Shown: piece by piece, positions 1 through 62,226 of the stretch
Layout of the letters: every line of letters begins with the position of its first letter
Position numbering within the stretch: position 1 is the stretch's first letter
From: Akkermansia muciniphila
GTDB taxonomy: Bacteria > Verrucomicrobiota > Verrucomicrobiia > Verrucomicrobiales > DEV007
Assembly (NCBI GenBank): GCA_945883495.1
Contig: CAMCXS010000031.1
Location: forward strand, 1 to 62,226
Reading direction: 5' to 3'
DNA: 62,226 nt
Made by a program: the position numbers and the translations under genes
The notes under the pieces: model-generated
Told to the model about the DNA's origin: nothing
Databases searched by the model: none
The model's input: only the letters and a program-made list of their open reading frames with translations

Positions 1-61
1 GAGCACGAGCACGAGCACGAGATTGAAAACGAACTTCGTCTCCTTCCATCGGCCCTTCGTA
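1..61. repeat. Partial copy of hexamer-armed palindromic repeat
   Basis: Bases 1-21 are tandem GAGCAC/CACGAG hexamers. Bases 22-61 then match, in reverse complement and without a mismatch, the core of the element at 62053-62160. The match stops after base 61, so the second arm is absent here. The element is either truncated at this copy or diverges. The window starts inside the left arm, so its outer edge cannot be seen. Confidence 0.9.
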
Positions 62-246
62 AGCAGGTGCATTTGCAAACCAGCAGTCCCTGGTATCGCT
101 ATCTATTTTGGGACCTTATCGACAGGCGGCCGGGGCCGTGGTGGCGGCAGATTTTTTCCGGTGAAAGCCCAGCGCGTGCCGCGGGTAACGAGAAGTTCGC
201 TTGCTCCGGAGCCGTTCATCCGCTATGCCGGATGGCGAATCCTGGC

Positions 247-1587
247 ATGAAACACAATCCACGCACGCTTTGGCGCGTCCTCACCGGCGCCTTTTCGCTC
301 GCCATTCTGGTGAGTTGTTCCACGGCTCCCGGGCCCAACGGCGTCGGGGCCGCCCCTTCGGAGAGCGCGCCGGAATCGGCTCCCGATGGGTTCATGGACG
401 ATCTGATGGCGCCGTTGAAAAAGCAGCTCCCGCCGGCTGGATCAGCGCCGGAGCCGGAAATGGCGGCTGAAGCGGTGCGCGGAATGCCGTCCGCGATGGA
501 TGAGGAGGAAGTCGCGGGGGGCGCGATGTCCATTCCCGCGCCGGTGGACCCGAAGAAGGCGGAAGCCCCGTTCCTGACGCAGCGCGTTTTCTATGGGACC
601 AATCGCAAGGTGAACAATGCTTCCGAGCCGAACAGCTATTATGGCGGCAATTGGAGCGGGAAGCTCGACGTGGGCTATTGTGATGTCAGCATCCCGCTGG
701 TCCACGAGTCGGGCAAGGTCGAGGCACCGGATCCGTTGAGTTGGCAATACTGGTTTGCCGGTGAATTCCGGGAGGATCCGAAGAAGCACGTGGTTCTGTT
801 GGGCGTGAAACCGCAAGAGAAGGCGGCGTTCCTCCGGGATCTCCATGCGAAGATGCGCGACGGATCCATGCTGCGGAGACGATGCTTCGTATTCGTTCAC
901 GGATTCAACGTCCCCTTCCGCAATGCCGCCCGCCGCACCGCGCAGATGGCGCACGACCTCGGCTTTCCAGGAGCTCCCATTTTCTTCAGCTGGCCTTCTC
1001 AGGGCGGTGAGGCGTATTATATAGTGGACTCGGAGAATAATCTTCGGTCCCGCCCGGAGCTGGTGAATTTCCTCGAACTCATCGCTCGGGACAGTGGCAC
1101 ACAGGAGATTTATTTGATTGCTCACAGCATGGGCACGCGGGTGGCCAGTCAGGCGTTCCCAGAAGCCTATGGAAAGCTCGGGCCGCTGGCCCGAACCAAG
1201 CTAAAGTCGGTGATTCTCGCTGCCCCGGACATCGATGCGGATGTGTTCAATAACGAGATCGTGCCTAAGATGCAGCAGACGGGGATTCCGCTGACGCTCT
1301 ATGCCTCTCGTGCGGACAAAGCGCTGCTCATATCCAAGCAATTCAACGGCAAGCCGCGCATCGGCCAAGATCCAATCCTCGCCGCCCAAGGCAAGAAGGG
1401 GATTGAGGTGATCGACGCTTCCTCAGTGAAGAGCGATTTCACGGAGCACAATTATTTCGGCTCCTCGCCGCTGCTCTTGCGGGAGTTTCAGGCAATCTTC
1501 GATGGCCGGCGCCCGGAGCAGCGCTCGTGGTTGCAGATGCAAACCGCGCCTTCCGGTGGGAAGTATTGGGTGCTGCCCTCACCTTGA
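247..1587 (+). CDS. Lipoprotein alpha/beta hydrolase, DUF900 type
   Basis: This 446-residue protein begins with a lipoprotein signal: charged start, hydrophobic stretch and lipobox LVSC ending at Cys24. A low-complexity linker rich in Ala, Pro and Glu follows to about residue 110. The rest resembles the DUF900 alpha/beta hydrolases. It has a VFVHGFN strand/oxyanion segment near residue 215, a nucleophile elbow AHSMG with Ser near 293, an Asp in the PDIDAD segment near 328 and a candidate His near 400. The substrate is unknown. The ATG at 247 was chosen because it puts the signal at the N-terminus; the frame stays open upstream to 67 but that part looks non-coding. It lies 42 bases before the sulfatase gene on the same strand, so co-transcription is possible. 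The family call is from motifs only. Confidence 0.8.
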   Translation: MKHNPRTLWRVLTGAFSLAILVSCSTAPGPNGVGAAPSESAPESAPDGFMDDLMAPLKKQLPPAGSAPEPEMAAEAVRGMPSAMDEEEVAGGAMSIPAPVDPKKAEAPFLTQRVFYGTNRKVNNASEPNSYYGGNWSGKLDVGYCDVSIPLVHESGKVEAPDPLSWQYWFAGEFREDPKKHVVLLGVKPQEKAAFLRDLHAKMRDGSMLRRRCFVFVHGFNVPFRNAARRTAQMAHDLGFPGAPIFFSWPSQGGEAYYIVDSENNLRSRPELVNFLELIARDSGTQEIYLIAHSMGTRVASQAFPEAYGKLGPLARTKLKSVILAAPDIDADVFNNEIVPKMQQTGIPLTLYASRADKALLISKQFNGKPRIGQDPILAAQGKKGIEVIDASSVKSDFTEHNYFGSSPLLLREFQAIFDGRRPEQRSWLQMQTAPSGGKYWVLPSP

Positions 1588-1629
1588 TATCAGCTTGACC
1601 GAAGCCAGTCGTGCCTTCATGAACCAGGG

Positions 1630-3156
1630 ATGAGAAACAGCCGTTTCCTTGCTCTGGCCGTTCTGATGCCATGCCTTGTGCTCGCGCAGGCGAAGGCGGC
1701 GGAGCGCAACATCATCTTCTTCATCACGGATGACGAGAGTCCAACGCTGGGATGTTACGGGGATACCGTGGCAGTGACGCCCCGGATTGACGAGCTGGCG
1801 GCGGATGGGACCGTGTTCCTCCACGCCAGCGCCACCACGGCGAGTTGTTCGGCGAGCCGATCCGTGGTGATGTCCGGTTTGCACAACCACGCGAATGGCC
1901 AATACGGCCACGCGCACGATTTCCACAAGTTCGCCAGTTGGCACAACGTGGTGAGCTTGGCTTTGCCTCGAGTGATTGCGAATGCTGGATATCGCACCGC
2001 GCACATCGGGAAATATCACGTGGCACCGGAAGAGGTGTATCACTTTGATACCTATTTGCCCGCCAAGGGAGAACGCAATCCGGTGGAGATGGCGGAGAAA
2101 GCTCGCGCCTTTCTCACGACCCAGGACGAACGTCCGTTCTTCCTGTATTTCGGCACCGCGGATCCGCATCGGGGCGGAGGGGAGGATCCCTCTTATCCAG
2201 GGCCGCTCAAGCCTGATCTGTTTGGAAACAAGCCGGATAAGGGCTCATTTCCCGGAATCAATGAGGTGTTCTTTGATCCAGCCAAGGTGCCGGTTCCGAG
2301 CTTTCTGCCGGACACGCCGGAATGCCGTTCCGAACTGGCGCATTATTACCAAAGCTGCGCCCGGGTGGATCAAGGCGTCGGCCGACTCATCGATATCCTC
2401 AAGGAGGCCGGGCTCTATGACAAAACGTTGTTCGTGTTTACATCGGACCACGGCATGGCGTTTCCCGGCGGCAAAACCACGGTGTATGAGGGGGGGCTGC
2501 GGGTCCCTTTTGTCGTTCGCAATCCGTATGAGCCGGTGCGCGGGGTGCGTTCCACGGCGCTGATTAGTCACGTCGATATCACGCCGTCGCTTCTCGACTT
2601 CGCCGGAGGCTTGGATCCCGCCACGAATGCGCCGAAGAACATGGTATCCGCCGCCGCCTACTGGAAAGACAAACCGTACGCGACCACGGAAAATCGCGGT
2701 CCCCGTAAAGGTCTGGATCGCTATCAAGGAAAGTCCTGGATTCCGATCCTCGGCAAAGCGGAGGCAAGCCACTGGGAGACCGTCTTCGCCTCCCATACGT
2801 TTCACGAGATCCAAATGTATTATCCGATGCGTGCCATCCGGGATCAGGAATACAAGTTGATTTGGAATATCGCCCATGGCTTGCCCTATCCGTTCGCCTC
2901 CGATCTTTGGGCGGCCTCTACGTGGCAGGCGCAATGGGCGAAAGGCATGGACGCGCCTTACGGAAAGAAGACGGTGGGCGCCTATGTGAATCGGCCAGCC
3001 TTTGAACTTTACGATCTGGCGAAGGATCCCGAGGAGTCGGTCAATTTGGCCGCGAATCCCGAATATGCAGAAGTGCTGAAGAGATACCAGGGGAAGCTAA
3101 AGGCGTTTCAGCGGGAGATGGACGATCCCTGGATTCAGAAGTGGGATTACGAGTAA
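1630..3156 (+). CDS. Secreted sulfatase, Cys-type
   Basis: The 508-residue product starts with a Sec signal peptide (cleavage likely near AKAA, residue 24) and continues with the sulfatase fold. Metal ligands Asp34-Asp35 lie in ITDDE. The signature CSASR (Cys73 to Arg77) is the C-x-A-x-R motif whose cysteine is oxidised to formylglycine. A second metal segment, TSDHGMAFPGG, lies near residue 272. Such enzymes cleave sulfate esters or N-sulfate from glycans, and this one most resembles the heparan N-sulfatase-like branch common in Verrucomicrobia and Planctomycetes; the substrate is inference. No formylglycine-generating enzyme is in the window. The gene follows the DUF900 lipoprotein gene closely. 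Confidence 0.9.
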   Translation: MRNSRFLALAVLMPCLVLAQAKAAERNIIFFITDDESPTLGCYGDTVAVTPRIDELAADGTVFLHASATTASCSASRSVVMSGLHNHANGQYGHAHDFHKFASWHNVVSLALPRVIANAGYRTAHIGKYHVAPEEVYHFDTYLPAKGERNPVEMAEKARAFLTTQDERPFFLYFGTADPHRGGGEDPSYPGPLKPDLFGNKPDKGSFPGINEVFFDPAKVPVPSFLPDTPECRSELAHYYQSCARVDQGVGRLIDILKEAGLYDKTLFVFTSDHGMAFPGGKTTVYEGGLRVPFVVRNPYEPVRGVRSTALISHVDITPSLLDFAGGLDPATNAPKNMVSAAAYWKDKPYATTENRGPRKGLDRYQGKSWIPILGKAEASHWETVFASHTFHEIQMYYPMRAIRDQEYKLIWNIAHGLPYPFASDLWAASTWQAQWAKGMDAPYGKKTVGAYVNRPAFELYDLAKDPEESVNLAANPEYAEVLKRYQGKLKAFQREMDDPWIQKWDYE

Positions 3157-3235
3157 ACGGAGCCTGCCTAGGAAGTTGCCAGGCGCCGCCTGATCGGTGG
3201 TAGCGGGTCTTGGGGGAACAAATCCGCTTGCCAAG

Positions 3236-3278
3236 TTTAAACGAGTGTTTAAGATGTGAGCTTAAACACTCGTTTAAG
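3236..3278 (+). promoter_or_regulatory. Double palindromic operator before the TetR gene
   Basis: Two 18-bp near-palindromes of the form CTTAAAC-nnnn-GTTTAAG lie at 3236-3253 and 3261-3278. They are inverted relative to each other, sharing 17 bases perfectly as 3237-3253 against 3261-3277. The second ends two bases before the TetR ATG at 3281. This is where an autorepressor would bind. The 7-bp arms with a short centre fit TetR-dimer sites. Two sites 25 bp apart would place dimers about 2.4 helical turns apart. Confidence 0.8.
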
Positions 3279-3280
3279 TC

Positions 3281-3955
3281 ATGCCACCTCGCGGCGAAGC
3301 CCAAGAAACCCGGACCCGCCTTCTCGATGCCGCCGAGATCGTGGTGAGCAATCATGGGTTCGGTGGCGCATCGCTCCGGGAGATCACCGAGAAGGCAGGA
3401 GTGAACGTGGCCTTGGTAAAGTATCACTTCGGCTCTAAGGATGGCTTGGTGGAGGCGATGATGTTGCGCCGGATCCAACCGTTGGACGCGCGGCGGCTTG
3501 CCTTGCTGGACGCAGTGGAAGCGGCCACTCCACACGGGGCGTTGCGGCTGGAGGACGTTTTGGAGGCGTTGATCCGACCGCCAGTGGAAGTGGGGCTGAG
3601 TGGGACGGAGGAAGCAAAACGGTTTCTTCGTTTGATCGGACGGGTGTTTGCTGAGCCACCGGTGGTGATGAATCTCATGGGACGGCACTTGGCCCCGATG
3701 ATGAAGCGTTTTGACACCGCGTTTGCCCGAGCCTTACCGGGGCGGGAGGATCACGATCAGGCCTGGCGAAAAGTGGCCTGCATGGGGGTGGTGCAGCACA
3801 GCCTACTGATGATGGCGATGATGCAGGATCTGCCGTTTCCGTTGGCGGCGTTGCGGGGGCCTGCGCCGAAACCAGAAACCGTGATTCGGCGGCTCATCGC
3901 CTTTTGCGCCGCCGGGATGCGAGCCGAAGTGGGGGAGGAGGGGGAGCTGGCATGA
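3281..3955 (+). CDS. TetR-family transcriptional repressor
   Basis: A 224-residue regulator. Residues about 10-56 form the TetR DNA-binding domain: a helix with TRTRLLDAAE, then the turn and recognition helix around GASLREITEKAGVNVALVKY ending in the typical YHFGSKDGL. The C-terminal two thirds resemble the CecR/YbiH-like ligand-binding domain and would sense a small molecule, unknown here. It sits directly behind two inverted operator palindromes and its stop overlaps the start of the ABC permease (ATGA). The natural reading is an autoregulated repressor of its own exporter operon. Confidence 0.92.
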   Translation: MPPRGEAQETRTRLLDAAEIVVSNHGFGGASLREITEKAGVNVALVKYHFGSKDGLVEAMMLRRIQPLDARRLALLDAVEAATPHGALRLEDVLEALIRPPVEVGLSGTEEAKRFLRLIGRVFAEPPVVMNLMGRHLAPMMKRFDTAFARALPGREDHDQAWRKVACMGVVQHSLLMMAMMQDLPFPLAALRGPAPKPETVIRRLIAFCAAGMRAEVGEEGELA

Positions 3956-5091
3956 CGGATGTTGCCCTCCAAATGCTGTATGGCGACCGCGCCAAGTATG
4001 CCCTGCTCATCAGCGGGGTCTGCTTTTCAGCCGTGCTAATGGCCCAAGGATTGGCCATGTTTTTCGGCATTCTTAGCTTCTCGTATGCCACGCTCGAAAA
4101 CGTGCGCGCTCCGATCTGGGTGGTCGACCCCAAAATCGAACAGATCGCTGACAATCAGCCGCTCAAGGACACCGATGCGGACAGGGTTCGATCGGTCAGT
4201 GGGGTGGCCTGGGCGGTGCCGTTCTACAGCGGCCAAACGCAGGCGAGAGTCTTGAGCTCCGGGGAGTCGAAGCCGGTCACGTTGATTGGTCTGGACGCTG
4301 CCACCTTGGCGGGCGCTCCGGCCAGGGTGGTCGCTGGCGCTATGTTGGATTTGCGGCGTGCGCAGAGCGTGGTGGTGGATGAAGAGACCGCCGTCCGGTT
4401 GGGGCGAGACCGGGAACATTCGCTCCGGGTGGGAGACGTTTTCGAAATGAATGACCGGCGTGCCGAGATTGTCGGGATCGTCAAGGCGAAGCAGGGACAG
4501 GGGGGCGCTTCGTATGTGTTCACCACCTTTGACCGGGCCCGGGAATACGGATTTCCCCAGCGCAAGATGATCACCCATGTCCTGGCGGCGCCGCGGCAGG
4601 GGCTCTCCGTGGAGGAAGCGGCGGCCCGGATTTCCCGTGAGACTGGCTTGCGCGCCTACACCGAGGCCGAGTTCAAGAATGCGTCGAGCCAATGGATGCT
4701 GACGAACACGCCGATTCCGTTCGTCGTCGGGTTGATCGTCGGGATCGGATTTCTCGTTGGGGTCATCGTGGCGGGGCAGACATTTTATAACTTCGTGCTG
4801 GAGAACACCCGTTTTCTCGGTGCGCTCAAGGCGATGGGGGCCAGCAATGCCCGGATCGCCCGGATGACGGTGCTGCAGGCCGGGATCGTGGGGTTCACTG
4901 GCTATGGGATTGGGATGGGATTGTTGACGCTTTTCTTCCGGGGATTGCCGGAGGGCAGGGCACCGTTGCTGCTGCAATGGCCCGTGGCGGTGATTGTCTT
5001 CGCCGCAGTGATTTTGATCATCGCCTTCGCGAGCTTCCTGGGGATTCGGAGCGTGTTCCGGATTGAGCCCGCCATGGTATTCCGCACATGA
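3952..5091 (+). CDS. ABC transporter permease, FtsX/DevC-like
   Basis: The 379-residue protein has the MacB/DevC permease layout. One N-terminal membrane segment lies at about residues 15-38, followed by a periplasmic domain of about 200 residues and three C-terminal segments at about 253-278, 308-328 and 343-366. This end matches the FtsX-like domain, including an FLGALKAMGA-type coupling stretch near residue 285. With the next two genes it forms a DevBCA-like tripartite exporter, in which this subunit spans the inner membrane. The ATG at 3952 overlaps the TetR stop by four bases, which indicates translational coupling. Substrate unknown. Confidence 0.87.
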   Translation: MTDVALQMLYGDRAKYALLISGVCFSAVLMAQGLAMFFGILSFSYATLENVRAPIWVVDPKIEQIADNQPLKDTDADRVRSVSGVAWAVPFYSGQTQARVLSSGESKPVTLIGLDAATLAGAPARVVAGAMLDLRRAQSVVVDEETAVRLGRDREHSLRVGDVFEMNDRRAEIVGIVKAKQGQGGASYVFTTFDRAREYGFPQRKMITHVLAAPRQGLSVEEAAARISRETGLRAYTEAEFKNASSQWMLTNTPIPFVVGLIVGIGFLVGVIVAGQTFYNFVLENTRFLGALKAMGASNARIARMTVLQAGIVGFTGYGIGMGLLTLFFRGLPEGRAPLLLQWPVAVIVFAAVILIIAFASFLGIRSVFRIEPAMVFRT

Positions 5092-5840
5092 AATCGCAGC
5101 TGGACATGGCCATTCGGGTCCGGAACGTCCGCAAGTCGTTTCGCAGTGGTGACGTGGTCACGCCCGTGCTCAAAGGGATCGATTTGGAGATCGCCGCGGG
5201 TGAGCTCTTCTTCATCGTTGGGCCCAGCGGATGTGGGAAAACCACGTTGATCTCGGTGCTCTGCGGGACCTTGGAGGCGGACGAAGGAGGAATCGAGGTC
5301 TTGGGGCATGATTTGCGTGCCTTGAAGCCAGCCCTGGTCACCGCCTTCCGTGCCCGGCACGTGGGCTTTGTGTTCCAACAGTTTCATCTCATTCCAACCC
5401 TCACCGTGGTGGAAAACGTCTCCGTGCCGCTCCGCCTGCAGGGCAAAGGACCAAAGGAAGCGCAACGCGCCGCCGCCGAGATGTTGGAACGCGTGGGACT
5501 CGGCGCAAAGATCGGGGAACGGCCCCACCGCCTGTCCGGTGGCCAACAGCAGCGGGTTGCGATCGCGCGCGCTTTGGTTCATCAACCGGCGCTCATCGTC
5601 TGCGACGAACCGACCTCCGCGTTGGATTCTGAGACCGGCCGCCAGGTGATGGAGTTGCTGACTCCTCAGGGGGGAGAGGCTGCCCGCACCGTGATCGTGG
5701 TGACCCACGATCCGCGGACCTACCATTTCGCGGACCGCATTGCGGAGATGGAGGACGGGGTGGTGCGACGGGTGATGGGCCGCGACGAGGCGGCGCTGGC
5801 GTTTGGCTTTTTTCCTCAAGTCTTCACTCCAACTTCATGA
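5088..5840 (+). CDS. ABC transporter ATPase, DevA/LolD-like
   Basis: A complete 250-residue nucleotide-binding subunit. The Walker A GPSGCGKTT lies near residues 45-53, the signature LSGGQQQRVAIARAL near 150, the Walker B LIVCDEP near 170 and the switch histidine in VTHDP near 206. It belongs to the MacB/LolD/DevA branch that powers FtsX-type permeases, and so drives the permease encoded just upstream. It overlaps both neighbours by ATGA four-base junctions. A second in-frame ATG seven codons in is possible, but the first keeps the coupling pattern. Confidence 0.95.
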   Translation: MKSQLDMAIRVRNVRKSFRSGDVVTPVLKGIDLEIAAGELFFIVGPSGCGKTTLISVLCGTLEADEGGIEVLGHDLRALKPALVTAFRARHVGFVFQQFHLIPTLTVVENVSVPLRLQGKGPKEAQRAAAEMLERVGLGAKIGERPHRLSGGQQQRVAIARALVHQPALIVCDEPTSALDSETGRQVMELLTPQGGEAARTVIVVTHDPRTYHFADRIAEMEDGVVRRVMGRDEAALAFGFFPQVFTPTS

Positions 5841-6730
5841 GCCTGCTTCTGCGCCGCTTCACCTTTTGGGCTGCCCTGCTCGGTTTGGGCAGTCTCTTCC
5901 TTTTCGTCAGAGCGAACAGCGAAGTTCCGCCCATCCCGCCCCCGTTGGTTGCCCCGCCTGAGAATCCGTTTGCCGCAGGCATCGGGGCCTCCGGATTGGT
6001 GGAAGCGTTGCGGGAGAATACGAACGTCGGTGTGCCTTTTTCTGGCCTGGTTTCGGAGGTGAATGCGGCGGTTTGGCAAAGGGTGCGGAAGGGCGACGTC
6101 CTGATGCGCCTTGATGATCGGGAGTTGCGGGCTCAACTGGTCACGCAGCGCGCGGACCTGGCGGTTCGCGAAGCAGAACTGCACCGGGCACGGCGCGTGC
6201 GGGATCGACTGGCCCGGATTCTGGCCAGCAATGCCGTGGCCGCCCAAGAGGCTGAAACCAGTGAGGACGACCACCGCGTCGCCGAAGCGCAACTCGCGAA
6301 AGCGAAGGCTGCGTTGGCGCAAACTGAGGAATTGCTCGATCGGTTCGTCGTGCGGTCGCCGATCGACGCCACCGTGCTGCAAGTGAACATCCGGGTCGGG
6401 GAGAACGCTTCTCCAGGAGCAGTGATGGCACCGGTCGTGCTCGGTTCGATCGATGAATTGCAGATCCGGACGGATGTGGACGAGCAAATCGCCTCCCGGG
6501 TGCGGGAGGGCGCTCCGGCAGTCGCCTACCGGAAGGGAGATACTGGCGCACCGATTCCGCTGACGTTTGTGCGGATTGAACCCTACATCGTCCCGAAGAG
6601 GAGCCTGACGGGATCAAGTCTGGAACGGGTGGACACCCGCGTGCTTCAGGTGATCTACCGCTTCAAAAATGAGGGTGACATCCGGACCTACGTTGGACAG
6701 CAGGTCGATGTCTTTATCGGAGATTCTTGA
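5837..6730 (+). CDS. HlyD/DevB-like membrane fusion protein
   Basis: The 297-residue product has an N-terminal membrane anchor (about residues 5-26) followed by a periplasmic adaptor. The first half of the lipoyl/barrel-sandwich domain is followed by an Ala/Glu/Arg-rich coiled-coil hairpin at about 95-165 and the second lipoyl half with VVRSPIDATVLQ near 170. It would link the inner-membrane ABC pair to an outer-membrane channel. No TolC-like gene lies in the operon, so an unlinked channel must serve. It is the last gene of the operon, and its end overlaps the end of the convergent epimerase gene by 17 bases. Confidence 0.88.
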   Translation: MSLLLRRFTFWAALLGLGSLFLFVRANSEVPPIPPPLVAPPENPFAAGIGASGLVEALRENTNVGVPFSGLVSEVNAAVWQRVRKGDVLMRLDDRELRAQLVTQRADLAVREAELHRARRVRDRLARILASNAVAAQEAETSEDDHRVAEAQLAKAKAALAQTEELLDRFVVRSPIDATVLQVNIRVGENASPGAVMAPVVLGSIDELQIRTDVDEQIASRVREGAPAVAYRKGDTGAPIPLTFVRIEPYIVPKRSLTGSSLERVDTRVLQVIYRFKNEGDIRTYVGQQVDVFIGDS

Positions 6731-7610
6731 CCGACGGCACCAGTTCCGGATCTTTGCGGACCGCTTCGAGGAAACTTGGGTAGCGCGGTGCCCAGCCGAG
6801 AGTCTTCAGTTTGGTGGTGACGATGCGTTTGTGGGTCCAACCGCGTTTGCGATTGAGGTCGCGAGGGCCGGCGGGTGGAACCGGAGAGCCGAAGTGGGCG
6901 GCGAGTTGTTCATAGCATTGCCGCTGGGTCAGGGCTTCGCCATCAGCGACGTTGTAGATCTGCCCGGCGGCTTCGGCGCGATGCGCGAGCAACGTGAGCA
7001 GAGCGGAGACGACGTCGTCGCGGTGGATCTGGTTGAGGAAGCGGCTTTCGCCTTCTTCAATTTGGGCGGAGCCGTCGAGGAATCGTTGCAGGAGTACGGA
7101 GCGGCCCGGACCGTAAAGGCCGGCTAGCCGGGCGACGATGCCTCGGTGCGCCGTGACGAAATCCTCGGTGCGCCGGAGAATTAAGCCCGTTTCGCGATCC
7201 GGTTCGGCGGGGGCAGTTTCATCGACCTCTTCCCCATGGATTTGCGGGTAAACGCTGGTGCTGGACGTAAAGAGAAGCGTGGCCTTGGGGGCAGCGTGGA
7301 CGAGGTTGACGCAACCTTGGTAATAAACGGCCTCGTATTGATCGGCGCCGCCGCGACCGGAACTCGCGCAATGGACAATGGCGTCGGGAGCCGGGACGGA
7401 AGCGGCCAAAGCGGTCACGGCGGAAGCGGAACTGAGGTCGCAAGCTCGGACGGGGAAGGGGACTTCCGCGGTGAGGGAATCCGCGGAAGCCGGCGAATGC
7501 GTCAGCCCAAGCACGTGCACCCCGTGGGCGTGGAGTTCTTCCGCCAGTTTGCGGCCGATAAATCCGCAACCGGCGATCCAAGTGGCCGAGGGGAGAGTGA
7601 TTCCATTCAT
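6714..7610 (-). CDS. NAD(P)-dependent epimerase-like protein, YeeZ type
   Basis: A 298-residue extended short-chain dehydrogenase-like protein. The nucleotide-binding turn GCGFIG is at residues 14-19, followed by alternating strands and helices. SSTSVYP near residue 118 carries the usual active-site Ser and Tyr. The Lys normally four residues after that Tyr is replaced by His, as tends to happen in the atypical YeeZ-like branch, so classical epimerase activity is doubtful. Its gene end overlaps the exporter operon's end by 17 bases tail to tail. Upstream, nine bases away on the same strand, is the secreted protein gene at 7620-8306. Substrate unknown. Confidence 0.82.
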   Translation of the reverse strand: MNGITLPSATWIAGCGFIGRKLAEELHAHGVHVLGLTHSPASADSLTAEVPFPVRACDLSSASAVTALAASVPAPDAIVHCASSGRGGADQYEAVYYQGCVNLVHAAPKATLLFTSSTSVYPQIHGEEVDETAPAEPDRETGLILRRTEDFVTAHRGIVARLAGLYGPGRSVLLQRFLDGSAQIEEGESRFLNQIHRDDVVSALLTLLAHRAEAAGQIYNVADGEALTQRQCYEQLAAHFGSPVPPAGPRDLNRKRGWTHKRIVTTKLKTLGWAPRYPSFLEAVRKDPELVPSVKNLR

Positions 7611-7619
7611 GCGACCGGG

Positions 7620-8306
7620 TTACGGTTGGGCCGGGTTGGGGCGCTCCGCAAACTTTCGCGAGAAATCGAGGACGCTGCGGCTGAAGGTCCACTCCGCATT
7701 CTCCGGAACCGCCCTGGATGGGGCGCCGACCCAGCTTTCCACCACCTTAATGTCCGGCCGACCGCCCACCAGCAGGTAGTCGTGCGCTTGGCGCATCACG
7801 CCGAGGTACCATGTCGAGTCGTCGGCGAGGTTGTGCCGCTTGAGGTGCCCGTAATCCGCCGCCCAGTAGAGAAGGCTGAAGGGGAGTTTCCGGGCGCGGC
7901 AGGCTTCTTCCAGTTTGCGCACTTCCCTCCAGCCGCCGGGATGATCCATGACGAAGTGGACCCAATCGACATCGATCTGGAAAAAGTCCATGCCGCGCAT
8001 GCCCATCTTTTTGAGGCGGGATTCGACGCCATCAATGAAAGCGATCAGGTCGGGCACGGAGGCAAAGGGATAGGCCTCGATGTCACCTACCCGCGCGCCG
8101 GGGTAGTGTTGACGCACCAGGGCAATGAATTTGGCGGTCTCCTCCATGGCGTAAGTTTCCTTCCATTCATCCGGGCGGGTGAAGAGTTCCCGGAGGCCGC
8201 GGCCGTCCGGGGAAGCGGGAGGAAACATCCAGATTTCTTCTCCTCGGCTCGGGAGAATAGTGATCAGAAACAGAATCGAGAGAATGCGGCACATGGGGAA
8301 CTTCAC
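7620..8306 (-). CDS. Secreted protein of unknown function
   Basis: A 228-residue protein with a Sec-type signal (about residues 1-22, ending near PSRGEE). I do not recognise the family. Strand-like segments such as MDFFQIDVDWVHFVMDH and FSLLYWAADYGH, with conserved-looking Asp, Trp and His, suggest a TIM-barrel or glycosidase-like fold, but this is a guess. The start overlaps the stop of the amidase gene by four bases (ATGA), so the two are probably co-translated. A shared role at the cell wall is plausible. Confidence 0.75.
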   Translation of the reverse strand: MKFPMCRILSILFLITILPSRGEEIWMFPPASPDGRGLRELFTRPDEWKETYAMEETAKFIALVRQHYPGARVGDIEAYPFASVPDLIAFIDGVESRLKKMGMRGMDFFQIDVDWVHFVMDHPGGWREVRKLEEACRARKLPFSLLYWAADYGHLKRHNLADDSTWYLGVMRQAHDYLLVGGRPDIKVVESWVGAPSRAVPENAEWTFSRSVLDFSRKFAERPNPAQP

Positions 8307-9601
8307 TGGCGGCGGTGGTTGCGGAAATAAGCGATCACGCCATCCGCGACTCCCTTCGCATATTCCTCGTAAATGTTGACATACGTTTTACCGAGAATTT
8401 CGCGAGTGCCAGGGTATTCGCCGGCTTGCACCCGGGTGTAGGTGACCTCGTGGTTCATGACATAGGGCTCGAAGAAAATCACCGGGCACTCGTAAACGCG
8501 GGTGGCCAGTAGATTGCGGGACCAGACGTATTCACTGAGCGGGGTGCGCCGGGCGTTAAAGCCAGGGTAAAGGTAAGGAGGCAATCCGGTGGCTTCCGCC
8601 ATGACTCCGGCCACGGTGTTCGAAATCGCCATTTCCTCTGGGTGCATCCGTTGCAGGAGGCGGAGGAGAAGTTCGAAACGCTGGTCGTCGAAGGCGATTT
8701 CGGCGTCGCTGTAGCAGCCGTTGATCAACATGTGGAAGTGGTTCGCGGCGACAAAATCGGGGTTCTCGGGATCGCCCCACGGCTCGGCGTTGACGTGGAG
8801 GCAGATCGCGAGATCCGGCTTGAGCTGTTCGTTGATCATCCGGGCGCGGGCGCGGATCTCATCGTTTAGGTAGAAAAGACGTTCCGCCGTGCTGGCGAGG
8901 TCGCGATTGTTTTCCGGGTTGGCTGCGGGAGGAAAATTCCCGGCCAGACGGGCTTCGGCCACGAAATCGTGCGGGCGTTTGGTCGTGACTGGCTCAAGTT
9001 TGCGGCGCACCAGGGAGACCTTCGCGCCCTTTTCCGTAAGCTTCGATTCGAGGAGTTCCGCGACCCGGAGGACGATTTCGCCTTCTTTGACCGGTTGCGA
9101 AGCGGTGGCGGGGGGCGAGCTGTCGGTTTCGCGAGGCGGGATGAAAAACCAACGCTGCTCCATGCGAGCCCACTCGCCGCCGATGTGACCGGGGTCGATC
9201 GCGATGCGCACTCCGTCGAGGGGCTTCTCCAGAGAGCTAGCTGGAGGTAGCTCCTGAACGGCCCGCCACGTCCGCGCCGGAGAGGGCGGGCTGGGGCAAG
9301 CCGCGAAGAGGAGATCGTAGACCTCGCCGGGGTGCTTGAAGTGCTTCACGATGCGCACGCGATCTTCCATCACCGTGACGAACGGGGACGGTGACGGGCC
9401 TTGTCCGGCATAGTAGTTCGACTGCCATTCATGGAGGAAGTCGGACTTCGTGATGGTGCGCTGGTACGGGTCGAGCCTGGACCAATCGGGAGCGATGCCC
9501 GACGGCGAGAGGTAGGAGAGGGGCGTTGTCCCGGCGCCGGGTTGGGCTTTGAGGGGCCAAAAAGGCGCCCAAAGCAACGAGAGGAGCAGAATGTGCTTCA
9601 T
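8303..9601 (-). CDS. N-acetylmuramoyl-L-alanine amidase-like, secreted
   Basis: The 432-residue protein has a signal peptide (about residues 1-19, ending LKAQ) and an Amidase_3-type zinc hydrolase domain from about residue 130. Visible landmarks are IDPGHIGG with the first zinc His at 139, a Glu in EGEIVLRVAELL near 175 and ICLHVNA with the second His near 272. These enzymes cut the amide between MurNAc and the stem peptide in the periplasm. An insertion of about 30 residues between the first His and the Glu, and about 120 extra N-terminal residues, make it longer than usual. It is the first gene of a minus-strand set with 7620-8306 and 6714-7610. Confidence 0.85.
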   Translation of the reverse strand: MKHILLLSLLWAPFWPLKAQPGAGTTPLSYLSPSGIAPDWSRLDPYQRTITKSDFLHEWQSNYYAGQGPSPSPFVTVMEDRVRIVKHFKHPGEVYDLLFAACPSPPSPARTWRAVQELPPASSLEKPLDGVRIAIDPGHIGGEWARMEQRWFFIPPRETDSSPPATASQPVKEGEIVLRVAELLESKLTEKGAKVSLVRRKLEPVTTKRPHDFVAEARLAGNFPPAANPENNRDLASTAERLFYLNDEIRARARMINEQLKPDLAICLHVNAEPWGDPENPDFVAANHFHMLINGCYSDAEIAFDDQRFELLLRLLQRMHPEEMAISNTVAGVMAEATGLPPYLYPGFNARRTPLSEYVWSRNLLATRVYECPVIFFEPYVMNHEVTYTRVQAGEYPGTREILGKTYVNIYEEYAKGVADGVIAYFRNHRRQ

Positions 9602-9662
9602 TTTCGAAAGCCGTGGTTGTCGGCGTGGGCAGTCTCTCCACTATGATACGGAACGAGCTGAC

Positions 9663-10475
9663 ATGTTGAGGATTCTCTTTTTAGGCGATGTGGTGGGCGA
9701 GCCGGGCCGGAAGGCGATTTTGGCGCGATTGCCCGGATTGAAGAAGGAACGTGAGATCGATTTCGCGATTGTGAACGGGGAGAACTCGGCGGGCGGCCGG
9801 GGGATCACGCCAAAAATCACGATTGATCTTCTGCGCGCGGGCGCGGCGGTGGTGACCTCCGGTGATCATATCTGGGACCAGCCGGACATCATTCCGTTCA
9901 TCGGGACCGAGCCTCGCTTGTTGCGGCCGTTGAACTATCCGGAAGGCGTTCCTGGGGCCGGGAGTGTGGTATTGGAGACGGCCAAAGGGGCGGTTGGCGT
10001 AATCAACGCACAGGGGCGGACCTTCATGCGGCAGGACTTGGAAAACCCGTTTTTGGCTCTTCGCGCCGAGGTGGAGCGGATTCGACTAGAAACGCGGGTG
10101 ATCGTGGTCGACTTCCACGCGGAGGCGACCAGTGAGAAGCAGGCGCTCGGCCGGTTTCTCGATGGGCAAGTCTCGTTGGTGGTCGGGACGCATACCCATG
10201 TGCAGACAGCGGACGAGTGCATTTTTCCGGGCGGGACCGCATTTCTTTGCGACGCCGGGATGTGCGGGGTGTCGGAGTCGGTGATTGGCTCGGAAATTGC
10301 TGGGGTGGTAGAGAAGTTCACTCGGGCGATGCCGTCGCGATTTTATTTGGCGAAAGGGGATGTGGAGCTGCGAGGGGTCATGGTGGACGTAGATGAGGGG
10401 ACGGGCAGGGCGCTGCGAGTGGAACGAGTGGTGGAGCGAATCCCTATGGACGGGGTTGGGGAAGCGGCGCGTTGA
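9663..10475 (+). CDS. YmdB-like metallophosphoesterase (TIGR00282 family)
   Basis: The 270-residue length and motif order match the YmdB family of calcineurin-like phosphodiesterases that hydrolyse 2',3'-cyclic nucleotides. Near the N-terminus are FLGDVVGEPGR and VNGENSAGGRG, then SGDHIWD, VVDFHAEATSEK and finally GTHTHVQTAD. All expected metal-binding Asp, Asn and His residues appear intact. The ATG at 9663 gives the family start MLRILFLGD; an in-frame upstream extension looks non-coding. It is divergent from the amidase gene with about 60 bases between. A TATGAT-like -10 at 9642-9647 is possible. Confidence 0.92.
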   Translation: MLRILFLGDVVGEPGRKAILARLPGLKKEREIDFAIVNGENSAGGRGITPKITIDLLRAGAAVVTSGDHIWDQPDIIPFIGTEPRLLRPLNYPEGVPGAGSVVLETAKGAVGVINAQGRTFMRQDLENPFLALRAEVERIRLETRVIVVDFHAEATSEKQALGRFLDGQVSLVVGTHTHVQTADECIFPGGTAFLCDAGMCGVSESVIGSEIAGVVEKFTRAMPSRFYLAKGDVELRGVMVDVDEGTGRALRVERVVERIPMDGVGEAAR

Positions 10476-10494
10476 CAAAAGATCACCTTTGTTT

Positions 10495-10522
10495 TTGACA
10501 GCGGTGAGCAACCGGCTACTGT
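10495..10522 (+). promoter_or_regulatory. Sigma70-type promoter for tRNA-Thr/tuf
   Basis: A perfect TTGACA lies at 10495-10500, then 16 bases, then TACTGT at 10517-10522. This is the best promoter match in the gap between the phosphoesterase and tRNA-Thr. Another TTGACA lies at about 10472. About 150 bases of leader separate the promoter from the tRNA. Confidence 0.6.
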
Positions 10523-10674
10523 CTCCGACGCTCCCGGGCCCACGGTGGTTTGGCGAGGGACTTTGGTTGAATTCGGTGATGGTGTTCAACCAGAGTTTAT
10601 CCAAGTCTCGCCCGCTACAGCGGATTCGGGAAGCCGCAGGGGTGGCGCCAAACGTGGCCTCTGATTACAGCAAG

Positions 10675-10746
<72 letters not shown>

Positions 10747-10955
10747 TTGAATTAGCAGTGGGGAGTCTTCCCTTCGGAGAGCGATCTGATTCCTCTGGAT
10801 TGAAAGGAGAATCGTTCTCGGAAAGGGATGCTCCTGATCCCGTCTTCTCTTTGGCGAAATCCTTGGGGCAGGTTGGGAAATCTCTCAGAGGCTGCTGGAA
10901 ACAGCATCGAATCGAACAACCGACAGACTTACAACATTTAGGGAACCAAAGGCAA

Positions 10956-12140
10956 ATGGCTAAGGAATCATTTCAACGGAACAAACCGCACGTGAACGTC
11001 GGGACCATCGGCCACGTTGACCACGGCAAAACGACTCTCACGGCTGCGATCACCAACACCCTGGCTGACAAGGGATTGGCGCAAAAGAAGGCGTATGACG
11101 AAATCGACGCTGCTCCCGAGGAGCGCGAGCGTGGGATTACGATCTCGACGGCTCACGTCGAATACGAAACCGAAAATCGTCACTACGCTCACGTCGATTG
11201 CCCCGGCCACGCCGACTACGTGAAGAACATGATCACTGGTGCAGCTCAAATGGACGGCGCCATTCTGGTGGTCAGTGCCGCTGACGGCCCGATGCCTCAG
11301 ACTCGGGAGCACATCCTGCTTGCTCGTCAGGTCGGCGTTCCCGCCATCGTCGTCTTCCTGAACAAGGTGGACCAAGTCGATGACGAAGAACTTCTTGAGC
11401 TCGTTGAGATCGAAGTTCGTGACCTCCTGAGCCAATACGAATTCCCTGGTGACGACATCCCCGTGGTAAAGGGCTCCGCCCTCAAGGCCATGGAAGGTGA
11501 TGCGACCCACAAGGAGAACATCCTCAAGCTCATGAAGGCGGTCGATGATTACATCCCGCAGCCTGAGCGTCCGGTTGATCAGCCGTTCCTGCTTCCGATC
11601 GAAGACGTGTTCTCGATTGAAGGTCGTGGCACCGTGGCCACCGGACGGATCGAGCGCGGCATCGTCAAAAAGATGGAAGAAGTCGAGATCGTTGGGATCC
11701 GCGACACCGTCAAGACCACCGTTACGGACATCGAAATGTTCCGCAAGCTCCTCGACGAAGGTCGTGCAGGTGACAACGTCGGGCTTCTCCTTCGTGGCAT
11801 TAAGAAGGAAAACATCGAGCGTGGCCAAGTTATCGCCAAGCCCGGTTCCATCAAGCCGCACAAGAAGTTCCGCGCGGAGATCTATGTTCTCAGCAAGGAC
11901 GAAGGTGGTCGTCACACTCCGTTCTTCAGTAATTATCGTCCTCAGTTCTACTTCCGGACCACGGACGTGACCGGTAGCATCAAGCTTCCCGAAGGCGTGG
12001 AAATGGTTATGCCTGGAGACAACGTGAACATCGAGGTGGAGTTGATCACCCCGATCGCGATGGAGAAGACCATCCGCTTTGCTATCCGCGAAGGTGGCCG
12101 GACGGTGGGTGCTGGCCGGGTGGGCGAAATTCTCGCTTAA
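10956..12140 (+). CDS. tuf: Elongation factor Tu
   Basis: The 394-residue GTPase delivers aminoacyl-tRNA to the ribosome. The G-domain motifs are intact: GHVDHGKT near residue 19, the switch region with [13 protein letters not shown] near 81 and NKVD near 136, followed by beta-barrel domains 2 and 3. The start at 10956 gives the family N-terminus [14 protein letters not shown]. The frame is open upstream to 10722 but passes through the tRNA-Thr gene, so that extension is rejected. It lies between two tRNA genes and is followed by a strong terminator. Confidence 0.99.
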
Positions 12141-12216
12141 TCAGGAGCCTGCTCCGGTCTGCAAACATTTGAGGCGCATTTGAGCGGCTCGTATTTGCAG
12201 TAAACAGGCGTTTCTC

Positions 12217-12250
12217 AGCGCGGTGAAGGAAACCTTCACCGCGCTTTTTG
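12217..12250 (+). terminator. Rho-independent terminator after tuf
   Basis: A perfect 13-bp stem AGCGCGGTGAAGG / CCTTCACCGCGCT with an AAA loop is followed by a T-run (12245-12249). It ends the tRNA-Thr/tuf transcript 77 bases after the tuf stop. Confidence 0.95.
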
Positions 12251-12311
12251 TTTCGAGGGGCTGTTCAGCGATGAAAAAAAGAAGTTGCCAGCAGAATCCT
12301 CAAAGAGAAAT

Positions 12312-12339
12312 TTGTCAACTTGCGGAGTCGTGTTACGAT
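12312..12339 (+). promoter_or_regulatory. Promoter for tRNA-Trp/secE operon
   Basis: TTGTCA at 12312-12317 and TACGAT at 12334-12339, 16 bases apart, stand 17 bases before the tRNA-Trp 5' end. This is the expected distance for a stable-RNA promoter, and it lies just downstream of the tuf terminator. Confidence 0.65.
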
Positions 12340-12356
12340 ACATGCCCTCCGAGTTT

Positions 12357-12432
12357 AGGGTAGTAGCTCAATCGGTAGAGTAGCGGTCTCCAAAACCGTT
12401 GGTTGTGGGTTCGAGTCCCGCCTACCCTGCCA
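12357..12432 (+). tRNA. tRNA-Trp(CCA)
   Basis: Acceptor AGGGTAG (12357-12363) pairs perfectly with CTACCCT (12422-12428). The anticodon loop CTCCAAA gives anticodon CCA. The T-arm GTGGG-TTCGAGT-CCCGC is intact. Discriminator G and CCA are encoded, unlike in tRNA-Thr. Its place before secE is the usual one. Confidence 0.97.
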
Positions 12433-12437
12433 CTCGG

Positions 12438-12466
12438 CGGATCAGATCCGGCTTTCGGATGATCCG
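12438..12466 (+). other. Hairpin in the secE leader
   Basis: CGGATCAGATCCG (12438-12450) can pair with CGGATGATCCG (12456-12466) with a two-base bulge. There is no T-run, so it is probably a processing or leader structure between tRNA-Trp and secE rather than a terminator. Confidence 0.4.
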
Positions 12467-12538
12467 GCGGAGAGTCATCTGGAACGCGGAAAGGACTCCC
12501 CAGGGGCCCCTTCAAGGAACCAAGTTTTTTACAATACC

Positions 12539-12754
12539 ATGGCATTTCATCCCGGAAAGTTCGCTCAAGAGGTGAAGACCGAGTTGCATAAGGCGACTTG
12601 GCCGTGGGACCCGCGTGAGAAGGGCGTCAAGCGTTACAAGGAGCTGATCGATTCGACGATCGTAGTGTTGATCGCGATGACCTTGCTGGGCGGATTTGTT
12701 GCCGTCTGGGACTTGGTGTTCATGAATCTAATGGACCTTATCAACGGTCTCTGA
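12539..12754 (+). CDS. secE: Preprotein translocase subunit SecE
   Basis: A 71-residue single-span SecE. The amphipathic N-terminal helix carries the conserved E-x-K-K-x-x-W-P-like stretch (VKTELHKATWP), followed by one membrane helix at about residues 40-64. It stabilises SecY in the inner-membrane translocon. The genes on both sides (tRNA-Trp and nusG) confirm the call. Confidence 0.96.
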   Translation: MAFHPGKFAQEVKTELHKATWPWDPREKGVKRYKELIDSTIVVLIAMTLLGGFVAVWDLVFMNLMDLINGL

Positions 12755-12776
12755 ATTTACTTACTCTCCTTTTCCG

Positions 12777-13346
12777 ATGCCCATCGTTCCTGCTGCTCGC
12801 GATCAATGGTATGTGGTCCAAGTTCTCTCCGGCCAGGAGCAGAAGGTCCACGACAACATGTTGCGGCGCATTGAGACCGAGGAAGTCTCCGATGTCATTT
12901 TCGAGGTGCTCCTCCCCATGGAGAACGTCTCCGAGGTGAAGCGTGGTGAGAAGAAGGAGACCAAGCGCAAATTCTTTCCCGGGTATGTGATCGTGAACAT
13001 GCACCTCATGAATGAGGATAGCAGTCTGGTCGATCGTGCCTGGTACTTCATTCAAGAGACTCCGGGTGTCATCAACTTCGCCGGATCGAAGACCAAGCCG
13101 ATGCCGATGCGCCCGTCGGAGATTCAGAGCCTGCTGGCTCAGATCAAGCAGGGGCAAGAAGGGACGAATTACGCGGTGCAGTTCGAGGTGGGTGAAACCA
13201 TCAAGGTGGCGGATGGTCCGTTCGAAAGCCAAAACGGCATCGTGGAAGAAGTGGATCTCGCGAAGGGTAAGTTGCGAGTGACTGTGAACATGTTTGGAAG
13301 GCCGACTCCCGTAGACTTGGAGTTCTGGCAAGTTGAGCGGGCGTAA
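12777..13346 (+). CDS. nusG: Transcription termination/antitermination factor NusG
   Basis: A 189-residue protein with an NGN domain (WYVVQVLSGQEQKV near residue 11, FFPGYVIVNM near 65) and a C-terminal KOW domain (VADGPFESQNGIVEEVD near 140). It binds RNA polymerase and links it to Rho or the ribosome. It starts 22 bases after secE in the standard secE-nusG-rplK order. The length is typical. Confidence 0.98.
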   Translation: MPIVPAARDQWYVVQVLSGQEQKVHDNMLRRIETEEVSDVIFEVLLPMENVSEVKRGEKKETKRKFFPGYVIVNMHLMNEDSSLVDRAWYFIQETPGVINFAGSKTKPMPMRPSEIQSLLAQIKQGQEGTNYAVQFEVGETIKVADGPFESQNGIVEEVDLAKGKLRVTVNMFGRPTPVDLEFWQVERA

Positions 13347-13372
13347 ACCTAGAAATTTAGCGAGTAAAGAAG

Positions 13373-13804
13373 ATGGCCAAGGAGATAATCAAACTCATCA
13401 AATTGCAGATCAAGGCGGGAGCGGCGAACCCCTCGCCTCCGGTTGGACCGGCCCTTGGTCAGGCGGGCGTCAACATCATGATGTTCTGTAAGGAGTTCAA
13501 CGCCCAGACTCAGGCGCAGGCGGGGGACGTCTTGCCGGTGGTGATCACCGTCTACAAAGACAAGAGCTTCACCTTCGTCACCAAGCAGCCGCCCGCCGGC
13601 AACCTCTTGAAGAAGGCGGCCAACATCGCTTCTGGCTCCAATGAGCCGCACAAGAAGAAGGTGGGCAAGCTGACCAAGGCGCAATTGATGGATGTTGTGA
13701 AGATCAAGATGCGCGACATGAACACCACGGACGAAGAGGCGGCCGCGCGCACGCTGGCCGGCACGGCCCGTCAGATGGGGATCGAGATCGATTGGAACAG
13801 CTGA
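13373..13804 (+). CDS. rplK: 50S ribosomal protein L11
   Basis: A 143-residue L11 with the proline-rich N-terminal signature [17 protein letters not shown] and the C-terminal rRNA-binding domain ending in [11 protein letters not shown]. It forms the GTPase-associated centre with 23S rRNA and is the first ribosomal protein gene after nusG. Confidence 0.99.
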
Positions 13805-13866
13805 TCTAAAGGAATTGATTCCAAACCGCAGGAGAGCCCAGAGCTCGTTTGCACTGCACCAAACAC

Positions 13867-14577
13867 ATGGCAAAAAAACGCAGTAAGCGATATATGGAAG
13901 CCGCCAAGATGGTGGACCGGTCCAAGGTCTATCCTCTGGAAGAAGCGGTGAAGGTGGTGAAGAAGTTTCCTTCACCCAAGTTTGACCAAACCGTGGCGGT
14001 ATTCGTCCGGCTGGGTGTGGATCCGAAGCAGTCCGACCAAATGGTCCGGGGCACCTGCTCCCTCCCGCACGGAAGCGGTAAAGATGTCCGGGTTGCCGTG
14101 TTCGCTGAAGGCGAAGCCGCCGAAGCGGCGCGCAAGGCGGGCGCCGAGTTTGTCGGGATGGATGATCTCATCAAGCGGGTCCGGGACGAGAACTTTTTGG
14201 ATTTCGACGTCGCCGTGGCCACTCCGGCCGCGATGACGGAATTGCGGAAGCTTGGCCGTGTTCTCGGTCCCCGTGGTTTGATGCCGAATCCCAAGACCGG
14301 CACGGTGACGGACGATACCGCCAAAGCAGTTTTGGAAGTCAAGGCTGGCCGGGTGGACTTCAAGCTCGACAAGAACGCGAATGTCTCGATGACGGTCGGG
14401 AAGGCTTCGTTCACGCCGGAGCAACTGATCGACAACACCAAGGCCGCCGTGGACGCGGTGCAGGGAGCCAAGCCAGCGTCGGCCCGGGGAGTCTACATTC
14501 GTTCCGTGACGATCGCGGGAACGATGACGCCGGGAGTCACCGTCGATGCGGGTCCGTTGATGCGGACGGTTGGTTGA
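13867..14577 (+). CDS. rplA: 50S ribosomal protein L1
   Basis: A 236-residue L1. Recognisable features are the start [14 protein letters not shown], the [21 protein letters not shown] stretch near residue 37, and [15 protein letters not shown] near 137, the L1 signature. The ATG at 13867 is preferred over an in-frame TTG at 13849. L1 represses its own operon by binding the mRNA leader in many bacteria; a leader mimic here was not resolved by eye. Confidence 0.99.
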
Positions 14578-14604
14578 AAGAACGGAAGAAACTAGAAGAC
14601 GACG

Positions 14605-15123
14605 ATGAACGCCGACAAACAATTAATCATTGATGGGATCTCGGAGCGACTGAACTCCTCCCCGTTCGTGATTGTGACTGAATATACCGGGATCACCGTG
14701 AAGCAGTTCTCCGAGCTGCGGAAGCGGCTTCGTGATACCGGAGCTCGCTGCGCGGTCGCGAAGAACAGTTTTGTAAAGAGAGCTCTTCATTCGATGAACG
14801 CTCCTGCGGAGATCGACGCAACTCTCAAGGGGCAGAACGCCATTGTGACGGGCCAGAGCGACATTTGCGCTGCGGCCAAGGTGCTTCGCGACTTCGTGAA
14901 GGAAGTCTCCAAAGGCGCAATCCGTTCTGGATTGCTGGACGGGGTTTACCTCAGTGCCGATGACGTGCGTGGTCTTGCGGATCTTCCTCCGCGTCCCGTG
15001 CTTTTGGCTCAGTTGCTCGGAGTGCTGCAAGCGCCCGGAAGCAAGCTGGTCCGCACTATCAACGAGCCCGGAGCGTCTCTGGCGCGAGTGCTCAAGGCCA
15101 AAGCGGACAAAGAGGCCGCCTGA
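14605..15123 (+). CDS. rplJ: 50S ribosomal protein L10
   Basis: A 172-residue L10. The N-terminal rRNA-binding domain has EYTGITVKQFSELRKRLRD near residue 23 and AKNSFVKRAL near 50. The C-terminal helix binds L7/L12 dimers. It starts 27 bases after rplA and precedes rplL, forming the stalk-protein gene pair. Confidence 0.99.
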   Translation: MNADKQLIIDGISERLNSSPFVIVTEYTGITVKQFSELRKRLRDTGARCAVAKNSFVKRALHSMNAPAEIDATLKGQNAIVTGQSDICAAAKVLRDFVKEVSKGAIRSGLLDGVYLSADDVRGLADLPPRPVLLAQLLGVLQAPGSKLVRTINEPGASLARVLKAKADKEAA

Positions 15124-15270
15124 GAGAGCACTCTTTCAGTGGGCAACAATTTGAACAGATAATGGTCCTTTGGGCCGTTTGAAGAAAAACACAAATGGTT
15201 CCTTGTCGGGCCCGCGGCGGCGGGTTTGAAACGGTGGGACGCTTCTTGCTACGACAATACCGCAACGAAC

Positions 15271-15651
15271 ATGGCAGACCTAAATAAAATCAAAGAGGAA
15301 CTCAACAAGCTCACCATTCTTGAGGTTGCTGAGTTGGTAAAAGCACTTGAAGAAGAATGGGGCGTTAGCGCCGCCGCTCCGGTTGGAATGGCGATGGCGA
15401 TGCCTGCGGCTGCTGCGGCTGAGCCGGTGGAAGAGAAGACTGAGTTCACCGTTGAGCTCACCTCCTTCGGTGACAACAAGATCGCCGTCATTAAGGAAGT
15501 CCGTGGCGTGGTTCCTGGTCTCGGCCTTGGCGATGCCAAGACCTTGGTCGAAGGCGCTCCGTCCGTGGTTCGCGAAGGCGTTCCGAAGGCAGAAGCCGAA
15601 GAAATCAAGAAGAAGCTGGAAGCCGCTGGCGCCAAGGTTACCCTCAAGTAG
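15271..15651 (+). CDS. rplL: 50S ribosomal protein L7/L12
   Basis: A 126-residue L7/L12: an N-terminal dimerisation helix ([20 protein letters not shown]), an alanine-rich hinge near residues 40-53 and a C-terminal domain with [18 protein letters not shown] and the ending [10 protein letters not shown]. The ATG at 15271 was chosen because it gives the family start; the frame is open to 15226. A strong terminator-like hairpin follows 25 bases after the stop. Confidence 0.99.
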
Positions 15652-15676
15652 TCGTAGCTTTTTTCGACTTTTTTCG

Positions 15677-15717
15677 AGATTCCACCGTCCGGAGCCCCGG
15701 ATGGTGGAATCTTTTTC
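15677..15717 (+). terminator. Terminator/attenuator between rplL and rpoB
   Basis: A 16-bp stem AGATTCCACCGTCCGG / CCGGATGGTGGAATCT with one G-T wobble and an AGCC loop is followed directly by TTTTT. It would stop or reduce transcription from the ribosomal protein genes before rpoB, as the classical L7/L12-rpoB attenuator does. Confidence 0.9.
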
Positions 15718-16275
15718 TTGACAGAGGTTGTTTCGTGTGCGCTGTTGTCGGCCGGTCCTTCTCCGCCCCATCTTTCGGCCGGTCCCGCCTTCATGCGTCC
15801 CTTTACGTCTTTTGCGGTCTCAGTGTCCGCGTTTGAGAATTGCTTGAAAGGCCCTGTATCGGGAATGCTGAATTTTTACGTGACTCATCCGCGACTCATC
15901 TTGGAGTCGCCATTTATTGCCGCTCGTGCCACAGGGAACTCCACCTTGGCCGGGCTTTTGTGCGTCGAGACGGCCAGGGCGTGTGGCTCCTGGGGCGGGT
16001 CTCTGGCGCTGTTTTGATTTTGCGTGCTAACATACGGTTGACGCTCTCGGGCGACAAACCGGCCCTGCTCGAAACGCTCGTTACTGAGGTTTCGTTATGA
16101 AAACGGAAGGAGAGACCCTTCTTCCGTAACCGACATTTAGGACATTGCCCAATGCTTACTTTGGCTCTTCACCACGACGCACCAGGAACTGCGAATCTCG
16201 TGGCGGAGGGAGGTCAAGGCCGATTGGGCTCAATCATCGTCTGACGAAAGCCTGACTACACTCCGATCACCTTTT
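15718..16275. other. Long leader/intergenic region before rpoB
   Basis: About 560 bases lie between the attenuator and rpoB without a supported protein gene. A TTGACA directly abuts the terminator (15718-15723) but lacks a good -10 at the right distance. TTGACG occurs near 16037. A small inverted repeat ACGGAAG/CTTCCGT (16103-16109 and 16121-16127) lies inside a ten-codon frame starting at 16097. The region may hold the rpoBC promoter and a structured leader, but I could not place either firmly. Confidence 0.4.
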
Positions 16276-19200
16276 ATGGAAAAACTGGAAAGACGCTACT
16301 TCGGCAAGATCAAGGAGCCCATCACGCCGCCCAACCTCATTGAGGTCCAGCTCGAATCTTACGAGGATTTCCTCCAAAAGGATATCCCACCTTCTAAGAG
16401 AAAGGTCACCGGGCTGCAAGCGGTTTTCCGTGAAGTCTTCCCAATTGACAGTTATGACGAGAAATTCACTCTCGACTTTGTTTCATATGAAGTTGGGGAT
16501 CCCAAGCTGACGGCGTTGCAAGCACTCCGCGAGGGTGAGACTTTCAGCGCTCCGCTTTACGTCACGTTTTCTCTGAAGGACGAGAGCGGTACCAAGGAAG
16601 AACGCGTTTACATGGGCGAACTTCCGCTCATGACCCGTCGTGGAACGTTCGTGATCAACGGCGCCGAGCGGGTTGTCGTCAGCCAGCTGCACCGCTCCCC
16701 CGGCGTCTGTTTTGAGCGGAGCTACCACCTGAACGGCAAGGAGTTGCACGGCTTCCGGATTATTCCCGACCGCGGTTCCTGGCTGGAAGTTCAGTTCGAC
16801 ACCAACGATTTGCTCTATGTCTACCTGGATCGGCGCCGGCGTCGCCGGAAGTTCCTGGCCAGCACTTTCTTGCGCGCCATCGGTTACGGCACGGACGAGC
16901 AGATTATCCGCGAGTTCTACGATGTCGAAAACCTCGAGCTGCGTGCGGACATCGATGAAGAGGAGTTGAGCTCTCGCATCCCGTTCAGCGACTTGATGGA
17001 TGGCGAGATCGTCCTCTGCAAGGCCTACGAACCGATGACCATCGGTGTCGTCAAGCAGCTGCTCGCGCTGGGGCACAAGACAGTTCCGGTGATCGATACC
17101 GCGCAGGACGACATCCTCATCAAATCGCTGAAGAAAGACCCGGCGCACGATGAGGAAGAAGCGCTCAAGGACATCTACCGCCGCTTGCGGCCTGGGGATC
17201 CTCCGACCATCCCGAACGCCAAGGCGCTATTGAAGCGGCTTTTCTTTGATCCGAAGAAATACGATCTTACCCGGGTCGGCCGATACAAGATCAATCAAAA
17301 ACTGGGCATGAAGACGGACACCGATGTCCGTGTCATGACCAAGGAGGACTTCGTGGCCTCCCTAAAGTACCTTCTCAAACTGAAGCGCAACGAGGGCGTA
17401 CTTGACGATATTGACCACCTTGGCAGCCGCCGGGTGCGTGCCGTGGGCGAACTTCTCGGCAACCAGTGCCGGGTCGGGTTGGCCCGGACCGAGCGCCTCG
17501 TGAAAGAGCGCATGACCCTCTACGATGTGAACATCGAGGCGATGACGCCGGGCAAGCTGATCAATCCGAAGGCCCTCTCCGCAGTCGTTCGCGATTTCTT
17601 CGGACGTTCCCAGCTGAGCCAGTTCATGGACCAGACGAACCCGCTTTCGGAGCTGACCCACAAGCGCCGTCTCTCGGCTCTTGGGCCAGGCGGCTTGAAC
17701 CGGGATCGTGCCGGATTCGAGGTTCGCGACGTTCACCCGTCCCACTACGGCCGGATTTGTCCGATCGAGACGCCGGAAGGACCGAACATTGGTCTCATCA
17801 ACTCGATGTCCACCTTCGCGGGGATCAACGAGTTTGGTTTCATCGAGACCCCGTACCGCCGGATCGTGAATGGCGTGGTGCAGGCTGAAATCGTCTACCT
17901 TACGGCGGACGAGGAAGAGCGGCATATGATCGCCCAGGCGAACAACGAGATCGACGCTCAGGGGAACTTCTTGTCGCCCAAGATTACGGTGCGGGACAAG
18001 GGCGACTTCAAGGACGTCGATCCGAAGCTAGCTGATTACATGGACGTTTCGCCCAAGCAGTTGGTATCCGTGGCCGCCAGTTTGATTCCGTTCCTGGAGC
18101 ACGATGACGCCAACCGTGCCTTGATGGGATCCAACATGCAGCGACAAGGCGTGCCACTTCTGATCTCCGATTCGCCGTATATCGGCACTGGGATGGAAGA
18201 AAAGGTGGCCCGCGACTCCCGCGCCGTGGTGGTGGCGGAAGGCGATGGCATCGTGGCTGCGGCGACGGCGGAAATGATCGTCACGACCAAGGACGGGAAG
18301 CTTCCGGTCACCGATCGCGAATTCCTGGCCAACGTCGAGTGCGTCAAGCCGAACGCGAATAAGGGGATTTACGTGTATCCATTGCGCAAGTTCATGCGCT
18401 CCAACGCGGGCACGTGTTTGAATCAGAAGCCGATCGTCCGCCGAGGAGACGTCATTAAAGAAGGCGACATTCTGGCCGACGGTCCGAACACGGAGAACGG
18501 CGAGTTGGCGCTGGGCCGGAATGTGTTGGTGGCTTTCATGCCGTGGAATGGCTACAACTTCGAGGACGCCATTACCATCAACGAGCGGGTCGTAAAGGAG
18601 GACATCTACACCTCTATCCACGTCGACGAATTCGAGATCGGCGCCCGGGACACCAAGTTGGGGCCCGAGGAAATCACTCGCGACATCCCGAACGTCGGCG
18701 ATGAGGCGCTCAAGCACCTCGGACCGGACGGAGTCATTCGCATCGGGGCCGAAGTGAAGCCGGGCGATATCCTCGTCGGCAAGATCACGCCGAAGAGCGA
18801 AACGGAACTGGCACCGGAAGAGCGTCTGTTGCGCGCCATCTTCGGGGAAAAAGCCGCCGACGTGAAGGACACCTCGTTGCGCGTTCCCTCGGGTTGCCGC
18901 GGGATCGTCATGGACGTGCGTGTCTCCTCGCGGAACACGCCAGTCCGTCAGAAGCTTTCCAAAGCGGAGAAGGAGAAGCAGCTCGCCGAAATCGAAGACG
19001 AGTGGAAGCGCAAGATCGAGGAGTTGACCGATCAGCTCACCGAAAAGCTCTCCGACGTTCTGCTCGGCGAGAAGATCCCGCTCGACGTGGTGGACGGCAG
19101 CACCGGAGAAATTCTCATCCCGGCGAACCGGAAAATCACGAAGACGTTGCTTCGCAAGCTGGCTGAGTCCTACGACTCCATCGAAATCGAGCACAGCCCG

Positions 19201-20109
19201 ATCCGCGTAAAAATCGTCGAGATCGTTGGCCAGTTCGAACAGAAATTCTCGGACGTCAACGAAGAGCGGGAAAGCCGCCTCGATGCCCTGGAAACGGGCG
19301 ATGAAGTCGATCCGGGCATCATTAAGCAGGTCAAGGTTTACGTGGCGAAGAAGCGCAAGCTGTCGGTCGGAGACAAGATGGCCGGCCGTCACGGAAACAA
19401 GGGGGTCGTGGCCAACATCGTTCCGGAGCAAGACATGCCGTTCCTTTCGGACGGGACGCCGGTCGATATCTGCTTGAACCCGCTGGGGGTTCCGAGCCGG
19501 ATGAACGTCGGACAGGTTCTCGAAACTCACCTTGGCATCGCCGCGAAGGCGCTTGGTTTCAAGGTGGCGACGCCGGTGTTCGACGGGATTTCCGAGAAGG
19601 AAGTCATGAACTACATGAAGCAGGCCCGCGAAGTGGAAGGATTCTCGTGGGTGGGCGAAAACGGCAAATCGACTCTTTACGATGGCCGGACGGGGGATTC
19701 GTTCCACCAGCAGGTCGTGGTGGGCATCATCTACATGCTGAAGCTCGGCCACTTGGTGGAGGACAAGATCCACGCTCGTGCCGTGGGGCCCTACTCGCTG
19801 GTCACGCAGCAACCGCTCGGCGGCAAAGCCCAATACGGCGGACAACGTTTCGGGGAGATGGAGGTCTGGGCTCTCGAAGCCTATGGCGCTGCCTACACCC
19901 TGCAGGAACTCTTGACGGTGAAGTCGGACGACGTCCAAGGGCGGACGCGGATCTACGAAGCCATCGTCAAGGGCGATAACAACCTCGAAGCCGGCACGCC
20001 GGAGTCGTTTAACGTCTTGATCAAGGAAATGCAGAGCCTTGGGCTCAACGTCAAGGTCGGTCCTCGTGACCAGACCGATGCCGACGTCTTGGAAAGCATG
20101 ACCGCCTGA
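16276..20109 (+). CDS. rpoB: DNA-directed RNA polymerase subunit beta
   Basis: A full-length 1277-residue beta subunit. The rifampicin-pocket region at nucleotides 17608-17730 reads [21 protein letters not shown] followed by LSALGPGGL, with the usual sensitive-type residues. [16 protein letters not shown] follows. The C-terminal half carries [12 protein letters not shown] near residue 1035 and the final [10 protein letters not shown]-type tail. A lysine/glutamate-rich stretch at about residues 895-925 is a lineage-typical insertion in a variable loop. It is followed by rpoC after 40 bases. Transcription probably comes both from the upstream operon through the attenuator and from a promoter in the long leader. 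Confidence 0.99.
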
Positions 20110-20149
20110 ACCTGAACCGCCAAACAGAACCACCAACCGTACCAACATT

Positions 20150-23100
20150 ATGGAAAACAGCGTTGAATCCCATTTGAAGGAACTCTGGGGCGGCGAAGCC
20201 AAGGGCAAGGGCTTTGATCAGGTGAACATCACCGTAGCTTCTCCGGACGTGATCCGTTCCTGGAGCCAGGGGGAAGTCAAGAATCCTGAAACGATCAACT
20301 ACCGGACGTTCAAGCCCGAGAAGGGCGGCCTTTTCTGCGAGCGGATCTTTGGTCCCACCAAGGACTGGGAGTGCGCCTGCGGCAAGTACAAGCGGATCAA
20401 GCACAAGGGCGTTGTCTGCGACCGGTGCGGCGTCGAGGTGACCTTGAGCCGGGTGCGCCGGGAGCGGATGGGCCACATTGAGTTGGCCGTGCCGGTCAGC
20501 CACATCTGGTTCTACAAGTGCATGCCTTCGCGGATCGGCCTCATGCTCGACATGAGTGCCCGTCAGCTGGAGCGCGTCATCTACTACGAAGATTGCATCG
20601 TCATCGATCCGGGCAACACTCCGCTCGAAGCCGGGCAGTTGCTGACCGAAGTGGAATGGCGTGAGGCCGAAGAGGAATACGGCGAGCGCAGCTTTCGCGT
20701 CGGCATGGGCGCCGAGGCAGTCAAGGAGCTCCTCGCCAGTCTCAACCTGCCGCAGATGGTGGTCGATCTTGAGGAAGCGATGGGTAAGACCCGCTCCAAG
20801 CAGGTCCGCAAGAAGCTGGCCAAGCGACTGAAGCTAGCCCAAGGCTTCATGACCTCGCGGACCCGTCCAGAGTGGATGGTACTTGAAGTGCTCCCGGTGA
20901 TTCCTCCGGATTTGCGTCCTCTCGTGCCGTTGGAAGGCGGCCGTTTCGCGACTTCCGACCTCAACGACCTCTATCGTCGGGTCATCAACCGGAACAACCG
21001 GTTGAAGAACTTGCTTCAGTTGAAGACGCCGGACGTTATCATCCGCAACGAAAAGCGGATGCTGCAAGAGGCGGTCGATGCCCTTTTCGACAATGGCCGT
21101 CATGGCCGCGCTGTCACAGGGGCGGGCAACCGTGCGCTCAAGTCGCTGTCGGACATGCTCAAGGGCAAGAGCGGACGTTTCCGCCAAAACTTGCTCGGCA
21201 AGCGGGTCGACTACTCCGGCCGTTCGGTCATCGTTATCGGGCCTGAACTCAAGCTCGGACAATGCGGTCTTCCTAAGAAGATGGCGTTGGTGCTGTTCGA
21301 ACCCTTTATCATCCGCCGCCTCAAGGAGCTTGGCTACGTGCACACCGTGCGCAGCGCCAAGAAGATGATCGAACGCCGTACGACGGAGGTTTGGGACATC
21401 TTGGAAGAAGTGACCAAGGGCCACCCGGTCCTCCTCAACCGTGCGCCGACGCTGCACCGTCTGTCGATTCAGGCGTTCGAGCCGGTGCTGATCGAAGGTT
21501 CGGCGATTCGTCTTCACCCGTTGACCTGCGGCGCTTACAACGCCGACTTCGACGGTGACCAGATGGCCGTTCACGTGCCGCTCTCGGTCGAGGCGCAGAT
21601 GGAAGCCCGCATGCTCATGCTGGCGCCGAACAACATCTTCTCACCCTCCTCCGGCCGTCCCATCACGACGCCGTCTCAAGACATTACCTTGGGCTGCTAT
21701 CACCTCACTTGGTCCAAGCAACTGCCGATTCGCGACAAGGAGAAGGTTCGCGATCTCTCGCTCTTCGCCGACATGGGTGAAGTCGAGTTCGCTTTGGCTG
21801 CCCGCAAGGTGCACATCCACGATGCGATCCGCCTCCGTAATCCCGACTTTGGAACCAGCACGGTTTACGGGGACAAGGAAAGCCGCGTCATCGTGACCAC
21901 GCCAGGACGGGTCCGGTTCAACGAAATCTGGCCAGACCGCCTCGGCTTCATCAACGTTTTGGTGAACAAAAAGGTCCTCGGCGACATCATCTGGCGCTGT
22001 TACCAGGTATCGGGTCAATCGCAAACCGTGGAAGCTTTGGACCGCCTCAAGGACCTCGGTTTCCGCGAGGCGACTCGTTCCGGAGCATCGATCGGGATCA
22101 GCGACATGGTGATTCCCGACGAGAAGACCGTGGTGATCGAAGAAGCCTACGAAAAGCTTCGCGAAGTGACCGCCCACTACTCTCGTGGCGTTATCACCAA
22201 CGGGGAGCGCTACAACAAGGTCATCGACATCTGGACGGAAGCCTCCGACCGGATTCAGAAGGCCCTGTTCCGCTCCATTGAGCACAACGAAGGTCGCGCT
22301 CATCCGAATCCGCTCTTCATGATGGTGGACTCCGGCGCCCGGGGGAACCGTCAGCAGATCAAGCAGCTCTCGGGGATGCGTGGTTTGATGGCCAAGCCGT
22401 CTGGTGAGATCATTGAGCGGCCGATTATTTCGAACTTCCGCGAGGGGTTGTCGGTGCTGGAATACTTCATCTCGACCCACGGCGCCCGGAAGGGCTTGGC
22501 GGACACCGCCTTGAAGACCGCCGACTCCGGTTACTTGACCCGGAAGCTGGTCGATGTGGCGCAAGACGTCATCATCACCCAGCTCGACTGCGGCACCGTC
22601 AACGGCATCACCGTGGCCCCGATCTACGAAGGCGACGAAGAGGTCGTGGACCTGAAGACCCGCGTTTATGGCCGGGTCAGCACCGAGCGCGTGACCGATC
22701 CGGTGACTAGCAAGGTGGTGATTGAAATCAACGATCTCATTGAGGAATCTCAAGCTGATGCTCTGGGCCGTCTCGGACGTGAGCAGCTCAAGATCCGTTC
22801 CGTGCTCACCTGTGAGTCCGAGCGTGGTTGTTGCGCCCGTTGCTACGGGATGAGCTTGGCCACTCAGAAGATGGCGCGCGAAGGCGATGCCGTCGGTATC
22901 GTGGCCGCTCAGTCCATTGGGGAACCGGGAACGCAGCTTACGATGCGGACCTTCCACGTCGGTGGGGTGGCCTCCACTTCCGCGAAGCAGCCGGTCATCA
23001 AGGTCAAGAACGCTGGTCGCATTCACTACAACTCCGTCCGGACGGTGGAAACCTCCGAAGGCCGTTGGGTCGTGCTCAGCAAGAGCGGCAGCATCAGCGT

Positions 23101-24301
23101 TCACGACGCGGATGGTCGCGAGCTGGAAAGCCATACCCTCGTGCTCGGTGCGGAAATCTTCAAGCCGGACAACGCCGAGGTGGCGCCGGGCGAAACCATC
23201 GTGAAGTGGGACCAACACAACATCCCGATTATCTCGGAGAAGGCGGGTGTGATTGGCTTCCGCGACATGATCTTGGGGATCACCATCGCCAAGAAAAAGG
23301 ACGAAGCTTCGGGCGGCTCCAGCCTTGTCGTGGTGGAGCACAAGGAAGACTTGCACCCGCAGATCGTCATCACCGATCCCAAGACCAAGGACGTGCTGGC
23401 CACTTATTCCGTGCCGGCCGGGGCGTTCCTCAGCGTCCAGGAAGGCAAGAAGATTACGGCCGGGACCATGGTCGCCAAGACCCCGCGGAAGCAGGCCAAG
23501 ACAAAGGACATTACCGGTGGTCTTCCCCGGGTGGCCGAACTCTTCGAAGCCCGCAAGCCGAAGGACTCCGCGGAAATCGCCAAGATCGATGGTCTCGTCG
23601 ATATCGCCGGTATCGTCCGCGGCAAGCGCAAGCTGGTGATCACCGATCCCGAGTCCGGGGAAGAGGAAGAACACCTCATCCCGCTCAACAAGCACATCAT
23701 CGTGATTAAGGGGGATGCGGTCGAGAAAGGCCAGCAGCTCACGGAAGGTCCGGTCGTGCCGCACGAGATTCTCGAGATCTGCGGACCGCAGAAGCTCCAG
23801 GAGCACCTCGTCAACGAAGTGCAGGAGGTTTATCGTCTCCAGGGCGTTGAGATCAACGACAAGCACATCGAGATCATCATCCGCCAGATGCTGCGCAAGG
23901 TGAAGGTCATCGATCCGGGCGATACCAGCTTCCTCTGGGGGGACCAGGTGGAGAAGGTCGAGTTCGACCAAGTGAACCGCCAGATCGAAGAGCAAGGGGG
24001 CAAGCCCGCCGAGGGCGAGCCCGTGTTGCTCGGGATCACCAAGGCGTCCTTGGAGACCGACAGCTTCATCTCTGCTGCTTCCTTCCAGGATACCACCCGC
24101 GTTCTGACCGACGCGGCCACCCTAGGCAAGGTCGATCAGCTGCGCGGCTTCAAGGAGAACGTGATCATGGGTCACCTCATTCCCGCCGGCACTGGCTTCA
24201 AGACGGCTCGCGATATCCGCATTCAGCCCACCGCTGAGGCGATCCCGGTCGAGCTGCCCGAAGAGTCGATGGAGGAAGGCGAGTTCGCCGACGCCGAGTA
24301 A
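20150..24301 (+). CDS. rpoC: DNA-directed RNA polymerase subunit beta'
   Basis: A complete 1383-residue beta' subunit. The N-terminal zinc ribbon shows [20 protein letters not shown] near residue 74. The catalytic magnesium loop [12 protein letters not shown] lies near residue 464. The trigger-loop/bridge-helix area includes [13 protein letters not shown]. The second zinc site [13 protein letters not shown] lies near residue 887, and [16 protein letters not shown] follows. The acidic C-terminus ends [10 protein letters not shown]. It is the last gene of the cluster and is followed by a probable terminator. rpsL and rpsG do not follow. Confidence 0.99.
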
Positions 24302-24334
24302 TCGAACGTTCTCAGCCTATTTGTTTCATTTCAA

Positions 24335-24376
24335 CCCGCGGGGGTGGATCTGTTTCCGCTCCCGCGGTTTTCTTGT
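24335..24376 (+). terminator. Probable terminator after rpoC
   Basis: CCGCGGGGGTGG pairs imperfectly with CCGCTCCCGCGG across a short loop and is followed by TTTTCTTGTTTT. It lies between the rpoC stop and the adenosyltransferase start, so that pair probably has its own promoter or relies on read-through. Confidence 0.65.
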
Positions 24377-24388
24377 TTTCGTATTCCA

Positions 24389-24949
24389 ATGTCGATGTCG
24401 ATCAGCACCAAGCGAGGAGACGAGGGGCAAACCGATCTCATGTTCGGTCGGCGGGTCTCGAAGAGCGATCTCCGGGTCAGCACCTACGGCATACTCGATG
24501 AAGTCAACGCAATCCTTGGCTTGGCCCGCGTCGATGCCGTGGAGACGCTGGTACTCTCCAGCATCGCTAAGATCCAGAAGGATTTGGTGCTGGTCATGGG
24601 AGAGTTGGCCACCCACGAAGAAGATTGGGAAACCTATCGTGACAAAGGGGGCGGGCTGGTGGGAGACGCCATGCTCGGTGAACTCGACGAGTTGGTCCGC
24701 GTGCTGGAGAAGGAGCGCGGTATCAGCTTCCAACGTTGGGCGGTGCCAGGTGCGGCGGGAAGTCGAGCCGGCGCGGCGTTGGACATGGCTCGGACCGTGG
24801 TCCGGCATGCGGAGCGCGCCATCGTGGCACTCGATGAAGCGGGGAAATTGCCGAACCCTTTGTTGCTCCGATGGGTCAACCGGCTCTCGGACATGTTCTG
24901 GCTTTTGGCCCGGCTGGAGGAAGAGCATTCCGGCGCTCCGGCTCAGTGA
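24389..24949 (+). CDS. Cob(I)alamin adenosyltransferase, PduO type
   Basis: The 186-residue protein matches the PduO/MMAB trimeric adenosyltransferases, which transfer the adenosyl group of ATP to cob(I)alamin to make coenzyme B12. Near the N-terminus is ISTKRGDEGQTDLMFG, the ATP-binding loop. The helix with ARTVVRHAER near residue 140 carries the conserved Arg and Glu, and a C-terminal LSDMFWLLAR follows. The ATG at 24389 places the TKRGD loop seven residues in, as expected. Its stop overlaps the GTG start of queA by four bases, so the two are coupled. Confidence 0.9.
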   Translation: MSMSISTKRGDEGQTDLMFGRRVSKSDLRVSTYGILDEVNAILGLARVDAVETLVLSSIAKIQKDLVLVMGELATHEEDWETYRDKGGGLVGDAMLGELDELVRVLEKERGISFQRWAVPGAAGSRAGAALDMARTVVRHAERAIVALDEAGKLPNPLLLRWVNRLSDMFWLLARLEEEHSGAPAQ

Positions 24950-25917
24950 AAACGGACGATTTCGGCTACGAACTCCCACCGGAACTGATCGCGAGTCATC
25001 CCCGAGAGCGGCGGGATGCCTCACGGATGCTGGTCGTCCATCGGGACTCGGGCAAGCTGGAGCACCGCACGTTCCGGGAATTCCAGTCATATCTCTCCGC
25101 GTCCGATCTCGTGGTGCTCAACAACACCCGGGTCGTGCCCGCCCGCTTCTTTTCTCCAGACAACCGGCTTGAAATTCTGCGTTTGGAGCCTGGTCCAGAC
25201 GAAACGTGGCGGTGCATGGTGAAGCCGGGCAAGCGCTTCCGCCGAGGCGACCAGGTGACCATCGGACGCTCCTCGGCCACGGTCTGCGAAGTTTGCGAGG
25301 ACGGAACGCGATGGCTGCGCTTCGATCCTCCGCTCGATCCCGAGAAGGACGGGCACTTGGCGTTGCCTCCCTACATGAACCGCGGCGACGAAGCCGAGGA
25401 TCGCGAACGCTACCAAACCGTTTACGCCGCCAAAGAGGGGGCGATCGCGGCCCCTACCGCCGGTCTGCATTTCACGCCGGAGATCTTGGCCCAAGTGCCG
25501 CATCGTTTCGTCACCCTGCATGTCGGCGCCGGGACCTTTTTGCCGGTCAAAGCGGAGGAAATTGAAGAGCACAAGATGCATGTGGAGCGCTTCGAGGTTT
25601 CCGCGGATGACGCCAGCGCGATTGCCTCGGCTCAGCGGGTGGTGGCGATTGGGACGACGGTCGTTCGCGTGCTGGAGCACCTCGCGGCCACGGGCGGGAT
25701 TCGCGGCGGAGCGGGGGAGACATCCATCTTCATCTACCCGCCGTATGCCTTCCGGCGGGTGAATGCGTTGCTGACGAACTTCCACCTCCCGAAGTCCACC
25801 CTGCTCATGCTCGTAAGCGCCTTCGCCGGGCGCGAATTGATGCTCCATGCCTACCACGAGGCGATTCGGGAGCAATACCGGTTTTACAGCTACGGGGACT
25901 GCATGCTGTTGGTCTAG
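24946..25917 (+). CDS. queA: tRNA preQ1(34) S-adenosylmethionine ribosyltransferase-isomerase
   Basis: A 323-residue QueA, somewhat short for the family (usually about 340-350). It moves the ribosyl part of S-adenosylmethionine onto preQ1 in tRNA to give epoxyqueuosine. Typical stretches are DFGYELPPELIASHP at the start, VLNNTRVVPARF near residue 57, AAPTAGLHFT near 168, LHVGAGTFLPVK near 190 and TNFHLPKSTLLMLVSAFAG near 277. The start is the GTG at 24946, overlapping the upstream stop by GTGA. The product is reduced by QueG, a cobalamin enzyme, which gives the pairing with an adenosyltransferase some logic. Confidence 0.96.
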   Translation: MKTDDFGYELPPELIASHPRERRDASRMLVVHRDSGKLEHRTFREFQSYLSASDLVVLNNTRVVPARFFSPDNRLEILRLEPGPDETWRCMVKPGKRFRRGDQVTIGRSSATVCEVCEDGTRWLRFDPPLDPEKDGHLALPPYMNRGDEAEDRERYQTVYAAKEGAIAAPTAGLHFTPEILAQVPHRFVTLHVGAGTFLPVKAEEIEEHKMHVERFEVSADDASAIASAQRVVAIGTTVVRVLEHLAATGGIRGGAGETSIFIYPPYAFRRVNALLTNFHLPKSTLLMLVSAFAGRELMLHAYHEAIREQYRFYSYGDCMLLV

Positions 25918-26110
25918 CGGCTGGCCAGCTTTGCTCCGGCAAGGTGAATGACGTCAAACGCGGTCCGGGACTTTTGGAACATGGGGAACCCCGGAACACA
26001 CTGAATACAAGGAACCGCAGCGGGAGGGAGCTTTCACCCTAAGAACCGTACTGGTTTGGCCACTGCGCCTCTGCGCGAGATGCTTCCATTTCCGTTTCTA
26101 GCTAGAATGA

Positions 26111-26404
26111 GGGGTGATTCCCGGCGGGACAATGCCGTCCCAGTCAAAACCAGGGGTGATTCCCGGCGGGACGGCGCCGTCCCAGTCAAAACCAGGGGTG
26201 ATTCTCGGCGGGACGGGGGCGTCCCGGTCAAAACCAAGGGTGATTCTCGGCGGGACGGGGGCGTCCCGGTCAAAACCACGGGTGATTCTTGGCGGGACGG
26301 GGTTGTCGCGGTCAAATCCAGGGGTGATTCTTGGCGGGACGGGGGCGTCCCGGTCAAAACCAAGGGTGATTCTCGGCGGGACGGCGTCGTTCCGGTCAAA
26401 ACCA
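26111..26404. repeat. Tandem array, 7 units of 42 bp
   Basis: Seven head-to-tail units of exactly 42 bases begin at 26111, 26153, 26195, 26237, 26279, 26321 and 26363. Each runs from GGGGTGATTC through a GGCGGGAC...GTCCC palindromic core to GTCAAAACCA. Units differ by a few substitutions and never by an indel. The unit is 14 codons, so frames stay open on both strands (GDSRRDGxVPVKTx on plus). There are no spacers, so it is not CRISPR. It lies in the gap between the convergent queA and the oxidoreductase gene at 26647. Confidence 0.95.
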
Positions 26405-26436
26405 AGGGTCCTTCCTCATCGTCGGCGTGCTTGCGC

Positions 26437-26562
26437 GTGGACGGGACTGGCGCCTACGAAGCGGCCCGGACGATCGCCGCCATTCGCGACAGCTTGATCG
26501 CCCGCCGGGAAGGCTTCATCACCGAAACCGTGATGTCGGATCCTGTGGGAGAAAAAGTCCGT
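26437..26562 (+). pseudogene. Remnant of a zeta-toxin/ABC-type ATPase-like gene
   Basis: About 40 codons read GAYEAARTIAAIRDSLIARR followed by EGFITETVMSDPVGEKV. This resembles the middle of the zeta-toxin-like predicted kinases (pattern: AA-xx-I-xxx-R-xx-LI-xx-R-xx-F-xx-ETV-x-S-P). No Walker A segment precedes it; the 42-bp array does. No matching continuation follows. I read it as a fragment left by deletion; chance resemblance is possible. The adjacent bases to 26646 hold no other gene I can support. Confidence 0.45.
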
Positions 26563-26646
26563 GCCCGCGTGGACCCGTCGCTTCCTGCCGTGAAGGGGGC
26601 AAGAGGTGGTGCGCTTGGTGAACGAGATCTTGTACCTCGCTCAGCC

Positions 26647-29388
26647 CTACCGCAACGAGCCGAGAAACGCCAACAAGTCCGCCACTTCTTCCGGCGTGAG
26701 GCCTTGGAGCAGTTGCTCCGGCATGAGCGAAGTGGGAAGCGATTCTTCCTTGGCGATCTCGCGGGTCGCGATTCGGATGACTTGGCCAGTGGGAAGTTTG
26801 AGGTGCATCTCGTCGGTCGTCCGTTCCACCGGGAAGCCGGTTTGCACGGTGCCGCCTTGCGTTTCCACGATGGTCGCTCGGTAGCGGGGATCAACGGTTT
26901 CGGAGGGACGCAACAGGCTGGCGAGGATCTGCGATTTGTTGAGGCGACTGCCGACCGTGGAAAGATCGGGACCGAAGTCGCGGCCTTGGCCCTGGACGAA
27001 GTGGCAGGTGAGACAGGAGCCGAGTTTGCCGTCGGGCCGGAGGAGGGCTCGTCCGCGTTCCGCATCGCCGGGGAGAGCCAAAAGCGCCGATTCGGGGGTG
27101 GAGGCATCGATCAGTTTCGGCCGTTCGGAGGCGGGCCGGAAGCGCTCGGACAATTCGCGGACGTTCGGGTTGGCGGAGCGCAAACCGGCTGCCATGGCCG
27201 CCGCGTCTTGGTGGAGCGAGGCCTTCATCGCGGTGCTCACCTCGTTGGCGAGGGGCTCCGGGCGGGACGGGGGCATGGCGGCAATCCACGCGCGGAGCAA
27301 CTCGATGCCCGCCGGATCCGGCTCGCGAGCGCCGATGGCGGGCATGTGACCGCTGCCCACCCGGAGCACCCGGTTGAGCAGGACGGAGCGCCACGGAGCA
27401 CCGGGAGCCACGATCCGGGCGTCGGGAAGGCCCATGTCGCCGCGGAACGGCGGTTCGTCGAGGAGCCGGGTTTCACTTAACGGAAGCTCCACGTTGAGCA
27501 TGATGGCCACGGAACCGCCGCCGTGGCGACGGTGGCAATGCGCGCAGTTCGCATGAAGCCAAGCCCGGGCGCGATCCTCCGTCTTCGCCGTGGGGCTGGG
27601 CGGAGTCAGCCTCCCCGTGCTTTGCTCGAAAAACGTGGGATCGGCCAGCCCTAGCGCGGTTGCTGCGGAGGCAGCCGGTTGCCCGAAGATGGCGGTCAGT
27701 TGCTGGGGCTGGAACCCGAGGGCGAAGCCGGACCAGTTGTTGTGGCAGCGGCCGCACTCGGCGCGGGCGGGAAAATGCCAATCGGGCGTGGCGAGCCCGT
27801 TCGCGCCCAAGAGCTCGGCGTCCCGACCGGCCTCGTCCCACCGATAGCTGTAGCCGTTCCAGGCCTCGCCATCGAAGTGCAGCAATTGCGTTTCCACCGG
27901 CCCTTTCGCCGTCAGGGTGCGGACCAGCACGCTATCCTTGGGCCAAGTGACCGTCGTGTTCGCGATGCTGCCGTCCTTGCGACGCCGGATCTCGGTTCGG
28001 ATCGATTCCGTGCCGGGCAAGGCGACGAAGCGTTGGGCGGAGGCGCCATCTTGCCACATTCCTTCGGCGATTTCGTAGGGATACACGCCGGGCGCGGGTT
28101 CCTGGCGGGGCAGGTTCGTGAAGAGGCCGGTTTCGCTGAGTTTGCGGGGGAATTTGGCGCCCCGGGCGGAATCGGGTTGGCGGGCCAAGGCATGAATCGT
28201 GGCCGGCGTCCCCCAGTGAATCAGGTAAAGCTCTCCGGCGTTGTCCTGGCCGAAGGTGACGATCTTGAAGGGCGTGTCCGCGATTTCCTCGTGCCGTGTC
28301 ACCGAGGTGCCATCGTGCCAGAGCGCCCAGACTTTGCCCGTCTCGTAGTCTCCGTAAACGTAGGCGCCTTTGAGCTCCGGAAAACGCGATCCGTGGTAGA
28401 CATAGCCACCGGTGATCGAAGCGGCTTCGGTATGCGAGTGACTGACGACCGGAGGCGTGATGGGCGAGGGATTGGGCGGCGTGTCCGAGCGGACGATCTG
28501 GCTAGCTTCCTGAGCGCTCCAACCGTAGTTCCCGCCCTTGCGGATGAGGTGGATCATCTCCCATTGTTCCCAACCAACATCGCCACACCAGAGGCGGCCG
28601 GTGGCGGGATCGAAGCTCATTTTCCACGGATTGCGTAACCCATACGCCCAGTTCTCCGGCCGGGCGCCGGGGACGTTGAGGAACGGATTATCCGGGGGAA
28701 TCCGGTAGCTGCGCCCGGAGTCGCGGAGATCGATATCGATCCGCAGAATGGAAGAGAGGAGGTCGCTGAGGTCCTGGCCGGTGTTGAGCGGATCGGGCGG
28801 AGCGGGGACTTCGGAGTCGCCGGTGGAAAGATAGAGATAGCCGTCCGGGCCGAACTGGATATTCGCTCCATTGTGGCCGCCGGAGCGCCAAGTCAGCAGG
28901 ATTTCCTCACTGGCGGGATCGATCACCGGCGGTTCCAATGAGCTGAGTTTGAAGCGGGAGAGCTTGCTGCCGTCGTCGAGATTCGCCGCCAACACGTAGG
29001 TCAGAAAAATCTCCCGATTTTCCCGGTGCCGTGGATGAAACGCCACTCCGTAGGCGTGGGTGAGATCGGGGTGGAGCGCCTTTAAGTCGATCGCAACTGT
29101 CGGCTCAAGGGCGGCATCGTCCGGTCGATTGGGAAAGGTGACGACGCGGCCGGCTTTTTCGATGACGAGCATGCGGTCTTGGCCGGGGACCGCGATCATC
29201 TCCAGCGCCTCGCGGAACTCCAGGGAGGCGAAGGCGGGGACGGTGGTGAACGGTTTCGGCGGCTCCGGGGAGCCCTGGACGCGGGACGTGGTCCAGGGCG
29301 TGCGCGTCAGCGCGCTGGCGGGCGATTGTGCCTGGCCGTTGGGGGAAGCGAGGAGGAGGAGAGAGAGGAACGCAAGGGAGGCACGCAT
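26647..29388 (-). CDS. Secreted PQQ-type sugar dehydrogenase-like, triple haem c
   Basis: A 913-residue secreted fusion. After a signal peptide (about residues 1-22) come a glucose/sorbosone dehydrogenase-like six-bladed propeller (about 40-400; GRVVTFPNRPDD, SGGHNGANIQFGPDGYLYLS, GLRNPWKMSFD), a middle domain with CxxCH sites CGRCH near 543 and CAHCH near 614, and a PVC-type haem-binding domain with CLTCH near 792 continuing through SQILASLLRPSE to the end. It probably oxidises a sugar or alcohol in the periplasm and passes electrons through the haems. The start at 29388 gives the signal peptide; an in-frame extension to 29517 runs into the next gene. The lipoprotein gene lies seven bases upstream. 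Confidence 0.88.
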   Translation of the reverse strand: MRASLAFLSLLLLASPNGQAQSPASALTRTPWTTSRVQGSPEPPKPFTTVPAFASLEFREALEMIAVPGQDRMLVIEKAGRVVTFPNRPDDAALEPTVAIDLKALHPDLTHAYGVAFHPRHRENREIFLTYVLAANLDDGSKLSRFKLSSLEPPVIDPASEEILLTWRSGGHNGANIQFGPDGYLYLSTGDSEVPAPPDPLNTGQDLSDLLSSILRIDIDLRDSGRSYRIPPDNPFLNVPGARPENWAYGLRNPWKMSFDPATGRLWCGDVGWEQWEMIHLIRKGGNYGWSAQEASQIVRSDTPPNPSPITPPVVSHSHTEAASITGGYVYHGSRFPELKGAYVYGDYETGKVWALWHDGTSVTRHEEIADTPFKIVTFGQDNAGELYLIHWGTPATIHALARQPDSARGAKFPRKLSETGLFTNLPRQEPAPGVYPYEIAEGMWQDGASAQRFVALPGTESIRTEIRRRKDGSIANTTVTWPKDSVLVRTLTAKGPVETQLLHFDGEAWNGYSYRWDEAGRDAELLGANGLATPDWHFPARAECGRCHNNWSGFALGFQPQQLTAIFGQPAASAATALGLADPTFFEQSTGRLTPPSPTAKTEDRARAWLHANCAHCHRRHGGGSVAIMLNVELPLSETRLLDEPPFRGDMGLPDARIVAPGAPWRSVLLNRVLRVGSGHMPAIGAREPDPAGIELLRAWIAAMPPSRPEPLANEVSTAMKASLHQDAAAMAAGLRSANPNVRELSERFRPASERPKLIDASTPESALLALPGDAERGRALLRPDGKLGSCLTCHFVQGQGRDFGPDLSTVGSRLNKSQILASLLRPSETVDPRYRATIVETQGGTVQTGFPVERTTDEMHLKLPTGQVIRIATREIAKEESLPTSLMPEQLLQGLTPEEVADLLAFLGSLR

Positions 29389-29395
29389 GGGACGA

Positions 29396-29827
29396 TCAGC
29401 GCCGCGCCTGCCAAGCCACGACGCGGTTGTTTTCAAATTGCACCATGGCGGCCGGTTCCTGGGTGTAAATGACGTCGTGGAAAACGCCGGGGCCGAACCC
29501 GTAGTAGCCCATTCCATAGTAGGTCGGATAGCCCATCGCGAAGCCGCTGACGAACTGCGGTTGATATGCGGTGTAAGTCCAGGTCTCCACTGGGTTTCCC
29601 CGGTCAGTACCGGTCGTGACGGAGTCTGGATGTCCCCAGGCGAGGAACACGGCGTTTTTGCTCATCCCCTCGCGAATCCGGCCCTGGCGAATCATGAGCT
29701 GGTCATCCTGCTTCAGTGAGGAATACCAGTCGGGATTTTGCGCGATGCGCTGATCGGGCCCAGAAACCGTGGTGCAACCGGCTAGCAGAAAACCACAAGC
29801 CAGGGCGAGAAATGAGAAGTGCCGCAT
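29396..29827 (-). CDS. Small lipoprotein, BamE/SmpA-like fold possible
   Basis: A 143-residue protein with a clear lipobox (LLAGC, Cys18). The segment RIREGMSKNAVFLAWGHPD resembles the helix-turn of BamE/SmpA/OmlA-like lipoproteins (G-M-s-k-x-x-V-x-x-x-x-G-x-P). A Gly/Tyr/Phe-rich stretch, GYPTYYGMGYYGFGPG, follows and looks flexible. The ATG at 29827 is chosen because it starts the signal peptide. It is the gene directly upstream of the dehydrogenase on the same strand, seven bases away, so they are probably co-transcribed. Function unknown. Confidence 0.8.
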   Translation of the reverse strand: MRHFSFLALACGFLLAGCTTVSGPDQRIAQNPDWYSSLKQDDQLMIRQGRIREGMSKNAVFLAWGHPDSVTTGTDRGNPVETWTYTAYQPQFVSGFAMGYPTYYGMGYYGFGPGVFHDVIYTQEPAAMVQFENNRVVAWQARR

Positions 29828-29926
29828 GGGAGAAAGAAGGACAATGACGGGCGAGTATGCCGTGTTTTGCGTCAGGGAGAAACGGAAAACTGCGCAGGAG
29901 TGGCCCACAATCGTTTGCTTGGCTTG

Positions 29927-30832
29927 CTAGGGGCGTCCTGCTGCCATCCCCAGGCCACCGAGCCAAGTCTCCGCGAGCGCGGGCCAGTGGGTAATCGGCT
30001 CCGCGGTGGGGCGCAGGCCGTAGCCGTGGCCGCCGGTGGGAAAGAGGTGGAGCTCCGCGGGCGCTTTTTTGCGCTTCAGTTCGGTGCAAAGCAGGAGGCT
30101 GCTCATGGGCGTGACGCCATCGTCAAATGCGTGGATGAAGAACGTTGGGGGCGCGTTGTCTGGGACGGTGACTTCGGGGTTGAGGGCGGTTTCCTCTTTG
30201 TTCGCCAGGTAGGCCGGGTAAATCAACATCGCGAAGTCCGGGCGTGAAGAGGCGGTGTCGGAGGCATCGGCCGGGGCATAGGTTTTGTTGTCCCCGTAAA
30301 GCGCGGCCAGGGCGGCGGTTTGGCCGCCAGCGGAGAAGCCGATGATGCCGATCTTCGCCGGATCGAGCTTCCATTCCGTCGCACGGGCCCGGGTCACCGC
30401 AATGGCACGCTGCGCGTCTTGGACGGCGTGTTTCCAGGGCATCGCGGGATCGCGACGGGGAACCCGGTACTTGAGGAGGATGCCGGTGACGCCCAGGCCG
30501 TTGAGCCACTCGCAAACTTCAGAGCCCTCGAGGTCGTAGGCGAGGACGCTGTGACCGCCGCCGGGGCAGACGATGACGCTAGCTCCGGTGCTTTTCTCCG
30601 CCGGAGCGGGGTAAACGGTGAGTTGCGGCGTGGTGACGTTGGTGCGCCGGATCAGGCGTTTGCCGCCGACGGGTTTGTCTTTATCCGTGGTTTTGTCGTA
30701 TTCCGGTTCGAGCCGGAAACCGGCGGGTTCATCCGGCGCGGCTCCAGGCCACAGATTGATGGGAGGAAGCGGTTCGGCCAGGGAGAGGGCAGGCACGGCG
30801 AGGACGAGGGCGATCAGGCGGATGCGGGACAT
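29927..30832 (-). CDS. Secreted alpha/beta hydrolase, acetylxylan-esterase-like
   Basis: A 301-residue protein with a signal peptide (about residues 1-19) and an alpha/beta hydrolase domain of the esterase/lipase (BD-FAE/Axe-like) group. The oxyanion-hole segment CPGGGH lies at residues 89-94. The nucleophile elbow GFSAGG has Ser167. A late Asp lies in HAFDDGVTP and the His in GGHGYGL. Enzymes of this type remove acetyl or feruloyl groups from plant polysaccharides; the substrate here is inference. It is followed on the minus strand by the lipoprotein gene after about 100 bases. Confidence 0.87.
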   Translation of the reverse strand: MSRIRLIALVLAVPALSLAEPLPPINLWPGAAPDEPAGFRLEPEYDKTTDKDKPVGGKRLIRRTNVTTPQLTVYPAPAEKSTGASVIVCPGGGHSVLAYDLEGSEVCEWLNGLGVTGILLKYRVPRRDPAMPWKHAVQDAQRAIAVTRARATEWKLDPAKIGIIGFSAGGQTAALAALYGDNKTYAPADASDTASSRPDFAMLIYPAYLANKEETALNPEVTVPDNAPPTFFIHAFDDGVTPMSSLLLCTELKRKKAPAELHLFPTGGHGYGLRPTAEPITHWPALAETWLGGLGMAAGRP

Positions 30833-30856
30833 GGTGGGGGAGTTTCTGATACGAGA

Positions 30857-31825
30857 TCACGCGACTCGGTCGGGCAATTCTTCACCCGCCAAGTAGGCCG
30901 CCAAATTGCGGCGCACGCCTTCCAAGAGGCGGCGGCGAGCTTCGGTGGTGGCCCAGGCGGTGTGGGGCGTGATGATGAGGTTCGGCAAGTTCGCCGTCAG
31001 CAAGGGATGATCCGGGGCGGGAGGTTCCACGCTGAGGACATCGAGCCCGGCGCCGCCGATTTGGCAGTTCCGGAGCGCTTCGAGCAGGGCGGCTTCATCG
31101 ACGAGCGGTCCGCGGGCGGTGTTGATGAGACAAGCGGTCGGCTTCATGATCCGCAGCGTGTCCGCGTTGATGAGACGCTCCGTTTCCGGGGTGAGTGGGC
31201 AGTGCAGGGAGATGAAATCCGCGCGGCCGAAAAATTCTGTGGCCGGGAGGCGAGGGATGCCGTCGGGCGCACTGCTCGTTGAGCCGGTGCGTTGCAGCCC
31301 GATGATTTCCATGCCCAGGGCGCGGCCTAGATTGGCGACGCAGCTTCCGATCCCGCCAAGACCGACAATCCCGAGGGTCAGACCGGCGACTTCGCGCATG
31401 GGGTGATCGAGACGGGTGAAGTGGGGGCTCTTGGCCCAGGCTTCGGCCTCGTGGGCGAAGCGGTGGATGTTCGTGGCGAGATTGAGGAGGAGACAAAGCG
31501 CGTGCTGGGCCACGCTGGGGGTGGAATAACCGCGGACATTGGTGACGCGGATCCCGAGTTCTTTGGCGGCGGCGAGATCGACGTTGTTGGTGCCAGTGGC
31601 GGTGATGGCGACGAGCCGCAAGCCGGGACAAGCGGCCAAGGTTTCGCGCTTCAGAAGGGTTTTGTTGGTGAGGACGATCTCCGCGCCGTGGCAGCGTTGC
31701 AGGATCTGCTCGGCGGGCGTGAACGGATGAAGCACGAGTTCGCCCAGGGAGGCGAGGGCTTCGAAGGACACGTCACCGGCATCGACGGTGGAACTATCAA
31801 GGAACACAATGCGCGGGCGGCTCAT
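30857..31825 (-). CDS. D-2-hydroxyacid dehydrogenase
   Basis: A 322-residue member of the NAD-dependent D-isomer 2-hydroxyacid dehydrogenases, closest in look to glycerate dehydrogenase/hydroxypyruvate reductase. It has the Rossmann turn VGLGGIGSCVANLGRALGM near residue 152, the catalytic Arg in NTARGPLVDE near 236, a Glu in the VEPPAPDHPL segment and the catalytic His in ITPHTAW near 286. It starts 24 bases upstream of the esterase gene on the same strand. Substrate not determinable from sequence. Confidence 0.92.
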   Translation of the reverse strand: MSRPRIVFLDSSTVDAGDVSFEALASLGELVLHPFTPAEQILQRCHGAEIVLTNKTLLKRETLAACPGLRLVAITATGTNNVDLAAAKELGIRVTNVRGYSTPSVAQHALCLLLNLATNIHRFAHEAEAWAKSPHFTRLDHPMREVAGLTLGIVGLGGIGSCVANLGRALGMEIIGLQRTGSTSSAPDGIPRLPATEFFGRADFISLHCPLTPETERLINADTLRIMKPTACLINTARGPLVDEAALLEALRNCQIGGAGLDVLSVEPPAPDHPLLTANLPNLIITPHTAWATTEARRRLLEGVRRNLAAYLAGEELPDRVA

Positions 31826-31865
31826 GGTGGCGCAGTCTGATCTGCGCCGCCCGCGGATTCAAACT

Positions 31866-32609
31866 CTATTCGAGGCTGGCGGGATCGATGCCGAGTTCAC
31901 GCAGTTTGGCGGCAAGGCGCTCGGCGCGTTCGGCCTCGGCTGCCGCCCGTTGCGCCTCGGTTTGAGCTCGTTGCGCTTCGGCTTGAGCTCGTTGCGCTTC
32001 GGCTTCGGCGCGGGCATAGGCTTCCTGCTCCGTTTCCATGAGTCTGCCATCGGGGCGCCGGACCCAGAGTCGGCCGTCCTGATTCAAGCCGAAGGTCATT
32101 CCGAGGAGCGGGCTTGACCAAGTGCCGTCGGCGGCGGGGTGAACTTGGGTCAGGCCGTGTCCGTTGCGGAAAAAGGCGCGGAAGGTGCCGCGCTGGTAGT
32201 CATACACGAAGAATTCGTCGCAACCCATGTCGGAGTAGAACTCCAACTTATCCAGGATGTCGGTGGCGGTGTTCGTTTTGGAAACGAATTCAAAGACCAC
32301 ATTGGGCGGCCGGCGGCTCTCCTCCCACTGCTTGTAGCTGCTGCGCGGACCAGCGGGGTGATTGAGAACCACCATGACGTCCGGGGCTTTCGAGATATCC
32401 GGCCTTCCTTCAATCGGATACCAGAGGAGATCACCGGCGACGAAGACATCGCCGCGCCCGGAAAACCAATTCTCCAGGCCGTTCTTCAGGAAGCTGATCC
32501 AACGGAAGTGCTCGGTATCGTTCGCCAATGGTTCGCCATTGTCGACCGGGTAGACGATCCGTCCAGCTTCGTCGGTTTCAAATCTCTTTGGCGGAAGCGG
32601 CAGGATCAC
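31866..32609 (-). CDS. Uma2-family endonuclease-like protein
   Basis: A 247-residue protein with the Uma2 (DUF820) restriction-endonuclease-like fold in residues about 20-190. APDVMVVL and VVFEFVSKTN supply the D...E-x-K type catalytic residues, and YSDMGCDEFFVYD follows. The C-terminus (about 195-240) is a charged helix with the near-repeat AEAQRAQ, encoded by imperfect 21-base direct repeats, and probably forms a coiled coil. The start appears to be GTG at 32609. Uma2 proteins are abundant in some phyla and their role is unsettled; a mobile-element or repair role has been suggested. It is divergent from the isomerase gene. Confidence 0.85.
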   Translation of the reverse strand: MILPLPPKRFETDEAGRIVYPVDNGEPLANDTEHFRWISFLKNGLENWFSGRGDVFVAGDLLWYPIEGRPDISKAPDVMVVLNHPAGPRSSYKQWEESRRPPNVVFEFVSKTNTATDILDKLEFYSDMGCDEFFVYDYQRGTFRAFFRNGHGLTQVHPAADGTWSSPLLGMTFGLNQDGRLWVRRPDGRLMETEQEAYARAEAEAQRAQAEAQRAQTEAQRAAAEAERAERLAAKLRELGIDPASLE

Positions 32610-32747
32610 GGGATCAGACTACGGCGCTTCCCGGGGGGCGTCAATCCCGACACCAAAGGGATGGGAACGGGAAGCCGTTCCGCCGCGGCAGTCGCGAAAG
32701 TCCTTGCCTGCGCAGGCGGGAGTGGGGCAGAAGGAGGGGATCGTCTG

Positions 32748-33602
32748 ATGAAAACACTGCTCATACTTCTCTCCCTTTCGACCGCCGCGCTGGCTCTTGA
32801 TTTGCAAGGCGATTTCAAGGGTCCGGCCGGGTTGCAGCTCTACAGCTTGCGCGAGACCTTCAAGACCAATCCGGTGGAAGCGCTGGATCGCACCAAGAAC
32901 ATGGGGTTTGCGACGGCGGAGCTTTACAGTTCGATCCCGGTGGAGATGGCGCAGCTGAAGACGATGCTGGCGGAGCGCGGCATCACGGCGGTGAGCGCTC
33001 ACTTTGGCTATGATGCGCTCAAAAAGGATCTCGCGGCCAATGTGAAGATCGCCCAGGACATGGGCTTGAAGTTTGCCGGCGTGGCCTGGATTCCGCATGA
33101 AATCGGCAGGTTTGGCGAAGCCGATGTGCAGCGCGCTGCCGCCGATTTCCACGAGTTCGGCAAAGCGTTTCAGGCCGTGGGCATCCAGTTCTTTTATCAC
33201 GTGCACGGATATGAGTTCCGGCCGGTGGAAAAAGGGAAGCCGGAGCGGTATTTCGATCTCTTGGCCAAGGCCACCGATCCAGCGTTGGTCGCGTTCGAAA
33301 TGGATGTGTTCTGGGTGGTCCATCCGGGAGCGGATCCGGTGGAATATCTCGCCAAATACCCCGGGCGCTGGGCGTTGATGCACCTCAAGGATATCCGCAA
33401 AGGAGCGATGACGGGGATCTATCTCGGGAGCGCGCCGCTCACGGACGATGTCCCGCTCGGCACCGGACAGATCAACTGGAGTGCGGTGCTCAAGCAGGCG
33501 GAGGCTTCCGGCGTGAAGCACTATTTCATTGAGGACGAATCGCCGACGGTTTTGGACGCAATTCCCGTCTCGGCGAAGTTCCTGGAGACGATCAAATACT
33601 GA
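32748..33602 (+). CDS. Secreted sugar phosphate isomerase/epimerase
   Basis: A 284-residue xylose-isomerase-like TIM barrel behind a signal peptide (about residues 1-16). Typical pieces are GLQLYSLRETFKTNP near residue 28, the strand end MGFATAELYS near 50, and the late metal-ligand segments ALMHLKDI near 207 and HYFIEDESP near 259. A clear Shine-Dalgarno (AAGGAGGGG) lies eight bases before the ATG at 32748, which fixes the start although the frame is open upstream. Secreted members of this family are common in Verrucomicrobia sugar-use loci; the substrate is unknown. Confidence 0.88.
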   Translation: MKTLLILLSLSTAALALDLQGDFKGPAGLQLYSLRETFKTNPVEALDRTKNMGFATAELYSSIPVEMAQLKTMLAERGITAVSAHFGYDALKKDLAANVKIAQDMGLKFAGVAWIPHEIGRFGEADVQRAAADFHEFGKAFQAVGIQFFYHVHGYEFRPVEKGKPERYFDLLAKATDPALVAFEMDVFWVVHPGADPVEYLAKYPGRWALMHLKDIRKGAMTGIYLGSAPLTDDVPLGTGQINWSAVLKQAEASGVKHYFIEDESPTVLDAIPVSAKFLETIKY

Positions 33603-33604
33603 GT

Positions 33605-33676
33605 GTAAGCGGAGGCGCGCACCGGGCCCCCGCAGGCTCCCGGCGTCCGTATGGACGCCAGGAAGCTCGGAGCTTA
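33605..33676. other. Intergenic hairpin between convergent genes
   Basis: GTAAGC at 33605 and GCTTAC near 33671 bracket an internal perfect hairpin GGCGTCC-GTAT-GGACGCC (33642-33659). With no T-run, this may be a small palindromic repeat or a Rho-type end structure serving both convergent genes. Confidence 0.45.
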
Positions 33677-33678
33677 CT

Positions 33679-34521
33679 TCAGGCCGCGATCGAAGTGATC
33701 GTGGAGGTTCCGGTCGCTGGGCTGCCGGCCTTTGTGGCGTTCTCCAGTTTGGCCAGTTGCAGCTTCAGCTTCTCCATCCGCTCACGGGTCTTGGCGGCTT
33801 TCTCCTCAAGGCTTTGGGCGCGCTTGGTGGCTAGCTTCTGCGCTTTGGATTCGGCGCGCTGTTTCCGGTCAGGACGCAGGGCGCGTTCGGTGGCCGGGCT
33901 TTCCAGGCGATAGGTCTTCCAGCGGCTGTCGTCATCCGCCAGCTCGCGCTTCAATTCCTTGATGAAGCCGCGGATCCGGAAAGCCAGTTCTATCTTCGCG
34001 GCCTCGCGGCGTTCCGCCAGAACCGCGTGCTGGGAATCATGCAGATCCAGATTCAGGATCGCTTGGCTCAACGCCGTCCCGCGTTGCAGCACGATCGCGG
34101 CCGTGAAATTCTTTGCGGCGTTCTCATACTCAGGATGTTCCTCAAGGAAGCTGGCCAGCGTTACCAGCAATGTTTCTCGCTCCGCCCAAGTTCCAGGCGT
34201 CTGTGTCGACTTCACGAATCCAGCCTGGACCCAAACTGCATTTAACTTGGAACCTTCTTCGAAACGGACGACATCCTTGGCGGTCTCGATCGACGCCAAC
34301 CCTTCTTCTTGGGCCAGGCGCAAAGCCGGCACCACCGTCTTGGCCCGCTTGGTGCGGGACGCTTGGAAACCCTTCTCCTGATTCCGGGCATTCTCGAGAG
34401 CCGCTCGGAGCATCTCTTCGGCCGATGCCGGAATCTTGACGTCGGACTTCAATACCTCATGACCAGAAGCAAGTGCCTGGCCCACTGAGATTATCTTCTT
34501 CAACTCATTACTTAGCTTCAT
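33679..34521 (-). CDS. Hypothetical protein, coiled-coil C-terminus
   Basis: A 280-residue protein that I do not recognise. It has no signal peptide or membrane segment. Residues about 1-190 look globular and helical (for example LVTLASFLEEHPEYENAAKNF, which resembles a helical-repeat piece). Residues about 215-262 are Lys/Arg/Glu/Ala-rich (QKLATKRAQSLEEKAAKTRE) and should form a coiled coil. The upstream flank (34522-34640) is strikingly AT-rich and may contain its promoter. It borders the accessory region. Confidence 0.7.
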   Translation of the reverse strand: MKLSNELKKIISVGQALASGHEVLKSDVKIPASAEEMLRAALENARNQEKGFQASRTKRAKTVVPALRLAQEEGLASIETAKDVVRFEEGSKLNAVWVQAGFVKSTQTPGTWAERETLLVTLASFLEEHPEYENAAKNFTAAIVLQRGTALSQAILNLDLHDSQHAVLAERREAAKIELAFRIRGFIKELKRELADDDSRWKTYRLESPATERALRPDRKQRAESKAQKLATKRAQSLEEKAAKTRERMEKLKLQLAKLENATKAGSPATGTSTITSIAA

Positions 34522-34810
34522 GTGCAGCGTGTTCTTTCCAGTGAATTTACTTAGATGTATTAAGTGTATTTATTTGCAGAATAGCGGCAAACATTATTTA
34601 CGTAAAATATACTTTATAAGGGTAGAAGAACGCCGCTGCCCGGAACATGCACTGGCGATCAGCATGCAAGCCATTTCGGCATCTTCGGTTCTGGAGCATG
34701 CGCAGTCCGGATTTCTGCCCGCCAATCTCTCCTTCCAGTAGCCGCACCGACTGCTTCCAAGCAACGCCGCTTCACGCATCCAGTGGTGGAGAGTGGGAGC
34801 ATTTTAGGAG

Positions 34811-35383
34811 ATGGGGAACCACCCGGTCAGTTGGCCAAGATTCTGCCGGTCCGAGCCGACCCTGTATGTGCTGACAACTCCCGGTAACTTCTACGAATCT
34901 GGCGGCTTTCGGGACCGAGGTGCAAACACCAAGTATTTCAAAGGCGACGTTCCACCATCTTTCGTCTTCAACGCCGGAGACCTCATCATTCCGATGACTG
35001 GGCAGGCGGCCGGTTTGCTTGGAAGCCCGGGGTTTATCCCAGAAGATGGGAAGACTTACCTTCACAATCAGCGTCTCGGCAAATTGGAGTTCTACTCGGG
35101 TGAAGTCGTGCCCGAATACGTATTTTGGTTCTTCAACAGCGCGTTCTTCAGAGGTGAATTGGCACGAACCTGCACGGGGATGAAGGTGAGGCACACGTCG
35201 CCCAAGCGAATTCTCAAAGTACCCTTTGCGCTTCCACCCCTCGCCGAACAACGCCGGATCGTGGCGAAAGTGGAGCAACTGATGGCCTTGGTCGAAGAGT
35301 TGGAAACTCAGCTCACTGCCTCCCGCGCCACCGCAGCTAAACTGCTAGATGCGGTGATGGCGGAACTCACTGCGGTGTCTTGA
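34811..35383 (+). pseudogene. hsdS: C-terminal half of type I restriction specificity protein
   Basis: The frame encodes the second target-recognition domain and the conserved C-terminal helix of an HsdS: YVLTTPGNFYESGGFRDRG, LHNQRLGKLEF, ALPPLAEQRRIVAKVEQLMA and AAKLLDAVMAELTA. A complete HsdS has about 400 or more residues with two recognition domains; only about 190 remain. An in-frame TAG lies two codons before the ATG at 34811 and there is no usable ribosome-binding site. No hsdM or hsdR is nearby. I therefore call it a truncated remnant. Target specificity cannot be deduced. Confidence 0.85.
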
Positions 35384-35408
35384 AAGACATGAGGTGGTCG
35401 AGACGAGC

Positions 35409-37154
35409 TTACGGCCTCGTAGGATAAACGAGCCGCAATGGATCATGGATCTGCTCGGGAAAAATATCCCCGAGCGTCAGTAGTTCGGGGTGACTCTTCA
35501 GGGAATTGATCAGATGTTCAGATTTCGCCTGCCACAGACAAAGGGAATCTACAGCCGTCCAGCCCGGTCCGAAGGAAAGTCCGTGCAACAAGCGAGACAA
35601 TGTCCACGAAAGATATTGCTGAAGGTGATTTGCGAGCTGCGGTAGGCAGTCCGGCTCAATCCCCTGGTGGACCAGCAGGTTTCGAGCGCGATAGATTCGC
35701 CAAAGGTGCCATCCAAGCCGCCTCTTGGATTCGTTGAGATTCGTGCAGAGAGCCTTTGAATCGTGGAAAAGCTCCCAGGCCTTATTGATGCGATACAGTA
35801 GAAGTGGGTGGCCGCACACCGCTTTCAGCAATGACCTTATGCCTGGGGAGTTTTTCTCCTCCGTGAGCAGGGTAAGAATCCGGTCCGCGGCCACGACGCC
35901 GTGATCTCCCAAACCGAAGGGTAGGGCGCTTCGATCAATCTCCGGATTGCCTTTCAACCAAAAATGAAAACTAATGGTGAGATAACGGACAAGCTTCTCC
36001 GGTTTCCGCCACGCCAAGATCGGACAAACGAGACGTTCCACTCGTGCGATAATGGATTCCCCTTCGGTGAGGGAAGCGAGGCACTCGAGCGCGGACCAAA
36101 GATTGACCAATCGAAGTCGGTGATCCGCCATGGATAGAGCGAGATTATGAAGGTCCAACGCGGCTTGGATGGCTGCCTCGTCAGATCGATTACCTAGCGA
36201 CTTCGCGGCATTGTTTGCCAGCTCCAGCGCACTCTTGCGTGGATGCAGATTGCGAAATGATGGCGTGGGTCTTGGAACGGGGTTGGCTCGGTTGTTCTCA
36301 ACCATCCACCCGGTTTCGTGGATTGAAGCTGCCGAGGATTGCTTATAAAGCGCCAACAGATTCAAAGGCGCCCGCAGCTCTGATCTGAGCGCCTCGATAG
36401 CTTCAGAGGCTCGAAAGGCGGAAGCGCGACGCCTCAGAAACAGAAAATTCGGATCATTCGGAAGACCCGGAAATCGAACGCCGACCCGTGTGAACCCCAA
36501 GGCGTCAGTCACGCTGCGAATGGCAGACTGGGCATCCGGTTCGCGCGCCGCAACCGCTACGATACAGTCAAATTCTTGTTGATTGTTTGGAAGACAGTTG
36601 AGAATCCATTTTTGAACTGCATCGGTGCCGGCCGGCAGGACTTCGTCTACGTTACCGGTGTCATCCCTCGAACACCCTTTGCGAAAAGCGAACGTTGCGA
36701 GAGACGTCAGGAGTTCGTCAGCACGCTCCTTCTCGCGCTTTGCCCTCGTAATGTCGAATTCAGTGAACCTCAAGCGAATCCGTTCCTCAAGCGTACGGTG
36801 GAATTCCTCAAGGTGGAGAACCCGTCCAAGACGGAAGACTTGTCGGGCTGATTGGGATTTAGCCATCTCATCGAGCATCGTGATATGTCGCTTGGAGCAC
36901 CCGGCGACCTCCACGCCACCCCGCAATGCCTCTGATAGCTCGGCCTGGACCTGTTTGAGGTGTTTGAACCAGGCATCGTGATCTTCGTGCAGTTGACCGA
37001 TCATGGTCGCCTCCGCAGCGAGACTGGATAAACCGTAAAGCTTGGGGTGAAATGTGTCGGGCGTAAATTCGTCAAAGAGCTCGTGCCATCTGGACGCTAC
37101 GAACGCTGCGCCGGGCTCTACTGCATCTAATACGCTCTTACTGGGGCACCACAC
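35409..37154 (-). CDS. Large HEPN-like protein of unknown function
   Basis: A 581-residue frame. Near the C-terminus, LVNLWSALECLASL and RIYRARNLLVHQG fit the Apea-like HEPN pattern, with the R-x4-H motif (Arg491 to His496) typical of HEPN ribonucleases in toxins and defence systems. The N-terminal two thirds are not recognised. The upstream limit is an in-frame TAA inside the terminator hairpin at 37164-37192, and the first start (GTG 37154) has no ribosome-binding site. An ATG at 37004 has a GGAGG five bases upstream and may be the true start (531 residues); otherwise the 5' end is truncated. Base composition looks less GC-rich than the housekeeping genes. Nuclease activity is inference. 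Confidence 0.65.
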   Translation of the reverse strand: MWCPSKSVLDAVEPGAAFVASRWHELFDEFTPDTFHPKLYGLSSLAAEATMIGQLHEDHDAWFKHLKQVQAELSEALRGGVEVAGCSKRHITMLDEMAKSQSARQVFRLGRVLHLEEFHRTLEERIRLRFTEFDITRAKREKERADELLTSLATFAFRKGCSRDDTGNVDEVLPAGTDAVQKWILNCLPNNQQEFDCIVAVAAREPDAQSAIRSVTDALGFTRVGVRFPGLPNDPNFLFLRRRASAFRASEAIEALRSELRAPLNLLALYKQSSAASIHETGWMVENNRANPVPRPTPSFRNLHPRKSALELANNAAKSLGNRSDEAAIQAALDLHNLALSMADHRLRLVNLWSALECLASLTEGESIIARVERLVCPILAWRKPEKLVRYLTISFHFWLKGNPEIDRSALPFGLGDHGVVAADRILTLLTEEKNSPGIRSLLKAVCGHPLLLYRINKAWELFHDSKALCTNLNESKRRLGWHLWRIYRARNLLVHQGIEPDCLPQLANHLQQYLSWTLSRLLHGLSFGPGWTAVDSLCLWQAKSEHLINSLKSHPELLTLGDIFPEQIHDPLRLVYPTRP

Positions 37155-37192
37155 GGAAAAACAAATGGCACACCCGAGTTAGGTGTGCCATT
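37155..37192 (-). terminator. Terminator downstream of the RipA-like gene
   Basis: AATGGCACACC (37164-37174) pairs perfectly with GGTGTGCCATT (37182-37192). Read on the minus strand it is followed by TGTTTTT. It would end the transcript of the RipA-like gene, and it sits directly before the HEPN-like frame, separating the two transcriptionally. Confidence 0.85.
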
Positions 37193-37400
37193 CGAAAATG
37201 CGGGCCTTGGGAAGTGGGGTCACTTGGATTGCTCCAAAGCTTACCATCCGGCGGCCCTATAGCTCGCGGCTTGAGCGTCACAACGCCCATTATTGCCTAG
37301 GTCCAACCTTGCCTGAATCGCGACGGGCTGCAAGTCGAAAATGCCGACCATCGTCCCGATGCAACAAGACGTAGTAGGGCCCAATCCGTCGGAACCTCGC

Positions 37401-37844
37401 TTACCGGGGCCAAGGACCGTTCCAATGGGGTATTGCCGCCCACCCGGCCATGCCGATGAATGCGAGAAGAAACAACCGCGGCAACACCACTTCAACCCCC
37501 ATCATCCAATCCAGCCAATTCGTTTTTCGCCAGTTATGGTCTCGATCAATCGTGATGAACTTGTGGGCAAGATGCTTTTCCAGCTCAATCAGCTGATCAA
37601 ACTTTCGGCCGGTCTGATGCGAGAACCACTTGTCCGTCGCCATCCAGGAGAGGTTCACCACAATCATTCCGATGCAGATCCACACCATCAAATACCACTT
37701 GTCGGGGTCCTTGACGAAAAAACCCAACGCCCCAGCGCCGACCAAGTTCAAGGACACGTTGAACTGAGTATGCTGATGCCGCATCGCCCTGAGCCGGGCA
37801 ACCTCGTCGATCCAAATGCGGTAGAACTCGAAAGCTTCATTCAT
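37401..37844 (-). CDS. RipA-family-like membrane protein
   Basis: A 147-residue protein with three predicted membrane segments (about residues 27-43, 49-70 and 108-135) and cytoplasmic connecting helices. FEFYRIWIDEVARLRAMRHQ, then the two-helix membrane hairpin, then GRKFDQLIELEKHLAHKF and VEVVLPRLFLLAFIGMAG follow the general pattern of the RipA-like octameric membrane protein family. I rely on pattern memory, so confidence is moderate. The ATG at 37844 is preferred over a TTG ten codons upstream. It lies in the accessory region between restriction and toxin-antitoxin genes; a role in defence or stress is only suggested by context. Confidence 0.6.
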   Translation of the reverse strand: MNEAFEFYRIWIDEVARLRAMRHQHTQFNVSLNLVGAGALGFFVKDPDKWYLMVWICIGMIVVNLSWMATDKWFSHQTGRKFDQLIELEKHLAHKFITIDRDHNWRKTNWLDWMMGVEVVLPRLFLLAFIGMAGWAAIPHWNGPWPR

Positions 37845-38017
37845 TTCGCCTGCGAAACGATTACAAATGTTCAACTGGTCAGGTCAGCATGGAACTGACG
37901 GATTTCAGCGGCACCAGAGCCGTAAACCTACTGAAGTTCAACCTATGAATTGCCTGGAGTCAGGGAACGCCGAGTCAAAGGAAAATCCTTAGCAGTCACT
38001 CATCAGGGATTGGTCCT

Positions 38018-38371
38018 GCGCTCCCAGGACTGCGCGTTCTTTTGCCAGACTGGTTCGAGGAACGCTGGGGACTACTGATTCTTTGGTCCGGGTGCTTCCC
38101 TGAGCTCCGGGGACCACCAGATCTTTTTTCCGGCTGCTCCGCTGAGCTCCGGGAACCACTGGATCTTTTTTCCGGCCGGTCCGCTGGGTTCCGGGAACCA
38201 CCAGATCTTTGTTCCGGCTGCTTCCCTGAGCTCCGGGAAGCACTAGATCTTTTTTCCGGCTGCTCTGCTGAGCTCCGGGAAGCACTAGATCTTTTTTCCG
38301 GCTGCTTCCTTGAGCTCCGGGAAGCACTGGATCTTTTTTCTGGCTGCTTCCCTGAGCTCCGGGGACCACCA
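38018..38371. repeat. Second tandem array, about 8 units of 42 bp
   Basis: Six well-conserved units of exactly 42 bases begin at 38102, 38144, 38186, 38228, 38270 and 38312 (GAGCTCCGGGAA...GATCTTTTTTCCGGCTGCTTCCCT). Two decayed units in the same register precede them (38018 and 38060), and an 18-base partial follows. As in the first array, the unit is a multiple of three and long frames stay open on both strands. The sequence is unrelated to the array at 26111. The stretch from 37845 to 38017 holds nothing I recognise. Confidence 0.93.
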
Positions 38372-38440
38372 AATCGATTTGGCGGCGGATCTGAGAAGGC
38401 GGGGCAGGCTGGCACTCCGGCCGGAGTGCATGGGGGAGGG

Positions 38441-38541
38441 AAACGGAAATCTATCCGGTGGTGTCGCTTCGCTCAACCACTGGCTACTCGTTTCGATGCC
38501 TCCGGCATCCAGGGGAGGCGTATAGCGGGTCGCTGATCGTG
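38441..38541. repeat. REP-like interspersed repeat, copy 1
   Basis: About 100 bases that recur at 39745-39840 in the same orientation with roughly 85% identity by eye. Both copies carry TGTCGCTTCGCTCAACC, GGCTACTCG and the perfect hairpin GATGCC-TCC-GGCATC. It follows closely on the 42-bp array. The stretch 38542-38772 beyond it has no supported gene. Confidence 0.85.
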
Positions 38542-38772
38542 CCCGTTGACGGTTTAGGATTGATGGTGAATCGGGCGGAAAATCGCTTCGCTCCATGAGG
38601 TCCTGCGCGCGCCGGGATGGTTGAGATTTGGGGACGTCATGCTTTGTCGCGGCATTGACGGTGCGCCTGGTTGAGGACTCCATCCTCCGTGCATTCCGTA
38701 GGCAATCATTCCCGGGTTTAGGTTAATCACCCCTCCGCTCGTTGCATCTCGCCCGCTTGTCCCGTAGTCTGC

Positions 38773-39045
38773 GTGGTGACCACTCTCACCCTTGAACTTC
38801 CGGATCGCGTGGCCGCCCTGTTGCAACGGACGTGGACTGACCTCTCCCGCGCCACCCTGGAAAGCCTCGCGGTCGAAGGCTACCGTACCGGCAAGCTCTC
38901 TTGCGCCGAAGTCGGTGAGATGCTAGGGCACGCCTCTCGCTGGGAGTCAGAAGCCTTTCTCGCGGAGCATGACGCGTGGCCCGGAACCACCTTGGAGGAG
39001 TTCCAGTCGGACTGCGCAACTCTGGAGCGATTGCGCGACGCATGA
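38773..39045 (+). CDS. UPF0175-family antitoxin
   Basis: A 90-residue protein of the UPF0175 family: LTLELPDRVAALL at the start, then a winged-helix-like part with YRTGKLSCAEVGEMLGHASRWESEAFLAEHD, which is the family signature. It probably neutralises the DUF3368 toxin and represses the operon. The start is GTG (38773, or the next GTG at 38776). The stop overlaps the toxin start as ATGA. Confidence 0.88.
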   Translation: MVTTLTLELPDRVAALLQRTWTDLSRATLESLAVEGYRTGKLSCAEVGEMLGHASRWESEAFLAEHDAWPGTTLEEFQSDCATLERLRDA

Positions 39046-39542
39046 TCGTCGTCAGCGACACCTCACCGCTCCGCTATCTGGCGATGATCGGGGGACTGAA
39101 TTGGCTTCCGGAACTGTTCGGGGAAGTGATCTGTCCACCTGAAGTCATGGAAGAATGCCGACACCCTGGTGCTCCGGAGGAACTGCGTGAATGGGCGTCG
39201 CAACCGCCTGCCTGGCTGCGGAATCGATCCATCTCGGAAGGTGCCGCAATGCTGCCTGTAAACATTTACCTCGATGGTGGTGAGACAGCGACCTTATGTC
39301 TCGCTCGGGAAATTGGTGCGGAATTGGTGCTCCTAGATGAACGGCGAGGCCGTGCGGTGGCAGCGAATCTCGGATTGGCCGTGACCGGCACGCTTGGAGT
39401 GCTCGTGGAGGCCGCGCTCCGTGGACTCATAGGGTTTGACGAAGGGTTGGAGCGGTTGCTGACGCGTACCAATTACCGGGTCAACGAAGCCGTGATCGCT
39501 GCGGCTCGGGCAAAGTTTGTCGATGGCGGCGGCGGACTCTGA
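39042..39542 (+). CDS. DUF3368 PIN-like toxin
   Basis: A 166-residue PIN-like nuclease of the DUF3368 group. VVSDTSPLRYLAMIG supplies the first acidic residue (Asp6), YLDGGETATLCLAREIGAEL a Glu near residue 85, LVLLDERRGRAVA an Asp near 104, and GTLGVLVEAALRGLI the conserved helix. It is expected to cleave RNA when the antitoxin is degraded. It overlaps the antitoxin gene by four bases, the usual arrangement of this module. Its 3' end abuts the hsdS remnant. Confidence 0.9.
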   Translation: MIVVSDTSPLRYLAMIGGLNWLPELFGEVICPPEVMEECRHPGAPEELREWASQPPAWLRNRSISEGAAMLPVNIYLDGGETATLCLAREIGAELVLLDERRGRAVAANLGLAVTGTLGVLVEAALRGLIGFDEGLERLLTRTNYRVNEAVIAAARAKFVDGGGGL

Positions 39543-39555
39543 GAATCCCTCTGAG

Positions 39556-39744
39556 ATGCTGGAAACCTTTTCCGAGGAGGTTGGGTTGTTCGCGGACGAG
39601 CCGGATACGGTGGCGAAGATGCGGGAATTGGTGCGTAAGCTCGCCGTACAGGGAAAGCTCGTCCCACAAGATTCGAGCGATGTACCGTCGAGCGTTCTCC
39701 TTCAGCGCGTGCGTGGCACCGCTGCCGGGATGCGTGGTGGCGAG
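39556..39744 (+). pseudogene. hsdS: N-terminal stub of type I restriction specificity protein
   Basis: About 60 codons read MLETFSEEVGLFADEPDTVA, then KMRELVRKLAVQGKLVPQD, then SVLLQRVRGTAAGMRG. This is the typical N-terminus of an HsdS subunit, up to the point where the first recognition domain should begin. The frame then runs into the REP-like repeat copy at 39745 and stops at 39795. With the C-terminal half at 34811-35383 it shows the former presence of one or more type I systems. Confidence 0.8.
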
Positions 39745-39840
39745 AAACGGACATCCGGTGATGTCGCTTCGCTCAACCTCGGCTACTCGCTTTGATGCCT
39801 CCGGCATCCAGGTGAGGCGTCTTGCGCGTCGGTAATCGTG
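39745..39840. repeat. REP-like interspersed repeat, copy 2
   Basis: Second copy of the 38441-38541 repeat, same orientation, with small indels and the same GATGCC-TCC-GGCATC hairpin. It interrupts the hsdS N-terminal remnant and is followed within four bases by the 8-bp microsatellite. Confidence 0.85.
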
Positions 39841-39844
39841 GCCC

Positions 39845-39932
39845 TCCATCCCTCCATCCCTCCATCACTCCATCACTCCATCACTCCATCACTCCATCAC
39901 TCCATCACTCCATCACTCCATCACTCCATCAC
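39845..39932. repeat. Microsatellite, 11 units of TCCATCAC/TCCATCCC
   Basis: Eleven exact 8-base units: two TCCATCCC followed by nine TCCATCAC. The last unit contains the TGA stop of the minus-strand oxidoreductase gene. The array is a likely slippage site. Confidence 0.97.
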
Positions 39933-41113
39933 TCCCTCGCCAACGGATTCCCGCGCCCGGCCAGGGGCCACGTCACCCGCTTCCCGCCTTCCCGATGGGA
40001 GGCGAAAATGGCGCAGGCCATTTCCACGGTGAGGCGGCCTTGGCGGTCGTCGCAGATGGGAGCGCGATTTTCCTGAATGGCGGCGATCAGATCGAGCCCG
40101 GCGATTTCGTGGGAGCTGAGGCGCTTTGCCAAGTCGGGGAGCGGTTCGGGCTGGCCGATGCCGATGCTGGAGACGGGGACCCAAGGTTGCGCCGCCGCGT
40201 CCGGTTGGAACGGGTTGCCGGCGCGGAAGTGAGCGAGCGGTTCTCGATCGATCCGGAAATCCAGGACGCCTTTGGTGCCGATAACTTGCAGGCCGAATCC
40301 GGCTTCCTTGATGCCTTTGTTTTGGATGGAATCGAAGAAATAAGGGACGCCGGACGCGAGTTCGAAGCGGGCGTGGACTGCGTTTCCGGCTAGCGGTCCG
40401 AGACCTTCGTCGCCTTCGCGAATGTCTTCCGGGCCGCAAGGACGGCCGTCTTGATACAGCATGGCGGAGCAGGCCACGGGATCGCCGCCCAGTCCGGTGG
40501 CCAGATTGGAGACATGGGAGCCGAGAACCCAGAAGTCGAGCGCACCGCCCCGGGCGTCTTCCTTGCCGCGCCCGCGGTATTCCAGAATGGTCCCGAGCTC
40601 GCCGCTTTCGATGAGCCGCTTGGTGACCGGGAAGGCGGGATGGTAGCGGTTGCGATGGGCGATCGCGATTTTCGTGTTGGCCTTCGTAGCGGCGTCGATG
40701 ATGGCGTCGGCCTCGGCTGGGGTGCGGCAGAAGGGCTTTTCAATGTAAATGCCGCGGGCACCGGCCTCAATGGCGGCGAGGCAGAAGTCGTGGTGTTGAT
40801 CGACCTGCCGGGGGCCCACCGCGACGATGTCCGGTTTGGTTTCCGCGAGCATCTTGCGGTAATCGGCGAACGGCTGAGGAGAGCCGAGGCGGGTGAGGGC
40901 TCCAGCGAGGCCGGCCGGATCGGGATCGGCGACGGCGACGATTTTGGTTTGCGGGAGGCGCAGCCACATGATGTCGAGACCGTGGCCGTAGTTGCCCCGG
41001 CCGGTGTGGCCGATGACGGCGACGCGGAAGGGCTCGGAAGGAGAATTCGCGGCGCGCAGCGTGGAGGCGAAGAGGGCGGAGGCGCTGGAGGCGAGAAGTT
41101 GGCGTCGGTTCAT
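39929..41113 (-). CDS. Gfo/Idh/MocA-family oxidoreductase, exported
   Basis: A 394-residue oxidoreductase with a twin-arginine-like signal (MNRRQLLASSASALFA) and a Rossmann domain: FRVAVIGHTGRGNYGHG near residue 30 and a catalytic-type EKPFCRTPAEAD near 123, the Lys of the E-K-P motif. The C-terminal alpha/beta domain includes GGALDFWVLGSHVSNLATG. Exported members are numerous in Verrucomicrobia and act on sugars or their derivatives with a tightly bound NAD(P); the substrate is unknown. The ATG at 41113 is chosen because it starts the signal. The stop codon lies in the 8-bp microsatellite. The gene is divergent from lysS, 73 bases away. Confidence 0.88.
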   Translation of the reverse strand: MNRRQLLASSASALFASTLRAANSPSEPFRVAVIGHTGRGNYGHGLDIMWLRLPQTKIVAVADPDPAGLAGALTRLGSPQPFADYRKMLAETKPDIVAVGPRQVDQHHDFCLAAIEAGARGIYIEKPFCRTPAEADAIIDAATKANTKIAIAHRNRYHPAFPVTKRLIESGELGTILEYRGRGKEDARGGALDFWVLGSHVSNLATGLGGDPVACSAMLYQDGRPCGPEDIREGDEGLGPLAGNAVHARFELASGVPYFFDSIQNKGIKEAGFGLQVIGTKGVLDFRIDREPLAHFRAGNPFQPDAAAQPWVPVSSIGIGQPEPLPDLAKRLSSHEIAGLDLIAAIQENRAPICDDRQGRLTVEMACAIFASHREGGKRVTWPLAGRGNPLARE

Positions 41114-41186
41114 CGGGCGGTTCTTGTTTGGATCACGGCGGGGAATCCATTGATTTTCCAGCGATTGAGCCCAAGCTACCCGTCCC

Positions 41187-42749
41187 ATGTCTGCCACGTC
41201 CAAAAAAGCAGCCAAGCCGAGCCCCGCTCCGGAAGAACCGCAAGCCGCTGAAGCCGCCGCCACCGCAACGGCCGCCGTTTCGGAAGCGCACGGGGAGCAC
41301 AAACTCGTGCAGGTCCGCCGCGAGAAATTGCAGAAGCTTCAGGCGATGGGGATTGATCCCTTTGGCGCGCGGTTTGCGACGACGCATGCACCCGGGGCCT
41401 TGCGGGCGGAGTTCGCGGAGAATCTCCAGGTTTCGGTCGCGGGGCGGATCGTGGCTTGGCGGGACATGGGGAACAGCCAGTTTTTCGAAATCGCGGACGT
41501 GGACGGGAAGATTCAGTGCTTTCTGAATCCGAAAAGCGTGGGGGAGGAGGCGTTTGCCGTCTTCAAGCTGCTCGACGTAGGCGATTGGATCGGGGTCAGC
41601 GGCGAAACGTTCACGACGCGGACGGGGGAACCGACGATCAAGGTGACAGCGCTGACGGTGCTTTCCAAGTCGTTGCGGCCCTTGCCGGACAAGTGGCATG
41701 GGATCGCGGACCGGGAGTTGCAATACCGGAAGCGGTATTTGGACCTCATCGCCAGCGAGCGGAGCCGGGACATTTTCAAGAAGCGCAGCCTGATGGTGGC
41801 GGAAATCCGGTCGTTCTTGCACGAGCGCGGCTTCTTGGAGGTGGAAACTCCGATGCTGCACGGGGTGGCGGGAGGCGCGGCGGCGCAACCATTCCGGACC
41901 AAGCACAACGCGCTCGGGATGGATTTGAACCTGCGGATCGCGCCGGAACTGCACCTCAAGCGATTGCTGGTGGGTGGCTTCCCCAAGGTGTTTGAGTTGA
42001 ACCGGAACTTCCGCAACGAGGGCATCAGCCGCCGGCACAATCCGGAGTTCACGATGTTGGAAGCGTATTGGGCGTATTCCGACTTCGAGCAAATGGCGGA
42101 ACTCGTGGAGGAGATGGTTTGTCACTTGGCGACGAAGTTCTGCGGCGGGTTGCAGATCGAGCACCGGAACGCCGAGGGCGAATTGCTGAAGACGATCGAC
42201 CTGAGCCGTCCCTGGAAGCGGATGGATTACCGCGCGCTGATCGAGGGAGTGGATCCGCAGTGGTTCACCTACACGCCGGAGCGCCGCCGGCAACGGGCCG
42301 AGGAATTGGGCGTGCACATCGGGGAGGACCTGGTGGATCACGAAGTCACCCAGCAAATCTTCGAGAAGCTGGTGGAAGAGAAGACGGACAATCCCTGTTT
42401 TGTCACCCACGTGCCGACCGTCCTGGTGCCATTGGCGAAGCAAAACCGTGACGATGCCACGGTGGTGGACGTTTATGAATTGATCATCAACGGGCAGGAG
42501 ATTTCGCCGGGCTATTCGGAGTTGAATGATCCCGTGGTGCAGCGGCAGCGCTTGGAGCACCAGGCCGGCGAGGAGGTGCAGAACATCGATGAAGACTTCT
42601 TGGAGGCGCTCGAATACGGCATGCCTCCGGCGGGCGGAATCGGAATCGGGATCGATCGGTTGGTGATGATGCTGACGGGCGCGGAGTCAATTCGCGACGT
42701 TGTGTTGTTCCCGCACATGAAACCGCTGCCGAAAGCAGGCGGAAGTTGA
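41187..42749 (+). CDS. lysS: Lysyl-tRNA synthetase, class II
   Basis: A 520-residue class II LysRS. An N-terminal Ala/Pro-rich tail of about 35 residues is followed by the OB-fold anticodon-binding domain (VAGRIVAWRDMGNSQFFEI near 92). The catalytic domain has motif 2 as FRNEGISRRHNPEFTMLE near residue 275 and motif 3 as GGIGIGIDRLVMML near 485. The long tail rich in Ala, Pro and Glu is unusual compared with E. coli LysS. clpS follows after 36 bases. Confidence 0.97.
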   Translation: MSATSKKAAKPSPAPEEPQAAEAAATATAAVSEAHGEHKLVQVRREKLQKLQAMGIDPFGARFATTHAPGALRAEFAENLQVSVAGRIVAWRDMGNSQFFEIADVDGKIQCFLNPKSVGEEAFAVFKLLDVGDWIGVSGETFTTRTGEPTIKVTALTVLSKSLRPLPDKWHGIADRELQYRKRYLDLIASERSRDIFKKRSLMVAEIRSFLHERGFLEVETPMLHGVAGGAAAQPFRTKHNALGMDLNLRIAPELHLKRLLVGGFPKVFELNRNFRNEGISRRHNPEFTMLEAYWAYSDFEQMAELVEEMVCHLATKFCGGLQIEHRNAEGELLKTIDLSRPWKRMDYRALIEGVDPQWFTYTPERRRQRAEELGVHIGEDLVDHEVTQQIFEKLVEEKTDNPCFVTHVPTVLVPLAKQNRDDATVVDVYELIINGQEISPGYSELNDPVVQRQRLEHQAGEEVQNIDEDFLEALEYGMPPAGGIGIGIDRLVMMLTGAESIRDVVLFPHMKPLPKAGGS

Positions 42750-42785
42750 AATTCTGGCGTTGCTGGTCCAGGTTGGCGCGCTCCC

Positions 42786-43121
42786 ATGATCGGCGAGGTC
42801 CAAGCAAGCATACCGTTGGCGGAACCGAAGAAGGCGGCGGCGCGTCCTGACGTCGAGCCGCTCTACCATGTGGTTCTTCACGATGACGAGGCGCACACCT
42901 ACGATTACGTGATCGAGATGTTGCGGAAGATTTTCGGTTACGACCTGGACAAAGCGTATGCGATGACGAGCGAGGTGGACACGACCGGCCGGGTGATCGT
43001 GGCGACGGTCCACAAGGAGTTGGCCGAGCTGCGGGTGGAGCAGATCCTGGAGTACGGACCGGATCCACGGATGCGGCACAGCGATGGGTCGATGAAGGCG
43101 TCCATGGAGCCAGCGCAGTAA
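42786..43121 (+). CDS. clpS: ATP-dependent Clp protease adaptor ClpS
   Basis: A 111-residue adaptor that delivers N-degron substrates to ClpAP. The core reads YHVVLHDDEAHTYDYVIEML, where family members carry N-D-D/E-x-T; the His before the two Asp residues replaces the usual Asn. VDTTGRVIVATVHKELAEL follows. The C-terminus after residue 95 is a short, probably disordered extension. clpA is not adjacent. It is probably co-transcribed with lysS. Confidence 0.9.
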   Translation: MIGEVQASIPLAEPKKAAARPDVEPLYHVVLHDDEAHTYDYVIEMLRKIFGYDLDKAYAMTSEVDTTGRVIVATVHKELAELRVEQILEYGPDPRMRHSDGSMKASMEPAQ

Positions 43122-43195
43122 GCGGCCTGCGAACCTGAGCCTTACCCACACAAGTTGGCAACTATGGTTCGCTTGGGTAATCATTGAATCCACAT

Positions 43196-43478
43196 AGGCC
43201 CAACGGGCCGGGACATGGTAGCCCAGGGCACAGCGAGGAACGAGCGAAGCCCTGGGTTCTCCACCCGATTTGGGCAAAGTCCTGCAAGGGCGAGACAACG
43301 GTTGTCCCGCACCTTATCCTCCGCTTCGCTCCGGCTCTCCCAGATTGCCTTCGGCCAATGTCATTGCTGCTGCCGCAGCAGGTAGTCAGCGCGGATGCAA
43401 AACTCCACCGCAACCCAGGCCTACGGGCGCCCGAGGCGCCCTCCGACCTGGGCTACCATGTCCCGGCCCGTTGGGCCT
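43196..43478. mobile_element. 283-bp element with 31-bp perfect inverted repeats
   Basis: The ends 43196-43226 and 43448-43478 are exact reverse complements over 31 bases. Inside are a second inverted pair (CCTGGGTT / AACCCAGG) and a palindrome GACAACGGTTGTC. No transposase or convincing frame is inside. The structure is MITE-like or a large interspersed palindromic repeat. The rest of the 43122-43630 gap holds no supported gene. No target-site duplication was identified by eye. Confidence 0.85.
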
Positions 43479-43630
43479 CAAATGCAAGCAAAACTTCTGG
43501 GTAAGGGGCAGATCCGAACCGCGAACTGAAGCAATTTGAGCTTTGGTCGTCCAAACGATTGCCGCGACCAGCTCAAGCGGCGATTCTGCTAGAATTCCGT
43601 CAGAGGTGTGATTGGGTCTCGAAACTCCGG

Positions 43631-44368
43631 ATGCCAACGAAGCTGGACACCTTGCAGAGGATTGAGATCGCCGAAGGGGTGGAGATCCAATTGCGTTTGG
43701 CGGGCCCACTGCCGCGCGGGCTGGCATTCATGATCGACAGCCTGATCAAAGGGGGAATTCTGGTTGGCATTTCGATGATGATCGGGTTTCTCGCCGCGGC
43801 GTTGCAGTTTCCCTTTGGCTCCGAGATCAGTGAAGGGGTCTCCAATGGGTTGCTCCTCGTCGGGGGATTTTTGTTGGAGTTTGGCTACTCGATCGGCTTT
43901 GAGGTTTCGCCGTGGAGCGCAACGCCGGGGAAGCGGGCCATGGGGCTCCGGGTGGCGCGGACGTCGGGGGCACCGATCACGTGGCATCAGGCGGTAGTGC
44001 GCAACATGCTCCGGATGATCGATTTTTTGCCCTTTGGCGGGGTGACTGGGGTGATCACGTGCCTCTGCAACGACCGGTTTCAGCGCTTGGGGGATTTGGC
44101 GGCGGATACGGTGGTAATGCACGTGGAGGCGACTCGGGCCAAAGATTCTTCGGGGCGGCTCGAAGGGATTCCCCCGTTCCGGCCGGGAGCCTCGTTGACC
44201 CGGGAGGAGCAGGGGGCGATCCTTCAGTACGCGGACCGGGTTGGGGAATGGCCGGAGCAACGCGCGGAAGAGTTGGCGGGACACATCCGCGGATTGACCC
44301 GGGTAGCGGGTGTAGCGGGCGTGTCGCGGATTTTGGGGATGGCGCGGTGGATTCGCGGAGCTGGGTGA
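43631..44368 (+). CDS. RDD-family membrane protein
   Basis: A 245-residue protein. The N-terminal membrane part (about residues 25-150) is an RDD domain: LPRGLAFMIDSLIKGGILVG with the Arg and Asp, two further hydrophobic segments, SATPGKRAMGLRVAR, and the closing NDRFQRLGDLAADTVVMHV. The C-terminal cytoplasmic part (about 160-245) is charged and helical. RDD proteins are of uncertain function, with transport or membrane-stress roles proposed. It heads a six-gene operon with the SpoIIM-like gene 11 bases downstream. The ATG at 43631 is preferred over an upstream extension. Confidence 0.85.
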   Translation: MPTKLDTLQRIEIAEGVEIQLRLAGPLPRGLAFMIDSLIKGGILVGISMMIGFLAAALQFPFGSEISEGVSNGLLLVGGFLLEFGYSIGFEVSPWSATPGKRAMGLRVARTSGAPITWHQAVVRNMLRMIDFLPFGGVTGVITCLCNDRFQRLGDLAADTVVMHVEATRAKDSSGRLEGIPPFRPGASLTREEQGAILQYADRVGEWPEQRAEELAGHIRGLTRVAGVAGVSRILGMARWIRGAG

Positions 44369-44379
44369 GTTGACACGAG

Positions 44380-45363
44380 ATGAAACCGACCGCATTTGCG
44401 CAGCGCGGTGAGAGCCGTTGGAAGGAGGTGGAGCAGGCGCTGGCCGAGCTGGACAAGTCGCGTGGTCCGGTGCCGAGCGCTTCCCGGTTGCCGACTCTGT
44501 TCCGGCAGGTGTGTGGGGATCTCTCGTTGGCGCAGTACCGGATGTATGGCTTGGCGCTTTGTGATCGGATCAACCAATTGGTGATTCGAGGGTATCGCCA
44601 CCTGCACCGGGATCGCTCGAATTTGCTGGAGGGCTTGTGGCGGGGGATTTGGCGGGATTTCCCGATCATGGTGCGTCAGGAGTGGCGTCTTTTCTGGCTC
44701 ATCAATTTGTTTTTTTGGGGTCCGTTTTGGGGGATCTACATTTCCAGTTATCACGATATGCGCTGGACCGCCTCGCTGCTGGGGCCGGAGATCATGGAGA
44801 GTCTCCAGCGGGGCTATGGGGAAGGGGAAGGCTTTGCGGGCGTGCGGGACAACTTCGGATCGAACTTCCAGATGTTCGCCTTCTACATCGCGAACAACGT
44901 TGGGATCGATTTCCGGACCTTCGCGGGCGGCGTGCTCGGCGGAGTGGGGACCTTGTTTTTCGTGGTGTTCAACGGGCTGGTCCTCGGAGCTTCGGCGGGT
45001 TACATCCAGCAGGAAGCGGATATGGAGAAGTTCCGGGAGTGGACCTCGGGGCATTCGTGCCCAGAGTATTTGGGGATGTTGTTTGCCGCGATGGCGGGCA
45101 TGCGCTTGGGGCTGGCCTTGATTCGTCCGGGCCGGCTTTCGCGAGGACGGGCGCTGGCGGTGGCGGCGAAGCGTGCGGTGCGCTTGCTTTACGGGGCGGC
45201 GTTGCTGACGTTGTTCGCGGCGGTGATCGAGGGGTTTTGGTCTCCGCTGCAGATTCCGGTGCAGATTAAGTACACCTTTGGGCTGACCCTGACGGGGCTC
45301 TTGCTGGCCTGGCTGCTGTTGGCGGGAAGGGGTAGCGGAAGGGAGGAACCGCGTGCGGCTTGA
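44380..45363 (+). CDS. SpoIIM-like (stage II sporulation M family) membrane protein
   Basis: A 327-residue protein. Residues about 1-95 are cytoplasmic; the rest is the SpoIIM-like domain with about five membrane segments and the conserved FAFYIANNVGIDFRTFAGGV and LVLGASAGYI stretches and the PEYLGMLFAAMAGMRLG region. In non-sporulating bacteria these genes stand next to RDD, MoxR and DUF58 genes, as here, and are thought to act in envelope functions; sporulation is not implied. The end overlaps the GTG start of the next gene by 11 bases. Confidence 0.87.
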   Translation: MKPTAFAQRGESRWKEVEQALAELDKSRGPVPSASRLPTLFRQVCGDLSLAQYRMYGLALCDRINQLVIRGYRHLHRDRSNLLEGLWRGIWRDFPIMVRQEWRLFWLINLFFWGPFWGIYISSYHDMRWTASLLGPEIMESLQRGYGEGEGFAGVRDNFGSNFQMFAFYIANNVGIDFRTFAGGVLGGVGTLFFVVFNGLVLGASAGYIQQEADMEKFREWTSGHSCPEYLGMLFAAMAGMRLGLALIRPGRLSRGRALAVAAKRAVRLLYGAALLTLFAAVIEGFWSPLQIPVQIKYTFGLTLTGLLLAWLLLAGRGSGREEPRAA

Positions 45364-46801
45364 CGCCATGATTGCCGAGGTCCGCCCTCGGAACCATTGG
45401 GAAGCGATGGACCTCGGGTGGGTCTTGGCGCGGAAGCATTATCCCGCGTTGCTCAAGGCCTGGGTCATCATGGTTTGGCCGGTGTGGGCGGTGATCTTGT
45501 TCGCCTGCCGGGCGGAACCGTTCTGGGGGCTGGTGTTGATATGGTGGCTGAAACCGTTGGCGGAGCGCGTGCCGCTCTTGGTTTTGAGCCGGGAGATGTT
45601 TGGAGAGAGCCTGACTGTTGGCCTTATGTGGCGGAAGTGGCCTCGGGTCTGGTTTCGCCATTTGTTCGCTGATCTGGTGATGACCCGGCTCTCCCCTTCG
45701 CGGCACGTGCTCTTGCCCGTCCGCCAATTGGAAGAACTCCGCGGGAAGGCCTTTGCGCAGCGGGCGGCTCGCCTCACCGGGCGGTGCGGGGCGGCACCGT
45801 GGCTGCTCCAGGCGTTGCACTTGGTCCTGCTGCACAGCTTGTCGTTGTCATTGTTTCTCTTCGTGGCGGCGATGATCCCGGAGCGCTATGCCCCGGATTG
45901 GGAGCTCTTTTTGTCGGGCGAATGGGAAGGCGAGACTTTCCCGATGCTGGTTCTCTGGGCTTGGATCGTCCTGTATGCGATTTCGCTGAGCTTGGTGACG
46001 CCGCTCTGCGTGGCCGCTGGGTTTGGGTTGTACCTCAACGCCCGCACCAAAATGGAAGGGTGGGACATCGAAATTGCGTTCCGTAAACTGGCGGCTCGGA
46101 TTGGCGCCTCGGCGCTGGCGATCGCGTTGCTGATCGGGGCGGTTCAGCCCACGTGGGCGGCCGATGACGAGTGGGAGCCGCAAGCGGCCATGGAGGAGAT
46201 CTTGGCCAAGCCGGAGTTCAAGATTCACACCCGGACCGAGTATCGTACCGTGCCGAAACTCGGCGCCCTGAAGTTGCCAGGTTGGTTTGATGGATTGGGT
46301 GGATTTGGTGGAATCCCCGCAGCGCCAATCGCGAATGGAATCACCTATCTTCTGATTGGTCTGGCGATCATCATGGTGGCCGTTTTGCTCGTGAAATGGA
46401 TTTTGGCGATGCCCAAAGGCGGCAAGCCACAGGCGAAGCCATCGGTCGTTTCCACAGTGATGGGGATGAACGTGCAACAGGATTCGCTCCCCAAGGACAT
46501 CGTGGCGGCCGCGCGCAAACTCCTTGGCGAAGGAGATTTCGACGGGGCGGTGGCCTTGCTCTATCGTGGGGCGCTGGTGTGGCTCATCCACCGGGGAGAG
46601 GTGCCGATTCAAGAGAGCGATACGGAAGCGGATTGCGTGGCGAGGGTCCGGCAACTGGAAGGTGTTTCGGCGGACTACTTTGAGCAGTTGACCCGGATCT
46701 GGAGTGCGGCGGCTTACGGCGCGCGGCGGGCGGGACCAGGGGAGATCGATCGGTTGCTGGAGGCTTGGCCGTATCACGCGAACCGAAAGGAGGCGGCGTG
46801 A
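45353..46801 (+). CDS. Membrane protein with C-terminal DUF4129
   Basis: A 482-residue protein. Residues about 20-260 contain several hydrophobic segments (WVIMVWPVWAVILFACRA, FLFVAAM, ALAIALLIGAVQPTWAA). An external loop rich in acidic and aromatic residues follows, then another membrane helix (about 325-350), then the cytoplasmic DUF4129 domain at about 375-470 (ARKLLGEGDFDGAVALLYRG, SADYFEQLTRIWSAAAYG). The GTG at 45353 has a good GGGAGG six bases upstream; ATG at 45368 is the alternative. Function unknown; the operon suggests a shared membrane complex. Confidence 0.8.
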   Translation: MRLDAMIAEVRPRNHWEAMDLGWVLARKHYPALLKAWVIMVWPVWAVILFACRAEPFWGLVLIWWLKPLAERVPLLVLSREMFGESLTVGLMWRKWPRVWFRHLFADLVMTRLSPSRHVLLPVRQLEELRGKAFAQRAARLTGRCGAAPWLLQALHLVLLHSLSLSLFLFVAAMIPERYAPDWELFLSGEWEGETFPMLVLWAWIVLYAISLSLVTPLCVAAGFGLYLNARTKMEGWDIEIAFRKLAARIGASALAIALLIGAVQPTWAADDEWEPQAAMEEILAKPEFKIHTRTEYRTVPKLGALKLPGWFDGLGGFGGIPAAPIANGITYLLIGLAIIMVAVLLVKWILAMPKGGKPQAKPSVVSTVMGMNVQQDSLPKDIVAAARKLLGEGDFDGAVALLYRGALVWLIHRGEVPIQESDTEADCVARVRQLEGVSADYFEQLTRIWSAAAYGARRAGPGEIDRLLEAWPYHANRKEAA

Positions 46802-47970
46802 CGAGGCAGATCCGGCGGCTTGCGGCCCTTGTGTTCCTCTGTGCCGTAGGCGCCGGATGCGAGGGCGAGGTCGAGGAGATCGTTGTGGAGGAGGGATACC
46901 GGGGGAGAGCGCGCGTCAACCCATTCCTCGCGGCGTGGCGTTTGCTGGAGAGCCGTGATTGGCGTGTTGAGGAGCGGCATGGGCTCGCGGTGCTTCCGCC
47001 AAGCGACCATGTCGTGGTGCTGTCCGCCGGAAGTGACGAGAATGTCTTGGCGGCGGAGGAATTGGCGGCTTGGGTCCGGGAAGGAGGGCACGCCGTCTAC
47101 CTGCTATCGGGCTTCGAGCGGTTTGCGGACGAGTTGGATTCGGACCCGGAAGGCCAGGAGACAAACCCGGCTTCAAAGGAAGACGAAGACGAAGACGAAG
47201 CCGAAGACGAAGAATCAGGGGAAGAAGAAGGGGCGGATGGACCTGTCTATCCTCTGCTAAAATCTTTGAATCTCCAGGTGGTGCCTCGGCCGCAGGCGAC
47301 GCGCTTTTGCCAAATTGGGGACAAGCGATTAAAGATCGAAATGCCGCCGGGAGTTGGGATCGAGGGGCCCAAGGGCGTAGCTGGAGTGTCGAGTTTGCCG
47401 ATCGAAAACGGGCGGCTGACAATTCTCGGGGATGCCCAGATCTGGCGCAACCGGCACATTGGCAAGCACCAGCATGCCACGCTTTTCTGGGAGGTCATGG
47501 AGCTCCACGGTCGGCCCATCGGCGCTTGGTTTTTGAGCGATACGGAGATTTCCTTCTTCGCTTTGCTGTGGAGTCACGGGTGGATGCCGCTGATGGGGCT
47601 GGCGCTGTTTGTGGTGACGTGGCTTTGGCGGAGCATCCCTCGTTTTGGGCCGCTGCTGCCGGATCCGGCGCCCGCGTCGCGAGATTTTTTGGGTCATCTT
47701 TCCCAGGCCGGGGCCTTTCTCTGGAGCCGCGGCGGACCGGACACGCTGATCGCTCCATTACGTCAGAGTATTCTGCAACGAGCTTTCCGCTCCCGCGCTC
47801 AGGATGATTCCGGCGGAGGCACCGAAGAGCAATGGGAAACCTTGTCGCGCTCCACCGGACTTCCCACGGAACGCCTCCGCGAGGCGCTGCTCGGAGAGGT
47901 GCCTCGGCATCGGCGGCGCTTCGTCGAACTGATTTCCACGCTGCAAACGATCTCTTCTTCCGTTTCATGA
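46798..47970 (+). CDS. DUF4350-domain lipoprotein
   Basis: A 390-residue protein with a lipoprotein-like N-terminus (VTRQIRRLAALVFLCAVGAGC). The DUF4350 domain follows (NPFLAAWRLLESRDWRVE near 40, HVVVLSAGSDENVLAAEELA near 78, WVREGGHAVYLLSGFERF). An acidic tract of Asp and Glu lies at about residues 125-150. After residue 225 comes one membrane helix (about 258-278) and a cytoplasmic tail with many Arg. The GTG start overlaps the upstream stop (GTGA) and has AAAGGAGG nearby. A lipoprotein plus membrane helix is unusual and one prediction may be wrong. Function unknown. Confidence 0.8.
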   Translation: MTRQIRRLAALVFLCAVGAGCEGEVEEIVVEEGYRGRARVNPFLAAWRLLESRDWRVEERHGLAVLPPSDHVVVLSAGSDENVLAAEELAAWVREGGHAVYLLSGFERFADELDSDPEGQETNPASKEDEDEDEAEDEESGEEEGADGPVYPLLKSLNLQVVPRPQATRFCQIGDKRLKIEMPPGVGIEGPKGVAGVSSLPIENGRLTILGDAQIWRNRHIGKHQHATLFWEVMELHGRPIGAWFLSDTEISFFALLWSHGWMPLMGLALFVVTWLWRSIPRFGPLLPDPAPASRDFLGHLSQAGAFLWSRGGPDTLIAPLRQSILQRAFRSRAQDDSGGGTEEQWETLSRSTGLPTERLREALLGEVPRHRRRFVELISTLQTISSSVS

Positions 47971-49076
47971 ACTCCTCTTTTCCTCCCATCCCACCGTCGC
48001 CACCGCCGCCGCCAGGTCAGCCGCCGATTCCAATTCCCGGGGCACCGCTTTCGTATCCTTCGCCCGCCTTGGCGCCCGCGCAGGTCCCTATCCCGGGGCC
48101 GTTGCCGAGCGCGACCTCCACGGTGACGGCCACGGCAATGATGCTGGACCAGATCCGGGCCCAAGTGCGCCGGGTGTTTGCCGGACAGGACGAGGTCGTG
48201 GATCAGGTTTTGGCCACCCTCATCGCCGGGGGACACATTTTGCTGGAAGGCAAGCCGGGGTTGGGCAAGACCCACTTGGTGTTGGCTTTGGCGCACACCT
48301 TTGGTGGCCAGTTCGGACGGATCCAGTTCACGCCGGATCTGATGCCGTCCGACGTGACCGGGCACTCGCTTTACGACATGGCGAATCAGCGATTTCAGAT
48401 TCGCAAAGGACCGGTCTTCGCGAACCTGCTTCTGGCCGATGAAATCAACCGGGCTCCGGCCAAGACGCAGTCCTCGTTGCTGGAGGTGATGCAGGAGGCG
48501 CAGGTGACGATCGATGGGCAATCCTTGCCTTTGGAATTACCGTTCATGACGATCGCCACCCAAAATCCGATCGAGCAAGATGGCACCTACCCGTTGCCGG
48601 AGGCGCAGCTCGACCGTTTCCTGATGAAGGTGACGTTGGATTATCCGCAAGCGGCTTATGAAGAGTGGATTGTCGCGGCCGTCGCGGCGGGGGAATCAGG
48701 ACGCGGGCTTCGGCCGGATCGCGTGGAGCGGGTCTGCACACCGGCACACATCATCCAATCGCAGCGGGAAGTCGCGGCGGTGCAGGCGGTCCCGGAAGTC
48801 GTGGCCTATGCGGTGCGGATCGCCCGGGCCACCCGGACGGCGCAAGGAATCGCGCTGGGCGCCGGGACCCGGGGGGCGATCGGATTGGTCCGTGTGGCCA
48901 AAGCCTATGCCGTAATGCAGGGCCGCGACTACATCACGCCGCACGATATCAAACGAGCCGCGTTGCCGGTGCTGCGTCACCGCGTCCAATTGGCGCCGGA
49001 ACTCGTCATCAGTGGGGATACGGTGGACGGCGTCTTGCAATCGATTCTCGACACCGTTGAAGCGCCACGTGGTTGA
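47967..49076 (+). CDS. MoxR-family AAA+ ATPase
   Basis: A 369-residue AAA+ ATPase with Walker A EGKPGLGKTH near residue 93, Walker B LLLADEINRAPAKTQ near 158, the sensor-1 segment ATQNPIEQDGTYPLPEAQLDRF with the arginine finger near 200 and a C-terminal lid. An unusual N-terminal extension of about 50 residues is Pro/Ser-rich (FPPIPPSPPPPPGQ) and probably disordered. MoxR proteins act as chaperones for vWA/DUF58 partners. The ATG overlaps the DUF4350 stop by four bases, and DUF58 follows after 15 bases. Confidence 0.94.
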   Translation: MNSSFPPIPPSPPPPPGQPPIPIPGAPLSYPSPALAPAQVPIPGPLPSATSTVTATAMMLDQIRAQVRRVFAGQDEVVDQVLATLIAGGHILLEGKPGLGKTHLVLALAHTFGGQFGRIQFTPDLMPSDVTGHSLYDMANQRFQIRKGPVFANLLLADEINRAPAKTQSSLLEVMQEAQVTIDGQSLPLELPFMTIATQNPIEQDGTYPLPEAQLDRFLMKVTLDYPQAAYEEWIVAAVAAGESGRGLRPDRVERVCTPAHIIQSQREVAAVQAVPEVVAYAVRIARATRTAQGIALGAGTRGAIGLVRVAKAYAVMQGRDYITPHDIKRAALPVLRHRVQLAPELVISGDTVDGVLQSILDTVEAPRG

Positions 49077-49091
49077 GCCCGAACAAGTGAG

Positions 49092-50396
49092 ATGAGGCCC
49101 ACCCGGATCATGCTTGGTTTGCTCCTCTCGTGGAGCGCGCTGGGGCTGGCGGCATCCTTTCACGAGCCGCTGCGCCAAGTTTGGGTGATCACTGGGTTGA
49201 CCTTGGCGGGGATTTTCGCGCTCGATGCCTTGAGGGTGATGATCGCCCGGCCATTGCGGGTGGAGCGCGTCTTGCCATCGCGCTTTGCCTTGGGCGTGCC
49301 GCATGAGGTGACGTTGACGATTCACAATCCGGGCGGCGGTGCGGTTCGGGTTCAGGTGTTTGATGGAATTCCCGGCATCGCGACGACGGAGGCGTTTCCC
49401 TGGTGGGGACGGGTGCCGGCCAAGGGATGGCGCACATTGAAGTATCCGGTGCGGCTGTTGCGCCGGGGACGGGCCGAATTTGCGCCGACCCACCTGCTCC
49501 GGCTTTCGCCATTGGGATGCTGGATGCTGGCTTCGCGCTCGGGGGAAAATCAGGTCGTCCCGGTGTTTCCGGATTATGAGCCGGTATTGCAATACGCGTT
49601 ATTGGCGTTGGCGAACCAGGAACAGCAGATGGGGATCCAGCAACGGCAGCGCAAGGGCGTGAGCCGCGAGTTCCATCAGTTGCGCGACTATCAAGAGGGG
49701 GATTTGCTCGCCCAGGTCGATTGGAAGGCGACCTCGCGCCGTCTCTCTCTGGTGAGCCGGGAGTTCCGCGAGCAACGGGATCAAAATGTCGTCTTCCTGA
49801 TGGACGCGGGACGCCGGATGCGCGCGATGGATGGGGATTTGCCGCAGTTTGATCACTGTTTGAACGCCGTTCTCCTGCTTTGCTACATCGCGTTGAAGCA
49901 GGGCGATAACGTCGGTGTGTCCGCTTTCGGCGGAGTGGAAAAGTGGCTGCCGCCAGTGAAAGGGCCTCACGCGATGACCACGTTGCTGCACCACCTTTAC
50001 GATTACGAGACGACGCCCAACCCGAGTGACTTTACGGAAGCCGCCGGGCTGATTTTGGCTCGCCAACGCAAACGAGCCCTTTTGGTGCTCCTCACGAACT
50101 TGCGCGGCGAGGATGCGGAGGACGTGCTCCTGGCGGTCCAGACGTTGCGGCAACGGCACGTGGTGATTCTCGCCACCTTGCGGGAGCGCTCCGTTGATCA
50201 GCTCCGGCAACGTCCCGTTGAAAGTTTTGACGATGCCGTGCTCTTCAGCGCCAGCCAGCTCTATCTCGAGGAACGCCGCGCGCTCTTGGAACGAATCCGT
50301 GGCGCCGGGGCCGTGGTGGTCGATACCGTGGCCCCCGAGCTGCCGGTCGCTTTGGCGAACGCCTACCTCCAGCTCAAGCAGTCCGGCCGGCTCTGA
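49092..50396 (+). CDS. DUF58-domain protein, MoxR partner
   Basis: A 434-residue protein with two N-terminal hydrophobic segments (about residues 5-25 and 33-50), an extracytoplasmic or linking beta domain and the DUF58 signature REFHQLRDYQEGDLLAQVDW followed by KATSRR near residue 190. A vWA-like fold follows (VVFLMDAGRRMRAMDGDL near 235, with D-A-G in place of the usual D-x-S-x-S, so the metal site may be lost). Paired MoxR and DUF58 genes are widespread. It is the last gene of the operon. Confidence 0.92.
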   Translation: MRPTRIMLGLLLSWSALGLAASFHEPLRQVWVITGLTLAGIFALDALRVMIARPLRVERVLPSRFALGVPHEVTLTIHNPGGGAVRVQVFDGIPGIATTEAFPWWGRVPAKGWRTLKYPVRLLRRGRAEFAPTHLLRLSPLGCWMLASRSGENQVVPVFPDYEPVLQYALLALANQEQQMGIQQRQRKGVSREFHQLRDYQEGDLLAQVDWKATSRRLSLVSREFREQRDQNVVFLMDAGRRMRAMDGDLPQFDHCLNAVLLLCYIALKQGDNVGVSAFGGVEKWLPPVKGPHAMTTLLHHLYDYETTPNPSDFTEAAGLILARQRKRALLVLLTNLRGEDAEDVLLAVQTLRQRHVVILATLRERSVDQLRQRPVESFDDAVLFSASQLYLEERRALLERIRGAGAVVVDTVAPELPVALANAYLQLKQSGRL

Positions 50397-50452
50397 TCAA
50401 ATTTTCTGCAACTCGGTCCAGATGCCGGGGGTTAAGGCTTCAGGCAATCGCT

Positions 50453-52879
50453 ATGAGGACTCTATGGAAGCTTGGCGCTGGATTTCTAGCCTCTCTCACG
50501 TTTGTGGCCGCGGAGCTCGAGCCGCAGGAAAGCGCCTTCTTTGAATCCAAGGTCCGGCCTTTGTTGAGTGAGCACTGCTACGAGTGTCACTCCGCTACGG
50601 CCGAGAAAGTGAAGGGCGGGCTCTTGCTCGACACCCAGGAAGGCTGGATGGCCGGCGGAGACAGCGGAGAGGTGATTGCACCCGGCCAACCCGGGGAGAG
50701 CCTCCTGATGACGACGGTGCGCTACGCCGATCCCGACTTGCAGATGCCGCCAAAATACAAGCTTTCGGACGACGAGATCGAAGTCCTGGAAGCATGGATC
50801 GCGATGGGCGCCCCGGATCCTCGCACCGGAGGCGTGGTGACCAAGAGCGGCGGGATTGACCGCGAGAAAGCGCGTTCGCATTGGGCGTTTCGTCCGGTGA
50901 GCACTCCTGAGGTGCCCGCTGTGAAAACTGCGGATTGGCCGCGTGGCGACGTGGACCGGTTTGTCCTCAGCCGCATTGAGGCTGCCGGATTGCAGCCTGT
51001 TGCCGACGCGGATCGCGCCAGTTTGCTGCGCCGGGTTTCGCTGGATCTCACGGGACTTCCTCCAGCGCCGGAACAGATCGACGAGTTTCTCAAGGATCCC
51101 GCCACGGACGACGAAGCGTTGGCGAAAGTGGTGGACCGGCTGCTCGATTCCCCGGCTTTTGGGGAACGCTGGGGGCGGCATTGGCTCGACGTGGCCCGGT
51201 ATGCGGATTCCGTCGGCAAAACCCGCAACGTGCCGTTTCCCTTCGCTTGGCGCTACCGCAATCACGTGATCGATGCCTTCAACGAGGGGCAACCCTATGA
51301 TCGATTTCTTATGGAACAGATCGCGGGGGATTTGCTGCCGTCGGAGGATCGGCAGGCGAGCCTGGTGGCCACCGGTCTCTTGGCTTTGGGATCGATGGAT
51401 TTGAACGAACGGGATTCGGATCAATTTCTCTTGGACCGCATCGACGATCAGCTCGACACGCTCGGCCGGGCAACGATGGCGCTCACCTTGGGATGCGCCC
51501 GGTGTCACGATCACAAGTTCGATCCGATCGCCCAGACGGAGTATTATGCGTTGGCCGGGATCTTTGCCAGCACGCAAACGTTGAGTGGCCAGACCTACCG
51601 GAAGGGCGGCGCGAAGGAATACACCCAAGTGCGTTTGCTGGCGAGCTTGGACGGATCCAAGCCGCAAGCGAAGACCGGGCCAGCGGAGATCGAGAGCCGT
51701 CTGCGCGAGCTGCGTGAGGAGGCGAAACTCAAGGGAACTTCGGAGCAGCGGCGCCGCGAGCTCAGAGATGAGGCGAATCAGCTTCGCCAGGCTTTGGCCC
51801 AGATGGCGTCGAATCCGGGCAAGAAGAAGTCGAAAAAACAGCGAAGCGACGGCCCGATCGACTTGAAGGCACCGTTGGCCATGGCGGTTTGCGATGCCGA
51901 AGCCTGCGATTTGGCGCTCCGGGTGCGCGGCGAACCCGATCTCAAGGGCGAGGTCGTGCCACGTGGTTTTCCGGAGATGTTCAGGGGGGCGGGAACCCCG
52001 GCGATCCCGGCGGAAGGCAGCGGACGGTTGGAGTTGGCTCAATGGCTGACCTCGCCCGACCATCCCTTGACCGCCCGGGTCATGGTGAACCGGATTTGGA
52101 GTCATCTGTTCGGCCGGGGCATCGTGGAGACGGTGGACAACTTCGGGCTCTCCGGTGCCGCGCCGAGCCATCCGGAATTGCTCGATCACTTGGCCTCTCA
52201 ATTCGTGGCCCAGGGCTGGTCGATCAAGGGGATGATTCGCACGTTGGTCTTGAGCCGGACCTATCGCCTGGGCATCGTGTATCCAGAGGCGAACGTGGCA
52301 GCTGACGAAGCCAATCAACTCTACTGGCGCGCCAATTTGCGGCGGCTCGAAGCGGAAGCGATCCGCGATTCGCTCCTGGCGTCGAGCGGGCTCCTCGATC
52401 CGAGTCGTCCCGAGGGGGCGCCGTTTGATCGCTCGGTGGGCGGCGACGTGGGCAAAGCGTCCAAGAAGGGCCCGGGGCCTTCTGATCCGATCCTGCGCCA
52501 GGAGCGCAGCGTGTATTTGCCGGTGTTTCGCTCCCGGTTGCCCGGGATGTTTACGGTGTTCGACTTCGCGGAGCCGGATCAGGTCAATGGCCAGCGCGAT
52601 GTAACCACCGTGCCGACGCAGGCGCTCTTCTTTTTGAACAATCCCTTCGTCATCAAGGCCTCGGAAGCATGTGCCAAACAGTTGCTCGCCCTGAGCCACG
52701 CCGCGGATGAAGACCGGGTCGAGCAAGCCTACCTCCGAATCGTCGGACGCAGCCCCTCCTCCGCAGATACGGCCAGCGCGTTGGGCTTTGTCCACGAGAG
52801 CGAAGGCGCTCCGGAGAAAGCTTGGGCGTCGTTGATTCAGGCTCTCTATTCCTCCGCTGAATTCCGTTACGTCCCGTGA
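50453..52879 (+). CDS. PSD1/DUF1549-DUF1553 secreted cytochrome-like protein
   Basis: An 808-residue secreted protein: signal peptide (about 1-20), N-terminal planctomycete-type cytochrome domain with CYECHS (Cys42, Cys45, His46), DUF1549 (about 155-370; WGRHWLDVARYADSVG near 243, CARCHDHKFDPIAQTEYY near 349, a second CxxCH) and DUF1553 (about 525-795; VMVNRIWSHLFGRGIVETVD near 544). A Lys/Arg/Glu-rich hinge lies between the two domains. Such proteins are typical of Planctomycetes and Verrucomicrobia and usually sit before a DUF1501 gene, as here; the stop overlaps the next GTG start. Role unknown, perhaps periplasmic electron transfer or polysaccharide use. Confidence 0.93.
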   Translation: MRTLWKLGAGFLASLTFVAAELEPQESAFFESKVRPLLSEHCYECHSATAEKVKGGLLLDTQEGWMAGGDSGEVIAPGQPGESLLMTTVRYADPDLQMPPKYKLSDDEIEVLEAWIAMGAPDPRTGGVVTKSGGIDREKARSHWAFRPVSTPEVPAVKTADWPRGDVDRFVLSRIEAAGLQPVADADRASLLRRVSLDLTGLPPAPEQIDEFLKDPATDDEALAKVVDRLLDSPAFGERWGRHWLDVARYADSVGKTRNVPFPFAWRYRNHVIDAFNEGQPYDRFLMEQIAGDLLPSEDRQASLVATGLLALGSMDLNERDSDQFLLDRIDDQLDTLGRATMALTLGCARCHDHKFDPIAQTEYYALAGIFASTQTLSGQTYRKGGAKEYTQVRLLASLDGSKPQAKTGPAEIESRLRELREEAKLKGTSEQRRRELRDEANQLRQALAQMASNPGKKKSKKQRSDGPIDLKAPLAMAVCDAEACDLALRVRGEPDLKGEVVPRGFPEMFRGAGTPAIPAEGSGRLELAQWLTSPDHPLTARVMVNRIWSHLFGRGIVETVDNFGLSGAAPSHPELLDHLASQFVAQGWSIKGMIRTLVLSRTYRLGIVYPEANVAADEANQLYWRANLRRLEAEAIRDSLLASSGLLDPSRPEGAPFDRSVGGDVGKASKKGPGPSDPILRQERSVYLPVFRSRLPGMFTVFDFAEPDQVNGQRDVTTVPTQALFFLNNPFVIKASEACAKQLLALSHAADEDRVEQAYLRIVGRSPSSADTASALGFVHESEGAPEKAWASLIQALYSSAEFRYVP

Positions 52880-54279
52880 AGCAAAACCTCATGAACTCTT
52901 GTGGCCACACCTTTGCCCCCGTTTCCCGCCGGGGAATGTTGCAACACACCGCCGCCGGATTCGGCTGGCTCGCTCTTTCCGCGTTACTCTCCGAGGCCAC
53001 CCAAGCCGCGACTTCGCCGCTCGCGCCCCGGTCCCCGCACTTTGCCCCGAAAGCGAAGCGGGTGATTTTCCTCTTCATGCAGGGCGGGCCGAGTCATGTC
53101 GATACCTTCGATTGGAAGCCGGAGCTCAAGGCCAAGGCGGGAAAAAGCTTCGGCTCTGGCGATGGCAAGTCCCGTCCTGGCGTTCTTCTGGCGCCGCAAT
53201 TCGAGTTCCAACCGCATGGAAAGAGCGGTTTGCCCATCAGCTCGCTGTTTCCCGAAGTGGCCAAGCACGCCGACGATATTTGTCTGCTCAACGGCATGCA
53301 CACCAGCAACGCCGCGCACCCGCAGGCCAGCATCGCTCTGCACACCGGAAGCGTGAATTTCGTCCGGCCTTCGCTCGGATCCTGGGTCGTCTACGGGTTG
53401 GGCAGTGAAAGCGCGGATCTGCCCGGATTTGTCACCATCAATCCCACCCAGGGCCAGGGCGGGGCGCAGAACTACGGTTCATCGTTCTTGCCAGCCTCGT
53501 ATCAGGGCACGCGGGTGGATTTGGATCAGGGCGGGATTCCCGATATCGCCAATAAGAATCTCTCCGCGTCGCGGCAGCGCAGCCAGATCGATCTCATCCA
53601 GGAGATGAACCGCAAGCTCTTGGTCGAGAATCCGGGGCATCGCGAGCTGGAGGGCGTCATCCAGTCTTATGAGATGGCGTACCAGATGCAGTCCTCCATC
53701 CCCAAAGTCCTGGATTTGGCCGGGGAAAGCGCCGCCACCCGGGAACGTTACGGGATCGGTCAAAACGCCACGAATTCCTTCGGGACCCAATGCTTGGCCG
53801 CCCGTCGTCTCGCGGAAGCCGGTGTCCGCTTCATCCAAATCAGCAAGGGCGGCTGGGATCAGCACAAATCCCTCAAATCCGCGCTCACGGAAAACTGCAC
53901 CGCCACGGATCGGCCGATCGCCGCATTGCTCCAAGATCTCAAGGAACGAGACATGCTCAAGGACACGCTTGTCGTTTGGGGCGGTGAATTCGGCCGCAGT
54001 CCGCAGGATCAGGCAAATTCCGGCGATGGCCGCCGCCACAACAACCGCGGTTACACGATGTGGATGGCCGGGGGCGGAGTCAAAGGCGGCCTGCGGTATG
54101 GGTCCACGGACGAAGTCGGCGACACGGCGGTGGAAGGAAAAATCGGCACGCATGATCTCCATGCCACGATCCTGCATCTGCTCGGGATGGATCACACCAA
54201 GCTGACCTACCGCTACTCCGGGCGGGACTTCCGGCTCACCGATGTTTATGGCGAGGTGGTCCGTGAGATCATGAGTTGA
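52876..54279 (+). CDS. DUF1501 protein, Tat-exported
   Basis: A 467-residue DUF1501 member of the alkaline-phosphatase/sulfatase-like fold. A twin-arginine signal (SRRGMLQHTAAGFGWLALSA) lies 17 residues into the protein. FLFMQGGPSHVDTFDWKPEL near residue 60, YEMAYQMQSS near 263, RFIQISKGGWDQH near 317 and VVWGGEFGRSP near 365 are the typical conserved stretches. The partner gene is the PSD1 upstream; the start is GTG at 52876 (GTGA overlap). Function is not established for the family. It ends 41 bases before the end of the convergent second copy. Confidence 0.93.
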   Translation: MKQNLMNSCGHTFAPVSRRGMLQHTAAGFGWLALSALLSEATQAATSPLAPRSPHFAPKAKRVIFLFMQGGPSHVDTFDWKPELKAKAGKSFGSGDGKSRPGVLLAPQFEFQPHGKSGLPISSLFPEVAKHADDICLLNGMHTSNAAHPQASIALHTGSVNFVRPSLGSWVVYGLGSESADLPGFVTINPTQGQGGAQNYGSSFLPASYQGTRVDLDQGGIPDIANKNLSASRQRSQIDLIQEMNRKLLVENPGHRELEGVIQSYEMAYQMQSSIPKVLDLAGESAATRERYGIGQNATNSFGTQCLAARRLAEAGVRFIQISKGGWDQHKSLKSALTENCTATDRPIAALLQDLKERDMLKDTLVVWGGEFGRSPQDQANSGDGRRHNNRGYTMWMAGGGVKGGLRYGSTDEVGDTAVEGKIGTHDLHATILHLLGMDHTKLTYRYSGRDFRLTDVYGEVVREIMS

Positions 54280-54320
54280 CGGGCAGACCGTCGCCGGTTG
54301 AGCCGGTTTGGCCCGCCCGG

Positions 54321-55721
54321 TCAGGCGAGGATTTCCTTAATGACCCGGCAGGGCTCCACCCCGGTGAGCTTAAAGTCGAGCCCGGCGCGGCGGAAGGTGA
54401 GGCGCTCGTGATCCAGGCCCAGGCAGTGGAGGATCGTGGCTTGGAGGTCGGGGACGTGAACTTCGTCCTCAACGACGTTGAAGCCCATTTCGTCCGTGGC
54501 CCCCAGGGTGACGCCGCCCCGGATGCCGCCGCCGGCCAGCCACGTGGTGAAGGCTTGGGGATGGTGATCCCGGCCCATGCTGCGGCCCAGGGAGACGCTG
54601 GCTTCGACCATCGGCGTGCGGCCGAATTCCCCGCCCCAAACCACCAGGGTGCTGTCCAAAAGGCCGCGCAGTTTGAGATCCTTGACGAGGGCCGCGCTGG
54701 CTTGATCCGTGGCGGCGCAGTTCTTCTTCACGTTCCCGGCGACATCGCTGTGGGCGTCCCACCCTTCGTGGTAAATGTTGATGAAGCGGACGCCTCGCTC
54801 AACCATGCGGCGGGCCAGGAGGCAGGCGCGGGCAAAGGATGGCTGAGCCGGATCGCAACCATACAGGGCGATGGTTTCGGGCGTCTCCTGTCCCAGGTCC
54901 ATAAGTTCCGGAGCGGAGGTCTGGAGCCGGTAGGCCATCTCGTAGTTCGCGATCCGTGTCGAGGTATCGGCATCGCCATCGACTTGGAGGCGGCGCTGAT
55001 TCATCGCGTTGATGAGATCGATGGTATCCCGTTGGGTGCTCGGGGTGATTTCCGGGGGCGTGCTGACGTTGAGAATGGGATCTCCGGTGTTGCGGAAGCG
55101 GGTGCCGGAGTAGACGCCCGGGAGGAAACCGCTGCTCCAACAGGCCGCGCCGCCGCTGATGCCGCTGCCGGTGCTCATGACGACAAACGATGGCAGATCG
55201 CTGGTTTCGGAGCCCAAACCATAGGTGACCCAGGAGCCCATGCTGGGACGTCCGGGCTGGGAGAATCCGGTGTTGAGGTAAATCTGGCCGGGGGCGTGGT
55301 TGAACTGCGTGGTGCGGCAGGACTTCACGATGGCGAGGTCATCCACCACCGTGGCCAAGTGGGGGAGCATCTCGGAGAGTTCGGCGCCGCATTGCCCATG
55401 TTTCGCGAACTTGTATTGCGGTCCAAGGACGGCGGCGTCCGGTCGGATGAAGGCGTAGCGTTGCCCGCCGATGATCGAGGGCGGGAGCGGCTTGCCCTCG
55501 TACCGGGTGAGCATCGGCTTGTGATCGAACAGCTCCAACTGCGACGGCGCGCCGGCCATGAAGAGGTGGATTACAGCTTTCGCTTTGGGCGAGTGGTGCG
55601 GGGCAGCGGCGGCGAATCCGTTTTCGCGAGCCAGCAACGAAGCCAGCGCCATCTTCCCAGTGCCGATGGCGCAATCCTGGAAGAAGTGGCGGCGGGTGAG
55701 GTTGGGGTTGGGGGCGGTCAT
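54321..55721 (-). CDS. Second DUF1501 protein, Tat-exported
   Basis: A 466-residue DUF1501 member. TRRHFFQDCAIGTGKMALAS at residues 9-28 is the twin-arginine signal. LFMAGAPSQLELFDHKPML near 54, GVRFINIYHEGWDAH near 335 and VVWGGEFGRTP near 386 are conserved. It shares the architecture of the neighbouring DUF1501 at 52876 but differs widely in sequence, so it is not a recent duplicate. On the minus strand it follows the second PSD1 gene after 114 bases. The ATG at 55721 was chosen for the signal. Confidence 0.93.
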   Translation of the reverse strand: MTAPNPNLTRRHFFQDCAIGTGKMALASLLARENGFAAAAPHHSPKAKAVIHLFMAGAPSQLELFDHKPMLTRYEGKPLPPSIIGGQRYAFIRPDAAVLGPQYKFAKHGQCGAELSEMLPHLATVVDDLAIVKSCRTTQFNHAPGQIYLNTGFSQPGRPSMGSWVTYGLGSETSDLPSFVVMSTGSGISGGAACWSSGFLPGVYSGTRFRNTGDPILNVSTPPEITPSTQRDTIDLINAMNQRRLQVDGDADTSTRIANYEMAYRLQTSAPELMDLGQETPETIALYGCDPAQPSFARACLLARRMVERGVRFINIYHEGWDAHSDVAGNVKKNCAATDQASAALVKDLKLRGLLDSTLVVWGGEFGRTPMVEASVSLGRSMGRDHHPQAFTTWLAGGGIRGGVTLGATDEMGFNVVEDEVHVPDLQATILHCLGLDHERLTFRRAGLDFKLTGVEPCRVIKEILA

Positions 55722-55835
55722 GGGGGAAGGGCGTGGAACCACAAGACTTCCACGGGCTTTACGGCCGGGGTATTTCGCCGGATGGGGGGATTGCGTCTGG
55801 CCAAGAATGCCCATCTTGCGGGATGGGGCTCCTCA

Positions 55836-58793
55836 TCACGGATGGGTAATCGCCTCGTCCAAGTTGAGCACGGCGCGCGAAACCGCGGTCCAAAGCGCTT
55901 CGCCTTCGAGGCCCGTGGTGCGTTGTTTGGCGACGAAGCCGGCAAGGAGAGCCAACTCATCTGGCGCGGCGGGGCGGGTCAGGCAACGGCGGATGATGTT
56001 CTGCATGCGGGCGGGGTCGTCCGGTGATTCCGCCATCACCTGTTTGGCCATGCCTTGAGCGGCTTCGAGGAACATGCTGTCGTTCAGCAGGGTCAAGGCT
56101 TGGAGGGGACTGTTGGAGATTTCGCGCCGCGCCAGGCAGGCTTCGCCCGTGGGGGCATCGAAGGTGGTGGCCATCGCAAACGGGGCGGTGCGTTTGATGA
56201 AGGTGTAGAGGCTGCGGCGGTAGCGGTCCTCGCCTTCGCTGGTCTTCCAATCGACCTTTCCGTAGGTTCCCTCCGAGGTGACGCTGGCGGGTTGGGGCGG
56301 GTAGACGCCCGGACCGCCCATTTTCGTAGAGAGCAGCCCGGCGGCTTGCAGGGCGGAATCGCGGATGATCTCGGCATCGAGCCGGAAGCGGGAGGCGCGG
56401 GCCAAGAGGACGTTTTCGCGATCGCGCTCCGCGAGTGCCGGCGTGATGCGCGAGCTTTGTTTGTAGGTGGCGCTGGTGACGATGAGGCGGTGCAGCTTCT
56501 TCATCGACCAGCCTTGGTTGCGGAATTCCACGGCCAGCCAGTCGAGGAGTTCCGGGTGGGATGGGGCTTCGCTTTGGTAACCGAAGTCCTCCAAGGTGCG
56601 CACCAAGCCGCGGCCGAAAAACGCCTGCCACTGGCGGTTCACGGTAACCCGGGCGGTGAGCGGGTTTTCCGGGGCGAAGAGCCAGTGAGCAAAGGTGAGC
56701 CGATTCGCCGGGGCGCCATCCGGAAGCGGCGGGAGGAACGCGGGGACGGCTGGGGTGACTTCTTCCTTGGGCGAAAGGTATTCGCCGCGGTGGTAACGGC
56801 GAGTACTGCGCGGGTTCGTCGCGGGCCGTTCCCGTAGGACCAAGGTTGGCTGACCACGAGGCAGCGTTTTGCGGGCGGTGAGCAGGGGCGCGGCGGCTTT
56901 CTCCATTTCCGGCGCGGTTTCGAGGAACCGGAGCAGGAGGAGGTCGCGCTGGCTGAGGTCGCCAGCGGCGAGGGCGGCTTCGACCTCGGCGGGGTGGCCG
57001 GTGGCGGTCGCGTGATCGCTCGTGTTTACGGAGATCCGGAAGTGCCCGAGTGGACAGGCGAAGTGTTTTTCGAAGAGCAGCTTCAAGTCGAGACCGGCGC
57101 CAAGATCCACCGGTTCGGCAAAGTGAAACACGGCGCTATGGGCCACCGCGTAACCGCCGAGGACTTGCCAGCCGGAGGACATCTCACCGTCAAGCGCGGC
57201 GCTGGCGTTGTTGGTCTTGCCCGGCTTTGGCTTGGCGGGGGCTTTGGCGGCATCGCTGATGCGGTCCGGCTCGGCGTCGTTGGTGGCCTCGGCGTGGGAG
57301 AATGCGATCGGCTCGCCGTTTTGCCTGCCCTGAAGTTCGCTGAGGAAAAATCCGCCGATGGGACCTTCGTAGTTGGTCAGTCCAGGGCCATCGTTGGGCA
57401 GGCTGGGGTGGGAGGCAACCTCAATGCGGAGGGCGCGGACGTTCTGGATCGGCGCCTGCAATCTGAGGTCGTAGACGTCGCTCTTGGAGATATCGCCGCT
57501 GCCGAGGATGAAGCCATCCGGCTGAAGTTCCAATCGCGGCAGGGTCGTCTGCATCTCCGAGGGGCGGACGATTTCCCAATGCGAGGCGCGGGCACGTTCG
57601 CTGGTGAGCCATTCTTGGTAGCGTGGTTCCATCGCGTCCGGGCCGCCGGGAAATTTGGTGGGGAGTTCAGCCTCGAGGCGGGCGATCCGTTCGCGATGCG
57701 CTTGTTGCTGGGCTTCGATTTGCGGAGTCGGGATGGCGTAAGTGGGTTCGTCCGCGTTGTTCAGCAGCGCCATGACGCTGTAGTAGTCCGTGTGCAGAAT
57801 GGGGTCATACTTGTGGGTATGACATTGGGCGCAGTTCAGCGTGAGTCCCATCCAGGCGGTGCCGGTGACGGCGACCCGGTCGACCATGGAGTAGAAGCGG
57901 TATTCGTTGGGATCGATCCCGCCCTCCTCGTTGAGCATGGTGTTGCGGTGAAACCCGGTGGCGATGAGATCGTCCGGCGTGGGGTTGGGCAACATGTCTC
58001 CGGCCAGCTGGCGGATGCTGAATTGGTCGAACGGCAGGTCGGCGTTCAATGCGCGGACCACCCAATCCCGGTAAGGCCAAATGGTGCGAGGGCGATCTTT
58101 TTCGAAGCCGTTGGTGTCGGCGTAACGGGCCAGATCGAGCCAACGGCGGGCCCAACGTTCCCCGTAGTGCGGCGAGGCGAGTAGGGAATCGACGAGGGTT
58201 TCGTAGGCATGGGGCGAGGTGTCGTGGACGAAGGCATCGGCTTGCGCGGGCGTGGGGAGCAGGCCGATGAGATCGAGGTAGACGCGACGAACAAGCTCGT
58301 AGCGATCGGCTTCCGGGGAAGGCTTCAATCCTTCCCGTTCGAGCCGGGCTTGGACGAAGGCGTCGATTGGGTGGAGGTTCGGTTTCGGAAGCGGGGTTTG
58401 GCGGGGCGGGGAGTAGGCCCAGTGCGGTTCGTATTGGGCGCCGGAGGCGATCCAGGTCTTGAGAATGGCCCTCTCGGCCTCCGGCATGACCTTCTTGGTG
58501 TGCGGCGGAGGCATGAGCTCCTCTTCGTCCGCACTGAAGAGGCGGTGGATGAGCTCGCTTTTCTCCGGAGCGCCGGGAACGATCGCGGTCGCGCCCGATT
58601 TGCCGGAGCCGTAAGCGGTTTCGCTGAGGTCGAGCCGGAGTTTGCCTTTCCTCGAGTGTTCGTCCATGCCATGGCAGGCGAAGCAGTACTGGGCGAGCAC
58701 CGGGCGGACGTCGCGATTGAAATCGACGGTTTGGGCGCTGGGGGCGCCGGTGGAGAGCGCAAGGGCGAGAAGCAACATCGTCCCCTTGAGCAC
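55836..58793 (-). CDS. Second PSD1/DUF1549-DUF1553 secreted cytochrome-like protein
   Basis: A 985-residue protein: signal peptide (about 1-21), cytochrome-type CFACHG (Cys37, Cys40, His41), DUF1549 (WARRWLDLARYADTNGFEKD near 214; CAQCHTHKYDPILHTDYYSV near 320), a jelly-roll-like insertion of about 200 residues (about 400-620) absent from the first copy, then DUF1553 (LTARVTVNRQWQAFFGRGLV near 715). The insertion could be a carbohydrate-binding module, which is inference. It pairs with the DUF1501 gene downstream and is the largest difference between the two convergent pairs. Confidence 0.93.
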   Translation of the reverse strand: MLKGTMLLLALALSTGAPSAQTVDFNRDVRPVLAQYCFACHGMDEHSRKGKLRLDLSETAYGSGKSGATAIVPGAPEKSELIHRLFSADEEELMPPPHTKKVMPEAERAILKTWIASGAQYEPHWAYSPPRQTPLPKPNLHPIDAFVQARLEREGLKPSPEADRYELVRRVYLDLIGLLPTPAQADAFVHDTSPHAYETLVDSLLASPHYGERWARRWLDLARYADTNGFEKDRPRTIWPYRDWVVRALNADLPFDQFSIRQLAGDMLPNPTPDDLIATGFHRNTMLNEEGGIDPNEYRFYSMVDRVAVTGTAWMGLTLNCAQCHTHKYDPILHTDYYSVMALLNNADEPTYAIPTPQIEAQQQAHRERIARLEAELPTKFPGGPDAMEPRYQEWLTSERARASHWEIVRPSEMQTTLPRLELQPDGFILGSGDISKSDVYDLRLQAPIQNVRALRIEVASHPSLPNDGPGLTNYEGPIGGFFLSELQGRQNGEPIAFSHAEATNDAEPDRISDAAKAPAKPKPGKTNNASAALDGEMSSGWQVLGGYAVAHSAVFHFAEPVDLGAGLDLKLLFEKHFACPLGHFRISVNTSDHATATGHPAEVEAALAAGDLSQRDLLLLRFLETAPEMEKAAAPLLTARKTLPRGQPTLVLRERPATNPRSTRRYHRGEYLSPKEEVTPAVPAFLPPLPDGAPANRLTFAHWLFAPENPLTARVTVNRQWQAFFGRGLVRTLEDFGYQSEAPSHPELLDWLAVEFRNQGWSMKKLHRLIVTSATYKQSSRITPALAERDRENVLLARASRFRLDAEIIRDSALQAAGLLSTKMGGPGVYPPQPASVTSEGTYGKVDWKTSEGEDRYRRSLYTFIKRTAPFAMATTFDAPTGEACLARREISNSPLQALTLLNDSMFLEAAQGMAKQVMAESPDDPARMQNIIRRCLTRPAAPDELALLAGFVAKQRTTGLEGEALWTAVSRAVLNLDEAITHP

Positions 58794-58853
58794 GGCCCGC
58801 GGGAGATCAATCCTTCAAGTAAGCAACGCGGCGCCGCCCACGCCCTGGGGCAC

Positions 58854-61637
58854 TTATTGCTCCAAGATGCGGAAAAAGGAGCGCTCCGTGAGGTTCACCG
58901 GATCGGCTTCAAAGGTCTGGAGGGTGCCCAAGCCCGCGGCCGAGCCTAGGTTCTCCCAGTCCGTCAGATTCTGACTGCGCTGGACCAGATAGGTTTTCCC
59001 CGATTTCGTCTGTAGGCTGATCTGCAGTTTGCCGCCACTCGCGGTCACGTCGGCCAGCTCAAGCACCGGCGGTTCGGGCACGGTGAAGTTCACCAGGTTC
59101 GAGACGTTGGTGTAGGAATCGTTGGTGAACAGTCCCACATAATAGTTCCCCGGGGCGGGAATGTTCTGGAAGGTGACGCTCCCCGCCGTCCGGCCGCCGA
59201 CATAGAGATAATCCACCAAGGTGCCGTCCGCGCCTACGCCAGGAGTTGAGCCCTCACGGAAGATGCCGATGTAGTCTTTGGGGATTCCCGGACCGTCGCT
59301 GAAGTTCACTGTAAAGGTGGAACCATAGCTCCATTCAGATGGGCAGGAGACTGCCGAAATTTCCGACCCGACCGAGAAATAAATCCGGTCGCAAATTTCG
59401 AAGTAGGCGTCATTGACCATGTAAACCGCATAGTAATATCCCTTGGGGAAGCCCGTGAAGTTGAGTGTTCCCGACGCGGTGGTGACATAGCTCCACTTGG
59501 TGGAAGTCACGCCTCCAACCCCGGGTGATTGTCCCACCCGGTAGGTTCCGATCCAGTCCAGGTTGCGCCCGGTTGCGGTGGTCGCCGGAGCATTCGAGAA
59601 CGTAATCTGCACGGTCTCGCCCTCGTTATACGCTGCTTTGTTCGCAGCAATCACCGGTGTGCTGCCAACGAAGAAGGGCACGCGGGAGGCTACTTCGGTA
59701 TAGCCATCGTTGGCAAAGAAAGCTGCATACCACTCGCCGACCGCGAAGTTCGTCGTGAAGAGCAAACTGCCGCTCAGAACCGGGGTGGACGGGGCGGTGC
59801 GGCTCCGGTTGAGATAGAACCAATCGGTCGAGGCCACTGGGCCCGGCGTTTGACCTTTCTTGTAGATACCGATCCAGTCCCTCGTGCCCCCGGGGCCGTA
59901 TTCAAAAGTCACGCTAAAGTCTTCGTTCAAGGCAAAGACTTTCTTGGTCAGGCTGATGCCCGGCGTTCCGGTGGTGCTGCCTTGGATGGTGAATTGCTTG
60001 GTGGCGGACCAAGCAGACCACACGGCATTGGTATCGCGGTGCCGCACCCGGACATAGTAATCGCCATTCGCCAAGCCTCCCGCCGCGATCGTCCAATTGG
60101 TGATATCCACGGCGGCGTTCAGATTTACCGGCTCGTAATTCGGCGCTCCGGTGTCTCCATAAATATCTTCGATGTCGCGGATGCTATCGACCTTGAGGCT
60201 GGTAAACGCGGAGTCCTTGGCGATTTGATATTGCACGCTGTTTAGCGTCTCCGCCGTGGTGGTGGAGAAGGCGGAGCTTTGCAGTACCAAGGGAAGCGTC
60301 ACGGTGCCCGTCAAGGTGTTCGTGATCGAAGGGGTCGCTGGAGCGGGCAAGCCGAGTTGACGGTGGAAGCGATCGATCAAGCGGCTGTTGTAGGCTTTGG
60401 TGGTCCAGCGCTCCGCTTGCGAGAAGCGCACGTTGGCCTCCGCGTAGCACTCGACATCCAGGCGCCGGTTCGCGAGATCGAAATCGAGGGTTTGCCAAGC
60501 CCAATTCGCGATGGTCTTTTGGACGTCGTCGTAGTTTGCCTCCGTCGATTGTCCCCAATACTGATCCCAGGCCGAAGCGCCGGAGATGATATGATACACG
60601 GGCCAGTCACGGGTTTGTCCCCGTGCGTAGAGATGGTGGTGGGCGCCGATCGTGAGGACGTGCTTCTCGGTTTGCGCCAAGATCGGCATCACGGTGGTGC
60701 GGAACCAGGACGAGATATCACCGATATATTGCTCCGCTTGATACGGGCGGTGACAGAGGCTGATGATGAAGTCGACGCTGGTGTCGGTCTTCGCGGCGTT
60801 GACGATGCTTTGTGCCCAGCTGGCCTGCGTGGTGCCGGTATGTTCGCTGCTGAGGTGGATGAAAAGGATGTTGGCGAGCTGGTGGGCGTAGTAGACCTCA
60901 GGGAGCGGGCTGGAGATCCCCTGGTAGATCAACGCATCGTAGTAGAACAGGTTCTTATACAACGTCAGGTTGCTGTCGGAGTAGGTCTCATGATTTCCAA
61001 TCGTGGTCATGAACCCGAGGTTGGGGGACACGGACTTACTGTATGCAAAGTGCAGCCAGCGGTAATGCTCCAAGGTGCCCACGTCCACCTGGTCTCCCAC
61101 ATTCAGGACGAGATCGAAGGCTTCCTCGATCGGGGCGGCATATTTGGCTTCGATTTTGGCCTTGGCCCGTTCGATCATTTTGGCCCAGCGCTGTTCGCTG
61201 GAAAGAATCTGATTGTCTCCCAGGACGAGAACCCGGAAGCGGCCTGTTTTGGTGCCGGCTGGAGGGGGCGTGCGGAAACGGAAGACCGCGGAGGTCTGTT
61301 GTTCCGTGCGGACCTGGTAATAGTAGTAGGTGCCAGGAGTGAGCCCGGTGATTTGCGCCGAATGGTAGCGGTAGTTGGTGCCCAGATTTTGCATTCCGCC
61401 CGTGACGGTATTTGTCAAGGCGGCCGCGCTGGTGCCCCAATCGACAAAGCTGTTGGACGCAGTGTCCGACCACCAGGATACCCACACAGAGTTGGGACGG
61501 ATGGTTTGCAGGTAGGGCCGCAAACTGCTGGCTTGGCCTTGCGCCGAAGCGGTCGTGCGATCGAGGAGCCAGAGGCCGAGCACTCCATGAGAGGCGAGGC
61601 CGGCACCGGTGAGCCTGATGAATTCGGAGCGTTTCAT
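58854..61637 (-). CDS. Secreted purple acid phosphatase-like protein with repeat modules
   Basis: A 927-residue protein with an N-terminal export signal (MKRSEFIRLTGAGLASHGVL), a fibronectin-III-like purple-acid-phosphatase N-domain (about 35-125) and a metallophosphatase domain (about 130-400) with VLGDNQ, NVGDQVD, IGNHE, LCHRP and GAHHHLY carrying metal ligands. After an Ig-like linker (about 430-570), three tandem modules of about 95 residues follow (about 575-860), each with D-W/Y-IG-I/T-Y/F, a G-x-(T/S)-PG turn and a late YY/YA...NDxY strand. The C-terminus (about 870-927) resembles a terminal sorting domain. Substrate unknown; the modules may bind glycans or the cell surface. Confidence 0.88.
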   Translation of the reverse strand: MKRSEFIRLTGAGLASHGVLGLWLLDRTTASAQGQASSLRPYLQTIRPNSVWVSWWSDTASNSFVDWGTSAAALTNTVTGGMQNLGTNYRYHSAQITGLTPGTYYYYQVRTEQQTSAVFRFRTPPPAGTKTGRFRVLVLGDNQILSSEQRWAKMIERAKAKIEAKYAAPIEEAFDLVLNVGDQVDVGTLEHYRWLHFAYSKSVSPNLGFMTTIGNHETYSDSNLTLYKNLFYYDALIYQGISSPLPEVYYAHQLANILFIHLSSEHTGTTQASWAQSIVNAAKTDTSVDFIISLCHRPYQAEQYIGDISSWFRTTVMPILAQTEKHVLTIGAHHHLYARGQTRDWPVYHIISGASAWDQYWGQSTEANYDDVQKTIANWAWQTLDFDLANRRLDVECYAEANVRFSQAERWTTKAYNSRLIDRFHRQLGLPAPATPSITNTLTGTVTLPLVLQSSAFSTTTAETLNSVQYQIAKDSAFTSLKVDSIRDIEDIYGDTGAPNYEPVNLNAAVDITNWTIAAGGLANGDYYVRVRHRDTNAVWSAWSATKQFTIQGSTTGTPGISLTKKVFALNEDFSVTFEYGPGGTRDWIGIYKKGQTPGPVASTDWFYLNRSRTAPSTPVLSGSLLFTTNFAVGEWYAAFFANDGYTEVASRVPFFVGSTPVIAANKAAYNEGETVQITFSNAPATTATGRNLDWIGTYRVGQSPGVGGVTSTKWSYVTTASGTLNFTGFPKGYYYAVYMVNDAYFEICDRIYFSVGSEISAVSCPSEWSYGSTFTVNFSDGPGIPKDYIGIFREGSTPGVGADGTLVDYLYVGGRTAGSVTFQNIPAPGNYYVGLFTNDSYTNVSNLVNFTVPEPPVLELADVTASGGKLQISLQTKSGKTYLVQRSQNLTDWENLGSAAGLGTLQTFEADPVNLTERSFFRILEQ

Positions 61638-62052
61638 GGGAGACTCGCTGGAAGTAGAAAGCATGTGCTCGCATCAAACGAATCGCCGTTCCACCGCGCT
61701 AACGTGACGTTTTCGAAAGGTTTCGCCTAGATTCGGGAATGACTTGGCCGCGCGCAGAGACGCAGAACGGGACTGGAGTTACGAGATACGATTGACGATT
61801 TTTGATTTCCGCACTGTGAAGGGCGAAGAGCGATCTTGCGCTCAGCTGGAAAGACTCCGGTTCTTCGATTCTGGAGCGAAGCGGATGGTAACCCAACCCA
61901 ATGTCCGCTATGATTCTCCGCGCTCTCTGCGGCTCTGGTGCGAGGCCTCCATCTTCGTATTTAGCAGGCAATCCACGGGGCGCGGATGTGGAACGGAGAG
62001 TAACTTTTCGGCTCCCGGGCCCGCAAGTTAGCCTGGAGGCTCAACGGTGTTT
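61638..62052. other. Intergenic region with imperfect inverted repeat
   Basis: No supported gene. Short frames on both strands do not look like proteins. An imperfect inverted pair, CAGAGACGCAGA (about 61755) against TCTGCGGCTCTG (about 61928), is a repeat type also present in one copy near 26063-26080 (CTGCGCCTCTGCG). It may be a degraded interspersed element. Confidence 0.45.
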
Positions 62053-62160
62053 CGATTACGAGCACGAGCACGAGCACGAGCACGAGGGAAGATACGAAGG
62101 GCCGATGGAAGGAGACGAAGTTCGTTTTCAATCTCGTGCTCGTGCTCGTGCTCGTAATCG
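62053..62160. repeat. Hexamer-armed palindromic element, full copy
   Basis: Left arm 62053-62086 is CGATTA followed by (CGAGCA)n; right arm 62133-62160 is the exact reverse complement of its first 28 bases, the left arm having one hexamer more. Between them is a 46-base core. The core and part of one arm recur, inverted, at 1-61. Both strands stay open as alternating EHEHEH or RARARA. The last 66 bases of the window, beyond the element, show no gene. Confidence 0.92.
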
Positions 62161-62226
62161 AGTTTGAATCGGTTCATCAAAACTCCCACTCCACCAAGCT
62201 CGGTCCCCTCGCTCCCGCCCAGTAAA

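Follow-up and report, generated by a model that had tools for sequence, protein, structure and literature searches.

Background

Several kinds of short repeated sequences in bacteria come close to the palindrome that we describe here. The intervening sequences (IVS) of 23S rRNA genes carry inverted repeats and an S23 open reading frame, are excised by RNase III and have been proposed to be of mobile origin (PMC4990558). Like them, the element at the end of our window (by which we mean the whole stretch of 62,226 nucleotides that was analysed) is small and sporadic and has inverted terminal repeats that form a long stem. Unlike them, it has arms made of tandem hexamers, no open reading frame (its core is 46-47 nt long) and, in the copy L004, no rRNA match; three related loci (L078, L082 and L228) gave no such match either. 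The IVP cassettes treated below encode the same protein family as the open reading frame of these IVS, but they lie between other genes.

According to PMC3733652, the REP and REPIN sequences that go with RAYT are palindromes tagged with GTAG or CGTC and are present in the PVC group. They resemble the window element in being short intergenic palindromic repeats in many copies. As described there, however, they are 20-40 bp long with GTAG or CGTC at one end, whereas our element is longer, has arms of tandem units and shows neither tag at its ends. A MITE of P. gingivalis contains a minisatellite (PMC4596501). The unit in which our palindrome is embedded is similar to MITEs in being short, non-coding and dispersed, with tandem repeats inside; it differs from them in that no terminal inverted repeats, clear target duplication or parent IS were found for it.

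Tandem heptamer repeats such as TAACTGA are described as direct repeats in PMC4679880. These heptamers and the cyanobacterial STRR have in common with the palindrome arms that they are tandem repeats of a short unit, placed between genes, in distant lineages. In contrast to them, the arms are paired and inverted around a cargo. The terms "intervening sequence", "four helix bundle" and "S23" do not occur in the main text of PMC4679880. In open-access titles and the beginnings of abstracts, which is a weak basis for a negative, we were not able to find a description of GAGCAC palindromes or of inverted tandem arms around IVP genes. The window element has the arm build of the inverted short-tandem-arm cassettes reported below, that is, short tandem units, inverted, around a core or a gene.

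Structure of the palindrome

The window is a complete contig (C31 of 206) of a draft genome of 6.46 Mb. Both its ends are contig ends, and each lies within a copy of the same repeat. The copy at the right end is on the forward strand and begins with a module that we call H (61969-62039, CAATCCACGG ... GCAAGTTAGCCTGGAGG), the left limit of which is uncertain and may lie a few to tens of nucleotides earlier. A joint (CTCAACGGTGTT, 62040-62051), common to most of the core-bearing copies shown, leads from module H to the left arm (62052-62086), which consists of TCGATTAC and GAGCAC hexamers. Then follow the non-coding core (62087-62132), the right arm (62133-62161), made of GTGCTC hexamers and GTAATCGA, and a tail (62162-62226) that is cut by the contig end; full copies run on to ...CTGGATCGAGTTAGTCGGGAGG.

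The right arm is a perfect inverted repeat of 62052-62080 (29 nt, 100% complementary, 52 nt between the two). TRF reports a period of 6 for both arms and counts 4.8 units in the left one and 3.8 in the right one, so that they differ by one hexamer. Allowing at most one mismatch, CGAGCACGAGCA has 7 matches against 0.53 expected, a number reached in none of 100 shuffles. As DNA, the stretch 62050-62163 folds with -41.1 kcal/mol, against a mean of -17.0 for shuffled sequences (z = -9.9). The first-pass annotation had described arms that can form a hairpin or cruciform and are unequal by one hexamer, and these values agree with it. It had also taken the arms for the limits of the element; this was too narrow, as the repeat extends past them on both sides.

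At the other end of the window there is a second copy on the reverse strand (1-60), with right-arm hexamers at 1-21 and about 40 of the 46 core nucleotides at 22-60. What had been called a second, intact copy of the core is therefore truncated: from the junction 60/61, which lies inside the core, the sequence is unrelated. Two other contigs, C67 and C122, also end with this junction and agree with the window in every one of exactly 99 nt that remain to them, which looks like an assembly-graph overlap. Elsewhere in the window, CTCCATCA is repeated 11.5 times at 39844-39935; its reverse complement occurs once in the window, at 5647, and this is hence a tandem array with one arm.

Copies in the source genome

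A search of the source genome with a query of 136 nt returned 104 matching pieces. The core is found at 27 places (L001-L027), three of which are the truncated ends at one junction in the window, C67 and C122; contig ends also interrupt some other core-bearing copies (L018, L019). The spread that had been suspected from merely two copies is thus confirmed on a larger scale. Five further copies have the arms and the tail and lack the core (L055, L069, two at L071/L072 and one at L066), and in L020 the core is inverted relative to its flanks.

The length of the arms was measured in 20 copies. It changes by whole hexamers, from 1 to 12 GAGCAC on the left and from 1 to 6 GTGCTC on the right, as had been predicted from the tandem structure. 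By the motif used, the core is 47 nt long in 18 of these copies. Also in 18 of the 20, the array of the left arm is broken by a mini-hairpin insert of the CGCTTCGCT type, which is missing from the window copy and from L011.

The first-pass annotation had further proposed that the core might be specially conserved. Over 19 copies, the core had on average 0.070 pairwise substitutions per site, module H 0.063 and the tail 0.048. The core is no more conserved than its surroundings, which speaks for spread and not for constraint. The idea that the core is a known ncRNA was rejected as well: a search of four loci (L004, L078, L082, L228) against Rfam gave no family above threshold, and of the four sub-threshold hits none was at the element.

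Long protein reading frames flank several copies. The window palindrome lies upstream of a minus-strand open reading frame (58854-61664, metallophosphatase-like by eye), and some copies (L003, L004, L013) sit between convergent long reading frames. At L003 (contig C21, near 54.7 kb) the element is placed between the PhoH and ZnuA genes. In each of the two congeners (G001 and G002), the relatives of these two genes are found on two different contigs, which is a break of synteny at the sole locus that was compared; it may be either a rearrangement point or a contig break.

An inverted repeat of 51 nt with 82% complementarity (AGGCCCAACGGGCCGGGACATG...) is present in the window at 43196-43478. 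It resembles a repeat that is found just downstream of the copies L002, L005, L007 and L009.

Distribution in other genomes

In a set of 57 genomes (the source genome and 56 relatives) long matches were confined to the source genome, and short matches occurred in six others. Whether the hexamer by itself makes these six homologues was decided by reading all of them: they are runs of the hexamer within coding sequence or close to it, and were rejected. Of 384 genomes of the class, 31 matched, including the source genome. Among the matches listed outside it, all were to the hexamer part of the query save for one weak match (G416). Similarly, in plasmid and phage collections the matches (5 and 1 records) were confined to the part of the query with the hexamer arms.

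We then scanned the contigs of named genomes for inverted GAGCAC arms that are 40-70 nt apart. Of the eight stretches found, three Planctomycetota MAGs account for seven and a Verrucomicrobiota MAG for one (L087). The Planctomycetota stretches share variants of CGATTACGAGCACGAGCACCG...CTGAGCACGAGCACGA with the source genome, and do not share the core; L087 shares the hexamers alone. The exact 17-mer ATTACGAGCACGAGCAC has 59 occurrences in the source genome (G000); the three Planctomycetota MAGs have 40, 17 and 17. It was also seen twice in G258 and once in G106, and in none of four others searched. As a control, the reversed pattern occurs nowhere in G000 and the three Planctomycetota MAGs, once in G301 and otherwise not at all.

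The arm module ATTACGAGCAC..CTGAGCACGA was searched for as the gapped pattern ATTACGAGCACN{2,26}CTGAGCACGA. This pattern was found 27 times in the source genome and in none of the 386 other Verrucomicrobiota that were sampled. Among 294 Planctomycetota genomes, two have it, one 24 times and the other 15 times; one of these two is the genome on which the search was centred (G428). The case considered at the outset, namely that the element has no relatives elsewhere, does not apply, since a few Planctomycetota carry the arm module repeatedly. Arms that point outward are present at five loci of G425, at one of G428 and at six places in the source genome (L229-L232, L234, L235); L227, L228 and L233 have one arm. 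Pairs of arm motifs 2.7 kb apart in G425 were tried as gene-carrying elements and rejected, as ordinary long reading frames lie between them. In another locus of G425 (L138, contig C44, a Planctomycetota MAG) a broken IVP gene stands beside an apparent degenerate CGATTACGAGCACCG..CTGAG arm, as seen by eye.

The mini-hairpin insert in the arm arrays lies between GAGCACC and TGAGCACGA, and its ends pair. In the source genome they are GC-TTC-GC, and in Planctomycetota GT..AC, GTCGC..GCGAC or GTCCGCC..GGCGGAC. In 26 distinct inserts, 96 out of 103 end-to-end positions pair and seven do not. When the 3' halves were swapped between inserts of equal length, the mean was 91.9, and 47 of 5000 such swaps reached 96. 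A looser control was weaker than this one: a stem of at least 2 bp was found in 21 of 25 inserts, against a mean of 13.4 and a maximum of 21 for the swaps. At the level of sequence, we take these comparisons to show that the small hairpin of the arm module covaries and is common to the source genome and the distant Planctomycetota.

A similar arrangement has reportedly been found before: the small dispersed repeats (SDR) of Nostoc (Elhai et al. 2008) are reported to be cyanobacterial repeats of 21-27 nt, with tiny hairpins that show compensatory changes and are embedded in heptamers. They share with the insert in the GAGCAC arrays a hairpin with compensatory changes inside tandem repeats, as seen in the 96 paired positions. 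They differ from it in that our arrays consist of hexamers, occur in other phyla and are arranged as inverted pairs around a core.

Inverted arms around IVP genes

The source genome has 11 matches to the IVP/S23 family of 23S rRNA intervening-sequence proteins (PF05635), eight of which we read, leaving out the three weakest. A reading of the flanks showed inverted arms of short tandem units at most of these eight loci. No part of the element was found within 380 nt of the eight genes, which rules out, for the loci read, that the IVP genes of the source genome are direct neighbours of the palindrome.

To quantify the arms, the left flank of 250 nt was aligned to the reverse complement of the right flank. 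The cut-off score of 26 is the 99th percentile of 211 positions of the same geometry in the same loci (maximum 29). A first set of 37 IVP genes consisted of the eight from the source genome and the 29 best hits from other genomes of the class; 29 of the 37 scored above 26 in inverted and three in direct orientation. A rerun, in which one gene was dropped because of short flanks, gave 28 of 36. The 40 genes of a second set were taken down the hit list blind to their flanks, skipping the rows of the source genome, two hits at the start of a contig, two that contain stops and two for which no reason was recorded. Here 37 of 40 passed in inverted and four in direct orientation. In summary, 66 of the 77 Verrucomicrobiota IVP genes (L031-L038, L106-L134, L146-L185) lie between inverted arms. 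Genes with a PIN domain served as a control, and none of 28 passed (30 were taken and two dropped for short flanks). Pairing the flanks of different IVP genes gave a mean of 18.9, a 95th percentile of 25, a 99th percentile of 37 and a maximum of 208.

With a period match of 75% over 28 nt as the criterion, one flank or both show a clear tandem pattern for 45 of 76 IVP genes (21/40 and 24/36) and for one of the 28 PIN genes; both flanks show it for 22 of 76 (12/40 and 10/36) and for none of the PIN genes. The units of the IVP arms are mostly 7 nt long and differ from gene to gene, and those of the palindrome are 6 nt long. GAGCAC or GATTAC arms were found within 300 bp of none of the 77 genes. 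At one locus (L133) the IVP gene has GACGCGGAG arms which, by eye, are like a module U that is found upstream of many copies of the element; a search for module U in L031-L040 gave no match.

Armed cassettes on plasmids

Relatives of IVP occur on 32 plasmid records, mostly cyanobacterial. Twelve of them (L277-L288) were taken for the arm test, with flanks that begin 20-24 nt inside the annotated gene, and all 12 passed in inverted orientation. For L281 the direct score (129) is higher than the inverted one (50). When flanks of different plasmid genes were cross-paired, 18 of 132 pairs exceeded 26, because these hosts share heptamers. The neighbours of the plasmid genes include nrdB/nrdA (L277), cas6/cas4 (L281, L284) and cas10/cmr3 (L287).

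In plasmid C of Trichormus variabilis (L288) the arms and the IVP gene form an insert of 428 bp, which is missing from Nostoc linckia (L289) and Microchaete diplosiphon (L290), with flanks that are 97.7-99.7% identical. GTAAT stands on both sides of the insert and once in the empty site, and the 428 bp include this duplicated GTAAT (5 bp). There are further pairs of present and absent cassettes: in L285/L295 and L283/L296, whose flanks are 93-97% identical, the site holds 16 and 42 nt of other sequence, and L277/L292, at the nrd genes, has 13 nt at the site and flanks of 86-88%. The pair L279/L299 is not clean, with 162 nt at the site.

Arms without an IVP gene were found at the L288 site (L294, about 75 nt) and at the L283 site (L297, about 210 nt); a third such insert (L298, 234 nt) is missing from L285. 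With the partly deleted cassette of L291, the L288 site is seen in four states (L288-L291, L293, L294): empty, with a full cassette, with a partly deleted one and with the gene-less palindrome of L294. A search with the core of L294 gave no convincing further plasmid copies. In build, nothing else comes closer to the window palindrome than these armed inserts without a gene.

Module H and the outer borders

Module H has 36 matches in the source genome, and its own fold is ordinary (z = -0.33). Copies without the palindrome are found at L078, L082, L066 and L076, where H ends in similar AGTTAG..GGGAGG or in GGTAGCCGGGAGG. In the congener G001 there is one palindrome-free copy (contig C136, L272; 90% over 71 nt). 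Since H occurs without the palindrome both in the source genome and in this congener, we infer that an older repeat carries the palindrome as a passenger. In L081, a different armed insert occupies the same position in H, with GCAAGTTAG direct repeats on both sides.

The right border of the copies is well defined. The tail ends in CTGGATCGAGTTAGTCGGGAGG, after which the flanks diverge in most copies, often into N-T-N-A; L002, L005, L007 and L009 share a further repeat beyond this point. The end of module H (GGGAGG) marks the right border of the palindrome-bearing unit, and the inverted arms are internal to that unit. By reading, the start of H (CAATCCACGG) and the end of the tail (AGTCGGGAGG) are not reverse complements, so that the unit has no inverted repeats at its ends, and no consistent direct repeat was seen at its outer borders. 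A near-repeat, AGTTAGYCKGGAGG, stands on both sides of the inner palindrome and can be read as a duplication or as recombination between copies of H.

Potentially, the palindrome is nothing but such a passenger: H would be a MITE-like repeat moved by an unrecognised transposase, one H that carried a GAGCAC palindrome would have been amplified, the arms would be inert and their likeness to those of IVP genes would be convergence. The solo copies of H, the exact coincidence of the composite end with the end of H, and the about equal divergence of H, core and tail are in keeping with this. On the other hand, H has neither mutually inverted ends nor a visible target duplication. Moreover, the outward-armed modules of the source genome lie at places without a match to H, and such modules are also present in Planctomycetota (the search for H concerned places in the source genome). 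We therefore regard this explanation as possible and rather doubtful.

The window contains two minisatellites with units of 42 bp, at 26110-26409 and 38067-38375, of about 7 units each. In L078, the solo copy of H has on its right side units that by eye are like those of the first.

Discussion

On balance, we lean towards the view that the window element is a non-autonomous, non-coding mobile palindrome, with arms of tandem units around a short core, that has spread inside module H. That it has spread follows from its many dispersed copies, which have a common right border and mostly different flanks. On cyanobacterial plasmids, mobility in the sense of presence and absence is seen for cassettes that have this build; for the GAGCAC palindrome it is suggested by this parallel. 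A mechanism shared with the IVP cassettes would likewise be suggested by analogy, and the arm sequences of the two differ. Alternatively, module H may be the vehicle of the palindrome.

A less specific origin would be a microsatellite that grew by slippage and foldback template-switching and was scattered by gene conversion or segmental duplication, with no transposition enzyme. The variation of the arms by whole hexamers, the flipped and core-less forms and the occurrence of hexamer runs in unrelated coding genes would all fit. It is nevertheless improbable, as the copies share long non-repetitive parts (core, H and tail) and the same right border in different flanks, and as a specific 17-mer, beyond GAGCAC, is common to two phyla. 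A regulatory or RNA element kept for its function (a terminator, processing signal or attenuator) would agree with the strong foldback and with the position upstream of the frame 58854-61664 or between convergent frames, but is most improbable given a core no more conserved than its neighbourhood and missing or flipped in some copies, only short hexamer matches in 56 relatives and no Rfam family above threshold.

If the window element is indeed a mobile palindrome, its arms would pair in single-stranded DNA or RNA, and a protein provided in trans would copy the folded form and insert it. The leading candidate for this protein would be IVP/S23, or a machinery that IVP/S23 serves. Slippage would then shift the length of the arms, and their inverted arrangement would allow the core to be flipped or lost.

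There is maybe a more general link, which we put forward tentatively and hold to be somewhat unlikely as it stands. The elements could form one widespread class, defined by paired, inverted arms whose short tandem units change freely in sequence. The autonomous form would carry an IVP/S23 gene, the gene-less members would be palindromes such as the one described here, and the intervening sequences of 23S rRNA would be members that landed in rRNA. IVP is a four-helix-bundle protein that we take to be a relative of the retroelement factor Avd; it would act on the folded arms and would need no fixed end sequence. If true, this would account both for the differences in arm units from copy to copy and for the short tandem repeats that litter these genomes.

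Taken by itself, the GAGCAC palindrome family adds one narrowly distributed case to the known palindromic repeats. Its build links two puzzles, the short tandem repeats scattered over many bacterial genomes and the role of the IVP/S23 proteins. The plasmid pairs with and without a cassette, one of them with a 5-bp duplication, make the mobility of IVP cassettes and of gene-less palindromes testable in culturable Nostoc, Trichormus and Anabaena.
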